Source: Eubacteriales bacterium (GTDB lineage: Bacteria > Bacillota > Clostridia > Lachnospirales > Lachnospiraceae). Taken from it: 37,070 bases of DNA. Location: contig JAUNPJ010000037.1 of the NCBI GenBank assembly GCA_030536755.1, positions 1-37,070 of the forward strand, given 5' to 3'. This document shows, one piece after another, positions 1 to 37,070 of the stretch. A model generated the notes under the pieces. It saw only the letters and a list, made by a program, of their open reading frames with translations. It was not told the origin of the DNA and did not search any database. Numbering within the stretch: position 1 is the stretch's first letter; every line of letters starts with the position of its first letter. The translations under genes and the position numbers were made by a program.

Positions 1-362
1 ATTTCAACAAAAGGCATAGCCAACAAAGTAGAACAGCCAATTTGCACAGATTGATAACCTTCCACAATCAAAGTGCAGATCTCTCCGCTTGTGAGGGCAT
101 ACCTTTGGCAGATTTTCGCAGGCTTGGCGAGCATAGCGATTGCTTTGAAAACACTGTTTGAGCGCAGGGCGCGAGTTCGTTTGAAAAGCAATCCATAGGC
201 GGCGCAGCCAAACAAGAAAATCAACAGGTTGACCGCACAAGCGGAGAGATCGCACTTGATGTGGAAAGTCTCCCCTGTGCAAATAGCTGTTCGGAAGACC
301 AAGTCAAACCCTGTCGTTTGACTTGGTCTTCCGTTGACCAGGAAAGTGGTGCACATACAATC
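1..362 (-). repeat. Structured intergenic repeat element, left copy
   Basis: Bases 214-297, read on the minus strand, match 36986-37070 on the plus strand with only about five differences, and a further short match pairs 340-362 with 36920-36943. The copy is itself a nested palindrome. An outer arm at 31-95 (gaacagcc..tttgcaca..ctctccgcttgtg) is repeated inverted at 232-292, and an inner stem pairs attgctttt-like bases near 139 with aaaagcaat near 184. A 92-codon open frame crosses it on the minus strand, but its composition follows the repeat and I do not regard it as a gene. It resembles a dispersed MITE-like or structured-RNA repeat; no transposase is present. The left limit lies outside the window. 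Confidence 0.75.
293..332. repeat. Perfect 17-bp inverted repeat (hairpin)
   Basis: Bases 293-309 (ggaagaccaagtcaaac) are the exact reverse complement of 316-332, leaving a 6-base loop. The hairpin lies inside the left repeat copy and is absent from the right copy, where unrelated bases (36945-36985) occupy the same place. No T-run follows on either strand, so it is not a standard intrinsic terminator. It may be an insertion into the repeat or a variable arm of it. Confidence 0.8.
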
Positions 363-442
363 CTACAAACAGGAAGCTGTTCATATGGTAACGTTTTCTC
401 TGATATAGTATATTCCTATAACTAGCGCTTTGTTTTATGTAT

Positions 443-471
443 TTGCATATTACCGAGTGAAATGATATACT
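443..471 (+). promoter_or_regulatory. Candidate promoter of metY
   Basis: TTGCAT (443-448) and TATACT (466-471) are 17 bases apart, which predicts a start near 478 and a leader of about 90 bases. I see no SAM riboswitch or T-box signature in the leader. The rest of 363-566 shows no gene. Confidence 0.55.
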
Positions 472-566
472 TTAAAACATCAAAGGAAGAACAAAATCTT
501 CTGATAGAAAAAATGACAAAGTAAATAAAGAAATGAGAATATATCAGATAGCAGGAGGAATTGATT

Positions 567-1874
567 ATGAGTAAAAAAACACGTGCAGAAAGAAATCTTA
601 AATTTGAAACATTACAGTTACATGTAGGTCAGGAACAGCCGGATCCGGTTACGGATGCGAGGGCAGTACCGATTTATCAGACATCTTCTTATGTGTTTAG
701 AAACAGTGACCATGCAGCAGCAAGATTTGGCCTGAGCGATGCAGGAAACATTTACGGAAGACTGACGAACCCTACCGAGGACGTTTTTGAAAAACGTATT
801 GCAGCCCTGGAAGGTGGTGTGGCAGCTTTGGCAGTTGCATCCGGTGCTGCAGCAATCAGCTATACGATTCAGAATCTGGCAAAAGCAGGAGAGCATATCG
901 TAGCAGCGAAAAACATTTACGGCGGAACCTACAACCTGTTGGCACATACCCTTCCGGAATATGGAATCACAACCACATTCGTAGATCCGTTCAATTATGA
1001 AGAAGTAGAGAATGCGATTCAGGAAAATACAAAAGCGATTCATGTGGAAACTCTTGGAAATCCAAATTCCGATGTAGTAGACCTTGAGAAACTGGCACAG
1101 ATTGCACACGCACACAAAATTCCGCTTGTTGTTGACAATACATTTGCAACACCATATCTGGTTCGTCCGATTGAGTACGGTGCAGATATCGTGGTACATT
1201 CCGCAACAAAATTTATCGGGGGACATGGAACAACCATTGGCGGTGTGATTGTGGACAGCGGCAAATTCGACTGGGAAGCAAGCGGCAAGTTCCCATCATT
1301 GACAGAGCCAAACCCAAGCTACCATGGAATCAGCTTTACAAAAGCGGTAGGCGCAGCTGCATTCGTAACAAAGATTCGTGCGATTCTGCTTCGTGATACA
1401 GGTGCAACACTTTCTCCGTTCCATGCATTTATCTTCTTACAGGGACTGGAAACTCTGTCACTGAGAGTTGAGCGTCATGTGGAAAATGCATTGAAGGTCG
1501 TAGAGTACCTGAACAATCATCCACAGGTAGAAAAAGTAAACCATCCGGCAGTATCGGATGATCCGCAGCAGCAGGCATTATACAAAAAATACTTCCCGAA
1601 CGGCGGCGGTTCCATCTTTACCTTTGAGATCAAAGGAGATGCACAGAAAGCCAAAGATTTTATTGACAACCTGGAACTCTTCTCCCTGCTGGCAAATGTG
1701 GCAGATGTAAAATCCCTCGTTATTCATCCTGCAACTACCACACACAGCCAGTGCACAGAAGAGGAACTGCTTGACCAGGGCATCAAACCAAATACCATCC
1801 GTCTTTCCATCGGTACAGAGAATATTGATGATATTATTGAAGACCTGGAAGAAGCATTCAAAGCAGTGCAGTAA
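567..1874 (+). CDS. metY: O-acetylhomoserine sulfhydrylase (O-acetylhomoserine aminocarboxypropyltransferase)
   Basis: A cytoplasmic PLP enzyme of the Cys/Met-metabolism family, 435 residues, the usual length for MetY. It is expected to make homocysteine (or methionine from methanethiol) from O-acetylhomoserine and sulfide. Visible motifs are YxRLTNPT near residue 65, VASGAAAI (PLP phosphate-binding region), VDNTFATPY (the Asp that contacts the pyridine nitrogen) and SATKFIGGHG, in which Lys215 should form the Schiff base. The ATG at 567 is chosen because AGGAGG at 553-558 is 8 bases upstream; the in-frame TTG at 561 is too close. It stands alone, with its own promoter and a terminator behind it. 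The length and the absence of a gamma-lyase context favour MetY over MetB/MetC, but substrate choice is inferred from family. Confidence 0.93.
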   Translation: MSKKTRAERNLKFETLQLHVGQEQPDPVTDARAVPIYQTSSYVFRNSDHAAARFGLSDAGNIYGRLTNPTEDVFEKRIAALEGGVAALAVASGAAAISYTIQNLAKAGEHIVAAKNIYGGTYNLLAHTLPEYGITTTFVDPFNYEEVENAIQENTKAIHVETLGNPNSDVVDLEKLAQIAHAHKIPLVVDNTFATPYLVRPIEYGADIVVHSATKFIGGHGTTIGGVIVDSGKFDWEASGKFPSLTEPNPSYHGISFTKAVGAAAFVTKIRAILLRDTGATLSPFHAFIFLQGLETLSLRVERHVENALKVVEYLNNHPQVEKVNHPAVSDDPQQQALYKKYFPNGGGSIFTFEIKGDAQKAKDFIDNLELFSLLANVADVKSLVIHPATTTHSQCTEEELLDQGIKPNTIRLSIGTENIDDIIEDLEEAFKAVQ

Positions 1875-1910
1875 ATAATAGAAAACGGACCTCCGCGAAA
1901 AGTGAAAACA

Positions 1911-1953
1911 GCAGCCCTCTTACGAGAAATTTTTGTGAGAGAGGCTGCTTTTA
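1911..1953 (+). terminator. Intrinsic terminator after metY
   Basis: GCAGCC-CTCT at 1911-1920 pairs with agag-a-ggctgc at 1938-1948 with one bulge, followed by TTTTAT. It separates metY from the exported-protein cluster. Confidence 0.7.
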
Positions 1954-1967
1954 TCATGATGGAAATA

Positions 1968-1996
1968 TTGCAAGAGAAAATTTGCAAGAGTATAAT
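1968..1996 (+). promoter_or_regulatory. Promoter of the wall-binding PBP-like gene
   Basis: TTGCAA (1968-1973), 17 bases, TATAAT (1991-1996): a near-consensus vegetative promoter with a predicted start near 2003, about 28 bases before the start codon. Confidence 0.7.
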
Positions 1997-2030
1997 ATTT
2001 ACAAACAAATGAGCAAAAGGAGGACAAGTG

Positions 2031-3710
2031 ATGAAAAAGAAAATAGCAATGCTTATGGTTTTTGCAATGGTATTTTCTACTGTGGCTCCTGTCTATGGTG
2101 CTGAGGTTTCTGTGGAAGCTGTGGAGACAGAAGAGGTTGAGGCGACAGAGGAAATCCTTTTAGAACCTATGCAGGAAGGAGACGAGGTTGTAGTTGAAGA
2201 AAGTACAAAGGAGGAAAGCAGTGAGGGAACACAGGCGGCTGTAGAAGAAAAGAAGATTACATTTTTAGATGAAAGCGGAAAATATCTGGTTAAAACACAT
2301 GAAAACTGGTATCTGAAGACGAATGAGGGACAGCCTTTGTCTGGCGTGCAGTATTTGTACATTCCTAATGTGGAAAATATCGGCAAAGGATTTTATATGT
2401 TTGACAAAAACGGCATGCTTTTGCAGAAACAGGCAGTGTATTATTTTGAGAAGCAGACAGAACGACAGGTGGTATTTTCCGGATATCATTGTACTTCTCC
2501 AAGCGGAAGATTTCTGGTAGAATCCAGAGGTCTTGTTTATCTGAAGCATCTTCAGTGCAGAGACAAAATATTTGATGGATATTTTTACATGGATGATCAT
2601 GGGAGATTATCCAATCCTGCTCAGATGAGAAAAATCAAAGCCAAAAATGTGGCGGGAATATCCTTTGGAACAGGATATTATTATTTTAATTCGTATGGAA
2701 AACTTGGAACAAAGGGAAAATTTTATTCTCTCAGGCAGACCTTGGATGGTCATTCATTTAACGGAAGTTATTATTTTGGAGGGAACAATGGAAGCCTTTA
2801 CCGGAAGGCAGGATGGATCACGGTTGGAAGCAAAATGTATTATCTTTCCTCTTATGGAAGAAAATACACAAATTGTTGGAAAAGCGGCTATTATCTTCAG
2901 GAAGATGGAACCATAGCAAAGAATAAAAAAGTTGCGGATGGCACCTATGTAGACTGCGACGGAAGAAAATGCAAACAAGAAGAGATGGCGCTCAGCGGTC
3001 TGAAAAAACAGCTGAGTAGTATGACTTCGCGGTGGGGCGGCTCCTGGTCTGTGTATGTGAAAAATCTGGATACAGGCGATGTATTGAATCTGAATGAGAC
3101 AGCGATGTATCCGGCCAGCGTGATCAAGACGTTTGTTATGGCTGCTACGTTTGACAGGATTAAGAATGGAAAACTCTCCTATAATTCACGGGTGAAAGAA
3201 CTCATGAAAGAGATGATTACGGTCAGTGACAATGAAGCTTACAATCAGCTTGTGCGTTTGAACAGTTCATCTGGAAATTTTGTGCAGGGGGCGGCGGAAG
3301 TAAACAAATATCTGAAAAAGAATGGTTATACAAAAACAGCCTGTCATCATACGCTGCATCCGGCATCCTCTGGCTATGTGGGAGATGGAGCCAGAAACAG
3401 TTCTTCTGCAAAAGACTGTGGCGTGATTTTGGAGAAAATTTATGAGGGAACCTGTGTGTCTGCTAAATATTCAAAAGAGATGGAAAGCCTTTTGCTTCGT
3501 CAGACGAGAAGATGGAAAATTCCGGCAGGATTGCCTTCTGGTGTGAAAGTGGCGAATAAGACAGGGGAAACCGGATTGGTAGAACATGATATGGCAATCG
3601 TATATGGAGCAAAGAACAAATATGTCATTACGGTATTTTCTGCCAATACCGGTTACAGTATCAGTGGAATCAAAAAGATTTCCAGTACGGTGTATCACTA
3701 TTTGAATTAG
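2031..3710 (+). CDS. Exported serine hydrolase of the beta-lactamase/PBP fold with cell-wall-binding repeats
   Basis: 559 residues. A signal peptide (MKKKIAMLMVFAMVF..VYGA, about residues 1-24) and an acidic Glu/Val linker are followed by aromatic wall-binding-like repeats (about 80-320, units such as GSYYFGGNNG, GSKMYYLSSYG). The C-terminal domain, about 330-559, has the three class A motifs: S363-V-I-K366, S399-D-N401 and K510-T-G512. I cannot see the ExxLN Glu that class A beta-lactamases use for deacylation, so it may act slowly on peptidoglycan or other acyl substrates rather than as a resistance enzyme. The ATG at 2031 is 7 bases after AAAGGAGG; the in-frame GTG at 2028 is too close. 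A family resemblance to Beta-lactamase2-type proteins is clear; the substrate is not known. Confidence 0.85.
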   Translation: MKKKIAMLMVFAMVFSTVAPVYGAEVSVEAVETEEVEATEEILLEPMQEGDEVVVEESTKEESSEGTQAAVEEKKITFLDESGKYLVKTHENWYLKTNEGQPLSGVQYLYIPNVENIGKGFYMFDKNGMLLQKQAVYYFEKQTERQVVFSGYHCTSPSGRFLVESRGLVYLKHLQCRDKIFDGYFYMDDHGRLSNPAQMRKIKAKNVAGISFGTGYYYFNSYGKLGTKGKFYSLRQTLDGHSFNGSYYFGGNNGSLYRKAGWITVGSKMYYLSSYGRKYTNCWKSGYYLQEDGTIAKNKKVADGTYVDCDGRKCKQEEMALSGLKKQLSSMTSRWGGSWSVYVKNLDTGDVLNLNETAMYPASVIKTFVMAATFDRIKNGKLSYNSRVKELMKEMITVSDNEAYNQLVRLNSSSGNFVQGAAEVNKYLKKNGYTKTACHHTLHPASSGYVGDGARNSSSAKDCGVILEKIYEGTCVSAKYSKEMESLLLRQTRRWKIPAGLPSGVKVANKTGETGLVEHDMAIVYGAKNKYVITVFSANTGYSISGIKKISSTVYHYLN

Positions 3711-3749
3711 CAAAGTGTATGAATACGCTTTGAGAATCGAGGGGGCAAG

Positions 3750-4028
3750 ATGAAGCGAAAAATTATATTATTGAGGACAATTTTTATGGATTTGCCTGTG
3801 GTTTTGCTGTACTGGCAAAAGAGATTTGGCTATGAGCCTGTTGTGGTATGTGGAAAAGTTCCAGGAGGGAGAGACGGATCGCCAGATGGATATACAAGAC
3901 ATTGCTGGGCCATGATTAATGGAAGACATTACCATTCGGAAGCTCAGTATGCAGGATGGGGAAAAGGAATTTACGGATATGGAAATTATCCAATTTCTCA
4001 TCGGATACAAAAAATCGTGAAATTTTGA
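3750..4028 (+). pseudogene. Decayed transglutaminase-like exported protein (internal deletion, frameshift, catalytic Cys lost)
   Basis: The 92-codon open frame begins with a good ribosome-binding site (gaggggg) and the start of a signal peptide (MKRKIILL). It then jumps straight into the catalytic region of a transglutaminase-like domain whose intact relative is encoded at 9196. The bases at 3777-3823 read as DNFYGFACGFAVLAKE in another frame, matching GNCYGFACAFAALADE of the relative. An extra T around 3823-3826 then shifts the frame into FGYEPVVVCGK..DGYTRHCWAMING, which again matches. The catalytic Cys codon (tgt in the relative) is ttt (Phe) here. The stalk, linker and most of the domain are missing. 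It is very unlikely to be an enzyme; a short secreted peptide remains formally possible. Confidence 0.85.
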
Positions 4029-4066
4029 TAGAAATGAAGTGTTATTTATATAATAATTTCCTTTCT

Positions 4067-4108
4067 TTGTAAGAGTGATGTATTATGATACACTGTATGA
4101 AAATACAG
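4067..4108 (+). promoter_or_regulatory. Promoter with palindromic operator, copy 1
   Basis: A perfect palindrome CTGTATGAAAATACAG lies at 4093-4108, overlapping a -10-like TACACT (4089-4094) with TTGTAA (4067-4072) 16 bases upstream. The string from the -10 through ACAGGT closely resembles those at 5150-5171 and 9075-9096. This copy is upstream of a decayed gene and its -35 and -10 are the weakest of the three. Confidence 0.6.
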
Positions 4109-4113
4109 GTATC

Positions 4114-4998
4114 AAGGAGGAAAAATTATATTATTAAGAACATTGGGAACCAGAAATTACGCCAATCCCGACATAGACGCCAATTCCAGAAGAGACAATC
4201 ACTCCAACACCGGAACCGATAAAAAGTAGTCTTGTGAAAGAAAATGGTTATTATCGCTATTATAAAGATGGAGTATTGCAGAAAAATGTCTGGAAGAAGC
4301 TGAATAACCGAAAATATTATTTTATGTCAAATGGAAATGCTGCTACTTATAGTAAAAAAATTGATGGAAAATATTATATTTTTAACACAAAGGGGCAATT
4401 GTTGACACCTTCTAAGGATAAGATGCTCCCGGTCGGAAAGTATAAGTTTTATATGACGACGAAAGGTGAGGCCGTAACCGGATGGAAAACTTATAATGGC
4501 AAGCTGTACTATATGTATAAATCCGGGCGGTGTGCGGCGAGTACAACCATAGACGGAGTAACTCTTACAAAAGACTGTTGGGCAAAAGATAACGATGCAT
4601 ATAAAGCAAAAATAAAAGCCATGGAAATTGTAGCGCAAATTACAAATCCAAAAATGACACAGACACAGAAACTGCGTGCCTGTTTCAATCATACGATGTC
4701 ATGTCAGTTTGTGGGGGCAAAATATCCCAAGAATTATAAAAACCTCAAAAAAGGATGGTATTATACAACTGGATTAGATATTATGACAATCAGAGTAGGA
4801 AATTGTTATGGATATGCCAGTATGTTTGCATTGCTAGCAAAAGAACTGGGATATACTCCTTATCTTATTGAGGCATATGTTTCAAATGGCGGGGAGCATT
4901 GTTTTGTAAAAATTAATGGAAAGTATTATGATAATATGGGCAATCGTTTTGGTACAGCACCACAATATCATAAAGTAAAAAATCAGTGGAAATTGTAA
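4114..4998 (+). pseudogene. Transglutaminase-like exported protein with wall-binding repeats, 5' end broken
   Basis: From 4234 a 254-codon frame encodes the same stalk as the 9196 gene (GYYRYYKDG.., KYYFMSNGNAAT.., KYYIFNTKGQL..) and a transglutaminase-like domain with an intact Cys191-His222-Asp233 triad (GNCYGYA, GGEHCF, YYDNMG; numbered from the GTG at 4234). Upstream, the expected signal peptide and Pro/Thr linker are damaged. The ribosome-binding site AAGGAGG (4114-4120) abuts AAAAATTATATTATT with no ATG. The remnant signal and the linker are in different frames, and the linker carries an in-frame TAG at 4174-4176. The GTG at 4234 has no ribosome-binding site and would give a protein with no export signal. 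I therefore call a recent pseudogene. A sequencing error cannot explain the lost start, frame change and stop together. Confidence 0.8.
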
Positions 4999-5001
4999 AG
5001 A

Positions 5002-5044
5002 GAACGGCATACATCTGGAAACGGGTATATGCTGTTTTGTTTTA
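5002..5044 (+). terminator. Intrinsic terminator
   Basis: ACGGCATACAT pairs imperfectly with TATATGCTGT across a ctggaaacggg loop and is followed by TTTTGTTTT. The loop sequence resembles that of the hairpin at 8590-8623. Confidence 0.6.
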
Positions 5045-5126
5045 TAAAGATTTTTGATTTTGGTGAATATTACTAAAATAGTGAGCGAAACAAGATTATT
5101 TTGAGTAAAATTAACAATGTGATATA

Positions 5127-5169
5127 TTGAAAAGGAGAATGTATTAATATATACTGTATATAAATACAG
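5127..5169 (+). promoter_or_regulatory. Promoter with palindromic operator, copy 2
   Basis: TTGAAA (5127-5132), 17 bases, TATACT (5150-5155), with the perfect palindrome CTGTATATAAATACAG at 5154-5169 covering the end of the -10 and the predicted start site. A repressor bound here would block open-complex formation. It drives the paralog pair that begins at 5193. Confidence 0.8.
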
Positions 5170-5192
5170 GTAACAGGAAGGAGATTATGAGT

Positions 5193-6887
5193 ATGAAAAA
5201 GAAAAGTGCAATAACATTGGCGGCAATATTAATGGCATCTTTGGGAGTGCAGACATCTGTCTATGCTTCCAATATTCTTAGTTTAGGATATGAAGAGGAA
5301 TCTGGTTTTCAGGAAGAAACATTTGAACCAGTTATTGAGGAAGAGACAGATATATCAGCAAAGGATATGGAGGAAATTGCCATAGTTCCTGAAAATTTCA
5401 TTTTGGAAGTAACAAGAGAAATGGGTGTAGATGGTGATATCCAGAAACAAATAGAGAAATATGGCCCGCTGAAGCAGTTGGAGGAAGCTGATAATTTAGG
5501 AGAGAAAGCTTATACAAAATTGCATGTAGATGTAAAGGAAGATGAAAATTATTATGTGCAGCTTGTTCCTAAGTATACGAGGCGGTATCAGCTTGAAAGT
5601 GATCAATTGGGAGTAGTAGGAGGAATATGGGATTCCAGTTTTAATCCTGTTGACGACAGTAATGATTTGGAAAAAGGAAAAGTATATTATATTCGTGCGG
5701 CTTATGGAAAGGATGAGAGTTATGATCTTGATTTAAGCGTGGTATGTGTGCCGAAGACTATATCTTTTAAAATTCTGGAATCACCGGATCCGAATATTAT
5801 TTATCGAGGATGTGATAGCGGACCTTTGTATTTCCCAAGTGGAATCGTTTTTGAAATTGGATATGAAAATGGCACGAAGGAAATTCGTACTCCTGGAGAA
5901 AATCTTTACGATTATCAAATTATACGTACCTTATTTGGAGAATATATATCGAATACAATTGAAGGAGTGGCTTTGGGGAATTACGATACTATAAAAGCGG
6001 GAAATTATTCTATGACTTTTAAATTGATTCCATCAGGGTTAGAAACAAGACTTGATAATATTATTTTGAAAGAGATGAATCAGCTTCCGTTGATTAAGAA
6101 TAATGGCTCACTTTCCGTTCAGACAAATTTTGAAGGTCATGCATGGCTTAGATTTAAGGCAGATAAAACAGGCAAATATAAAATATCAGGATCTTGTGGC
6201 CAGACAATGTCTCTTTATGTATATGAAGAGGGAAAAACTGATGAGAGGGGATTCCCAAAGACCTGCCTGTTTGAAGGAAACAATGGAGATCAGGTAGCAC
6301 TTAAAGGTGGAAAATATTATTATGTTGAATTTTCGCCTAATACTATAAATGGTATAAGACAAGATGAGGTAATGATTACAATTGAGCCAACAAAAAGTGA
6401 AATATCCAAGTGTAAATTTTCTATGTCATCTTCCGTTGCATACACGGGAAAGAAAGTGGTTCCGACAATTAAGATAATAGATGGAACTGTTATTTTGAAA
6501 AAAGATTCGGATTATACCATTGTGTACAGTAATAATAAAAATTTTGGAACAGCTACAGTAATCATTAAAGGAATGGGTAGTTATACGGGAACTGTGAAGA
6601 AAACCTTCCAGATTGTTCCTGCTGTACCGTCAGGATTTTCTGTACAACAAATCGGAAAACAGTTGAAACTTCAGTGGAAACGTGCAGGAGGGGCTAAATA
6701 TTATGAGGTTTATCAATATAAGAACGGAGAGTGGAAAAAAGTAAAGACCACTTCTGCTGCTTCCTATACAGACAAAGCGGTGAAAAAGGGAATGACTTAT
6801 AAGTATAAAGTACGAGCCTATACTGTAGTGAATGGAAAGAAACTTTATGGAAAGTTTACTTCGGTGAAATCTTATAAATTGAAATAA
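5193..6887 (+). CDS. Exported Ig-like/FN3 surface protein, paralog A
   Basis: 564 residues, no enzyme motif recognised. A signal peptide (MKKKSAITLAAILMASLGVQTSVYA) and an acidic stretch are followed by a large region (about residues 90-400) shared only with the next gene. It has two beta-rich modules with NYYVQLVP..KGKVYYIRA and AWLRFKADKTGKYKISG, reminiscent of PPC-type modules. A YTGKKVVPTI..GTATVIIKG Ig-like module follows (about 405-475), then one FN3 domain (about 480-564, LKLQWKRAGGAKYYEVYQY). The ATG at 5193 is preferred over that at 5187 because AAGGAG (5178-5183) is 9 bases from 5193 but only 3 from 5187. It is the first gene of an operator-controlled pair. The likely role is adhesion or ligand binding at the surface, inferred only from domain type. 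Confidence 0.85.
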   Translation: MKKKSAITLAAILMASLGVQTSVYASNILSLGYEEESGFQEETFEPVIEEETDISAKDMEEIAIVPENFILEVTREMGVDGDIQKQIEKYGPLKQLEEADNLGEKAYTKLHVDVKEDENYYVQLVPKYTRRYQLESDQLGVVGGIWDSSFNPVDDSNDLEKGKVYYIRAAYGKDESYDLDLSVVCVPKTISFKILESPDPNIIYRGCDSGPLYFPSGIVFEIGYENGTKEIRTPGENLYDYQIIRTLFGEYISNTIEGVALGNYDTIKAGNYSMTFKLIPSGLETRLDNIILKEMNQLPLIKNNGSLSVQTNFEGHAWLRFKADKTGKYKISGSCGQTMSLYVYEEGKTDERGFPKTCLFEGNNGDQVALKGGKYYYVEFSPNTINGIRQDEVMITIEPTKSEISKCKFSMSSSVAYTGKKVVPTIKIIDGTVILKKDSDYTIVYSNNKNFGTATVIIKGMGSYTGTVKKTFQIVPAVPSGFSVQQIGKQLKLQWKRAGGAKYYEVYQYKNGEWKKVKTTSAASYTDKAVKKGMTYKYKVRAYTVVNGKKLYGKFTSVKSYKLK

Positions 6888-6925
6888 TAATCGTAATGAA
6901 AATTACAGGAAAGGAAGATTTGAAA

Positions 6926-8569
6926 ATGAAGAAAAAATTAGCAATATTGGTAGCATCTGTAATGGTATTTTCCTCTTTATCCCCGGTTTACGGTGCAGGG
7001 AATTCTGTGGAATCAATAGAAATAGAAGATGTGTTAACTGATGAGTCTGTTACAGAGCCTGTTTTGGAAGAGGATGAGTCTGTTGAGGAGACTGTGACTT
7101 CAGATGATTTTTCGTTAACAGAGCAATTCAAAAATGCTCATCCATTACAGGAAAATCAGGAGACAAGTGTAGATTTTCGGGAAGATCAGGACTATACAGT
7201 GATGTTTTCTTTTGTTCCACAGCGAGATGGGAAATATATGCTGGAAGATGATTTGGATACATATTTAAATATAAGTGTTTATGATGAAGCATCTGAGGAA
7301 GTGTGGCCGATATTTTTTGTCTATACTTTAAAGAAGGGGAAAACTTATTACATAAAAGTAGAAGCAGAAGAAACGATGACTGGGAAAATTTCCATAAAAC
7401 GAAAACCCGAAGTGGCATCTATTGACATTATATCAGAACCGAGCAGAAAAGTGCTTTATCGTGGAATTGATATACTTTGCAGTAGCAGATCGGGTTTTGT
7501 CGGGCTTCCGGGACTTGTTCTGCAGGCAATTTATGAGGATGGAATTGTAGATATAACAGATGCATTTGTTGGTGATGGACAAGACATACCAGACGCTTAT
7601 ACACAACATTATGTTGATATGTATACTTTTAAATTGAATGGTGTATCTGGGAATACTGTCCCGGCAGAGGGAACATATTCAGTAACTATTTCTCTGGAGA
7701 ATCAAAAAATTATTGTTGACGATGTTGTCATAAAAGATTGTAGGGAACTGCCTGCTTCTATTTCAAATAAGGGGAGTTGTCCGGCAATTGTGGCATCCGA
7801 TCAGTGTGGATGGATTCGCCTGAAAACAGGAAAAGCTAGCAAATATCAATTGAATAATAGTATAGGAAATGAGATGTTCGTATATTCAGCAGAAACGTTA
7901 CATTCTGTTCATCCTGTCAGCAGTTGGTTTGACTTTGAAGAATTGGAACGGGTAGAATCCGGAAAAACTGTATTGCTGAATCCGCAAACAGAATATTTTG
8001 TTCGCGTTTCTAGGTTCCATGGGGACGACTATGTATGGGACATGCTTCCGGAAATCACGGTTACTGCAAAGCCATTAGAGGAGATGAATCTATCTTCCTG
8101 CAGTATCACGATTCCTGCTGCCACTTATACAGGAAAGCCTGTATCACCTGCAATTACTGTAAAGTACGGCTCTAAGAAACTGACAAAAAATAAAGATTAC
8201 ACGGTTTCTTATAAGAACAATGCCAAGTGTGGAACAGCGACTGCTATTATTAAAGGAAAAGGCAGTTACAAAGGAACTGTGAAAAAATCATTCCAGATTA
8301 TTCCAGCTACACCGACAGAATTTACTGTAAAAAAATTTGGAGATTATTTGAAACTTCAGTGGAAAAAAACTGGAGGTGCAAACGGGTATGAGATTCATCA
8401 ATATAAGGGTGGAACCTGGAAGAAAATTAAGACAACTACAGGGGCTATATATACAGATAAAACAGTGAAGAGGGGAGCGACGTATAAATACAAAGTACGT
8501 GCATATGCGACTGTAAATGGCAAAAAAATTTATGGGAAATTTACGTCAGTAAAATCATATAAATTTTGA
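6926..8569 (+). CDS. Exported Ig-like/FN3 surface protein, paralog B
   Basis: 547 residues, with the same order as its upstream neighbour: signal peptide (MKKKLAILVASVMVFSSLSPVYGA), acidic segment, two beta-rich modules (YTVMFSFVPQRDGKY..KGKTYYIKV; GWIRLKTGKASKYQL), a YTGKPVSPAI..GTATAIIKG Ig-like module, and a C-terminal FN3 ending KIYGKFTSVKSYKF. The last 160 residues are much closer to paralog A than the N-terminal part, which has diverged strongly, as expected for a variable ligand-facing head on a conserved tail. The ATG at 6926 sits 7 bases after AAAGGAAG; the in-frame ATG at 6896 lacks a site and would bury the signal peptide. It is co-transcribed with paralog A (38-base gap). No catalytic motif is seen. 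Confidence 0.85.
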   Translation: MKKKLAILVASVMVFSSLSPVYGAGNSVESIEIEDVLTDESVTEPVLEEDESVEETVTSDDFSLTEQFKNAHPLQENQETSVDFREDQDYTVMFSFVPQRDGKYMLEDDLDTYLNISVYDEASEEVWPIFFVYTLKKGKTYYIKVEAEETMTGKISIKRKPEVASIDIISEPSRKVLYRGIDILCSSRSGFVGLPGLVLQAIYEDGIVDITDAFVGDGQDIPDAYTQHYVDMYTFKLNGVSGNTVPAEGTYSVTISLENQKIIVDDVVIKDCRELPASISNKGSCPAIVASDQCGWIRLKTGKASKYQLNNSIGNEMFVYSAETLHSVHPVSSWFDFEELERVESGKTVLLNPQTEYFVRVSRFHGDDYVWDMLPEITVTAKPLEEMNLSSCSITIPAATYTGKPVSPAITVKYGSKKLTKNKDYTVSYKNNAKCGTATAIIKGKGSYKGTVKKSFQIIPATPTEFTVKKFGDYLKLQWKKTGGANGYEIHQYKGGTWKKIKTTTGAIYTDKTVKRGATYKYKVRAYATVNGKKIYGKFTSVKSYKF

Positions 8570-8589
8570 AATGAAATAGTTCCATGAAA

Positions 8590-8623
8590 AAGCGACACAT
8601 ATCTGGCTGGGTATGTGCCGCTT
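8590..8623 (+). terminator. Hairpin after paralog B (weak terminator)
   Basis: AAGCG-a-CACATA pairs with TATGTG-c-CGCTT across a 10-base loop. No T-run follows, so termination may depend on the second hairpin at 8754. The rest of 8624-8753 is AT-rich with no gene that I can see. Confidence 0.45.
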
Positions 8624-8753
8624 GATATAGAGTTGGGGATAAAACATAAAAATAGGATTGAAAATAATAATTAAATATTATGTAATGCAATGCTAAGGAA
8701 TGCAAAAGAAAGATGTATCTATATTGCAAATAAATCTAAAAAAATGCACAAAA

Positions 8754-8783
8754 ATAAGACACCAGTTTTCTGGTGCGTTTTTG
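8754..8783. terminator. Bidirectional terminator between convergent genes
   Basis: CACCAG-tttt-CTGGTG (8760-8775) is followed by CGTTTTT on the plus strand; on the minus strand the same stem is followed by TCTTATTTTT. It can end both the paralog A/B transcript and the XRE gene. Confidence 0.75.
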
Positions 8784-8804
8784 CATAACATAAACTCTTA
8801 AATA

Positions 8805-9005
8805 TCAGCGGAGTTTTAAAATGTCGTTAGGAGTACAATCAAGGAATTCGCACATTTTTCCGAGAATAGAAAGATCTACTCTGGTGACCTTGTTTTTGCA
8901 GTAATTATTCAATTGTGTTCGTTGAAGCTTGCATGCTTCGCAAAGTTTATTCTTACTTATGTTTTTTTCTTTGAGAAGATTCTCCAAATCAATATAAACT
9001 GTCAT
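8805..9005 (-). CDS. Small XRE/Cro-CI-type helix-turn-helix regulator
   Basis: 66 residues, almost entirely one HTH_3-type DNA-binding domain. Residues 16-35 (NKLCEACKLQRTQLNNYCKN) form the helix-turn-helix core, and the protein ends CEFLDCTPNDILKLR, the usual tail of short YozG/Cro-like proteins. There is no sensor or dimerisation domain beyond it. AAAGGA lies about 10 bases before the start. It is transcribed away from the 9196 operon, and the intervening region contains the operator palindrome at 9079-9094 plus an extra half-site CTGTAT at 9047-9052 between the two promoters. From position I infer that it binds these palindromes and controls both directions. The identity of the inducer is unknown. 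Confidence 0.85.
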   Translation of the reverse strand: MTVYIDLENLLKEKNISKNKLCEACKLQRTQLNNYCKNKVTRVDLSILGKMCEFLDCTPNDILKLR

Positions 9006-9032
9006 ATAATCAAAATCCTTTCTTTTTTACGA

Positions 9033-9061
9033 ATTATAGGATACCTCTGTATTGAAAAATA
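9033..9061 (-). promoter_or_regulatory. Candidate promoter of the XRE gene
   Basis: On the minus strand TATAAT (plus-strand 9033-9038) lies 28 bases before the start codon. The -35 region is AT-rich and poor (TATTTT-like at 9056-9061) and overlaps the -35 of the divergent promoter, so the two promoters should compete or be jointly controlled. Confidence 0.45.
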
Positions 9062-9094
9062 AAATGTGTTAAAATATACTGTATTAAAGTACAG
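9052..9094 (+). promoter_or_regulatory. Promoter with palindromic operator, copy 3
   Basis: TTGAAA (9052-9057), 17 bases, TATACT (9075-9080), with palindrome CTGTATTAAAGTACAG at 9079-9094 (one inner mismatch). The -35, spacing, -10 and operator position match the 5127 promoter exactly. The predicted leader to 9196 is about 110 bases and holds nothing else that I recognise. Confidence 0.8.
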
Positions 9095-9195
9095 GTGTAA
9101 GAAAAATGTTTCTATTATTATCCCAATCATAAAAAATATGATGCCCTAATTTTATTAAAAAATGGGAACTCTTATACGAAAATTAAGGAGAAAAA

Positions 9196-10185
9196 ATGAA
9201 AAAGAAACTTATATTACTATTTGGAATACTTATGATCGGATTTATGCCATTGTCTGCTACTAATCAGGTGATAGCGGATGACACGGAGGTGATAACGCCA
9301 ACTCCAACACCAATCCAGACAGTTACACCAACTGTGACTCCAACACCAAGGCCTGTCAAAGACGGATTGGTAAAAGAAGAGGGATATTATCGTTATTATA
9401 AAAAAGGAAAACTTTTAAAAAGCCAGTGGAAAGATGTGGATGGTAAGAGATATTATTTCAAATCTGATGGTAATGGTGCTACATACAGCTGTAAAATAGA
9501 CGGTCAGTATTATGTATTTAATGAACGAGCCAGATTGGTGAGACCTGTATCCAACAAGGTTGTAGCAGTTGGTGATAAAAAATATCTGGCAGATTCAAAA
9601 GGAAGACCGAAGACAGGGTGGAATGTTGTAAAAGACAAACTTTACTATGTGGATAAAACTGGTGAATGTGTGAAGAATAAGACTGTGGATGGTGTGACAT
9701 TGACAAAAGACTGCTGGGCAAAGAATAACACGAATACACAGTTAAAATTATTATGTATGAAGACAGTGAAAGAACTGACTACAGACAATATGACAAAAAG
9801 CCAGAAACTTTATCGCTGTTGGAGTTATCTTTCAGGTGGGCGCTTTGGGTATGTGTCAAAGTATCCGGATTTAAGCAAAACTGGATGGCATAGAAAGACA
9901 GCTCTTGAAATGTTTCAAAGAAGAGGTGGAAACTGTTATGGATTTGCATGTGCATTTGCCGCTCTCGCTGATGAAATTGGATATGAGCCAGTTATTATAT
10001 GTGGAAGAATTAAAATTGCATATGGAAGAGATCATGCGGCGGATGGCTATACGCGGCATTGCTGGGTTATGATTGACGGTAAACATTATGATCCGGAGGG
10101 GCAGTTTGCAGGTTGGTACAGAGGAATTTATGGATATAAGTCGTATCCTCTAGCTACGCAGATTCAGAAGAAAGTAAAGTATTAA
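9196..10185 (+). CDS. Exported transglutaminase-like protein with wall-binding repeats
   Basis: 329 residues: signal peptide (1-28), a Thr/Pro linker (TPTPTPIQTVTPTVTPTP, about 35-52), and a stalk of aromatic choline/glucan-binding-like repeats (about 60-165, GYYRYYKKG, KRYYFKSDG, QYYVFNERA, KLYYVDKTG). A transglutaminase-like domain (about 175-329) carries the Cys247-His288-Asp299 triad (GGNCYGFA, TRHCW, HYDPEG). Bacterial members of this fold are mostly cysteine peptidases or peptide-processing enzymes, so a crosslinking role cannot be assumed. It is the first gene of the operator-controlled operon and the intact relative of the pseudogenes at 3750 and 4114. The start is supported by AAGGAG just upstream and by the signal peptide. 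Confidence 0.88.
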   Translation: MKKKLILLFGILMIGFMPLSATNQVIADDTEVITPTPTPIQTVTPTVTPTPRPVKDGLVKEEGYYRYYKKGKLLKSQWKDVDGKRYYFKSDGNGATYSCKIDGQYYVFNERARLVRPVSNKVVAVGDKKYLADSKGRPKTGWNVVKDKLYYVDKTGECVKNKTVDGVTLTKDCWAKNNTNTQLKLLCMKTVKELTTDNMTKSQKLYRCWSYLSGGRFGYVSKYPDLSKTGWHRKTALEMFQRRGGNCYGFACAFAALADEIGYEPVIICGRIKIAYGRDHAADGYTRHCWVMIDGKHYDPEGQFAGWYRGIYGYKSYPLATQIQKKVKY

Positions 10186-10248
10186 GAATGACCTAATTTT
10201 ATTCGAAAATAATAATTATTGCATAAAAATAAGCGATAAGGGAGAAAA

Positions 10249-11730
10249 ATGAAAAAGAAAATTTTGTTATTAATGGGAATGCTGGCGATTGGCAGCGTTT
10301 TTGCTCAAAACGAGGTATGGGCCATACCGGCAGATGTTGCATTAGAATCCACAGATAATGAAAATGTGCAGGAGATTTCTTTGGATAAAGACTTCTCGGA
10401 AGAAATCGAAATCGTTGCTTCGGATGATGAGGAGATTGGCGAAGAGCCGGGACTGGAGGATCCTTCGGACACGGAAAATTCGGAAAAAACAGATCTTTCC
10501 TTATGCGATATTCAGGTGCCGGAATCAATGGACTACACAGGAGAGGCGTTGACTCCGGAAATCGTTGTAAAGAATGGGGAAAAAGTTCTTTTGCAGGGAC
10601 AGGATTACATATTGAAGTATGCGGACAATTTCAATCTTGGTACAGCGACAGTAAACATAATCGGAAGCGGGAAGTATGAGGGCACTGTAAAAAGAGAGTT
10701 CCAGATTATTCTTGCACAGCCAAAGGTGAAATCTGTTGTCTCCAAAAGTTATAATTCTTTGAAAATAACTTGGAGTAAAGTGCCTGGGGCAACAGGATAT
10801 TGCATTTACAGAAAATCGGGAGATGCCTGGAAGAAGATTGGAACGACTTCGGGTACTTCGTTTGTTTCAGGTACGTCAAAATATCCTGTGAAAACAGGAG
10901 TTACCTATGAATATACTGTAGGGGCTTACTGTAAAATGGTTGATTCTACCATGTACGGGGGATATAATGAAATAGGAATAAAGGGAAAAGCAGTTCCGAA
11001 TAAACCAATTTTGGTAAGTGCCAAGAGCATCGCTGAGAATAAAATAAGTCTTAGCTGGAAAAAGGCGGCTGGTTCAACGAATTATCTGATCTATCGCAGG
11101 GATGCGAAGGGAAAATGGCAGCTTCTTAAAAATGTGAATGGCGCTGGTACGACAAGCTATACTCATGTGTCATCAAAAAAATTTCCAATTGTAAAAGGAA
11201 AAAATTATACGTACACGGTATGTTCTTATACAACGGTGGAAAATACGAAAGGCCTTTATGACAGCAAAGGCTTAAAGGTGAAAGCATTGTCTTCGGTAGA
11301 AATCACAAATGAAGAGGCACTGAATAATGCCAGAAAAGTGATTGCGAAGGTTACGAATAGTCGTATGACAAAAGCACAGAAGCTACAGGCCTGCTTTAAT
11401 TGGGTAATTTCCAAGCCCTATGTGACAAGGAGGCGATTCAGTAATTTCCCGGGATGGCCAGCCGTGTTTGCAAATGATCATTTTGTACTGGGAGGCGGAA
11501 ATTGCCATTCGGATGCCGGAGCGTTTGCTTATCTGGCAAAGGCACTGGGATATAAAAACGTCTATGTCTGTACAGATGCAGAGGGAAGACGCGGCGAGGG
11601 GCACAGTTGGACAGAAATCAACGGACTTGTGTATGATCCTCTTTTTTCAGAAGCAAAAAATTACAGCAAATATTATGGGGCAACTTACAGGACTTATATA
11701 TTAAGACCGATTCTCCATATTGCGATTTAA
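10249..11730 (+). CDS. Exported Ig-like/FN3 protein with C-terminal transglutaminase-like domain
   Basis: 493 residues: signal peptide (MKKKILLLMGMLAIGSVFA), acidic Glu/Asp linker to about 80, a YTGEALTPEIVV..GTATVNIIG Ig-like module (about 90-155), two FN3 domains (about 158-245 and 250-345, LKITWSKVPGATGY and ISLSWKKAAGSTNY), and a transglutaminase-like domain (about 355-493). Its triad is Cys419-His452-Asp463 (GGGNCHSDAG, GEGHSW, VYDPLF). It combines the Ig/FN3 tail type of the 5193/6926 proteins with the catalytic head type of the 9196 protein, so the two families share parts. The gap to the preceding gene is 63 bases with no terminator. Confidence 0.87.
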   Translation: MKKKILLLMGMLAIGSVFAQNEVWAIPADVALESTDNENVQEISLDKDFSEEIEIVASDDEEIGEEPGLEDPSDTENSEKTDLSLCDIQVPESMDYTGEALTPEIVVKNGEKVLLQGQDYILKYADNFNLGTATVNIIGSGKYEGTVKREFQIILAQPKVKSVVSKSYNSLKITWSKVPGATGYCIYRKSGDAWKKIGTTSGTSFVSGTSKYPVKTGVTYEYTVGAYCKMVDSTMYGGYNEIGIKGKAVPNKPILVSAKSIAENKISLSWKKAAGSTNYLIYRRDAKGKWQLLKNVNGAGTTSYTHVSSKKFPIVKGKNYTYTVCSYTTVENTKGLYDSKGLKVKALSSVEITNEEALNNARKVIAKVTNSRMTKAQKLQACFNWVISKPYVTRRRFSNFPGWPAVFANDHFVLGGGNCHSDAGAFAYLAKALGYKNVYVCTDAEGRRGEGHSWTEINGLVYDPLFSEAKNYSKYYGATYRTYILRPILHIAI

Positions 11731-11743
11731 CAGGAGGGATGAA

Positions 11744-12394
11744 ATGAAAAAGAAAATCATGATGCTTTTAACAGCACTGATGCTTACGGTGACGGCAGTT
11801 CCGTGCAGAGCAGAAGTGACAGAGACTCCAGTGCCGACGGAGACACCTACAGAAACGCCAACACCGGAGGTAAAGAATGGACTTTTAAAGGAAGGAACTT
11901 ATTATCGTTATTATGAGAACGGAAAACTTCTGAAAAGTGCATGGAAGACGGTAGGCGGCAAGAAATATTATTTTAAATCAAACGGGAATGCTGCTACAGG
12001 AAGCTATAAGATCAAAAATGTTTATTATGTGTTCAGCACAAAAGGGCAGCTTTTAACATCCACAAAGACCAGGATTGTTACAGTGGGAAATGCGAAGTAC
12101 TATGTTGACAAGAATGGTAAAGCGGTCAAAGGGATTGATGTGGTCAACGGTAAATTTTACAGCTTTAAGACGAATGGATTGTATGATGAGGCCAAAACGA
12201 AGAAGATTCGGGCTGCCGCTAAATATACAAAAGATTTTACAACGTTGAAGAAGCTGATCGGAAATCCGAAGAAGACAAAATATTATTCCAGTTCCTGTTA
12301 TGGACCGGGGCAGGATGGTCTTCTCACCTACAGCAATTTTAAAGTGTATGTCTACCGCTATAAAGGAAAAGTCATCTTTATGGGAGCAGAATAA
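11744..12394 (+). CDS. Exported wall-binding-repeat protein with a small uncharacterised C-terminal domain
   Basis: 216 residues. The signal peptide, Pro/Thr linker (TPVPTETPTETPTPE) and stalk are nearly the same as in the 9196 protein (TYYRYYENGKLL, KKYYFKSNGNAATGS, VYYVFSTKGQL). The transglutaminase domain is replaced by about 60 residues (TLKKLIGNPKK..SSSCYGPGQDG..VYVYRYKGKVIFMGAE). I do not recognise this domain as a named family; it looks like a small alpha/beta unit with one conserved-looking Cys. The ATG at 11744 follows AGGAGGG by 5 bases; the in-frame ATG at 11720 overlaps the previous gene and lacks a site. It is inside the operon, 13 bases after the stop of the previous gene. Confidence 0.83.
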   Translation: MKKKIMMLLTALMLTVTAVPCRAEVTETPVPTETPTETPTPEVKNGLLKEGTYYRYYENGKLLKSAWKTVGGKKYYFKSNGNAATGSYKIKNVYYVFSTKGQLLTSTKTRIVTVGNAKYYVDKNGKAVKGIDVVNGKFYSFKTNGLYDEAKTKKIRAAAKYTKDFTTLKKLIGNPKKTKYYSSSCYGPGQDGLLTYSNFKVYVYRYKGKVIFMGAE

Positions 12395-12415
12395 AAACAC
12401 AGGAGGAACGATAAG

Positions 12416-13000
12416 ATGAAAAAGAAAATCGTAAAAAAATTAACAGCAGCAATTTTGATGGGATGTCTGATGACGACGGCTGTTTGTGTACCGGTTATGG
12501 CGGATTCGATTGTTATTGAGGAGCCGACTGAGGAATCTCTGAAAGATATGACAACAGATATTGTAAAGAAGCAGGTGAAATCTGGAGACAGTAAGAAGAC
12601 GAAACTGAGTAAATTATTCAAATATACAGAAAAAACGTATGGATATGCCCGCACAACATCCTTCTCCAATAAGAAGGGATGGGAAAAGACTTATGCGAAG
12701 AAAATGTTCAAGGATAAAAAGGGAAGTTGCTATCATTTTGCAGCAGCCTATGGATTCCTTGCAAAACAGGCAACCGGATATCCGGTGCGTATTTGTGTCG
12801 GACAGACAAAAGGCTTCAGCGGAAGATGGCAGCCACATGCGTGGACAGAAGTGAAGATTGGAACAAAATGGTATATCTGTGACACAAATATGGACAAATT
12901 TGCAGCCAAGTCATCCGGTAAATATTATCTGAAAAGTAAGACAAGTTCTGCTATGAAGGCTGTATACAAAGCCGGCTCTTATGTGACAGTGAAGTTCTAG
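12416..13000 (+). CDS. Short exported transglutaminase-like protein without stalk
   Basis: 194 residues: a signal peptide (MKKKIVKKLTAAILMGCLMTTAVCVPVMA) and then almost directly a transglutaminase-like domain with Cys105-His141-Asp156 (GSCYHFAAA, QPHAWTEV, YICDTNMD). It has no wall-binding repeats, Ig or FN3 modules, so it should be freely secreted or held by partners. AGGAGG lies 8 bases before the start. It is the last of the exported set in the operon; the O-acyltransferase gene starts 10 bases after its stop. Confidence 0.87.
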   Translation: MKKKIVKKLTAAILMGCLMTTAVCVPVMADSIVIEEPTEESLKDMTTDIVKKQVKSGDSKKTKLSKLFKYTEKTYGYARTTSFSNKKGWEKTYAKKMFKDKKGSCYHFAAAYGFLAKQATGYPVRICVGQTKGFSGRWQPHAWTEVKIGTKWYICDTNMDKFAAKSSGKYYLKSKTSSAMKAVYKAGSYVTVKF

Positions 13001-13010
13001 GGAGCGGATC

Positions 13011-14405
13011 ATGGTATTTAGTTCGTTAATCTTTTTATGTATTTTTCTCCCGGCAGTATTCGTATTGTACATGATTCTGCCGGGAATACGAACAAAGAAT
13101 TTATGCCTTCTTCTTGCGAGCCTTGTCTTTTATGCGTATGGGGAACCGATGTATGTATTTCTGATGATCGGTTCTGCATTTTTTAATTATATTCTGGCGC
13201 TTTTGATTCAGAACATGCCTCGTCGAAGGAAGCTGTTTCTGTGGCTGACGGTGCTTGGCAATCTGGGAATACTGGCTGTGTTCAAATATGCGGGATTTTT
13301 GACGGAATTGCTCAATAGCCTTCCGGCAGTCTCTTTGCCGGTGCCTCAGATTAAGCTGCCGATAGGAATTTCGTTCTTTACCTTCCAGGCGATGTCATAT
13401 GTTCTGGATGTGTATGGTGGAGAGGTTAAGGCACAGAAAAATTTTGGAAAAATATTGCTGTATATTTCCTTCTTCCCGCAGCTGATTGCGGGACCGATTG
13501 TGAAGTACCATGACATTGAGCAAGAACTGCAGCAGCGCAGACAGTCTGTACAGGGAGTGGCTGAGGGAATCCGCCGTTTTCTGATCGGACTTGGAAAAAA
13601 GGTACTGATTGCCAATTATATGGGCGCAATTGCGGATACGTTATTTTCGGCCGGTTTTGGAGAAATCAATATCCTTGGTGCATGGCTGGGAGCAGTCTCC
13701 TACATGCTGCAGATTTATTTTGATTTCAGCGGATACAGTGATATGGCGATTGGACTCGGATGGATCTTTGGATTTCATTTCCGGGAGAATTTTCGTTATC
13801 CCTACACAGCAGTATCTATCAAGGATTTCTGGAGAAGATGGCATATTTCTTTGTCAGGATGGTTCAGAGAATATCTGTACATTCCTCTTGGCGGTAATCG
13901 AAAAGGAAAGATGCGTACCTGTCTGAATAAAATCATTGTGTTTGCCTGTACCGGCATCTGGCATGGTGCGAATGTAACGTTCCTTTTCTGGGGATTGTAT
14001 CATGGTGCGTTTTTGATGTTGGAAGAGTTCTGTTCCTTTTTTTCAAAAGACGGAGGAAAACTTCGACGATTTTTTATGCATCTATACGTTTTGATGGTTG
14101 TGCTGGTCGGCTTTGTCTTTTTCCGGGCAGAGACGATGTCTCAGGGCATGTTCTGGATCAGGGAAATGTTTACCGGTTTTCATTTTGAAAACAACTGTAT
14201 GCGGTTATGGATGTCTCTGCTGACGCCTGTAAATCTCTTTGCATTGTGTATGGGAGTTGTGGGTTCGATTCCTTTGAAATGCAGATTTGAGGGAAAAAAG
14301 AACTGGGAACATGTGTCTTGGGTATTTACTCTGGCAATATTGCTTCTGTGCATGATGAATCTTGCCAGCGGAACCTATAATCCGTTTATTTATTTCCGGT
14401 TTTAG
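13011..14405 (+). CDS. MBOAT family membrane O-acyltransferase (DltB/AlgI/PatA-like)
   Basis: 464 residues with about ten hydrophobic segments. It has the hallmark FFPQLIAGPIVKYHDI, DFSGYSDMAIGLG, DFWRRWHISLSGWFREYLYIPLGGN and TGIWHGANVTFLFWGLYHG motifs. His318 in WHGA is the expected catalytic histidine in the membrane tunnel. Members move acyl (usually acetyl) groups across the membrane onto wall or extracellular polymers, with an extracytoplasmic SGNH/AlgJ-type partner. That partner is the next gene, 10 bases downstream. No D-alanine activation genes (dltA/dltC) are present, so O-acetylation of a surface polysaccharide or glycoprotein is more likely than D-alanylation. The acceptor cannot be read from the sequence. 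Confidence 0.92.
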   Translation: MVFSSLIFLCIFLPAVFVLYMILPGIRTKNLCLLLASLVFYAYGEPMYVFLMIGSAFFNYILALLIQNMPRRRKLFLWLTVLGNLGILAVFKYAGFLTELLNSLPAVSLPVPQIKLPIGISFFTFQAMSYVLDVYGGEVKAQKNFGKILLYISFFPQLIAGPIVKYHDIEQELQQRRQSVQGVAEGIRRFLIGLGKKVLIANYMGAIADTLFSAGFGEINILGAWLGAVSYMLQIYFDFSGYSDMAIGLGWIFGFHFRENFRYPYTAVSIKDFWRRWHISLSGWFREYLYIPLGGNRKGKMRTCLNKIIVFACTGIWHGANVTFLFWGLYHGAFLMLEEFCSFFSKDGGKLRRFFMHLYVLMVVLVGFVFFRAETMSQGMFWIREMFTGFHFENNCMRLWMSLLTPVNLFALCMGVVGSIPLKCRFEGKKNWEHVSWVFTLAILLLCMMNLASGTYNPFIYFRF

Positions 14406-14415
14406 GGGGCAAAAA

Positions 14416-15675
14416 ATGAAGAGAAAATGGATGATTCTATATATTATATTGTTTTTTTGCATTTGTACGATTCCCACAGCCGGATACCTGATAGCGGGAG
14501 CGGAGGGGAATTTTGAAGAAAATTTTGGTTTCAGAAAGGAACTGATTACAGCCAACAGTCAGATTTTGGCAAAAATATTCCAGACTTCTTCGGATGATGG
14601 TGTAATTGTGGGCGAGCAGGGATGGCTGTATTATAAAGATTCTTTAGAGGATTATCAGGGAATGAAAAATATGAGTGAACGCCAGCTGTTTGACGCAGCA
14701 CATACGCTTTCGATGATGCAGGAGTATGTGGAGAGTAAAGGTCTGGCGTTTGCTTTTGCGATTGCTCCGAATAAGAATTCCCTTTATGGAGAAGATATGC
14801 CTTATTATTATCGTGGATTTCGCGAACAGGAGAACAATAGAGTAAGGCTGATCCCTTATCTGGAAGAAGAAGGCATTCATTATGCAGACTTGTATGAAGC
14901 GTTTTCTGACCAGGAGAAAGTTTTGTATCACAAACAGGATTCTCATTGGAACAATGAGGGAGCGGCTTTGGCGGCTGACTCAATCCTGTCCTGTTTAGGC
15001 AAAGAACATTCCGGTTACAGCAATGCAAAAAATTATGTAAAAAAAGATTTTGAGGGTGATCTGGCGGCGATGCTTTATCCCGCGGCAATTCCGAAAGAGA
15101 ATGAGATTTATTATGAAAAGAAGCCGGATTTTACTTACACACAAGAAGTTGAAAGTAATTTTGATCCCAAGATTTATACAGAGAGTGCAAAGGGGAAGGG
15201 AAGCCTGGTGATGTATCGGGATTCTTTTGGAAATGCACTTCTTCCGTTTATGGCAGAGGCGTATGCGCAGGCTTATTTTTCCAGAGCCGTGCCGTATCAG
15301 ATTTCCGATATTTTTTCCTGTCATGCAGATACACTTGTAATCGAGCGGGCGGAACGGTTTATTCCGGAATTGGCAGAGAATGCGCCGGTGATGCCTGCTC
15401 CTATTGAAAATGGAAAACTTTGGGATGACGAGATATTTACAGAGGAGATACAAGATCTGGAAGTCGTCAATCAGGGCGTTTATACGAAGGTCAAGGGGAC
15501 AATTCCGAATGAACGGTTGGAAACAAAGTCACGGATTTTGATTCGTGTAAATGAGCTTGTTTTGTATGAGGCTTTCCCTGTGTCAACAGATGGACAAGAG
15601 GGATTTGAGTGCTATCTGCTCACCAAAACATTGAAAGAAGACAATACGTTTGAACTGGGTATTGTTTCTGAATAA
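14416..15675 (+). CDS. AlgJ/AlgX-like SGNH-type partner of the MBOAT acyltransferase
   Basis: 419 residues: one N-terminal membrane anchor (about 6-27, WMILYIILFFCICTI) and an extracytoplasmic domain. It contains GWLYYKDSLEDYQG, a D175-S-H177-W motif (KQDSHWNNEGA) and Y-R-D269-S270-F-G, the layout of AlgJ/AlgX/DHHW proteins, in which DxH and Ser form the catalytic set. It should take the acyl group delivered by the MBOAT protein and place it on the final acceptor outside the cell. The start at 14416 follows AGGGGGC; an in-frame ATG at 14362 lies inside the previous gene and would spoil the anchor. The call is by motif and by pairing with the upstream gene. Confidence 0.87.
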   Translation: MKRKWMILYIILFFCICTIPTAGYLIAGAEGNFEENFGFRKELITANSQILAKIFQTSSDDGVIVGEQGWLYYKDSLEDYQGMKNMSERQLFDAAHTLSMMQEYVESKGLAFAFAIAPNKNSLYGEDMPYYYRGFREQENNRVRLIPYLEEEGIHYADLYEAFSDQEKVLYHKQDSHWNNEGAALAADSILSCLGKEHSGYSNAKNYVKKDFEGDLAAMLYPAAIPKENEIYYEKKPDFTYTQEVESNFDPKIYTESAKGKGSLVMYRDSFGNALLPFMAEAYAQAYFSRAVPYQISDIFSCHADTLVIERAERFIPELAENAPVMPAPIENGKLWDDEIFTEEIQDLEVVNQGVYTKVKGTIPNERLETKSRILIRVNELVLYEAFPVSTDGQEGFECYLLTKTLKEDNTFELGIVSE

Positions 15676-15702
15676 CTTGAAGAGAAAAGTGAGGAAAAAG
15701 CA

Positions 15703-16428
15703 ATGAAAAAGAAATGTTTGATTATGATGTTAGCTGTTATGATGGCAGGTACTGTTTTTGTCGGCTGTGGAGAAAAGACAGAGACCGCAGCGGTAGAAAC
15801 TCCAAAAGCGACAGAGATTCCGAAAGCGACAGAGACTCCAAAAGAGACAGAAACACCTGCACCGACGGAAACTCCGGAGGAGACGATGGTTATGTATACG
15901 CTTGCAAATGTGCCTCTTCGCGCAGATAAGAGTAAGAATGCAGAAAAACTGGATACGGTTCCAGTCAATACAGATGTTGAGATTCTGGAAGAGGGAGATA
16001 CTTGGTGTCATGTCAATACGGGGGCTGCGGAAGGATATATTGCACGCAGATTTTTGAGTTCTGATAAAAAAGAAGCAGAGGCAGCAGCGAAAAAGATAGA
16101 AGAAGCCAAAGCACAGGAAAAGGCAGAGAAAGAAGCTGCGGAAAAAGCTGCAAAGGAGCAGGCTGAGAAGGAACAGGCAGAACAGGCAGCACGTGAGGCA
16201 GAAGAACAGGTAGCCGCAGAAGAAGCCGCCCGTATAGCGGAGGAAGAAGCGGCGAGAGCTGCACAGCAGCAGGCGGAAGCCGAAGCGCAGGAAGGAATGG
16301 TCATCGAGGAAATTCCGCAGGAAAGATATGAAGTAAGCAGGGAAAATTTTGATGACTGTGACGGAAGCGGTCATGGCTATGCGATCATTCATTATTCAGA
16401 TGGCAGTACCGAACAGGTGGAATATTAA
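15703..16428 (+). CDS. SH3-domain lipoprotein with Ala/Glu-rich helix
   Basis: 241 residues. A lipoprotein signal has Cys22 after FVG, and a Pro/Thr/Glu linker has repeated TPKATE-like units. A bacterial SH3 (SH3b) domain (about 65-117, YTLANVPLRADKSKNAEKL..GYIARRFLS) is followed by a long, highly charged Ala/Glu/Lys helix (about 120-200), probably coiled-coil, and a short C-terminal unit (DDCDGSGHGYAIIHYSDGSTE). SH3b domains often bind peptidoglycan peptides; the helix would hold the C-terminal unit away from the membrane. The role of that C-terminal unit is unknown to me. It is probably the last gene of the operon that begins at 9196; the next gene has its own promoter. Confidence 0.85.
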   Translation: MKKKCLIMMLAVMMAGTVFVGCGEKTETAAVETPKATEIPKATETPKETETPAPTETPEETMVMYTLANVPLRADKSKNAEKLDTVPVNTDVEILEEGDTWCHVNTGAAEGYIARRFLSSDKKEAEAAAKKIEEAKAQEKAEKEAAEKAAKEQAEKEQAEQAAREAEEQVAAEEAARIAEEEAARAAQQQAEAEAQEGMVIEEIPQERYEVSRENFDDCDGSGHGYAIIHYSDGSTEQVEY

Positions 16429-16440
16429 GAATTTCAGTAG

Positions 16441-16469
16441 TTGTTATTTTCACTCTTTTCTTATATAAT
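16441..16469 (+). promoter_or_regulatory. Promoter of the D,D-carboxypeptidase gene
   Basis: TTGTTA (16441-16446), 17 bases, TATAAT (16464-16469). No hairpin terminator is visible between the lipoprotein stop and this promoter, so read-through is possible. Confidence 0.65.
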
Positions 16470-16534
16470 AAAGAAGTTGCAGAAGATGTAAGTATACAAG
16501 CAGATATTTATAGATATAAGAAAGGCAGAACAGA

Positions 16535-17791
16535 ATGAGAAAATTATGGAAAAAGCTTGTTGCCGGTGTGGCAATGTGTATTTTGACGATAACGACTGCG
16601 ATTGCGCCGGTTCAGGCAGCGGTAGAGAATGGAACTTCGTATCCGATTGAGAGTAACAATATTGCTAACTGGCCTCAGATGGGAGATATGTACTCGGAGG
16701 CGGCAGTCCTGATGGATGCGGATACAGGTGCTGTGCTGGTCAACAAAGGAATGTACGAAGCACGTTATCCGGCAAGCATCACCAAGGTGATGACAACATT
16801 GCTTGCACTGGAAAACAGCAAGCTGACGGATGAAGTAACCTTTACAGAGGAAGGCCTTGCCCGTATGGTGGAGGGGACGAATATCGAATCCCAGGTGGGT
16901 GAGATACTCACTATGGAGCAGGCCTTAAACATCGTTATGATGGTGTCGGCCAATGAGGTGGCTGCCCAGGTAGCGATTCAGGTAGCCGGATCGGAGGCTG
17001 CCTTTGCAGAAATGATGAATCAGAAGGCTGCGCAGCTTGGATGCAAGAATACGCATTTTAACAACGCCAGCGGTCTTCCGGATGAGAATCATTATACTTG
17101 TGCCTATGATATGGCTTTGATTTTCCAGGAGGCTTTGAAAAATGAAGAGTTCCGGAAAATCATAGAAACAAGAACTTATACGCTTCCTGCCACAAATAAG
17201 CATGCAGAGCCAAGGGCATATTCCACGCATCTGCCTCTTGTCTCTACGGCTGCACCGGAATATTATGCGGACTGTATTGGAGGAAAGACCGGTGTGACAC
17301 AGGTAGCATTGAATACACTGGTGACGGCATCTGCAAGAGACGGAAAAACTTTGATTGCTGTGACGCTGCGTGCAGATCCGGGACAGGTTTGTGCTGACTC
17401 CACTGCGATGTATGAATATGGATTTAATAATTTTACCAAAATAGAGCTGGACGGCGGTTCTGTTATGGTTCCGAACGGAGTGAAAGAGGCAGATTTACAT
17501 ACGACCAATGAGAATCGCAATGGCGTGCTGCTCAATCATTATTATTATGGCGATAAATATGTGGGAACAGCAGAGGTAAGCGTTCCAGAAGAGACAGAAA
17601 CTCCAGAAGAGGAAGAGATGCAGCCGCAGGAAGACGACAGCCAGATGGATGAGGAAGTGGTCAGTGATTCTGTGTTTAATAATCCGATGCTTGATCACAA
17701 AGGGTTTGCAGTGACGGTTGGTGTTCTGGGTGGTTTGATTATTTTAGGAATTCTTTCTATTTTTATCACATTGCTGACCAGAAGACGCTAA
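16535..17791 (+). CDS. D-alanyl-D-alanine carboxypeptidase (peptidase S11, DacA/PBP5 type)
   Basis: 418 residues. A signal peptide (to about Ala29) precedes an S11 catalytic domain with S81-I-T-K84, S138-A-N140 and K251-T-G253. A C-terminal beta domain and an acidic stretch (about 350-385) lead to a C-terminal transmembrane segment (VGVLGGLIILGILSIFITLL) with RRR, rather than the amphipathic helix of classical PBP5. It trims the terminal D-Ala from peptidoglycan stem peptides on the outer face of the membrane. It lies between the exported/O-acylation operon and the ATP-grasp operon, with its own promoter. The product name is firm; the exact paralog (dacA, dacB, dacF) is not. Confidence 0.93.
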   Translation: MRKLWKKLVAGVAMCILTITTAIAPVQAAVENGTSYPIESNNIANWPQMGDMYSEAAVLMDADTGAVLVNKGMYEARYPASITKVMTTLLALENSKLTDEVTFTEEGLARMVEGTNIESQVGEILTMEQALNIVMMVSANEVAAQVAIQVAGSEAAFAEMMNQKAAQLGCKNTHFNNASGLPDENHYTCAYDMALIFQEALKNEEFRKIIETRTYTLPATNKHAEPRAYSTHLPLVSTAAPEYYADCIGGKTGVTQVALNTLVTASARDGKTLIAVTLRADPGQVCADSTAMYEYGFNNFTKIELDGGSVMVPNGVKEADLHTTNENRNGVLLNHYYYGDKYVGTAEVSVPEETETPEEEEMQPQEDDSQMDEEVVSDSVFNNPMLDHKGFAVTVGVLGGLIILGILSIFITLLTRRR

Positions 17792-17819
17792 AAATGTAAA
17801 AAACTGTTAGAAATCACAC

Positions 17820-17848
17820 TTGACAGTTAGACTCGACTATTGTATTAT
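17820..17848 (+). promoter_or_regulatory. Strong promoter before the ATP-grasp operon
   Basis: TTGACA (17820-17825), 17 bases, TATTAT (17843-17848): nearly perfect consensus. The predicted start, near 17855, is only a few bases before the terminator hairpin at 17862, and the first start codon is at 18016, giving a leader of about 160 bases. Confidence 0.75.
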
Positions 17849-17861
17849 GTTTTGTAAGCAA

Positions 17862-17891
17862 AGGCGCCCGAATCGAAAGCGGGCGCTTTTT
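17862..17891 (+). terminator. Intrinsic terminator at the start of the operon leader
   Basis: GCGCCCG (17864-17870) pairs exactly with CGGGCGC (17880-17886), followed by five T. It may simply end the carboxypeptidase transcript, but because the consensus promoter lies upstream of it, transcripts for the next operon must pass through it. Confidence 0.85.
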
Positions 17892-17910
17892 GAATTTATA
17901 TGGCCTTGAA

Positions 17911-17987
17911 AGGGTTCGGGGGAACTTTTTCAGACATTGGAACGAGGATGTTCTTTTTCGTGATGAGCGAATAGAGCATCTTTTTTT
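17911..17987 (+). terminator. Two further terminator-like hairpins in the operon leader
   Basis: AGGGTTC (17911-17917) can pair with GAACTTT (17922-17928) using two G-U pairs, with T's around its 3' side. GATGTTCT (17947-17954) pairs with AGAGCATC (17973-17980), one G-U, followed by seven T (17981-17987). Together with 17862-17891 this makes three stacked hairpins with U-tracts before the first gene. No T-box AGGGTGG element or known riboswitch core is visible. Confidence 0.5.
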
Positions 17988-18015
17988 ATTAGAAATTGAG
18001 GAAAGAGGTGGGAGT

Positions 18016-19332
18016 ATGAATGAATTAATGGAGCATACACAGGAAATTAACAATCTTTTATCCAGATATGGTGTGAAATTCGGCATTTATAAAAACAATA
18101 CGTTCCATGAACAGCTGTTTCCATTTGATGCTGTACCAAGAGTCATCACCCATGAGGAGTATGTGAAGCTGGAAAAAGGTTTGATTCAGAGAGTGGATGC
18201 GCTGAATCTGTTTTTAAAGGACATTTACACAGACAAAAAGATCATCAAGGATGGCATTGTACCGGAGGATTTTGTTTTTCTTTCTTCCGGTTATCTCCCT
18301 CAGTGTGAGGGAATCGTTCCTCCAAAAGGGATTTTCAGCCATATTTCGGGAATTGATCTTGTTCAGGCAAAAGACAAATCCTGGTACATACTGGAGGACA
18401 ATCTGCGTGTTCCTTCCGGAGCATCGTATCCTTTGATTGCAAGAGAATTATGCAGGAGAGCTTCTCCGAAAACATTCCGAAACAACAAGATTGTAGACAA
18501 CAGAAATTATCATAAACTTCTGCGCAGTACAATGGAAAATGTCAACTGCGGAGGCATTTCTGTCATTATGACACCGGGTCGTTACAATGCGGCATATTTT
18601 GAACATTCGTATCTTGCAGAGAGAAGCGGCTGTGTGCTTGCGATGTGCAACGATCTGTTTGTCGAGAAAAATCGTCTGTATTATCGTGATTACAAGGGCG
18701 ACAAACAGCAGGTTGGTGCTATTTATCGAAGAATTTCTGATGAATATCTCGATCCTCTTACTTTCTACAGTCAGTCACTGATTGGCGTGCCGGGAATCAT
18801 GGATGCTTATCGTGCCGGAAATGTAGCAATCATAAACGCACCTGGAAACGGTGTGGCGGATGACAAGGGTATTTATTATTTTGTACCGAAAATGATTAAA
18901 TACTATCTTGACGAAGAACCAATTCTCAAGAACGCACCGACATATCTGCCGTTCTATGAAGAGGACAGAAAGTATGTGCTGGAGCATCTGGACAGGCTGG
19001 TCATCAAAGATGTTGCAGAGGCAGGAGGCTATGGAGTTGTTTTTGGAAGTGATCTTTCCAAAGAACAGCTGGCAGATATGAAGAAACTGGTGGAAAAAGA
19101 ATCCAGAAGATTTATCGCACAGGAGGTCATTGATTTCCTGGATCTGAAGATTATGGACGAGGATGGTGCACTGGTGCCGAGAAAAGCAGACCTTCGTGCA
19201 TTTGTATTGAGTGGAGAGTCAACAAAAGTATGGCCGAGCGGTCTTACCAGATTTTCCAGAAATCCGGATTCATTTGTTGTAAACTCATCACAGGGAGGAG
19301 GATTTAAAGACACATGGGTATTATCTCAGTAG
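18016..19332 (+). CDS. Circularly permuted ATP-grasp protein (CP_ATPgrasp_2, DUF404/DUF407 type)
   Basis: 438 residues, cytoplasmic. It has family landmarks such as FPFDAVPRVI, GIDLVQAKDKSWYILEDNLRVPSGASYP, NGVADDKGIYYFVPKMI, VIKDVAEAGGYGVVFG and FIAQEVIDFLDL..LRAFVL, which carry the nucleotide- and Mg-binding residues. ATP-grasp enzymes join a carboxylate to an amine through an acyl phosphate, and this family is known to travel with alpha-E and transglutaminase-like genes in predicted peptide-synthesis loci. The ATG at 18016 follows AGAGGTGG. The open frame extends upstream to 17890 but has no ATG and would begin inside the terminator T-run. It overlaps the alpha-E gene by 19 bases, so the two should be made together. 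Confidence 0.88.
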   Translation: MNELMEHTQEINNLLSRYGVKFGIYKNNTFHEQLFPFDAVPRVITHEEYVKLEKGLIQRVDALNLFLKDIYTDKKIIKDGIVPEDFVFLSSGYLPQCEGIVPPKGIFSHISGIDLVQAKDKSWYILEDNLRVPSGASYPLIARELCRRASPKTFRNNKIVDNRNYHKLLRSTMENVNCGGISVIMTPGRYNAAYFEHSYLAERSGCVLAMCNDLFVEKNRLYYRDYKGDKQQVGAIYRRISDEYLDPLTFYSQSLIGVPGIMDAYRAGNVAIINAPGNGVADDKGIYYFVPKMIKYYLDEEPILKNAPTYLPFYEEDRKYVLEHLDRLVIKDVAEAGGYGVVFGSDLSKEQLADMKKLVEKESRRFIAQEVIDFLDLKIMDEDGALVPRKADLRAFVLSGESTKVWPSGLTRFSRNPDSFVVNSSQGGGFKDTWVLSQ

Positions 19333-19997
19333 AAAAAGCAGATCATCTGTTCTGGCTTGGAAGATATACAGAGCGTGTGTTTACCACGCTTCGGAAATTC
19401 TTTCATGTCTATGACAACATGATCGATACACAGGAAATTGAACGTTTATATGGGGAGTATTGCGAACGGCTTTCCATTCCTAATATTTACACGGCAGATA
19501 CGTTTGTACAGAAATATTTATTTGACAAAGAAAATCCAGATTCCATGCGTGCCAACATGGAACGGGCTTATGACAATGCAATCGTGCTTCGCGATGAATT
19601 GACAAGTAATGCATTAGCCTATATACAATTATCTCTGGATGTGTTAAAATCAGCAGAAGGAAAAGGCGCTCCTATTTTTAAACTTCAGCCGGTCATTGAT
19701 TATCTGTTTGCTTTCTGGGGCTGCATTGATGATTATGTGGAAAATGAAGAGTGCAGAAATATCATTAAGGCAGGGAAGTATGTAGAACGCCTGGACTTGT
19801 ATTTACGTCTGGAATATCACACAAAAGATATTGAGAAGGAATTCTGTAAGCTGGAAAAACGTCTGGTCAAATCAGGACTCCCCGTAAATACAAAAAAATT
19901 AAACCGTCTCAAAGCGATTATTGCCAAACAGGAGGAGTGGAGCAGCTGCTATTTCGAGGCATTAAGCTGCTTGGGCGGAATTCTTGAGGTGATGTAA
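19314..19997 (+). CDS. Alpha-E domain protein (DUF403)
   Basis: 227 residues, predicted all-helical and cytoplasmic. It opens with the family-typical GIISVEKADHLFWLGRYTERV, with later FWGCIDDYVENEECRNIIKAGKYVERLDLYLRLEY, a repeat of the same GRY/GKY-xER pattern. Alpha-E proteins are nearly always encoded beside circularly permuted ATP-grasp proteins and are thought to work with them. No catalytic residues are established for the family as far as I know. The start codon lies within the end of the ATP-grasp gene, which supports translational coupling. Confidence 0.87.
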   Translation: MGIISVEKADHLFWLGRYTERVFTTLRKFFHVYDNMIDTQEIERLYGEYCERLSIPNIYTADTFVQKYLFDKENPDSMRANMERAYDNAIVLRDELTSNALAYIQLSLDVLKSAEGKGAPIFKLQPVIDYLFAFWGCIDDYVENEECRNIIKAGKYVERLDLYLRLEYHTKDIEKEFCKLEKRLVKSGLPVNTKKLNRLKAIIAKQEEWSSCYFEALSCLGGILEVM

Positions 19998-20001
19998 AAA
20001 A

Positions 20002-20778
20002 ATGAGAAAACTGCGATTTTTATACCGCACGATTCTGAAATTCGATACGCCGGTGCGCGGACATTCCTTTGCCATTCGCTGTATTCCGCCAACCAATCAG
20101 GTGCAGCGGGTGAATATTGAGGAACGTTACGTGACTCCGGCGGACTGCATCAATGAAGTGATGGACGGATTTGGAAATCTCAGATATGTGGGAAGAATCA
20201 ACGATTATCATACTGGATTTGAATATGGTGTGAGAGGTACGGCTGTTGTACAGTCCATGCAGGTGCAAAAAGAATCTCTGCACGGTATGTACAAGTATCC
20301 ATCCGCCTTTACCGGTTTCGCTCCATCGATCAGAGCGTTTTATGAAAGTCTTTCTGTTCCGGAGACAGATGCATTGTCCAGAGCGGTTTTTCTGATGCAT
20401 GCGCTGTATGATGCCATGCAGTATGAACCTGGAAGCACCAGCATCTACACCACGGCTGGAGAGGCTTTTGAAAAACGAAAAGGCGTGTGTCAGGATTATG
20501 CACATATTTTAATTGTGCTCTGTAAAATGGCCGGGATTCCTGCCAGATATGTGGTCGGAATGATGATCGGGGAAGGCTATACGCATGCATGGGTGGAAAT
20601 CTACACGGGAGAGGGCTGGTATGGTCTGGATCCGACCAATAATCTTCATATTGATGATTACTATATTAAAATTGCTCACGGCAGAGATTATGCGGACTGC
20701 ATTGTAGACCGGGGAATTTTTAACGGTTTTACAAATCAGGAGCAGGAGATTATCGTGAGCGTGGAGGAAATCTCATGA
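20002..20778 (+). CDS. Cytoplasmic transglutaminase-like cysteine protease
   Basis: 258 residues with no signal peptide, unlike the exported transglutaminase-like proteins elsewhere in the window. An N-terminal beta domain (about 1-100, typical of Bact_transglu_N partners) precedes a transglutaminase core with Cys163 (RKGVCQDYAH), His195 (GYTHAWVEIY) and Asp210 (GLDPTNN). These are textbook motifs for the type found with ATP-grasp/alpha-E genes. It probably processes or transfers the peptide or amide product of the operon. It begins 4 bases after the alpha-E stop and overlaps the next gene by 4 bases (ATGA). Confidence 0.9.
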   Translation: MRKLRFLYRTILKFDTPVRGHSFAIRCIPPTNQVQRVNIEERYVTPADCINEVMDGFGNLRYVGRINDYHTGFEYGVRGTAVVQSMQVQKESLHGMYKYPSAFTGFAPSIRAFYESLSVPETDALSRAVFLMHALYDAMQYEPGSTSIYTTAGEAFEKRKGVCQDYAHILIVLCKMAGIPARYVVGMMIGEGYTHAWVEIYTGEGWYGLDPTNNLHIDDYYIKIAHGRDYADCIVDRGIFNGFTNQEQEIIVSVEEIS

Positions 20779-21713
20779 TTGAGAATGTAGTATCTATAGA
20801 ATTGCCTGTAGATGAGAAATTACTGATTCAGAAAAACAGAATGGAACCGCTGGAAATGACAGGTTCTGAAAAAAGGATTACGATTGTAACAGGAACACAT
20901 GGGGACGAGCTGGAAGGACAGTTTGTATGTTATGAGATTCTGCGCCGTATTCGCGAACATATGGAATGCCTGCATGGAATTGTGGATGTTTTTCCGGCGT
21001 TTAACCCTCTTGGAATTGATTCGATCACAAGGGGAATTCCCATGTTTGATCTGGATATGAACCGCATTTTTCCTGGAAATCCCAAAGGAAATCTGCCCGA
21101 GTATCTGACTTCGCAGCTGGTGGATGACATTGTAGGTTCTGACCTGTGCGTGGATATTCATGCGAGCAATATTTATCTTCAGGAAGTGCCGCAGGTGCGT
21201 ATGAGTGAGATCACGCAGGAAAAACTGATGCCATTTGCGAAAGAGATTAATGTGGATTTTGTCTGGGTGCATCCGTCAGCAACAGTTCTGGAATCTACAC
21301 TGGCACACAGCCTGAATATGCTTGGTGTTCCAACACTTGTTGTCGAGATGGGTGTGGGAATGCGTATCACGAAAGAATACTGCTACCAGCTGGTAGAGGG
21401 TATTTTTCATACAATGAAAAAAATGGGAATCTGGAGCGGAGAGACAAAGCCCGTTCGCGAGCCAATTGTTTCCCGCGACGGAGAAGTCGGTTTTGTCAAT
21501 GCCGAGGCGTCCGGAATTTTTGTGCCGAAGGTTCCGATCTGGACGTATGTGGAGGAAGGAGAGCATATCGGGGATATTTTGAATCCGCTTACGGGCCTGA
21601 TTGAGCATCGCGTTGTGTCACCCTGTTCAGGTATGCTGTTTACCGTGCGTGAATACCCGATCGTGTATCATGGATCGCTGATGGCGAGAGTGCTGGGAGG
21701 TGTGCGTGTATGA
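20775..21713 (+). CDS. M14 succinylglutamate desuccinylase/aspartoacylase-like metallohydrolase
   Basis: 312 residues. The zinc site is complete: His42 and Glu45 in GTHGDELEG and His129 in CVDIHAS, with catalytic Glu191 in VVEMGVG. The MNRIFPGN motif of the family is also present, and the C-terminal part (about 235-312) is a barrel/hybrid-like beta domain (GIFVPKVPIWTYVEEGEHIG). Relatives remove acyl groups from amino acids (N-acetylaspartate, N-succinylglutamate). Here it is likely to act on an acylated or amide-linked amino acid made or used by the ATP-grasp system. Translationally coupled to both neighbours by 4-base overlaps. Confidence 0.9.
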   Translation: MIENVVSIELPVDEKLLIQKNRMEPLEMTGSEKRITIVTGTHGDELEGQFVCYEILRRIREHMECLHGIVDVFPAFNPLGIDSITRGIPMFDLDMNRIFPGNPKGNLPEYLTSQLVDDIVGSDLCVDIHASNIYLQEVPQVRMSEITQEKLMPFAKEINVDFVWVHPSATVLESTLAHSLNMLGVPTLVVEMGVGMRITKEYCYQLVEGIFHTMKKMGIWSGETKPVREPIVSRDGEVGFVNAEASGIFVPKVPIWTYVEEGEHIGDILNPLTGLIEHRVVSPCSGMLFTVREYPIVYHGSLMARVLGGVRV

Positions 21714-22645
21714 GAAAAGAAGTGATTTATTCCCTGAAAGCTCCCTACAGAGATGAACTTCGTGTCAGTGGCTATTATTTCGGATCTGGTGAGAAGTCTG
21801 CCTGCATTGTTGGTGCGATCCGTGGAAATGAAGTACAGCAGCTTTACATCTGTTCCCAGCTGATCAAAGCATTGAAGGAACTGGAAGCGCACGGTCATAT
21901 TGTGCAGAACAATGAGATTTTAGTGATTCCTTCCGTAAATCATTACTCCATGAATATTGGAAAGCGTTTCTGGGCCGTGGATAATACCGATATCAACCGT
22001 ATGTTTCCAGGTTATGACAGAGGTGAAACCACACAGAGAATTGCGGCGGGTGTATTTGAAAAGGCACAGCATTATAATTATGGTATTCAGTTTGCAAGTT
22101 TTTATATGCCGGGTGATTTTGTTCCGCATGTGCGTATGATGGAGACGGGATATCAGAGCCCAAGTCTTGCAAATCTGTTCGGACTTCCCTATGTAGTGAT
22201 CCGAAAGCCGAAACCGATTGATACAACGACTTTGAATTATAACTGGCAGCTTTGGGATACCAATGCGTTTTCTGTTTATACGAACGAAACAGATCTTGTG
22301 GATGAAGAATCTGCAAAACAGGCAGTATCAGCTGTATTAAGGTTCTTGACGAGAATGGGTATTATTCGTTATAATTGTCATAGTGGTTACATCGCAAGCG
22401 TGATTGAAGAAGAAGAACTTACTACTGTCCATGCAAATGCAGGCGGAATTTTCCGCAGAAAGAAATTTCCTGGGCAGGAGGTTCATCACGGAGAAGTTAT
22501 CGCAGAAATCTTAGACCCCTACGAAGGGGTTGTGAAAGCACAGGTGCTGTCCCCAACAGATGGCGTAATCTTTTTCTCTCATAAGAAACCACTGGTGATG
22601 GAGCATGATGTAGTATGCAGAATTATCAGAAGGCTCCACGAATAA
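21710..22645 (+). CDS. M14 aspartoacylase-like paralog lacking zinc-binding histidines (probable pseudo-enzyme)
   Basis: 311 residues, colinear with the preceding protein: VGAIRGNEVQQLY, TDINRMFPGYDRG, GIQFASFYMPGDF, YTNETDLVD, then the same C-terminal beta domain (GGIFRRKKFPGQEVHHGEVI). At the zinc positions the first His is Arg38 (GNE keeps Glu41) and the second His is Phe128 in IQFAS; the presumed catalytic Glu is kept as Glu193. With two of three metal ligands gone it should not bind zinc in the usual way. It may be a regulatory or structural partner of the upstream enzyme, or have a changed active site. The frame is clean and coupled (ATGA overlap), so it is not a decaying gene. Confidence 0.85.
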   Translation: MRKEVIYSLKAPYRDELRVSGYYFGSGEKSACIVGAIRGNEVQQLYICSQLIKALKELEAHGHIVQNNEILVIPSVNHYSMNIGKRFWAVDNTDINRMFPGYDRGETTQRIAAGVFEKAQHYNYGIQFASFYMPGDFVPHVRMMETGYQSPSLANLFGLPYVVIRKPKPIDTTTLNYNWQLWDTNAFSVYTNETDLVDEESAKQAVSAVLRFLTRMGIIRYNCHSGYIASVIEEEELTTVHANAGGIFRRKKFPGQEVHHGEVIAEILDPYEGVVKAQVLSPTDGVIFFSHKKPLVMEHDVVCRIIRRLHE

Positions 22646-22671
22646 TTACATAATCGAAGGGAGAAAAAACA

Positions 22672-23046
22672 ATGAAAGTAGTAGCAACAAACAACGCACC
22701 GGCAGCAATCGGCCCATATTCTCAGGCAATGATCCTGAATGATGTATTATTTACATCCGGTCAGATCCCGATCAATCCTGCAACAGGTGACATCGAAGGA
22801 ACTGATATCCAGGCACAGGCAGAGCAGGTTATGAAAAATCTGGGTGCAGTTCTGGAAGCAGCAGGCACAAGCTTTGAGAATGTAGTGAAAACAACTTGTT
22901 TCCTGGCTGATATGGGAGATTTTGCAGCATTTAATGAAGTGTATGCAAAATACTTTGTAAACAAACCGGCACGTTCCTGTGTTGCAGTAAAAACACTGCC
23001 AAAGAATGTACTCTGTGAAGTAGAACTGATTGCAAGTGTAAAATAA
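22672..23046 (+). CDS. ridA: RidA-family reactive intermediate deaminase
   Basis: 124 residues, the normal length, trimeric family. GPYSQA, the substrate-carboxylate Arg101 (PARSCVAV) and the active-site Glu118 (CEVELIA) are all present, as in true RidA proteins. It hydrolyses 2-aminoacrylate and related enamines/imines released by PLP enzymes, protecting other PLP enzymes. It follows the M14 pair by 26 bases with no terminator, so it is probably co-transcribed with the ATP-grasp operon, which may hint at an enamine- or imine-producing step there, though RidA is common and could be incidental. Confidence 0.93.
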   Translation: MKVVATNNAPAAIGPYSQAMILNDVLFTSGQIPINPATGDIEGTDIQAQAEQVMKNLGAVLEAAGTSFENVVKTTCFLADMGDFAAFNEVYAKYFVNKPARSCVAVKTLPKNVLCEVELIASVK

Positions 23047-23070
23047 AGCATGCGATTGTAAAAGTAAGGG

Positions 23071-23102
23071 CGAAAGGTTTTGATGACCTTTCGTCCTTTT
23101 TC
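23071..23102 (+). terminator. Intrinsic terminator after ridA
   Basis: CGAAAGGT (23071-23078) pairs exactly with ACCTTTCG (23086-23093), followed by TCCTTTTTT. It ends the six-gene operon. Confidence 0.85.
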
Positions 23103-23117
23103 GTAGAAAGGATTATC

Positions 23118-26100
23118 ATGAAACACAGGAAAGGAAGAAAAAACATGCAGATAAGGAGATGCCTGGCATTTCTGCTGGCGGTTATTCTGGTCGTGGAGCC
23201 AGAGACTGCAAGTGTTATGGCATCTCCGGTACAGGAGACAATTCCGTATGAGGCAGGAATGGAAGGGGAATCCTCATCGGAACAGCTGGCGGAGAAGACA
23301 ACGCAAAACGAGGATATGCAGGAAGTTCCAGATACTCCAATACTTACAGATACGCCGGAAGAAACGGAGATGCCGCAATCAGAAGAAATTCAGGAAGAAT
23401 TGCAGGAGGAAGATTCAGCAGAGGATGTTGAGCTGTCTGATTATCCGGAAAATACGTCTGATGTAGAGATTGAAGAAGAACAGGAGGCGCAGGCAAAAGA
23501 GCATGAGCCGGCAAAATCGGTGGCTGTTGATGAAAATTCTTTCCCGGATGAAAATCTGCGAAAAAGAATACAGGAACTGGCAGATACAGATGCAGACGGG
23601 ATATTAAGTCAGGAAGAACTGGAGACAGTCACAAGTCTGGATCTTTCACATCAGGAGATCAGCAGTCTGGAGGGCCTGCATTATTTTGTGAATTTGGAAG
23701 AACTCGACTGTTCCTGGAATCATTTGCGAAGAGAAGATGTACAGTCTTATATGAACATCAAGAAGGTTGTATACGATAACAATACGTATTTGGCAGAGGA
23801 TCCAGACAGTCAGGTGGAAGAATTTTTATATCTGGAGCAGGATGGGAAGCCACTTGAAGAGACGCAGAAGGACCAGGATGCTTTAGACGAAGGGATACAG
23901 GAAAGCCAGGATGCCTCAGAGGATGAAAAATTAGAGACGGAGGACATTGCTCTTGCACCGGATGATGCAGAGGAAATCATACTGGAAGACATCTCACAGC
24001 AGGCTGAAAGACCGTGGAAATTTACTTTTGTATCTGTGGTGTCCTCTGAGAAGTTTGAAGACAGAGTGCTGGATGAGACAAATTTCCCGGATGAAAATTT
24101 CCGTATCCTTTTGCAGGAACGATATGACAGCGATGATGATGGTATCCTGTCTGTGCAGGAGCAGAAACAGATTACGTCTCTCTCGGTAAGAGAAAGTCAG
24201 ATCGAAGACCTGACCGGAATTTCTTTCTTTCAGAATCTGCTTCTTCTGGATTGCAGTGTCAATCAGATTCAGCTGCTGAATACAGAAGAACTTCAGGAAC
24301 TTCGTGGTTTGTACTGCAGAGAGAATCTGATTCTGGAACTGAATCTGACGGATAACGCGAAGCTGAAGCAGCTGGAATGTGACGAAACGGTAAAAATCAT
24401 TGGATGGAAGACTCCTGTGATGGGGATGGAGGAGCAGACAGGTGCGATTTCGGTAGGAAAGGCGGCGATTTCCAGTCTCAGCAATCCGAAATCAGAAATC
24501 CTGCGAGTGGCATACAAAAAGGTCAGTGGCGCCAAAGGGTATGATGTGCAGGCGGCACGTTCTAAGGACTTTAAGACAGGACTTAGAAGAACCTTAACTG
24601 CAAAAACAACGCTGGATGTAGACCGTATGTATAAAGATTACACGTACTATGTGCGGGTGAGGGCATACAAAGTTGATTCGGCGGGAAAACGTGTCTACGG
24701 TGCGTTCTCGGCTGTGAAATCAATTAAAATCAAAAGTGGACGTATTGTGGTAAATCCGTCTTCCGGTGCAGCACAGTTAAATTCGGTCAGTCTGCTATCA
24801 TCCCAAACCGTTCGGGTGAAAGCGTCTGTTCCCAATTATGTCAAGAGTACAGACGGATATTACTATCTGTTTACGTTAAGCAGTGTGGAACGAAAACTTC
24901 CTGCTTCCAGAAAACCGGTGATGAAATTGAGTAAACGAAAAAGCCTGACGTTTGACACACCATTATACCGGGGAACGAAGCATAATAAACTGCATTGGCA
25001 GTTTGCGGTAGGTGTAAAGACGGGAACAAATCAGTATGAGCTGATTTCTTCGATGAAGTTTATCTCTAATCCGGAGAAGCTGGCAGTTTCCAGCAGAAGT
25101 TTTCCAAAAGCTTCTACCAAAAAAGGGCTTCAGGTCAACGAAAACTATATTTCTGATGCTGTATCGTTGGGAATTAAGCATACGACCTACAACATGTGCC
25201 TGGATGATATGATCGCACTGCCATCCAGACGAAATACAGCACAGGGAATTGCATATTCCTATGATGGAGCAACCTACTGGTTTGACAGAGGTGTGATTGA
25301 AAGCTATGACCGGACACTGAATACTTACAAAAGCAAAAATATGATCGTATCCGCGATTATTTTATTGCGGTATCGTTCGGATCTGACTTATCTGATGCCG
25401 ACACCGTATTACCACAATGGATTTTACGGACTGAAGACTTCAACATCCGAAGCCCGCAAGCAATTGGAGGCAGTTTTTACGTTCCTGGCCGAGCGGTATG
25501 CGGCGGATGGAAGGATTGCCAACTGGATTATCGGAAATGAGGTAAATAATTTTACTACCTATCACTATACCGGCTATAAAACGCTGAGCACGAATGCAAG
25601 ACTTTATACTAATGCATTTCGTCTGGCTTATATTTCAATCAGGAGTGTGTACAGCAAAGCGAGACTGTATATTTCACTGGATCATCTGTGGAATACATTG
25701 CTTTCCACGGAGCATACCTCGAAGGCATTTTTAAATGCGTTTGCGAAATATTGGAATAATTACGGTAATTTTAATATTGCTTATCATCCATATCCGTCTC
25801 CGCTGACTGCACCGGAATTCTGGAAAAATACGAATGGAGCGATCTCAAACAGCAGCAACAGTGCCTGCGTGAATATGGGAAATATCTCTGTGCTGACCAA
25901 TTATGTGAAGAGCAAATTTGGAAGCAGCACAAGGATTATTCTGTCGGAACAGGGCTTCACTTCCATGAAGGGAAGCACAGATGCACAGAAGGCACAGGCA
26001 GCAGCGATTGCGTATGCATATTACCTGGCGGAATTTAATGATATGATCGACGCATTTATCCTGCATCGTCATATTGACCATCAGGAAGAACTGAATCAGG

Positions 26101-26294
26101 GGCTGGCACTTGGCCTTTGGACAAGAAAGGCAGGAACAATGGAAGCTGCAGGTGCTAAAAAATATGCCTGGTCTGTATATAAGTATGTGGATACGTCTCA
26201 GTGTGAGAAAAAGACAGCGTTTGCAATTCCGATTATAGGAAAAGGAAACTGGAAAATGATTATACCTGGATATAATTCGTCCAGATTCTCGTGA
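23118..26294 (+). CDS. Large exported DUF5722/glycoside-hydrolase-like protein with EF-hand/LRR-like repeats and FN3
   Basis: 1058 residues. A signal peptide precedes a very acidic linker to about 135. There are two copies of a roughly 80-residue module (about 138-215 and 318-400) in which FPDEN.. leads to a calcium-binding-like loop (DTDADGILSQEE; DSDDDGILSVQE) and a leucine-rich strand (NLEELDCSWN; NLLLLDCSVN), separated by a second acidic stretch. Next come an FN3-like domain (about 440-535) and a C-terminal TIM-barrel-like DUF5722 region (about 640-1050), with candidate catalytic Glu808 (IIGNEVNN) and Glu944 (LSEQGFTS), the spacing seen in clan GH-A hydrolases. It probably cuts a polysaccharide at the cell surface; the substrate is unknown. 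A second start at 23145 (AGGAAG 8 bases upstream) is equally plausible. Confidence 0.82.
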   Translation: MKHRKGRKNMQIRRCLAFLLAVILVVEPETASVMASPVQETIPYEAGMEGESSSEQLAEKTTQNEDMQEVPDTPILTDTPEETEMPQSEEIQEELQEEDSAEDVELSDYPENTSDVEIEEEQEAQAKEHEPAKSVAVDENSFPDENLRKRIQELADTDADGILSQEELETVTSLDLSHQEISSLEGLHYFVNLEELDCSWNHLRREDVQSYMNIKKVVYDNNTYLAEDPDSQVEEFLYLEQDGKPLEETQKDQDALDEGIQESQDASEDEKLETEDIALAPDDAEEIILEDISQQAERPWKFTFVSVVSSEKFEDRVLDETNFPDENFRILLQERYDSDDDGILSVQEQKQITSLSVRESQIEDLTGISFFQNLLLLDCSVNQIQLLNTEELQELRGLYCRENLILELNLTDNAKLKQLECDETVKIIGWKTPVMGMEEQTGAISVGKAAISSLSNPKSEILRVAYKKVSGAKGYDVQAARSKDFKTGLRRTLTAKTTLDVDRMYKDYTYYVRVRAYKVDSAGKRVYGAFSAVKSIKIKSGRIVVNPSSGAAQLNSVSLLSSQTVRVKASVPNYVKSTDGYYYLFTLSSVERKLPASRKPVMKLSKRKSLTFDTPLYRGTKHNKLHWQFAVGVKTGTNQYELISSMKFISNPEKLAVSSRSFPKASTKKGLQVNENYISDAVSLGIKHTTYNMCLDDMIALPSRRNTAQGIAYSYDGATYWFDRGVIESYDRTLNTYKSKNMIVSAIILLRYRSDLTYLMPTPYYHNGFYGLKTSTSEARKQLEAVFTFLAERYAADGRIANWIIGNEVNNFTTYHYTGYKTLSTNARLYTNAFRLAYISIRSVYSKARLYISLDHLWNTLLSTEHTSKAFLNAFAKYWNNYGNFNIAYHPYPSPLTAPEFWKNTNGAISNSSNSACVNMGNISVLTNYVKSKFGSSTRIILSEQGFTSMKGSTDAQKAQAAAIAYAYYLAEFNDMIDAFILHRHIDHQEELNQGLALGLWTRKAGTMEAAGAKKYAWSVYKYVDTSQCEKKTAFAIPIIGKGNWKMIIPGYNSSRFS

Positions 26295-26421
26295 TCGAAG
26301 ATAAAAATACCAGGATTGTAAAATATTTGTGAAAAGGGGGTGCAAAAAAATAGAAATGTGATATACTGATAAACGGACTGAAAGGCTTTCGTCCGGGAGA
26401 CTGAGTGAGGAGTATTATGAG

Positions 26422-28209
26422 ATGAGTGAAGAGATAAAGAATAAAAAAGAAGAGGATATACAGGAAGAAGCAAAAGAAGAAATAGAAATAGAAGAAGCAG
26501 AAGAAGAAATACAAGAAGCAGAAGAAGAAATACAAGAAGAAAAGGTCTCTGTCAGTGAAGATTTTGAAAAGAAAATAGAAAAAGCAATGGAGCAGATTAT
26601 TTCAGATACGCAGGAACGTATAGAGGAAGTTCCTGCTGTCGATGAGGAGTCTCCGAAGCCGGTACAGAAGGAAGCAGAACAGAAATCAGAGCCAGTGCAG
26701 AAAGAAGCGGTACAGACACCAAAGCCGGCACAGGTCAAACCGGTTCCTCCTGTTCAGAAACAACCGACTCCTGCCATGCATCCACCAAAAAAAGGTCATA
26801 AAGTGGTCAGAATTGTGGGAACTCTTGTAGGGGCTATCATTCTTGCCGGAATTGGCGGTTATGCGGGAATGTCTTACTATTACAGCAATAAATTTTTTCC
26901 TGGTACTACGATCAATTCCTTTGACTGCGGTGATCTGACAGTTTCTCAGGCTGAGGAACTGATTCGAAATAAAGTGGAGGATTATTCTCTTACTGTGGCA
27001 TCAAAAGGGCATGAAAAAGAATCAATTTCTGCAGAAGCGATTGATTATAAGTACAAATCAGACGGCGCTGTGGAGCAGGCTTTTGAAAAACAGAAGCCTT
27101 ATGAATGGATCAAGGGTTATTTTGTAAAAACAAATCTTTCCGTAGGTGAAAACATTACTTATGACAAAGAAAAAGTGAAGACAGAACTTGAAAAGCTGGA
27201 GTGTATGAAGCCGGAAAATCAGATTCAGCCGAAAGACGCCTACATTACATTTGAGGATACGCTGTTTACGATTGTTCCGGGAGAAGAAGGTACGGCAATC
27301 AACGAGGAAAAGGCTCTGGAACTTCTGTATACGGCGATTGACCAGACAGAAGAGGAAGTGGATTTGGAAAAAGGCGGTGCTTACATTGAGCCGAATGTCA
27401 GAGAAGATGATGAAGGGCTTCAGGAACGCCTGAAGATTGTCAACACATATGCCAAGGCAAGTGTGACACATACTTATGGAGACAAAACCGAGACTCTTGA
27501 CAGCAAAACGTTCAAGGACTGGTACAGCAAAGATGCGAATGGAGATCTGTATCTGGACGGTGAAGTGCTCAAAACCAAATTAAGAGAGTATGTGGCAAAT
27601 ATGGCGTATAACCATGATACACTGGGAGCGACACGGACATTTCAGACGACCAGTGGGCGGAACATTGAAGTGAGCGGCGGCAATTATGGATGGCAGATTG
27701 ACCAGTATTCTGAAGTGGAAAAAATGTACAATGAGATTCTGACCGGACAGCAGGTGACAAGAGAGCCTGTATATGCATCGACTGCGAACGCCTGGGTCAA
27801 CGGATCCGACATCGGAAATACCTATATTGAAGTAGATCTGTCTGAGCAGCATATGTATTTTTACCGTGACGGAAATAACATTTTTGAATCAGACTTTGTG
27901 TCTGGAAATATGTCGTACGCTGACAGAAAGACACCGACGGGCGTCTGCCATATTGTGTACAAAACCAAAGATTTTACGCTTCGTGGAGAAAAGAAACCGG
28001 ATGGAACTTATGAATATGAGGAACCGGTGGAATACTGGATGCCGTTTAACGGAGGTGTTGGTTTCCATGATGCTCCGTGGAGATCATCGTTCGGTGGTGA
28101 CATTTATCTGACCAGCGGTTCGCATGGATGTATCAATATGCCGGTAAGCAGTGCGGCACAGCTGTATGATTTGATTGACGAATCTATTCCGATTGTAGCA
28201 TTTTATTAA
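26422..28209 (+). CDS. L,D-transpeptidase (YkuD) with membrane anchor and acidic cytoplasmic tail
   Basis: 595 residues. An N-terminal cytoplasmic region of about 130 residues is dominated by Glu and Lys, then Pro/Gln/Lys. One membrane segment (about 130-155, IVGTLVGAIILAGIGGYAGM) leads to a long extracellular region with putative peptidoglycan-binding (PG_binding_4-like) modules (about 160-440), and a C-terminal YkuD domain with His568-Gly-Cys570 in SGSHGCINMP and HDAPWR upstream. It forms 3-3 (or 1-3) peptide crosslinks in peptidoglycan. The layout matches Enterococcus/Clostridia Ldt proteins. GAGG at 26407-26410 is somewhat far from the ATG at 26422. A two-codon ATG-AGA-TGA overlaps just before it (26417-26425). 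Confidence 0.9.
   Translation: MSEEIKNKKEEDIQEEAKEEIEIEEAEEEIQEAEEEIQEEKVSVSEDFEKKIEKAMEQIISDTQERIEEVPAVDEESPKPVQKEAEQKSEPVQKEAVQTPKPAQVKPVPPVQKQPTPAMHPPKKGHKVVRIVGTLVGAIILAGIGGYAGMSYYYSNKFFPGTTINSFDCGDLTVSQAEELIRNKVEDYSLTVASKGHEKESISAEAIDYKYKSDGAVEQAFEKQKPYEWIKGYFVKTNLSVGENITYDKEKVKTELEKLECMKPENQIQPKDAYITFEDTLFTIVPGEEGTAINEEKALELLYTAIDQTEEEVDLEKGGAYIEPNVREDDEGLQERLKIVNTYAKASVTHTYGDKTETLDSKTFKDWYSKDANGDLYLDGEVLKTKLREYVANMAYNHDTLGATRTFQTTSGRNIEVSGGNYGWQIDQYSEVEKMYNEILTGQQVTREPVYASTANAWVNGSDIGNTYIEVDLSEQHMYFYRDGNNIFESDFVSGNMSYADRKTPTGVCHIVYKTKDFTLRGEKKPDGTYEYEEPVEYWMPFNGGVGFHDAPWRSSFGGDIYLTSGSHGCINMPVSSAAQLYDLIDESIPIVAFY
26494..26535 (+). repeat. Perfect 21-bp tandem duplication inside the L,D-transpeptidase gene
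   Basis: Bases 26494-26514 (gaagcagaagaagaaatacaa) are repeated exactly at 26515-26535, adding seven residues (EAEEEIQ) to the acidic tail without shifting frame. The surrounding 26422-26600 is almost all purine on this strand. Copy number may vary between strains by slippage. Confidence 0.9.
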
Positions 28210-28232
28210 AAATAGTTAAAAAGGGGAAATAC

Positions 28233-28526
28233 ATGGGTACAGGTATTGATTTGATTTTGACGGTGGCAGCTTTGGTTATTGGAATTATGATGCTTTTAGG
28301 AAAGGGAGATTTTTTCCTGAATGACAAAAACGCCAAAGAGCGTAACCAGGTATATGATATGGATAAAGTGCAGAGAGGGTTTGGTGTTGTTTTGATTATC
28401 GTTGGAATTGCCACCGGAATCAGTGCTCTCTTTTCTTCCAGTGTGGCTTATATGATCTACACGATTGTTGTTCTTCTGGCATTTGCCGGTGGAATTATTT
28501 ACATGAGAAAATATTGCAAAAGATAA
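28233..28526 (+). CDS. Small membrane protein (DUF3784-like)
   Basis: 97 residues with three hydrophobic segments (about 6-24, 48-68 and 72-90) and a charged loop (GKGDFFLNDKNAKERNQVYDMDKVQRG) between the first and second. This pattern resembles DUF3784-type proteins, but I am not certain of the family. AAAAGGGG precedes the ATG, and the gene starts 23 bases after the L,D-transpeptidase stop, so it is probably in the same transcript. Function unknown. Confidence 0.7.
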   Translation: MGTGIDLILTVAALVIGIMMLLGKGDFFLNDKNAKERNQVYDMDKVQRGFGVVLIIVGIATGISALFSSSVAYMIYTIVVLLAFAGGIIYMRKYCKR

Positions 28527-28532
28527 AAGCAG

Positions 28533-28564
28533 GAAGCCCAGTCGTTTGACAGGGCTTCTTTTTT
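28533..28564. terminator. Bidirectional terminator between convergent genes
   Basis: GAAGCCC (28533-28539) pairs with GGGCTTC (28552-28558) and is followed by six T on the plus strand; an A-run on the other side gives a weaker T-run for the minus strand. The plus T-run touches the stop codon of the HAD gene. Confidence 0.8.
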
Positions 28565-29180
28565 AAAACAGATGAATCAAATCTTCCAATTTTTCAATAG
28601 TATAATCAGGGGTATCTACGGCACCAAAACCGTAGGATGCGAACACAAAAGGAACACCGGCCTTTCGACATGCACGATAATCACCGTCGGTGTCACCGAC
28701 ATAGACGGGATCTGTCAGCTTATAGTCGCGCACAATCTGGAGGATATTGGCAGCTTTGGCATTACCGGTGTCACCGGGGCAAAGATGTCCCTGAAAATAA
28801 GCTCCCAATCCGGTTGCTTCCAGAAATGTTTCAATATAGCCGGCTTCACAGTTGCTGACAATGTAAAGCGGATATTTTTCTGAAAGAACTTTCAGCGTGT
28901 CTTCCAATCCGGGGTAGGTTGGAGCGGGAGTCTGCAGAAGTGTGCGATGTTCCTCCTCGCAGCACAGGTCGATCAGTTCCAGCTGACGTTCGGTCGTTTC
29001 TTCTGGAAAAAGCTGTCTGGCAATATCAGGAAGAGTTTGTCCGAAGAGCTGATGGAGTCGTGCAGAAGTAATGACCATATGCAGATCTGTTTTTTCTGCA
29101 AGTACCCTGGTCCAGGCTTTTGCCACAATCTCCGTGGAATCCCATAAAGTTCCATCTACATCAAATATAATACTATCCAT
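28563..29180 (-). CDS. HAD-superfamily phosphatase (phosphoglycolate phosphatase-like)
   Basis: 205 residues from the chosen start. HAD motifs: D7-x-D9 (FDVDGTLWD), Ser in IVSNCE, Lys in GNAKAAN, and DTDGD in VYVGDTDGDYRACRKAG, with an alpha-helical cap between motifs I and II. It is a subfamily I phosphatase for a small sugar or nucleotide phosphate. The annotated frame could start at 29192 (MENS), but GGAG six bases before the ATG at 29180 (MDSIIF) is the only convincing ribosome-binding site. It is divergent from mutY and convergent with the small membrane-protein gene. The substrate cannot be told from sequence. Confidence 0.87.
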   Translation of the reverse strand: MDSIIFDVDGTLWDSTEIVAKAWTRVLAEKTDLHMVITSARLHQLFGQTLPDIARQLFPEETTERQLELIDLCCEEEHRTLLQTPAPTYPGLEDTLKVLSEKYPLYIVSNCEAGYIETFLEATGLGAYFQGHLCPGDTGNAKAANILQIVRDYKLTDPVYVGDTDGDYRACRKAGVPFVFASYGFGAVDTPDYTIEKLEDLIHLF

Positions 29181-29244
29181 AGAATTCTCCATATTTTTTC
29201 GTTTTTTCTACGTTTATCTTAATAAAAAAGTTACAAAAAAGCAA

Positions 29245-29273
29245 CTGCCAATTCGCATATTTTATGTTATGAT
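29245..29273 (+). promoter_or_regulatory. Candidate mutY promoter adjoining the start codon
   Basis: CTGCCA (29245-29250), 17 bases, TATGAT (29268-29273). The predicted start falls at about 29279-29281, on the mutY ATG itself, and no ribosome-binding site is visible before that ATG. Confidence 0.4.
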
Positions 29274-29280
29274 AGCAGTT

Positions 29281-30360
29281 ATGAGAGAACAAACATTATT
29301 ACAACAAATCGAACAACCTCTGTTGGAATGGTACAGAAAAAACAAAAGAGACCTTCCATGGAGAGACAAAAACAATGCATATATGACCTGGGTTTCTGAG
29401 ATTATGCTCCAGCAGACCAGGGTAGAGGCCGTGAAACCTTATTTTTACCGCTTCCTTCAGGAACTGCCGGATGTGGCGCATCTTGCTGTCTGCCCGGAAG
29501 AAAAACTCCTGAAGCTATGGGAGGGACTCGGTTACTACAATCGCGTGCGCAATATGCAGAAAGCTGCCAGGGAGGTGATGGAGCAATATGGGGGAAAACT
29601 TCCGGCAGATTATGATCAACTGAAAGGGCTGACAGGAATCGGCAATTATACGGCTGGTGCCATTGCTTCCATTGCGTATGGCATTCCTGTGCCTGCAGTG
29701 GATGGAAATGTGCTGCGTGTCATCTCGCGCGTGACAAAATCCTATGAAGACATCATGAAACAGTCTGTGCGAAAAAAAATGGAGCAGCAGCTTCTCGCAG
29801 TCATGCCCAAGGACTGTCCCGGAGATTACAATCAGGCTCTGATGGAGCTTGGAGCGGTTGTCTGTGTGCCAAACGGCATGGCAAAATGCGGGGAGTGTCC
29901 ACTTGGAGAACTTTGCCTTGCCAGAAAAGATGACTGTGTTATGGAACTTCCGGTTAAGGCTGCCAAAAAGCCAAGAAAAATCGAGGAACGAACGGTTCTG
30001 GTGATTCAGGATGGAGAGCGGGTCGCGATACGCAAGCGCGCCGGTAAAGGACTTCTTGCAGGACTGTATGAGCTTCCCAATCAGGAAGGTCATATGACGG
30101 AGCGGGAAGTACTGGAATATGTGAAAGAACGCCATCTGGATGCAGTGCGAATTGAACCACTGGCACCTGCCAAACATATTTTTTCTCATGTGGAATGGAG
30201 AATGATCGGCTACCGGGTGCGGGTGGCAGCTCTGGAAGAACAGTTTGCCCGGGACATGATATTTGTAGACAAAAAAGAAACGAAGCAGAAATATGCCATA
30301 CCATCGGCATTTGATGCATATTCGGGAGTAATAAAGGAGGAAAAAAGTGAAATTACTTAG
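29281..30360 (+). CDS. mutY: A/G-specific adenine glycosylase
   Basis: 359 residues, the usual MutY length. Residues visible: catalytic Glu40 (WVSEIMLQQT), helix-hairpin-helix LTGIGNYTAGAI, catalytic Asp141 (PAVDGNVLR), the iron-sulfur cluster ligands Cys195-x6-Cys202-x2-Cys205-x5-Cys211, and a C-terminal NUDIX-like 8-oxoG recognition domain (about 230-350, KHIFSHVEWRM). It removes adenine mispaired with 8-oxoguanine. The reading frame is open far upstream of 29281, but homology begins at MREQ/MIAV; the ATG at 29269 is the alternative. Its last 14 bases overlap the GTG start of the glycosyltransferase gene. Confidence 0.93.
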   Translation: MREQTLLQQIEQPLLEWYRKNKRDLPWRDKNNAYMTWVSEIMLQQTRVEAVKPYFYRFLQELPDVAHLAVCPEEKLLKLWEGLGYYNRVRNMQKAAREVMEQYGGKLPADYDQLKGLTGIGNYTAGAIASIAYGIPVPAVDGNVLRVISRVTKSYEDIMKQSVRKKMEQQLLAVMPKDCPGDYNQALMELGAVVCVPNGMAKCGECPLGELCLARKDDCVMELPVKAAKKPRKIEERTVLVIQDGERVAIRKRAGKGLLAGLYELPNQEGHMTEREVLEYVKERHLDAVRIEPLAPAKHIFSHVEWRMIGYRVRVAALEEQFARDMIFVDKKETKQKYAIPSAFDAYSGVIKEEKSEIT

Positions 30361-31363
30361 TATTGCAGTTCCCTGTTATAATTCTCAGGATTATATGGAA
30401 AAATGTGTCAATTCTCTTCTTGCAGGAGGAGAGGAGGTAGAAATTATCATTGTAGACGATGGCTCTGTGGATAATACAGGATCCATTGCAGACCATTTTG
30501 CACAGCAATATCCCACCATCGTAAAGGCTGTACATCAGGAAAATGGAGGACATGGACAGGCGGTCAATACCGGCTTGAAAAATGCCACGGGACTTTTTTT
30601 TAAAGTTGTTGACAGCGATGACTGGGTAAATGAGGAGGCGTATCATAAGATTCTGGAGACACTGCAGACATTGGCAGGCGGTTCTGATACGCTCGATATG
30701 CTCATCAGCAATTTTGTGTATGAAAAGGAGGGGGCAGCCAGAAAGAGAGTGATGCAGTATCGACGCTGTTTCCCAAAAGATACGATGTTTCAGTGGAACC
30801 AGATGCGTCATATGCCAAAGGGAAAATATATTCTCATGCATTCGGTGATTTACCGCACACAGCTTCTGCGCCAGTGTGGACTGGAACTTCCGAAACATAC
30901 CTTCTATGTGGATAACCTGTTTGTATTTGAGCCGCTTCCGTTTGTGAAGAATATGTATTACCTCGATGTGAATTTTTACCGCTATTTTATCGGGCGCGAT
31001 GACCAGTCTGTCAATGAGTCTGTCATGATCAAAAGAATTGATCAGCAGATCAAAGTGAATAAGCTGATGATCGATGTGTTTGAGAAAAGCAGTATCTCCC
31101 ATCGTATGATGCGCAAATATATGGTAAACTATCTGGATATTATTACGACGATATCATCGATTATGCTCATTCGCTCTGGTACAGAGGAAGCTTTGGAGAA
31201 GAAAAAAGAATTGTGGAAATATTTGAAAGAAAAAGATTATTCTCTGTATTTGAGGCTGCGACACGGTCTTTTTGGAAGAACTATGAATCTGCCGGGAAAA
31301 GGCGGCAGGAAAGTGAGTGTCACAGCCTATAAGATCTGTCAGAAATTCTATGGATTTAACTGA
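30347..31363 (+). CDS. Family 2 glycosyltransferase
   Basis: 338 residues, GT-A fold. PCYNSQDYMEKCVNSLL at the start, Asp37-Asp38 (VDDGSVDNT) for nucleotide-sugar binding, GGHGQAVNTGL, and the metal-binding D89-S-D91-D92 (VVDSDDW). No clear membrane segments, so cytoplasmic, probably adding a sugar to a lipid-linked or polymer acceptor. The start is GTG, 6 bases after AAGGAGG (30334-30340), inside the end of mutY. Its 3' end overlaps the convergent PAP2 gene by 16 bases. No neighbouring polysaccharide genes are present to define the product. Confidence 0.9.
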   Translation: MKLLSIAVPCYNSQDYMEKCVNSLLAGGEEVEIIIVDDGSVDNTGSIADHFAQQYPTIVKAVHQENGGHGQAVNTGLKNATGLFFKVVDSDDWVNEEAYHKILETLQTLAGGSDTLDMLISNFVYEKEGAARKRVMQYRRCFPKDTMFQWNQMRHMPKGKYILMHSVIYRTQLLRQCGLELPKHTFYVDNLFVFEPLPFVKNMYYLDVNFYRYFIGRDDQSVNESVMIKRIDQQIKVNKLMIDVFEKSSISHRMMRKYMVNYLDIITTISSIMLIRSGTEEALEKKKELWKYLKEKDYSLYLRLRHGLFGRTMNLPGKGGRKVSVTAYKICQKFYGFN

Positions 31364-32016
31364 TGTTTTTCCTGAACACAGCAGGCGCGTTTGTATGCGG
31401 GTCTGCTGTAAAATAAGAGATATCCTGCGCCAGCCATAGCAGCTCCAAGAGTCGCATCAATGACAGAATGCTGTTTCAAAAACATGGTTGACAGGATGAT
31501 CAGTGACGTCAGAATGCCGGCACCTCTTTTCAACCATTTCTTATCTTTCAGTTGTTCACATTTGCAGATAGCCAGATGAATGGCTATGGAATTAAACACA
31601 TGAATACTTGGAAGAATGTTTGTGGGTGTATCAATGGAATATAAGTATTGTACTGCGCGGATAAACAGATTGTCATCTGCAAAAACAGCCGGACGAAGCA
31701 GCTGAATGTTCGGATAGAGCCATGATACGATCAGAAAAACAGTCATTCCCATACAGAGATTTAAGGTAAGCTGGTAGTATTCCCGTTTGTCTTTGTTGAA
31801 GAAGATAAAATAGGCGACAACAAAAACCTGGTATGGAAACCACAGAAGATAAGGTACAATAAAATATTCACAAAATGGAATCAGATTGTCTAATGCGCAG
31901 TGGATCAAATGATACGAATAAACATGTCTTTGTTCCAGATACTGGAAGACGCAAAGATATAAAGCTGCATAAATGACAATGACAAAACCATGTTTATATT
32001 TCTTGATAAAATTCAT
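31348..32016 (-). CDS. PAP2-like membrane phosphatase
   Basis: 222 residues with about six hydrophobic segments. The PAP2 signatures are recognisable: LPSIHVFNS (motif 2, usually PSGH) and KQHSVIDATLG (motif 3, with His and Asp). The first motif (KxxxxxxRP) is probably NIQLLRPAVF, where the leading Lys is not obvious. Relatives dephosphorylate lipid pyrophosphates or phosphatidic acid, or act as inositolphosphoceramide-synthase-like transferases. Substitution in the first motif makes the reaction uncertain. It is convergent with, and overlaps, the glycosyltransferase gene by 16 bases. Confidence 0.82.
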   Translation of the reverse strand: MNFIKKYKHGFVIVIYAALYLCVFQYLEQRHVYSYHLIHCALDNLIPFCEYFIVPYLLWFPYQVFVVAYFIFFNKDKREYYQLTLNLCMGMTVFLIVSWLYPNIQLLRPAVFADDNLFIRAVQYLYSIDTPTNILPSIHVFNSIAIHLAICKCEQLKDKKWLKRGAGILTSLIILSTMFLKQHSVIDATLGAAMAGAGYLLFYSRPAYKRACCVQEKHQLNP

Positions 32017-32102
32017 AAATAAAACCTTTCGTTTAATGTATTCAACTTCTAAAAATACTTCTGTTAATGAGTAATCAATACATCTCCCCTTAAAGTAAAA
32101 GA

Positions 32103-32131
32103 ATTATATCACAGGTGTAATCACTTTTAAA
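32103..32131 (-). promoter_or_regulatory. Candidate promoter of the PAP2 gene
   Basis: On the minus strand TTTAAA (plus 32126-32131), 17 bases, TATAAT (plus 32103-32108). The leader would be about 80 bases. The remaining non-coding DNA, 32132-32308, is AT-rich with a small inverted repeat (tttttgtc/gacaagaaaa around 32198-32230); I see no gene in it. Confidence 0.55.
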
Positions 32132-32308
32132 GTTGTTTTTTCTAAAGAAATTGTAATATTTTTCTGGTTTCCGCCGGACTCTCCGATGACCACGATTGTA
32201 ACACCATTTTTGTCGTTTTTTGACAAGAAAATCGTTACAGAAAATAGACAAGAAATTACTGCTATTAATTAAAATGTAATAAACATGTAACAAAAATGAG
32301 GCGGCATC

Positions 32309-32337
32309 TTGACTTTTGTGCACACTCATGATACTCT
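32309..32337 (+). promoter_or_regulatory. Candidate promoter of the SGNH hydrolase gene
   Basis: TTGACT (32309-32314) with TACTCT (32332-32337) 17 bases on, or an extended TGATACT nearer. The -35 is good and the -10 is ambiguous. Confidence 0.45.
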
Positions 32338-32370
32338 TTCCTGAGAATATGAATAAAGGTGAGGATAGTT

Positions 32371-33696
32371 GTGAAAAGAAAATATTATTTAGGAATTCTG
32401 ATGGGAGTTTTGCTTCTGATGTTGTGTCCGATGGCTGTATCGGCAGCTTCCCCAACACTTCCGACAAAGACCTACAGTTCTGGTACCTGGAAGACGCAGG
32501 GGGACAATAAATATTATTACTATGCGGGCAAAAAGATTACCGGGTGGGCAGAAATCAAAGGGAAAATTTATTATTTCAATAAAGATGGTTCCATGAAGAC
32601 GCAATGGCTGACTTATAATAAGAAAAGGTACTATTTTGAGCCGAAGAACCGGTCTGGTGCGATGGTAACGGGATTTTATACCAGTGCAGACGGAGCGTAT
32701 TATTATTTTGCTCCTTCCGGAGAGGCAAAAAGAGGAACCTTCAAGGTTGGAAGCAATACTTATTATGGTGACAGCAATTATGTGCTGAGAACAAGTCAGT
32801 GGAGTCAGGTAAATGGACGTCATTATTACTTTACCAGCAAAGGTGCCAGAAAGTATCACTGGTTTGCGATGGCAGGCAGACGCTATTTCTGCAGCCTGAG
32901 CGCGGGCAAGCTGAGTGGCTGGAAGACAGTTTCTGGTGAGGAATATTACTTTGCGAATGGCGGATACGTACTGACGAATCAGTGGATTGACAAGGGCACA
33001 CAGAAATGCTATGTCGACGAATCAGGAAAAGTGATTAAGAAGATAAACAAAGATGATCTGACCAATAAAGATTACGGTGAGATCATTATGGTGGGAGATT
33101 CTCGTTTTCATCATACGAATTACCAGTACAATATCGGAGATAAAAATGTTGTCTATGTAACAAAGCCGGGAAAAGGCCTTGCGTGGTTTTCAGGCGAGGA
33201 GCCAGGAAAGTCTGGCTTCAAAATGCTTGAAGATGAAGTAAAACGGGCTTACAGCTACAGTCAGACGTATGGATACGGCAAGACAGCGATTGTACTGAAC
33301 CTTGGTGTGAATGATCTTCGTACAGCAGATCTGACAGCGAATGGAACTACAGCGAATGCAGTGGCCCAGAAGTATATTCAGTATATGAATGCCAAGGTAC
33401 TTCCGCTCGCGCAGGAATATCAGTGCGATCTGTATTATGTATCCATAAATCCGGTGGATGAGAGTAATCTGTCAGAGAACAGCATGCGAAAAATGAAAGA
33501 CATTGAGAGGTTTAATACCAGAATCAAAACAGTTTTAAGCAGCACGGGATTCCAGTACATTGATACCTGTACGTATCTTTGGAATCACTATTCACCGAGT
33601 CAGATTGCTTCTGTGGATGGGGTACATTTTGACAGTCTGATTTCCAGAGTGATCTACAATCAGATTATGATCTGTCTGAAACCAAAGAATTCATAA
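32371..33696 (+). CDS. Exported SGNH/GDSL-type hydrolase with wall-binding repeats
   Basis: 441 residues: signal peptide (KRKYYLGILMGVLLLMLCPMAVSA), at least seven aromatic choline/glucan-binding-like repeats (about 40-230, NKYYYYAGKKITGWAEI, KIYYFNKDGSMKTQWLT), and a C-terminal SGNH hydrolase. Ser244 is in VGDSRF, GVND follows near 310, and Asp416-x-x-His419 is in DGVHF. Such enzymes often remove O-acetyl groups from carbohydrate, so this could oppose the O-acylation genes in the same window; that is inference. The GTG start at 32371 follows AGGTGAGG by 6 bases; the in-frame GTG at 32359 is part of that site. Single-gene transcript with terminator. Confidence 0.87.
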   Translation: MKRKYYLGILMGVLLLMLCPMAVSAASPTLPTKTYSSGTWKTQGDNKYYYYAGKKITGWAEIKGKIYYFNKDGSMKTQWLTYNKKRYYFEPKNRSGAMVTGFYTSADGAYYYFAPSGEAKRGTFKVGSNTYYGDSNYVLRTSQWSQVNGRHYYFTSKGARKYHWFAMAGRRYFCSLSAGKLSGWKTVSGEEYYFANGGYVLTNQWIDKGTQKCYVDESGKVIKKINKDDLTNKDYGEIIMVGDSRFHHTNYQYNIGDKNVVYVTKPGKGLAWFSGEEPGKSGFKMLEDEVKRAYSYSQTYGYGKTAIVLNLGVNDLRTADLTANGTTANAVAQKYIQYMNAKVLPLAQEYQCDLYYVSINPVDESNLSENSMRKMKDIERFNTRIKTVLSSTGFQYIDTCTYLWNHYSPSQIASVDGVHFDSLISRVIYNQIMICLKPKNS

Positions 33697-33706
33697 AAGA
33701 ATATGC

Positions 33707-33744
33707 AAAAGCAGTGGTATCTACTTGTATCGCTGCTTTTTTAT
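33707..33744 (+). terminator. Intrinsic terminator after the SGNH gene
   Basis: AAAAGCAG (33707-33714) pairs with CTGCTTTT (33733-33740), then TTATT. The hairpin overlaps the -35 of the next promoter. Confidence 0.75.
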
Positions 33745-33753
33745 TACTATAAT
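33725..33753 (+). promoter_or_regulatory. Promoter of the adenine deaminase operon
   Basis: TTGTAT (33725-33730), 17 bases, TATAAT (33748-33753). The -35 lies in the loop/3' arm of the terminator hairpin. No purine riboswitch is visible in the roughly 40-base leader. Confidence 0.6.
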
Positions 33754-33797
33754 AAAGAAATAGAGAAAGGGAATTCAAAGAATCAGGAGATGAGTGT

Positions 33798-35534
33798 ATG
33801 AAAAAAGAAGATTTGAAAATCCAGATTGAGGTTGCCAGAGGGCTGCAGCCTGCGGATACTGTGATTAAAAACTGTCGTATTGTGAATGTGTATACCGGAG
33901 AGATCACAGAGGGAGATATCGCATTATGGAATGGGAAAATTGTGGGAATCGGTGAGTACGAAGGAAAAGAAATTGTGGATGCCAAGGGAAGCTATGCACT
34001 GCCGGGATTGATTGACAGCCACATTCATATCGAATCTGCATTTGTGACTCCGGAGGAAATCAGCCGCCTTCTGGTACCGCACGGTGCGACTACCATTATC
34101 GCGGACCCGCATGAGATCGTAAATGTGTGTGGCATTGACGGTATGAGTTATATGCTGGACGCAGCGGAAAAAGCGGCACTGGATATCAAATATATGCTGC
34201 CTTCCTGTGTGCCGGCAACGCCGTTTGAGCATGCTGGCGCTGTGGTGGACGCAGATGCCATGAAAGACACGATGAAGGATGCACGTGTCCTGGGACTGGG
34301 AGAGTACATGAATTGTCCTGGAATTTTGAATACGGCAGACAGTGACATGGATAAGCTGATGGTCGCTTATGAACATGGAAAGCTGATCGACGGGCACAGT
34401 CCGGGATTGTCCGGCAGGGATCTGAATGCCTATGCCGGGGCAGGCGTTCATAATGATCATGAATGTTCGACCGTGGAAGAGATGAGAGACCGTCTGGCAA
34501 GAGGAATGTATGTGCTGATGCGTCAGGGGTCTGCCTGCCATAATCTGCGGACGCTGCTTGCGGGAGTGACACCTTCCAACAGCAGGCGCTGCCTGCTTTG
34601 TTCGGATGACCGGCAGCCCAAAACAATTTTTGAGGAAGGACACCTCGATGCGCATCTTCGCATCTGCGTGGAGGAGGGCATTGATCCAGTGACCGCGGTG
34701 CAGATGGCGACACTAAATGCAGCAGAATGCTTCCGATTGTATGACAGGGGAGCGATTGCCCCTGGACTTCGTGCGGATATTGTACTTGTAAAAGATTTAA
34801 AAGATTTTGAAGTGGAGAAAGTCTGGATAGAAGGAAATCTTGCAGCAGAGGATGGAAGATATCTTCAGGAAGTAACAAGGTGCGACATTACGCCGGTAAA
34901 AGGAAGTGTGCATGTAAAAGATTTTTCCGTAGAAAAACTGAAAATGAACCTGAAATCCGGTCATGTGCATGTCATTGATATTTTACCGGGTGGAGTAGTG
35001 ACCGGAAAGGGAACGGCAGAGGTGGCACGGACACCGGATGGAGATTTTGTGTATGATCCTAATGAGGATATTGTAAAGATTGCAGTGGTGGAGCGCCATA
35101 AAAATACGGGAAATGTAGCAGTCGGCCTTCTTCGGGGATATGGAATGAAGCGAGGCGCAGTTGCTTTATCTATCGCTCATGACTCTCACAATATTATTGC
35201 CGTCGGTGTGAGCAATGAGGAAATTGCATTTGCCGTAGAGCAGCTGATTGCCCAGACGGGTGGTGTGGTCATTGCCCTGGAGGGAGAGGTTCTGGAAAGC
35301 ATGCCTTTGCCGGTCGGCGGTATTATGAGCGATCAGACCGGGGAATGGGTAGACAAAAAGCTTACCAGTCTCCATGAAACTGCTTACCAGAAACTTTCCA
35401 TCAGCCATGACGTAGAGCCTGTGATGACGCTTTGCTTTATGGCACTGCCCGTGATTCCGGAATTAAAGCTGACGGATATGGGGCTTTTTGATGTGACAAA
35501 ATTTGAATTTATTCCGGTGGAGGCGGCAGAATGA
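33798..35534 (+). CDS. ade: Adenine deaminase
   Basis: 578 residues, full length for bacterial AdeC-type adenine deaminase of the amidohydrolase superfamily. The binuclear-metal motif His75-x-His77 (DSHIHIES), ADPHEIVNVCG, DGHSPGLSG, GVHNDHEC and the C-terminal GGVVIALEGEVLESMPLPVGGIMSD of the family are all present. It deaminates adenine to hypoxanthine in purine salvage, with Mn or Fe. AGGAG is 8 bases before the start. It overlaps the rRNA methyltransferase gene by 4 bases (ATGA), so the two are translationally coupled although their functions are unrelated. Confidence 0.95.
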   Translation: MKKEDLKIQIEVARGLQPADTVIKNCRIVNVYTGEITEGDIALWNGKIVGIGEYEGKEIVDAKGSYALPGLIDSHIHIESAFVTPEEISRLLVPHGATTIIADPHEIVNVCGIDGMSYMLDAAEKAALDIKYMLPSCVPATPFEHAGAVVDADAMKDTMKDARVLGLGEYMNCPGILNTADSDMDKLMVAYEHGKLIDGHSPGLSGRDLNAYAGAGVHNDHECSTVEEMRDRLARGMYVLMRQGSACHNLRTLLAGVTPSNSRRCLLCSDDRQPKTIFEEGHLDAHLRICVEEGIDPVTAVQMATLNAAECFRLYDRGAIAPGLRADIVLVKDLKDFEVEKVWIEGNLAAEDGRYLQEVTRCDITPVKGSVHVKDFSVEKLKMNLKSGHVHVIDILPGGVVTGKGTAEVARTPDGDFVYDPNEDIVKIAVVERHKNTGNVAVGLLRGYGMKRGAVALSIAHDSHNIIAVGVSNEEIAFAVEQLIAQTGGVVIALEGEVLESMPLPVGGIMSDQTGEWVDKKLTSLHETAYQKLSISHDVEPVMTLCFMALPVIPELKLTDMGLFDVTKFEFIPVEAAE

Positions 35535-36913
35535 TGACGAATTTACCGGAAGAATTCCTCACTCGTATGAGCCAAATGCTTGGGGAGGAATTCCCTGATT
35601 TTCTAGCCAGTTATGAAAAGCCTCGCCATCAGGGTCTTCGCTGCAATACATTAAAGACATCACCAAAGGACCTTGCTTCGCTTCTGCCATTTGACGTCGA
35701 ACCTGTTCCCTGGACGAACAATGGATTTTATTACCCGGATGAAGAACGGCCGGCACGTCATCCCTTTTATGCCTGTGGCCTGTATTATCTTCAGGAACCG
35801 AGTGCGATGACACCGGCTTTCTGCCTGCCGGTGGAACCGGGAGATTCGGTGCTGGATCTGTGCGCAGCACCTGGAGGAAAAGCAACAGAGCTTGGGGCAA
35901 AACTGAAAGGAAAAGGAATTCTTGTTGCCAATGATATCAGCAATTCCAGAGCAAAGGCGCTTCTTCGGAATATCGAGCTGTTTGGAATCACCAATGCTTT
36001 TGTGATAAATGAAAATCCTGCACGGCTGGCAGAATGCTTTTCGGAATATTTTAATAAAATTCTGGTCGATGCGCCCTGCTCCGGTGAAGGCATGTTTCGC
36101 AAGGAGCCTGCCGTGGCAGATGCCTGGACACCCGACAAACCGAAGCAGTGTGCGGTCATGCAAAGAGAAATTGTATCCCGTGCGGCAGAGATGCTGATGC
36201 CGGGAGGAATGCTGCTGTATTCTACGTGTACGTTTGCACCGGTGGAAAATGAGGGAACGGTTTCTTTCATACTGGAAGAATTTCCGGAGATGGAGCTGGT
36301 TGACCTTCTAATGCATGAAGGCTTTGACCATGGAAACCCTGAGTGGGGAAACGGGGATCCGAGACTTTCTAAAACAGTCCGGATCTGGCCGCACCGCAGT
36401 CATGGAGAAGGTCATTTTCTGGCTCTTTTCCGAAAAAAAGGAGAAGCGATTCAGCCGAACAGAAGGTATTCCGGAAAACTGAAAAAAGAAGAGAAGAAAG
36501 TGATGGAGGAATTTTTCAGAGATTTTACCTGTGAGATTCCATGGGATCAAATGGAAGTGCGTGCAGACAAGGCATACCTTCTTCCCCCGTTGGATGTTAC
36601 GGTCAGAGGCATCAAATTCCTCCGCAATGGACTGTATCTTGGTGATCTCAAGAAAAATCGCTTTGAACCGAGTCAACAGCTTGCACTTGCACTTCAGCCG
36701 AATGACTATCCATACTGTATTTGCCTTGCACAAAATGATGAACGTATCAGTCGTTATCTGCGTGGCGAAACGATTCTCATTGACGAGAAGGAGGCAGTCC
36801 GTACAAAGGGCTGGCAGCTCCTTTGCGTGGAAGGTTATCCTCTCGGCTGGGGAAAACTTGTCAACGGAACCTTAAAAAATAAATATCCAGCCGGCTGGCG
36901 AGTGACTCATTAG
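35531..36913 (+). CDS. 16S rRNA m5C methyltransferase, RsmF/NOP2/Sun family
   Basis: 460 residues. SAM-binding motif LDLCAAPGGKAT, substrate-flipping/release Cys183 in DAPCSGEGMFRKE, and catalytic nucleophile Cys233 in YSTCTF; the N-terminal helical RNA-binding part is short. A C-terminal RsmF-type RNA-binding (PUA-like) half is present (about 310-460, GLYLGDLKKNRFEPSQQLAL, YPLGWGKLVNGTLKNKYPAGWR), which distinguishes it from RsmB. It methylates cytosine C5 in 16S rRNA; the exact position in this organism cannot be given. The start overlaps the ade stop (ATGATGA). The right-hand repeat begins at the base after its stop. Confidence 0.92.
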   Translation: MMTNLPEEFLTRMSQMLGEEFPDFLASYEKPRHQGLRCNTLKTSPKDLASLLPFDVEPVPWTNNGFYYPDEERPARHPFYACGLYYLQEPSAMTPAFCLPVEPGDSVLDLCAAPGGKATELGAKLKGKGILVANDISNSRAKALLRNIELFGITNAFVINENPARLAECFSEYFNKILVDAPCSGEGMFRKEPAVADAWTPDKPKQCAVMQREIVSRAAEMLMPGGMLLYSTCTFAPVENEGTVSFILEEFPEMELVDLLMHEGFDHGNPEWGNGDPRLSKTVRIWPHRSHGEGHFLALFRKKGEAIQPNRRYSGKLKKEEKKVMEEFFRDFTCEIPWDQMEVRADKAYLLPPLDVTVRGIKFLRNGLYLGDLKKNRFEPSQQLALALQPNDYPYCICLAQNDERISRYLRGETILIDEKEAVRTKGWQLLCVEGYPLGWGKLVNGTLKNKYPAGWRVTH

Positions 36914-37070
36914 CCAGGCCAATCGTATGTGCACCGCTTTCCCATTCGTCGAAACACTTTCCAACGGCAAGGCTGGGTTTGGGGGCTTCCGAACAGCCAT
37001 TTGCACAGGGGAGGACTTTCCACATCAAGTGCGATCTCTCCGCTTGTGCAGGCAACCTGTTGATTTTCTT
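36914..37070 (+). repeat. Structured intergenic repeat element, right copy (cut by window end)
   Basis: Bases 36986-37070 match the reverse complement of 214-297 at about 94%, and 36920-36943 match the reverse complement of 340-362. The middle (36945-36985) differs: here it holds aacggcaaggctgggtttgg, where the left copy has the 17-bp hairpin. The open frame on the minus strand here (36861-37055) crosses from the methyltransferase gene into the repeat and is not a gene. The remaining part of the element lies outside the window. Confidence 0.75.

Follow-up and report, generated by a model that had tools for sequence, protein, structure and literature searches.

The closest described systems are two small regulators of Enterococcus faecalis. 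VanUG, the VanU of the vanG operon, is an XRE repressor that acts on two adjacent 14-bp imperfect inverted repeats, and it protects PUG from -70 to -20, reaching +10 only at higher concentration (PMC4405338). The cytolysin repressor CylR2 is encoded divergently from the promoter that it binds, and its partner CylR1 is a suspected membrane protein (PMC3709268). A literature search yielded no description of the regulator clade reported here or of its operator, although such a search does not prove the absence of one. Phage operators of the 434/lambda repressor type consist of neighbouring short dyads between divergent promoters, and at the divergent operators of phage repressors the regulator's own promoter can stay free or be helped.

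We observed that the window (the whole stretch of DNA analysed, 37,070 nucleotides of a Lachnospiraceae genome) encodes one such small regulator, here called XRE. It matched PF13443 HTH_26 with 61.8 bits (E 7.5e-17), above the gathering cut-off of 22, and a Pfam scan of the 29 main window ORFs gave no other HTH protein, in agreement with the preliminary description, where this was the only DNA-binding protein gene nearby. The AlphaFold2 model (mean pLDDT 95.3) has a predicted Cro-type helical fold, as seen from its Foldseek matches to both E. faecalis proteins. CylR2, likewise a 66-aa Cro-type protein, was the best match and the closest fold (TM 0.87/0.89), but it shares only 23-25% identity with XRE over the fold match. 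VanUg followed with TM 0.76/0.68 at 30% identity, and by sequence VanUG ranked first in the PDB (E 0.0052). XRE falls short of the VanU equivalog NF000090 of NCBIfam (23 bits against a cut-off of 150), and the Pfam scan of the 29 ORFs revealed no sensor kinase, response regulator, D-Ala ligase or other van-type regulator or ligase families, as would belong to a vanG-type operon. Phage genes were not recognised among the 29 ORFs scanned either.

The palindrome CTGTAT-N4-ATACAG had been reported at three places. It is exact at 4093-4108 and 5154-5169, while at 9079-9094 the sequence is CTGTATTAAAGTACAG, with one mismatch. We found that every one of these palindromes is half of a tandem pair of two 14-bp dyads, TGTAT-N4-ATACA, 15 bp apart (Table 1). 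The tandem element is longer than the palindrome first described, and the pairing had been missed. With up to two mismatches allowed, CTGTAT-N4-ATACAG has 7 matches in the window against 1.45 expected, and 7 was reached in none of 100 shuffles. The promoter scan bore out the earlier statement that the promoters at 5127 and 9052 are identical. The same description had placed all three promoters before genes for exported proteins. This holds for the genes at 5187 and 9196; behind 4093 there is a pseudogene, interrupted by a TAG and lacking a start codon in place. The local regulon of three promoters is thus supported as regards its sites, with one of its targets now a pseudogene. The weak hexamers and dead gene of the 4093 promoter count against the operator reading.

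Table 1. Features of the tandem operators, promoters and genes, in positions of the window.
Feature	Position	Strand	Sequence or basis
Weak promoter-like hexamers, TTGTAA-16-TACACT	4067..4094	+	read from sequence; absent from promoter scan list
O1 of promoter 4093	4079..4092	+	TGTATTATGATACA, exact
O2 of promoter 4093	4094..4107	+	TGTATGAAAATACA, exact; core of the palindrome first described
Former predicted target: pseudogene of 9196 paralogue	4234..4998	+	start lost, internal TAG
Promoter, TTGAAA-17-TATACT	5127..5155	+	promoter scan
O1 of promoter 5154	5140..5153	+	TGTATTAATATATA, 1 mismatch; sequence reading
O2 of promoter 5154	5155..5168	+	TGTATATAAATACA, exact
Predicted target: exported protein, Fn3-like C-terminal part	5187..6887	+	Pfam matches below cut-offs; signal-peptide-like start by eye
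XRE/Cro-type regulator, 66 aa, PF13443 HTH_26, predicted operator binder	8805..9005	-	Pfam, model, homologues
Probable XRE -10, TATAAT	9033..9038	-	sequence reading and homologue alignment
Promoter, TTGAAA-17-TATACT, divergent from XRE gene	9052..9080	+	promoter scan
O1 of promoter 9079	9065..9078	+	TGTGTTAAAATATA, 2 mismatches; sequence reading
O2 of promoter 9079	9080..9093	+	TGTATTAAAGTACA, 1 mismatch
Predicted target: exported choline-binding-repeat and transglutaminase-like protein	9196..10185	+	Pfam; signal-peptide-like N-terminus by eye

This arrangement resembles that of VanUG, also a small XRE repressor, whose promoter site likewise consists of two 14-bp inverted repeats lying next to each other; by sequence, the two adjacent dyads found here are predicted binding sites. 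VanU lies within the operon driven by its bound promoter, whereas XRE and the gene that bears the operator are divergently arranged, a layout shared with CylR2. Protection by VanUG also lies mainly upstream (-70 to -20), whereas in the window O1 sits in the spacer between -35 and -10, and O2 covers the end of the -10 and the start site. Operators of the phage 434/lambda type similarly have adjoining short dyads between divergent promoters, but the window element has two dyads, not three.

As O2 lies at the expected transcript start and could form a 6-bp stem, with a ribosome-binding-site-like sequence close after the palindrome at 5154 and 4093, the palindrome might act as a 5' hairpin of the mRNA (on stability or ribosome access) and not as a DNA operator. 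We consider this very improbable, since O1, being between -35 and -10, upstream of the expected start site, should not be transcribed, and yet homologues have kept it as a dyad. Also, where the partner gene differs, the element stays with the XRE gene.

We also compared the three promoters with each other. Pairwise agreement was 26-27 of 32 positions within the tandem operator core, 9-14 of 38 upstream of the -35, and 11-16 of 33 and 15-16 of 50 downstream; the 14-bp block from the -35 to the first dyad agreed well (11/14) between 5154 and 9079 only. The three promoters could be recent copies of one, so that their likeness would need no shared regulator. The 4234 pseudogene is a paralogue of 9196, its match to that protein having 47% identity and one TAG, so two of the promoters may indeed descend from one. 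However, the likeness is concentrated in the 32-bp core, with only 9/38 to 16/33 in the longer flanks, Pfam gave no sign of paralogy between 5187 and the other two, and the matrix comparison described below found a similar core in other genera. Copying as the whole explanation is therefore hardly credible. Promoter copying and regulation by XRE are mutually compatible.

The dyad was then sought between 20 and 150 bp ahead of the XRE start, at no more than one mismatch, in the best 80 of 100 XRE relatives (the named loci). It was present in 40 of 46 at 60% identity or more, in 10 of 24 at 50-60% and in none of the 10 below. In four bands of falling identity the counts were 14/15, 26/31, 10/24 and 0/10, against 0, 0, 2 and 0 for the reversed pattern, 0, 2, 0 and 0 for downstream regions and 0.51, 0.73, 0.71 and 0.15 expected from shuffles; these loci are related by descent, and the counts are not independent trials. 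The dyad was missing at this threshold from 30 of the 80. Five of the six misses at 60% identity or more have it with two mismatches, and L234 (72% identical) has no recognisable dyad. Among homologues from 397 family genomes, a set that overlaps in genomes with the named loci, the dyad, again at up to one mismatch, was upstream of 18/18 at 50% identity or more versus 3/54 below (reversed pattern, 0/18 and 4/54). This count takes in 75 of 80 homologue matches; its bands hold those with a full upstream region and leave out the window itself and L094 and L096 (less than 130 bp upstream). Where both C22 and C25 were present, 49 of 56 homologues had the dyad, versus 1 of 24 lacking the pair; these counts are biased because the relatives were retrieved through two clade motifs, the recognition helix and C-X2-C.

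A divergently oriented gene for an exported protein usually adjoins the homologues. The 41 divergent partners fell into 10 groups unlinked by BLASTP at E<=1e-4 (some may be distant relatives), and a simple score gave 38 of them a hydrophobic stretch at the N-terminus, in one case barely. The operator is kept while the partner gene changes, which indicates that the site follows the regulator and not the partner. Binding by XRE, earlier suggested from position, is supported as a prediction by this comparison, the dyad following XRE. The E. coli SOS/LexA box resembles CTGTAT-N4-ATACAG, but this interpretation was dropped because the sites follow XRE. One partner family consists of small membrane proteins; none of the four members scanned matched a Pfam family below E 0.08. 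CylR1 is on the regulator's side with three predicted membrane helices, whereas the small exported protein is on the operator-bearing side with one helix by eye. Elsewhere in this genome there is one distant, lipoprotein-like relative of the family, and its 3.3-kb locus contained no dyad at up to one mismatch.

At three mismatches, a 31-bp homologue consensus matched 7 of the 397 genomes, all 7 being XRE carriers. It missed 14 of the 21 carriers (homologue of at least 50%), and matched none of the 376 genomes without such a homologue. As the consensus was built from the same homologues, matches in other genomes arise partly by construction; those of the window do not. The window sites differ from the consensus from other genomes by 1, 3 and 3 mismatches, while 200 shuffled windows came no closer than 7. 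A homologue-trained 37-bp matrix (window excluded; 46 loci giving 40 distinct sequences, at least four wrongly registered: L217, L225, L262 and L234) ranked the window sites 1-3 at 36.6 (the 4093 pair), 23.3 and 22.5, the best non-overlapping place scoring 0.4. The 5154 and 9079 pairs score lower than 31 of the 40 training sequences.

Since the link between XRE and the sites rests on co-occurrence, another host regulator could bind them, with XRE merely a neighbour. This is improbable given the 7/7 carriers and 0/376 matches, and since the modules of 8 of 15 close homologues are on conjugative-element-like DNA, with which a host factor encoded on the chromosome is unlikely to travel.

We therefore conclude, with a probability of about 0.8, that the tandem element is the operator of XRE, repressing three promoters of exported proteins. 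XRE most likely represses through dimers on both dyads, to judge from the sequence comparisons: two dimers would bind directly, side by side, on O1 and O2 and block RNA polymerase. We infer both repression as the sign of control and any inducer. The probable promoter of XRE points away. As its -10 lies about 27 bp in front of O1, transcription of XRE may go unhindered or even be favoured. Most of the aligned homologues have a similarly placed -10, and no good -35 was seen on reading the sequence and alignment. Among the targets, the 9196 protein is above the Pfam cut-off for Transglut_core and below it for choline-binding models, and 5187..6887 is possibly in an operon with 6896-8569. A search of genome contigs with the 9196 protein gave no relative, and only 2 others of 61 genomes matched at E<=1e-25, so orthologues of this target were of no help.

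A small-regulator clade spread over many gut Clostridia thus gains a predicted binding site and target set from sequence alone. The predicted targets are mostly exported (choline-binding and transglutaminase-like surface proteins, and the small membrane protein family), and it appears that XRE would switch off cell-surface protein genes through a paired DNA sequence. The ancestral module was probably XRE with one divergent exported protein gene, as in many relatives, and in this genome the operator lies on two further promoters as well. Only this genome (3.84 Mb) has three consensus sites, all within the window; the other six matched genomes have one each, with no second operator found away from XRE, which makes this a small case of regulon growth. 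More speculatively, XRE and its tandem operator could form a partly mobile cassette of gut Clostridia, partly on conjugative elements, that repeatedly takes over exported-protein promoters, with the clade-typical C-X2-C pair, C36, C52 and C57 perhaps sensing metal or thiol state, or a signal relayed by the small membrane protein under its control.

The preliminary description would have been refuted by a palindrome equally common at random sites. The short core is indeed common genome-wide, whereas the tandem element occurs three times. The bare core has 42 places at up to one mismatch, and as a genome-wide regulon it was rejected, since 37 of the 39 outside the window are in or overlap ORFs of at least 70 codons. 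Relaxing the tandem pattern (3 mismatches, free inner letters) was uninformative, with 135/397 genomes matching and the reversed control similar by eye. In 61 genomes, TACTGTAT-N5-TACAGGT occurred at 23 places outside this genome; of the 14 readable on the plus strand, 11 are in ORFs and 3 between them. Exact TGTAT-N4-ATACA occurs 28 times in the genome (3 in the window, 13 among the outside core places and 12 others), against 3 for a reversed control whose different base order gives it little weight. Of these 12 others, 11 are in ORFs, and the remaining one (C6:31832), which is counted among the two core places outside ORFs too, lies directly before a 430-aa gene.

We observed palindromes at all three positions given in the preliminary description (4093, 5154 and 9079), but only two were exact copies of CTGTAT-N4-ATACAG, the one at 9079 having one mismatch. 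The promoter scan returned the promoters at 5127 and 9052 with the same two hexamers and the same spacing, as had been described. The weaker 4067 promoter was absent from the scanner's output. On reading the sequence, we found an extra dyad (TGTAT-N4-ATACA) 15 bp ahead of every palindrome core, so that each promoter carries a pair, O1 and O2. O1 lies in the spacer between the -35 and the -10, and O2 covers the end of the -10 and the start site. The operator cores of the three promoters were identical at 26-27 of 32 positions in pairwise comparison, and their longer flanks at only 9/38 to 16/33. Over the 14 bp leading from the -35 to O1, the 5154 and 9079 promoters agreed at 11 positions and the remaining pairs at 5-6.

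Rarity in the genome held for the long element, but not for the short core. At up to 1 mismatch the core occurred at 42 places; outside the window there were 39, of which 37 fell within or overlapped ORFs. A 31-bp consensus built from other genomes, with up to 3 mismatches allowed, gave 3 matches in the 3.84-Mb genome, every one inside the window (1, 3 and 3 mismatches; the best among 200 shuffled windows had 7). With a 37-bp matrix trained on homologue sites, the window being left out, the three sites scored 36.6, 23.3 and 22.5, the lower two being outscored by 31 of the 40 training sequences. Elsewhere in the window, the highest score at a place free of overlap with these sites was 0.4, and across 120 kb of further loci from this genome, preselected for core-like palindromes, the maximum was 15.5. 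A single dyad on contig 6 is a possible additional site.

We further examined the dyad 20-150 bp upstream of the start of XRE (the small regulator gene, 8805-9005, minus strand) and its homologues. Homologues were present in 60 of 397 family genomes (E≤1e-7), and none was found at E≤1e-8 in the two genus mates searched. Among family-genome homologues with full upstream sequence, the dyad was present in 18/18 at ≥50% identity and 3/54 below 50% (reversed pattern, 0/18 and 4/54). In a second set of 80 loci from named genomes (the best 80 of 100, many with Lachnospiraceae names), it was found in 14/15 (≥75%), 26/31 (60-75%), 10/24 (50-60%) and 0/10 (<50%). For the same bands, the reversed pattern gave 0, 0, 2 and 0, downstream regions 0, 2, 0 and 0, and shuffling an expected 0.51, 0.73, 0.71 and 0.15. 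In most rows of the upstream alignment, the two dyads and the probable XRE -10 share one register. The consensus matched 7 of the 397 genomes, all carrying XRE (7/21 with a ≥50% homologue vs 0/376 remaining); the reversed consensus gave one match in one genome. The six other matched genomes each had the site upstream of their own XRE, and only this genome had more than one. The compared loci share ancestry, and these counts are not independent trials. Even so, the association of site and XRE, which disappears under 50% identity, indicates that XRE is the probable binder, and homologue evidence lends support to what had been proposed from position.

The XRE product, 66 residues long, clearly matches PF13443 and is indeed the sole HTH protein among the 29 main window ORFs scanned. 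Its AlphaFold2 model (32 aligned sequences) had a pLDDT of 95, and the nearest solved folds were CylR2, the DNA-binding part of the SaPI2 Stl repressor, the Bacteroides protein 3bs3 and VanUg. A C22/C25 pair occurred in 56 of the 80 homologues, a count inflated by selection because C-X2-C was part of one of the two search motifs. The dyad accompanied 49 of these 56, and 1 of the 24 lacking the pair. Two XRE dimers on O1 and O2 would span the spacer, the -10 and the start site, and would shut out RNA polymerase. We infer XRE binding, the sign of control and the inducer. The best measured parallel is VanUG, a repressor whose protected region contains two adjacent 14-bp inverted repeats (PMC4405338); CylR2 parallels the divergent promoter and membrane partner (PMC3709268).

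Coordinates of operators and associated features (window unless stated)
Feature	Location	Sequence	Remark
O1, 4093 promoter	4079	TGTATTATGATACA	exact
O1, 5154 promoter	5140	TGTATTAATATATA	1 mismatch
O1, 9079 promoter	9065	TGTGTTAAAATATA	2 mismatches
Probable XRE -10	9033-9038, minus strand		27 bp ahead of O1
Leader ahead of 9196	9094-9196		100 bp; short hydrophobic-looking reading frame, by eye
Decayed copy of 9196 gene	4234-4998		start lost, TAG present
Second decayed 9196 relative	3750-4028		apparent C-terminal fragment, by eye
Single dyad, own genome	contig 6, 31831-31846	CTGTATAAAAATACAC	between ORFs, directly ahead of 430-aa gene
Distant relative of small exported protein, own genome	L293 (contig 52), 1390-1806		lipoprotein-like, without operator
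XRE module with Rep_trans and FtsK-like genes	L209, 2936-7885; also L213-L216, L219, L221, L222, L225		
Two tandem operators	L224, reverse complement, 4256-4284 and 4617-4645		about 360 bp apart

When we surveyed the 50 named loci with a dyad and ≥50% identity, a divergent ORF was selected by script in 41. A simple score indicated a hydrophobic stretch at the N-terminus of 38 of these (L232 barely). BLAST linked 27 partners into one small-protein family and 4 into a secreted group, leaving two pairs and six singles. Four members of the small-protein family were tried, with no Pfam match below E 0.08. Of three first genes scanned in the secreted group, those of L242 and L249 matched the choline-binding repeat and that of L280 had no match; in the L280 operon, the second gene matches choline-binding and transglutaminase domains, the same pair as the exported window protein 9196. 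The leader reading frame might, tentatively, be what is left of the small exported protein.

All three promoters of the regulon proposed earlier have predicted operators, but one target is a pseudogene. Therefore, the present regulon may be smaller, comprising two transcription units and possibly XRE itself. The promoter of the pseudogene, despite the decay, has the top operator score in the window. The predicted operator is well defined and the system belongs to a known kind, the expansion to three sites being unusual.

Genes related to those for the replication initiator and FtsK-like protein of locus L209 were found in 8 of the 15 loci of close homologues (≥75%) and in 0 of the 65 others. 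Both DUF961 genes were present in six of the eight, a gene set known from Tn916-type elements. These loci are conjugative-element-like. L224 apparently carries two consecutive XRE copies.
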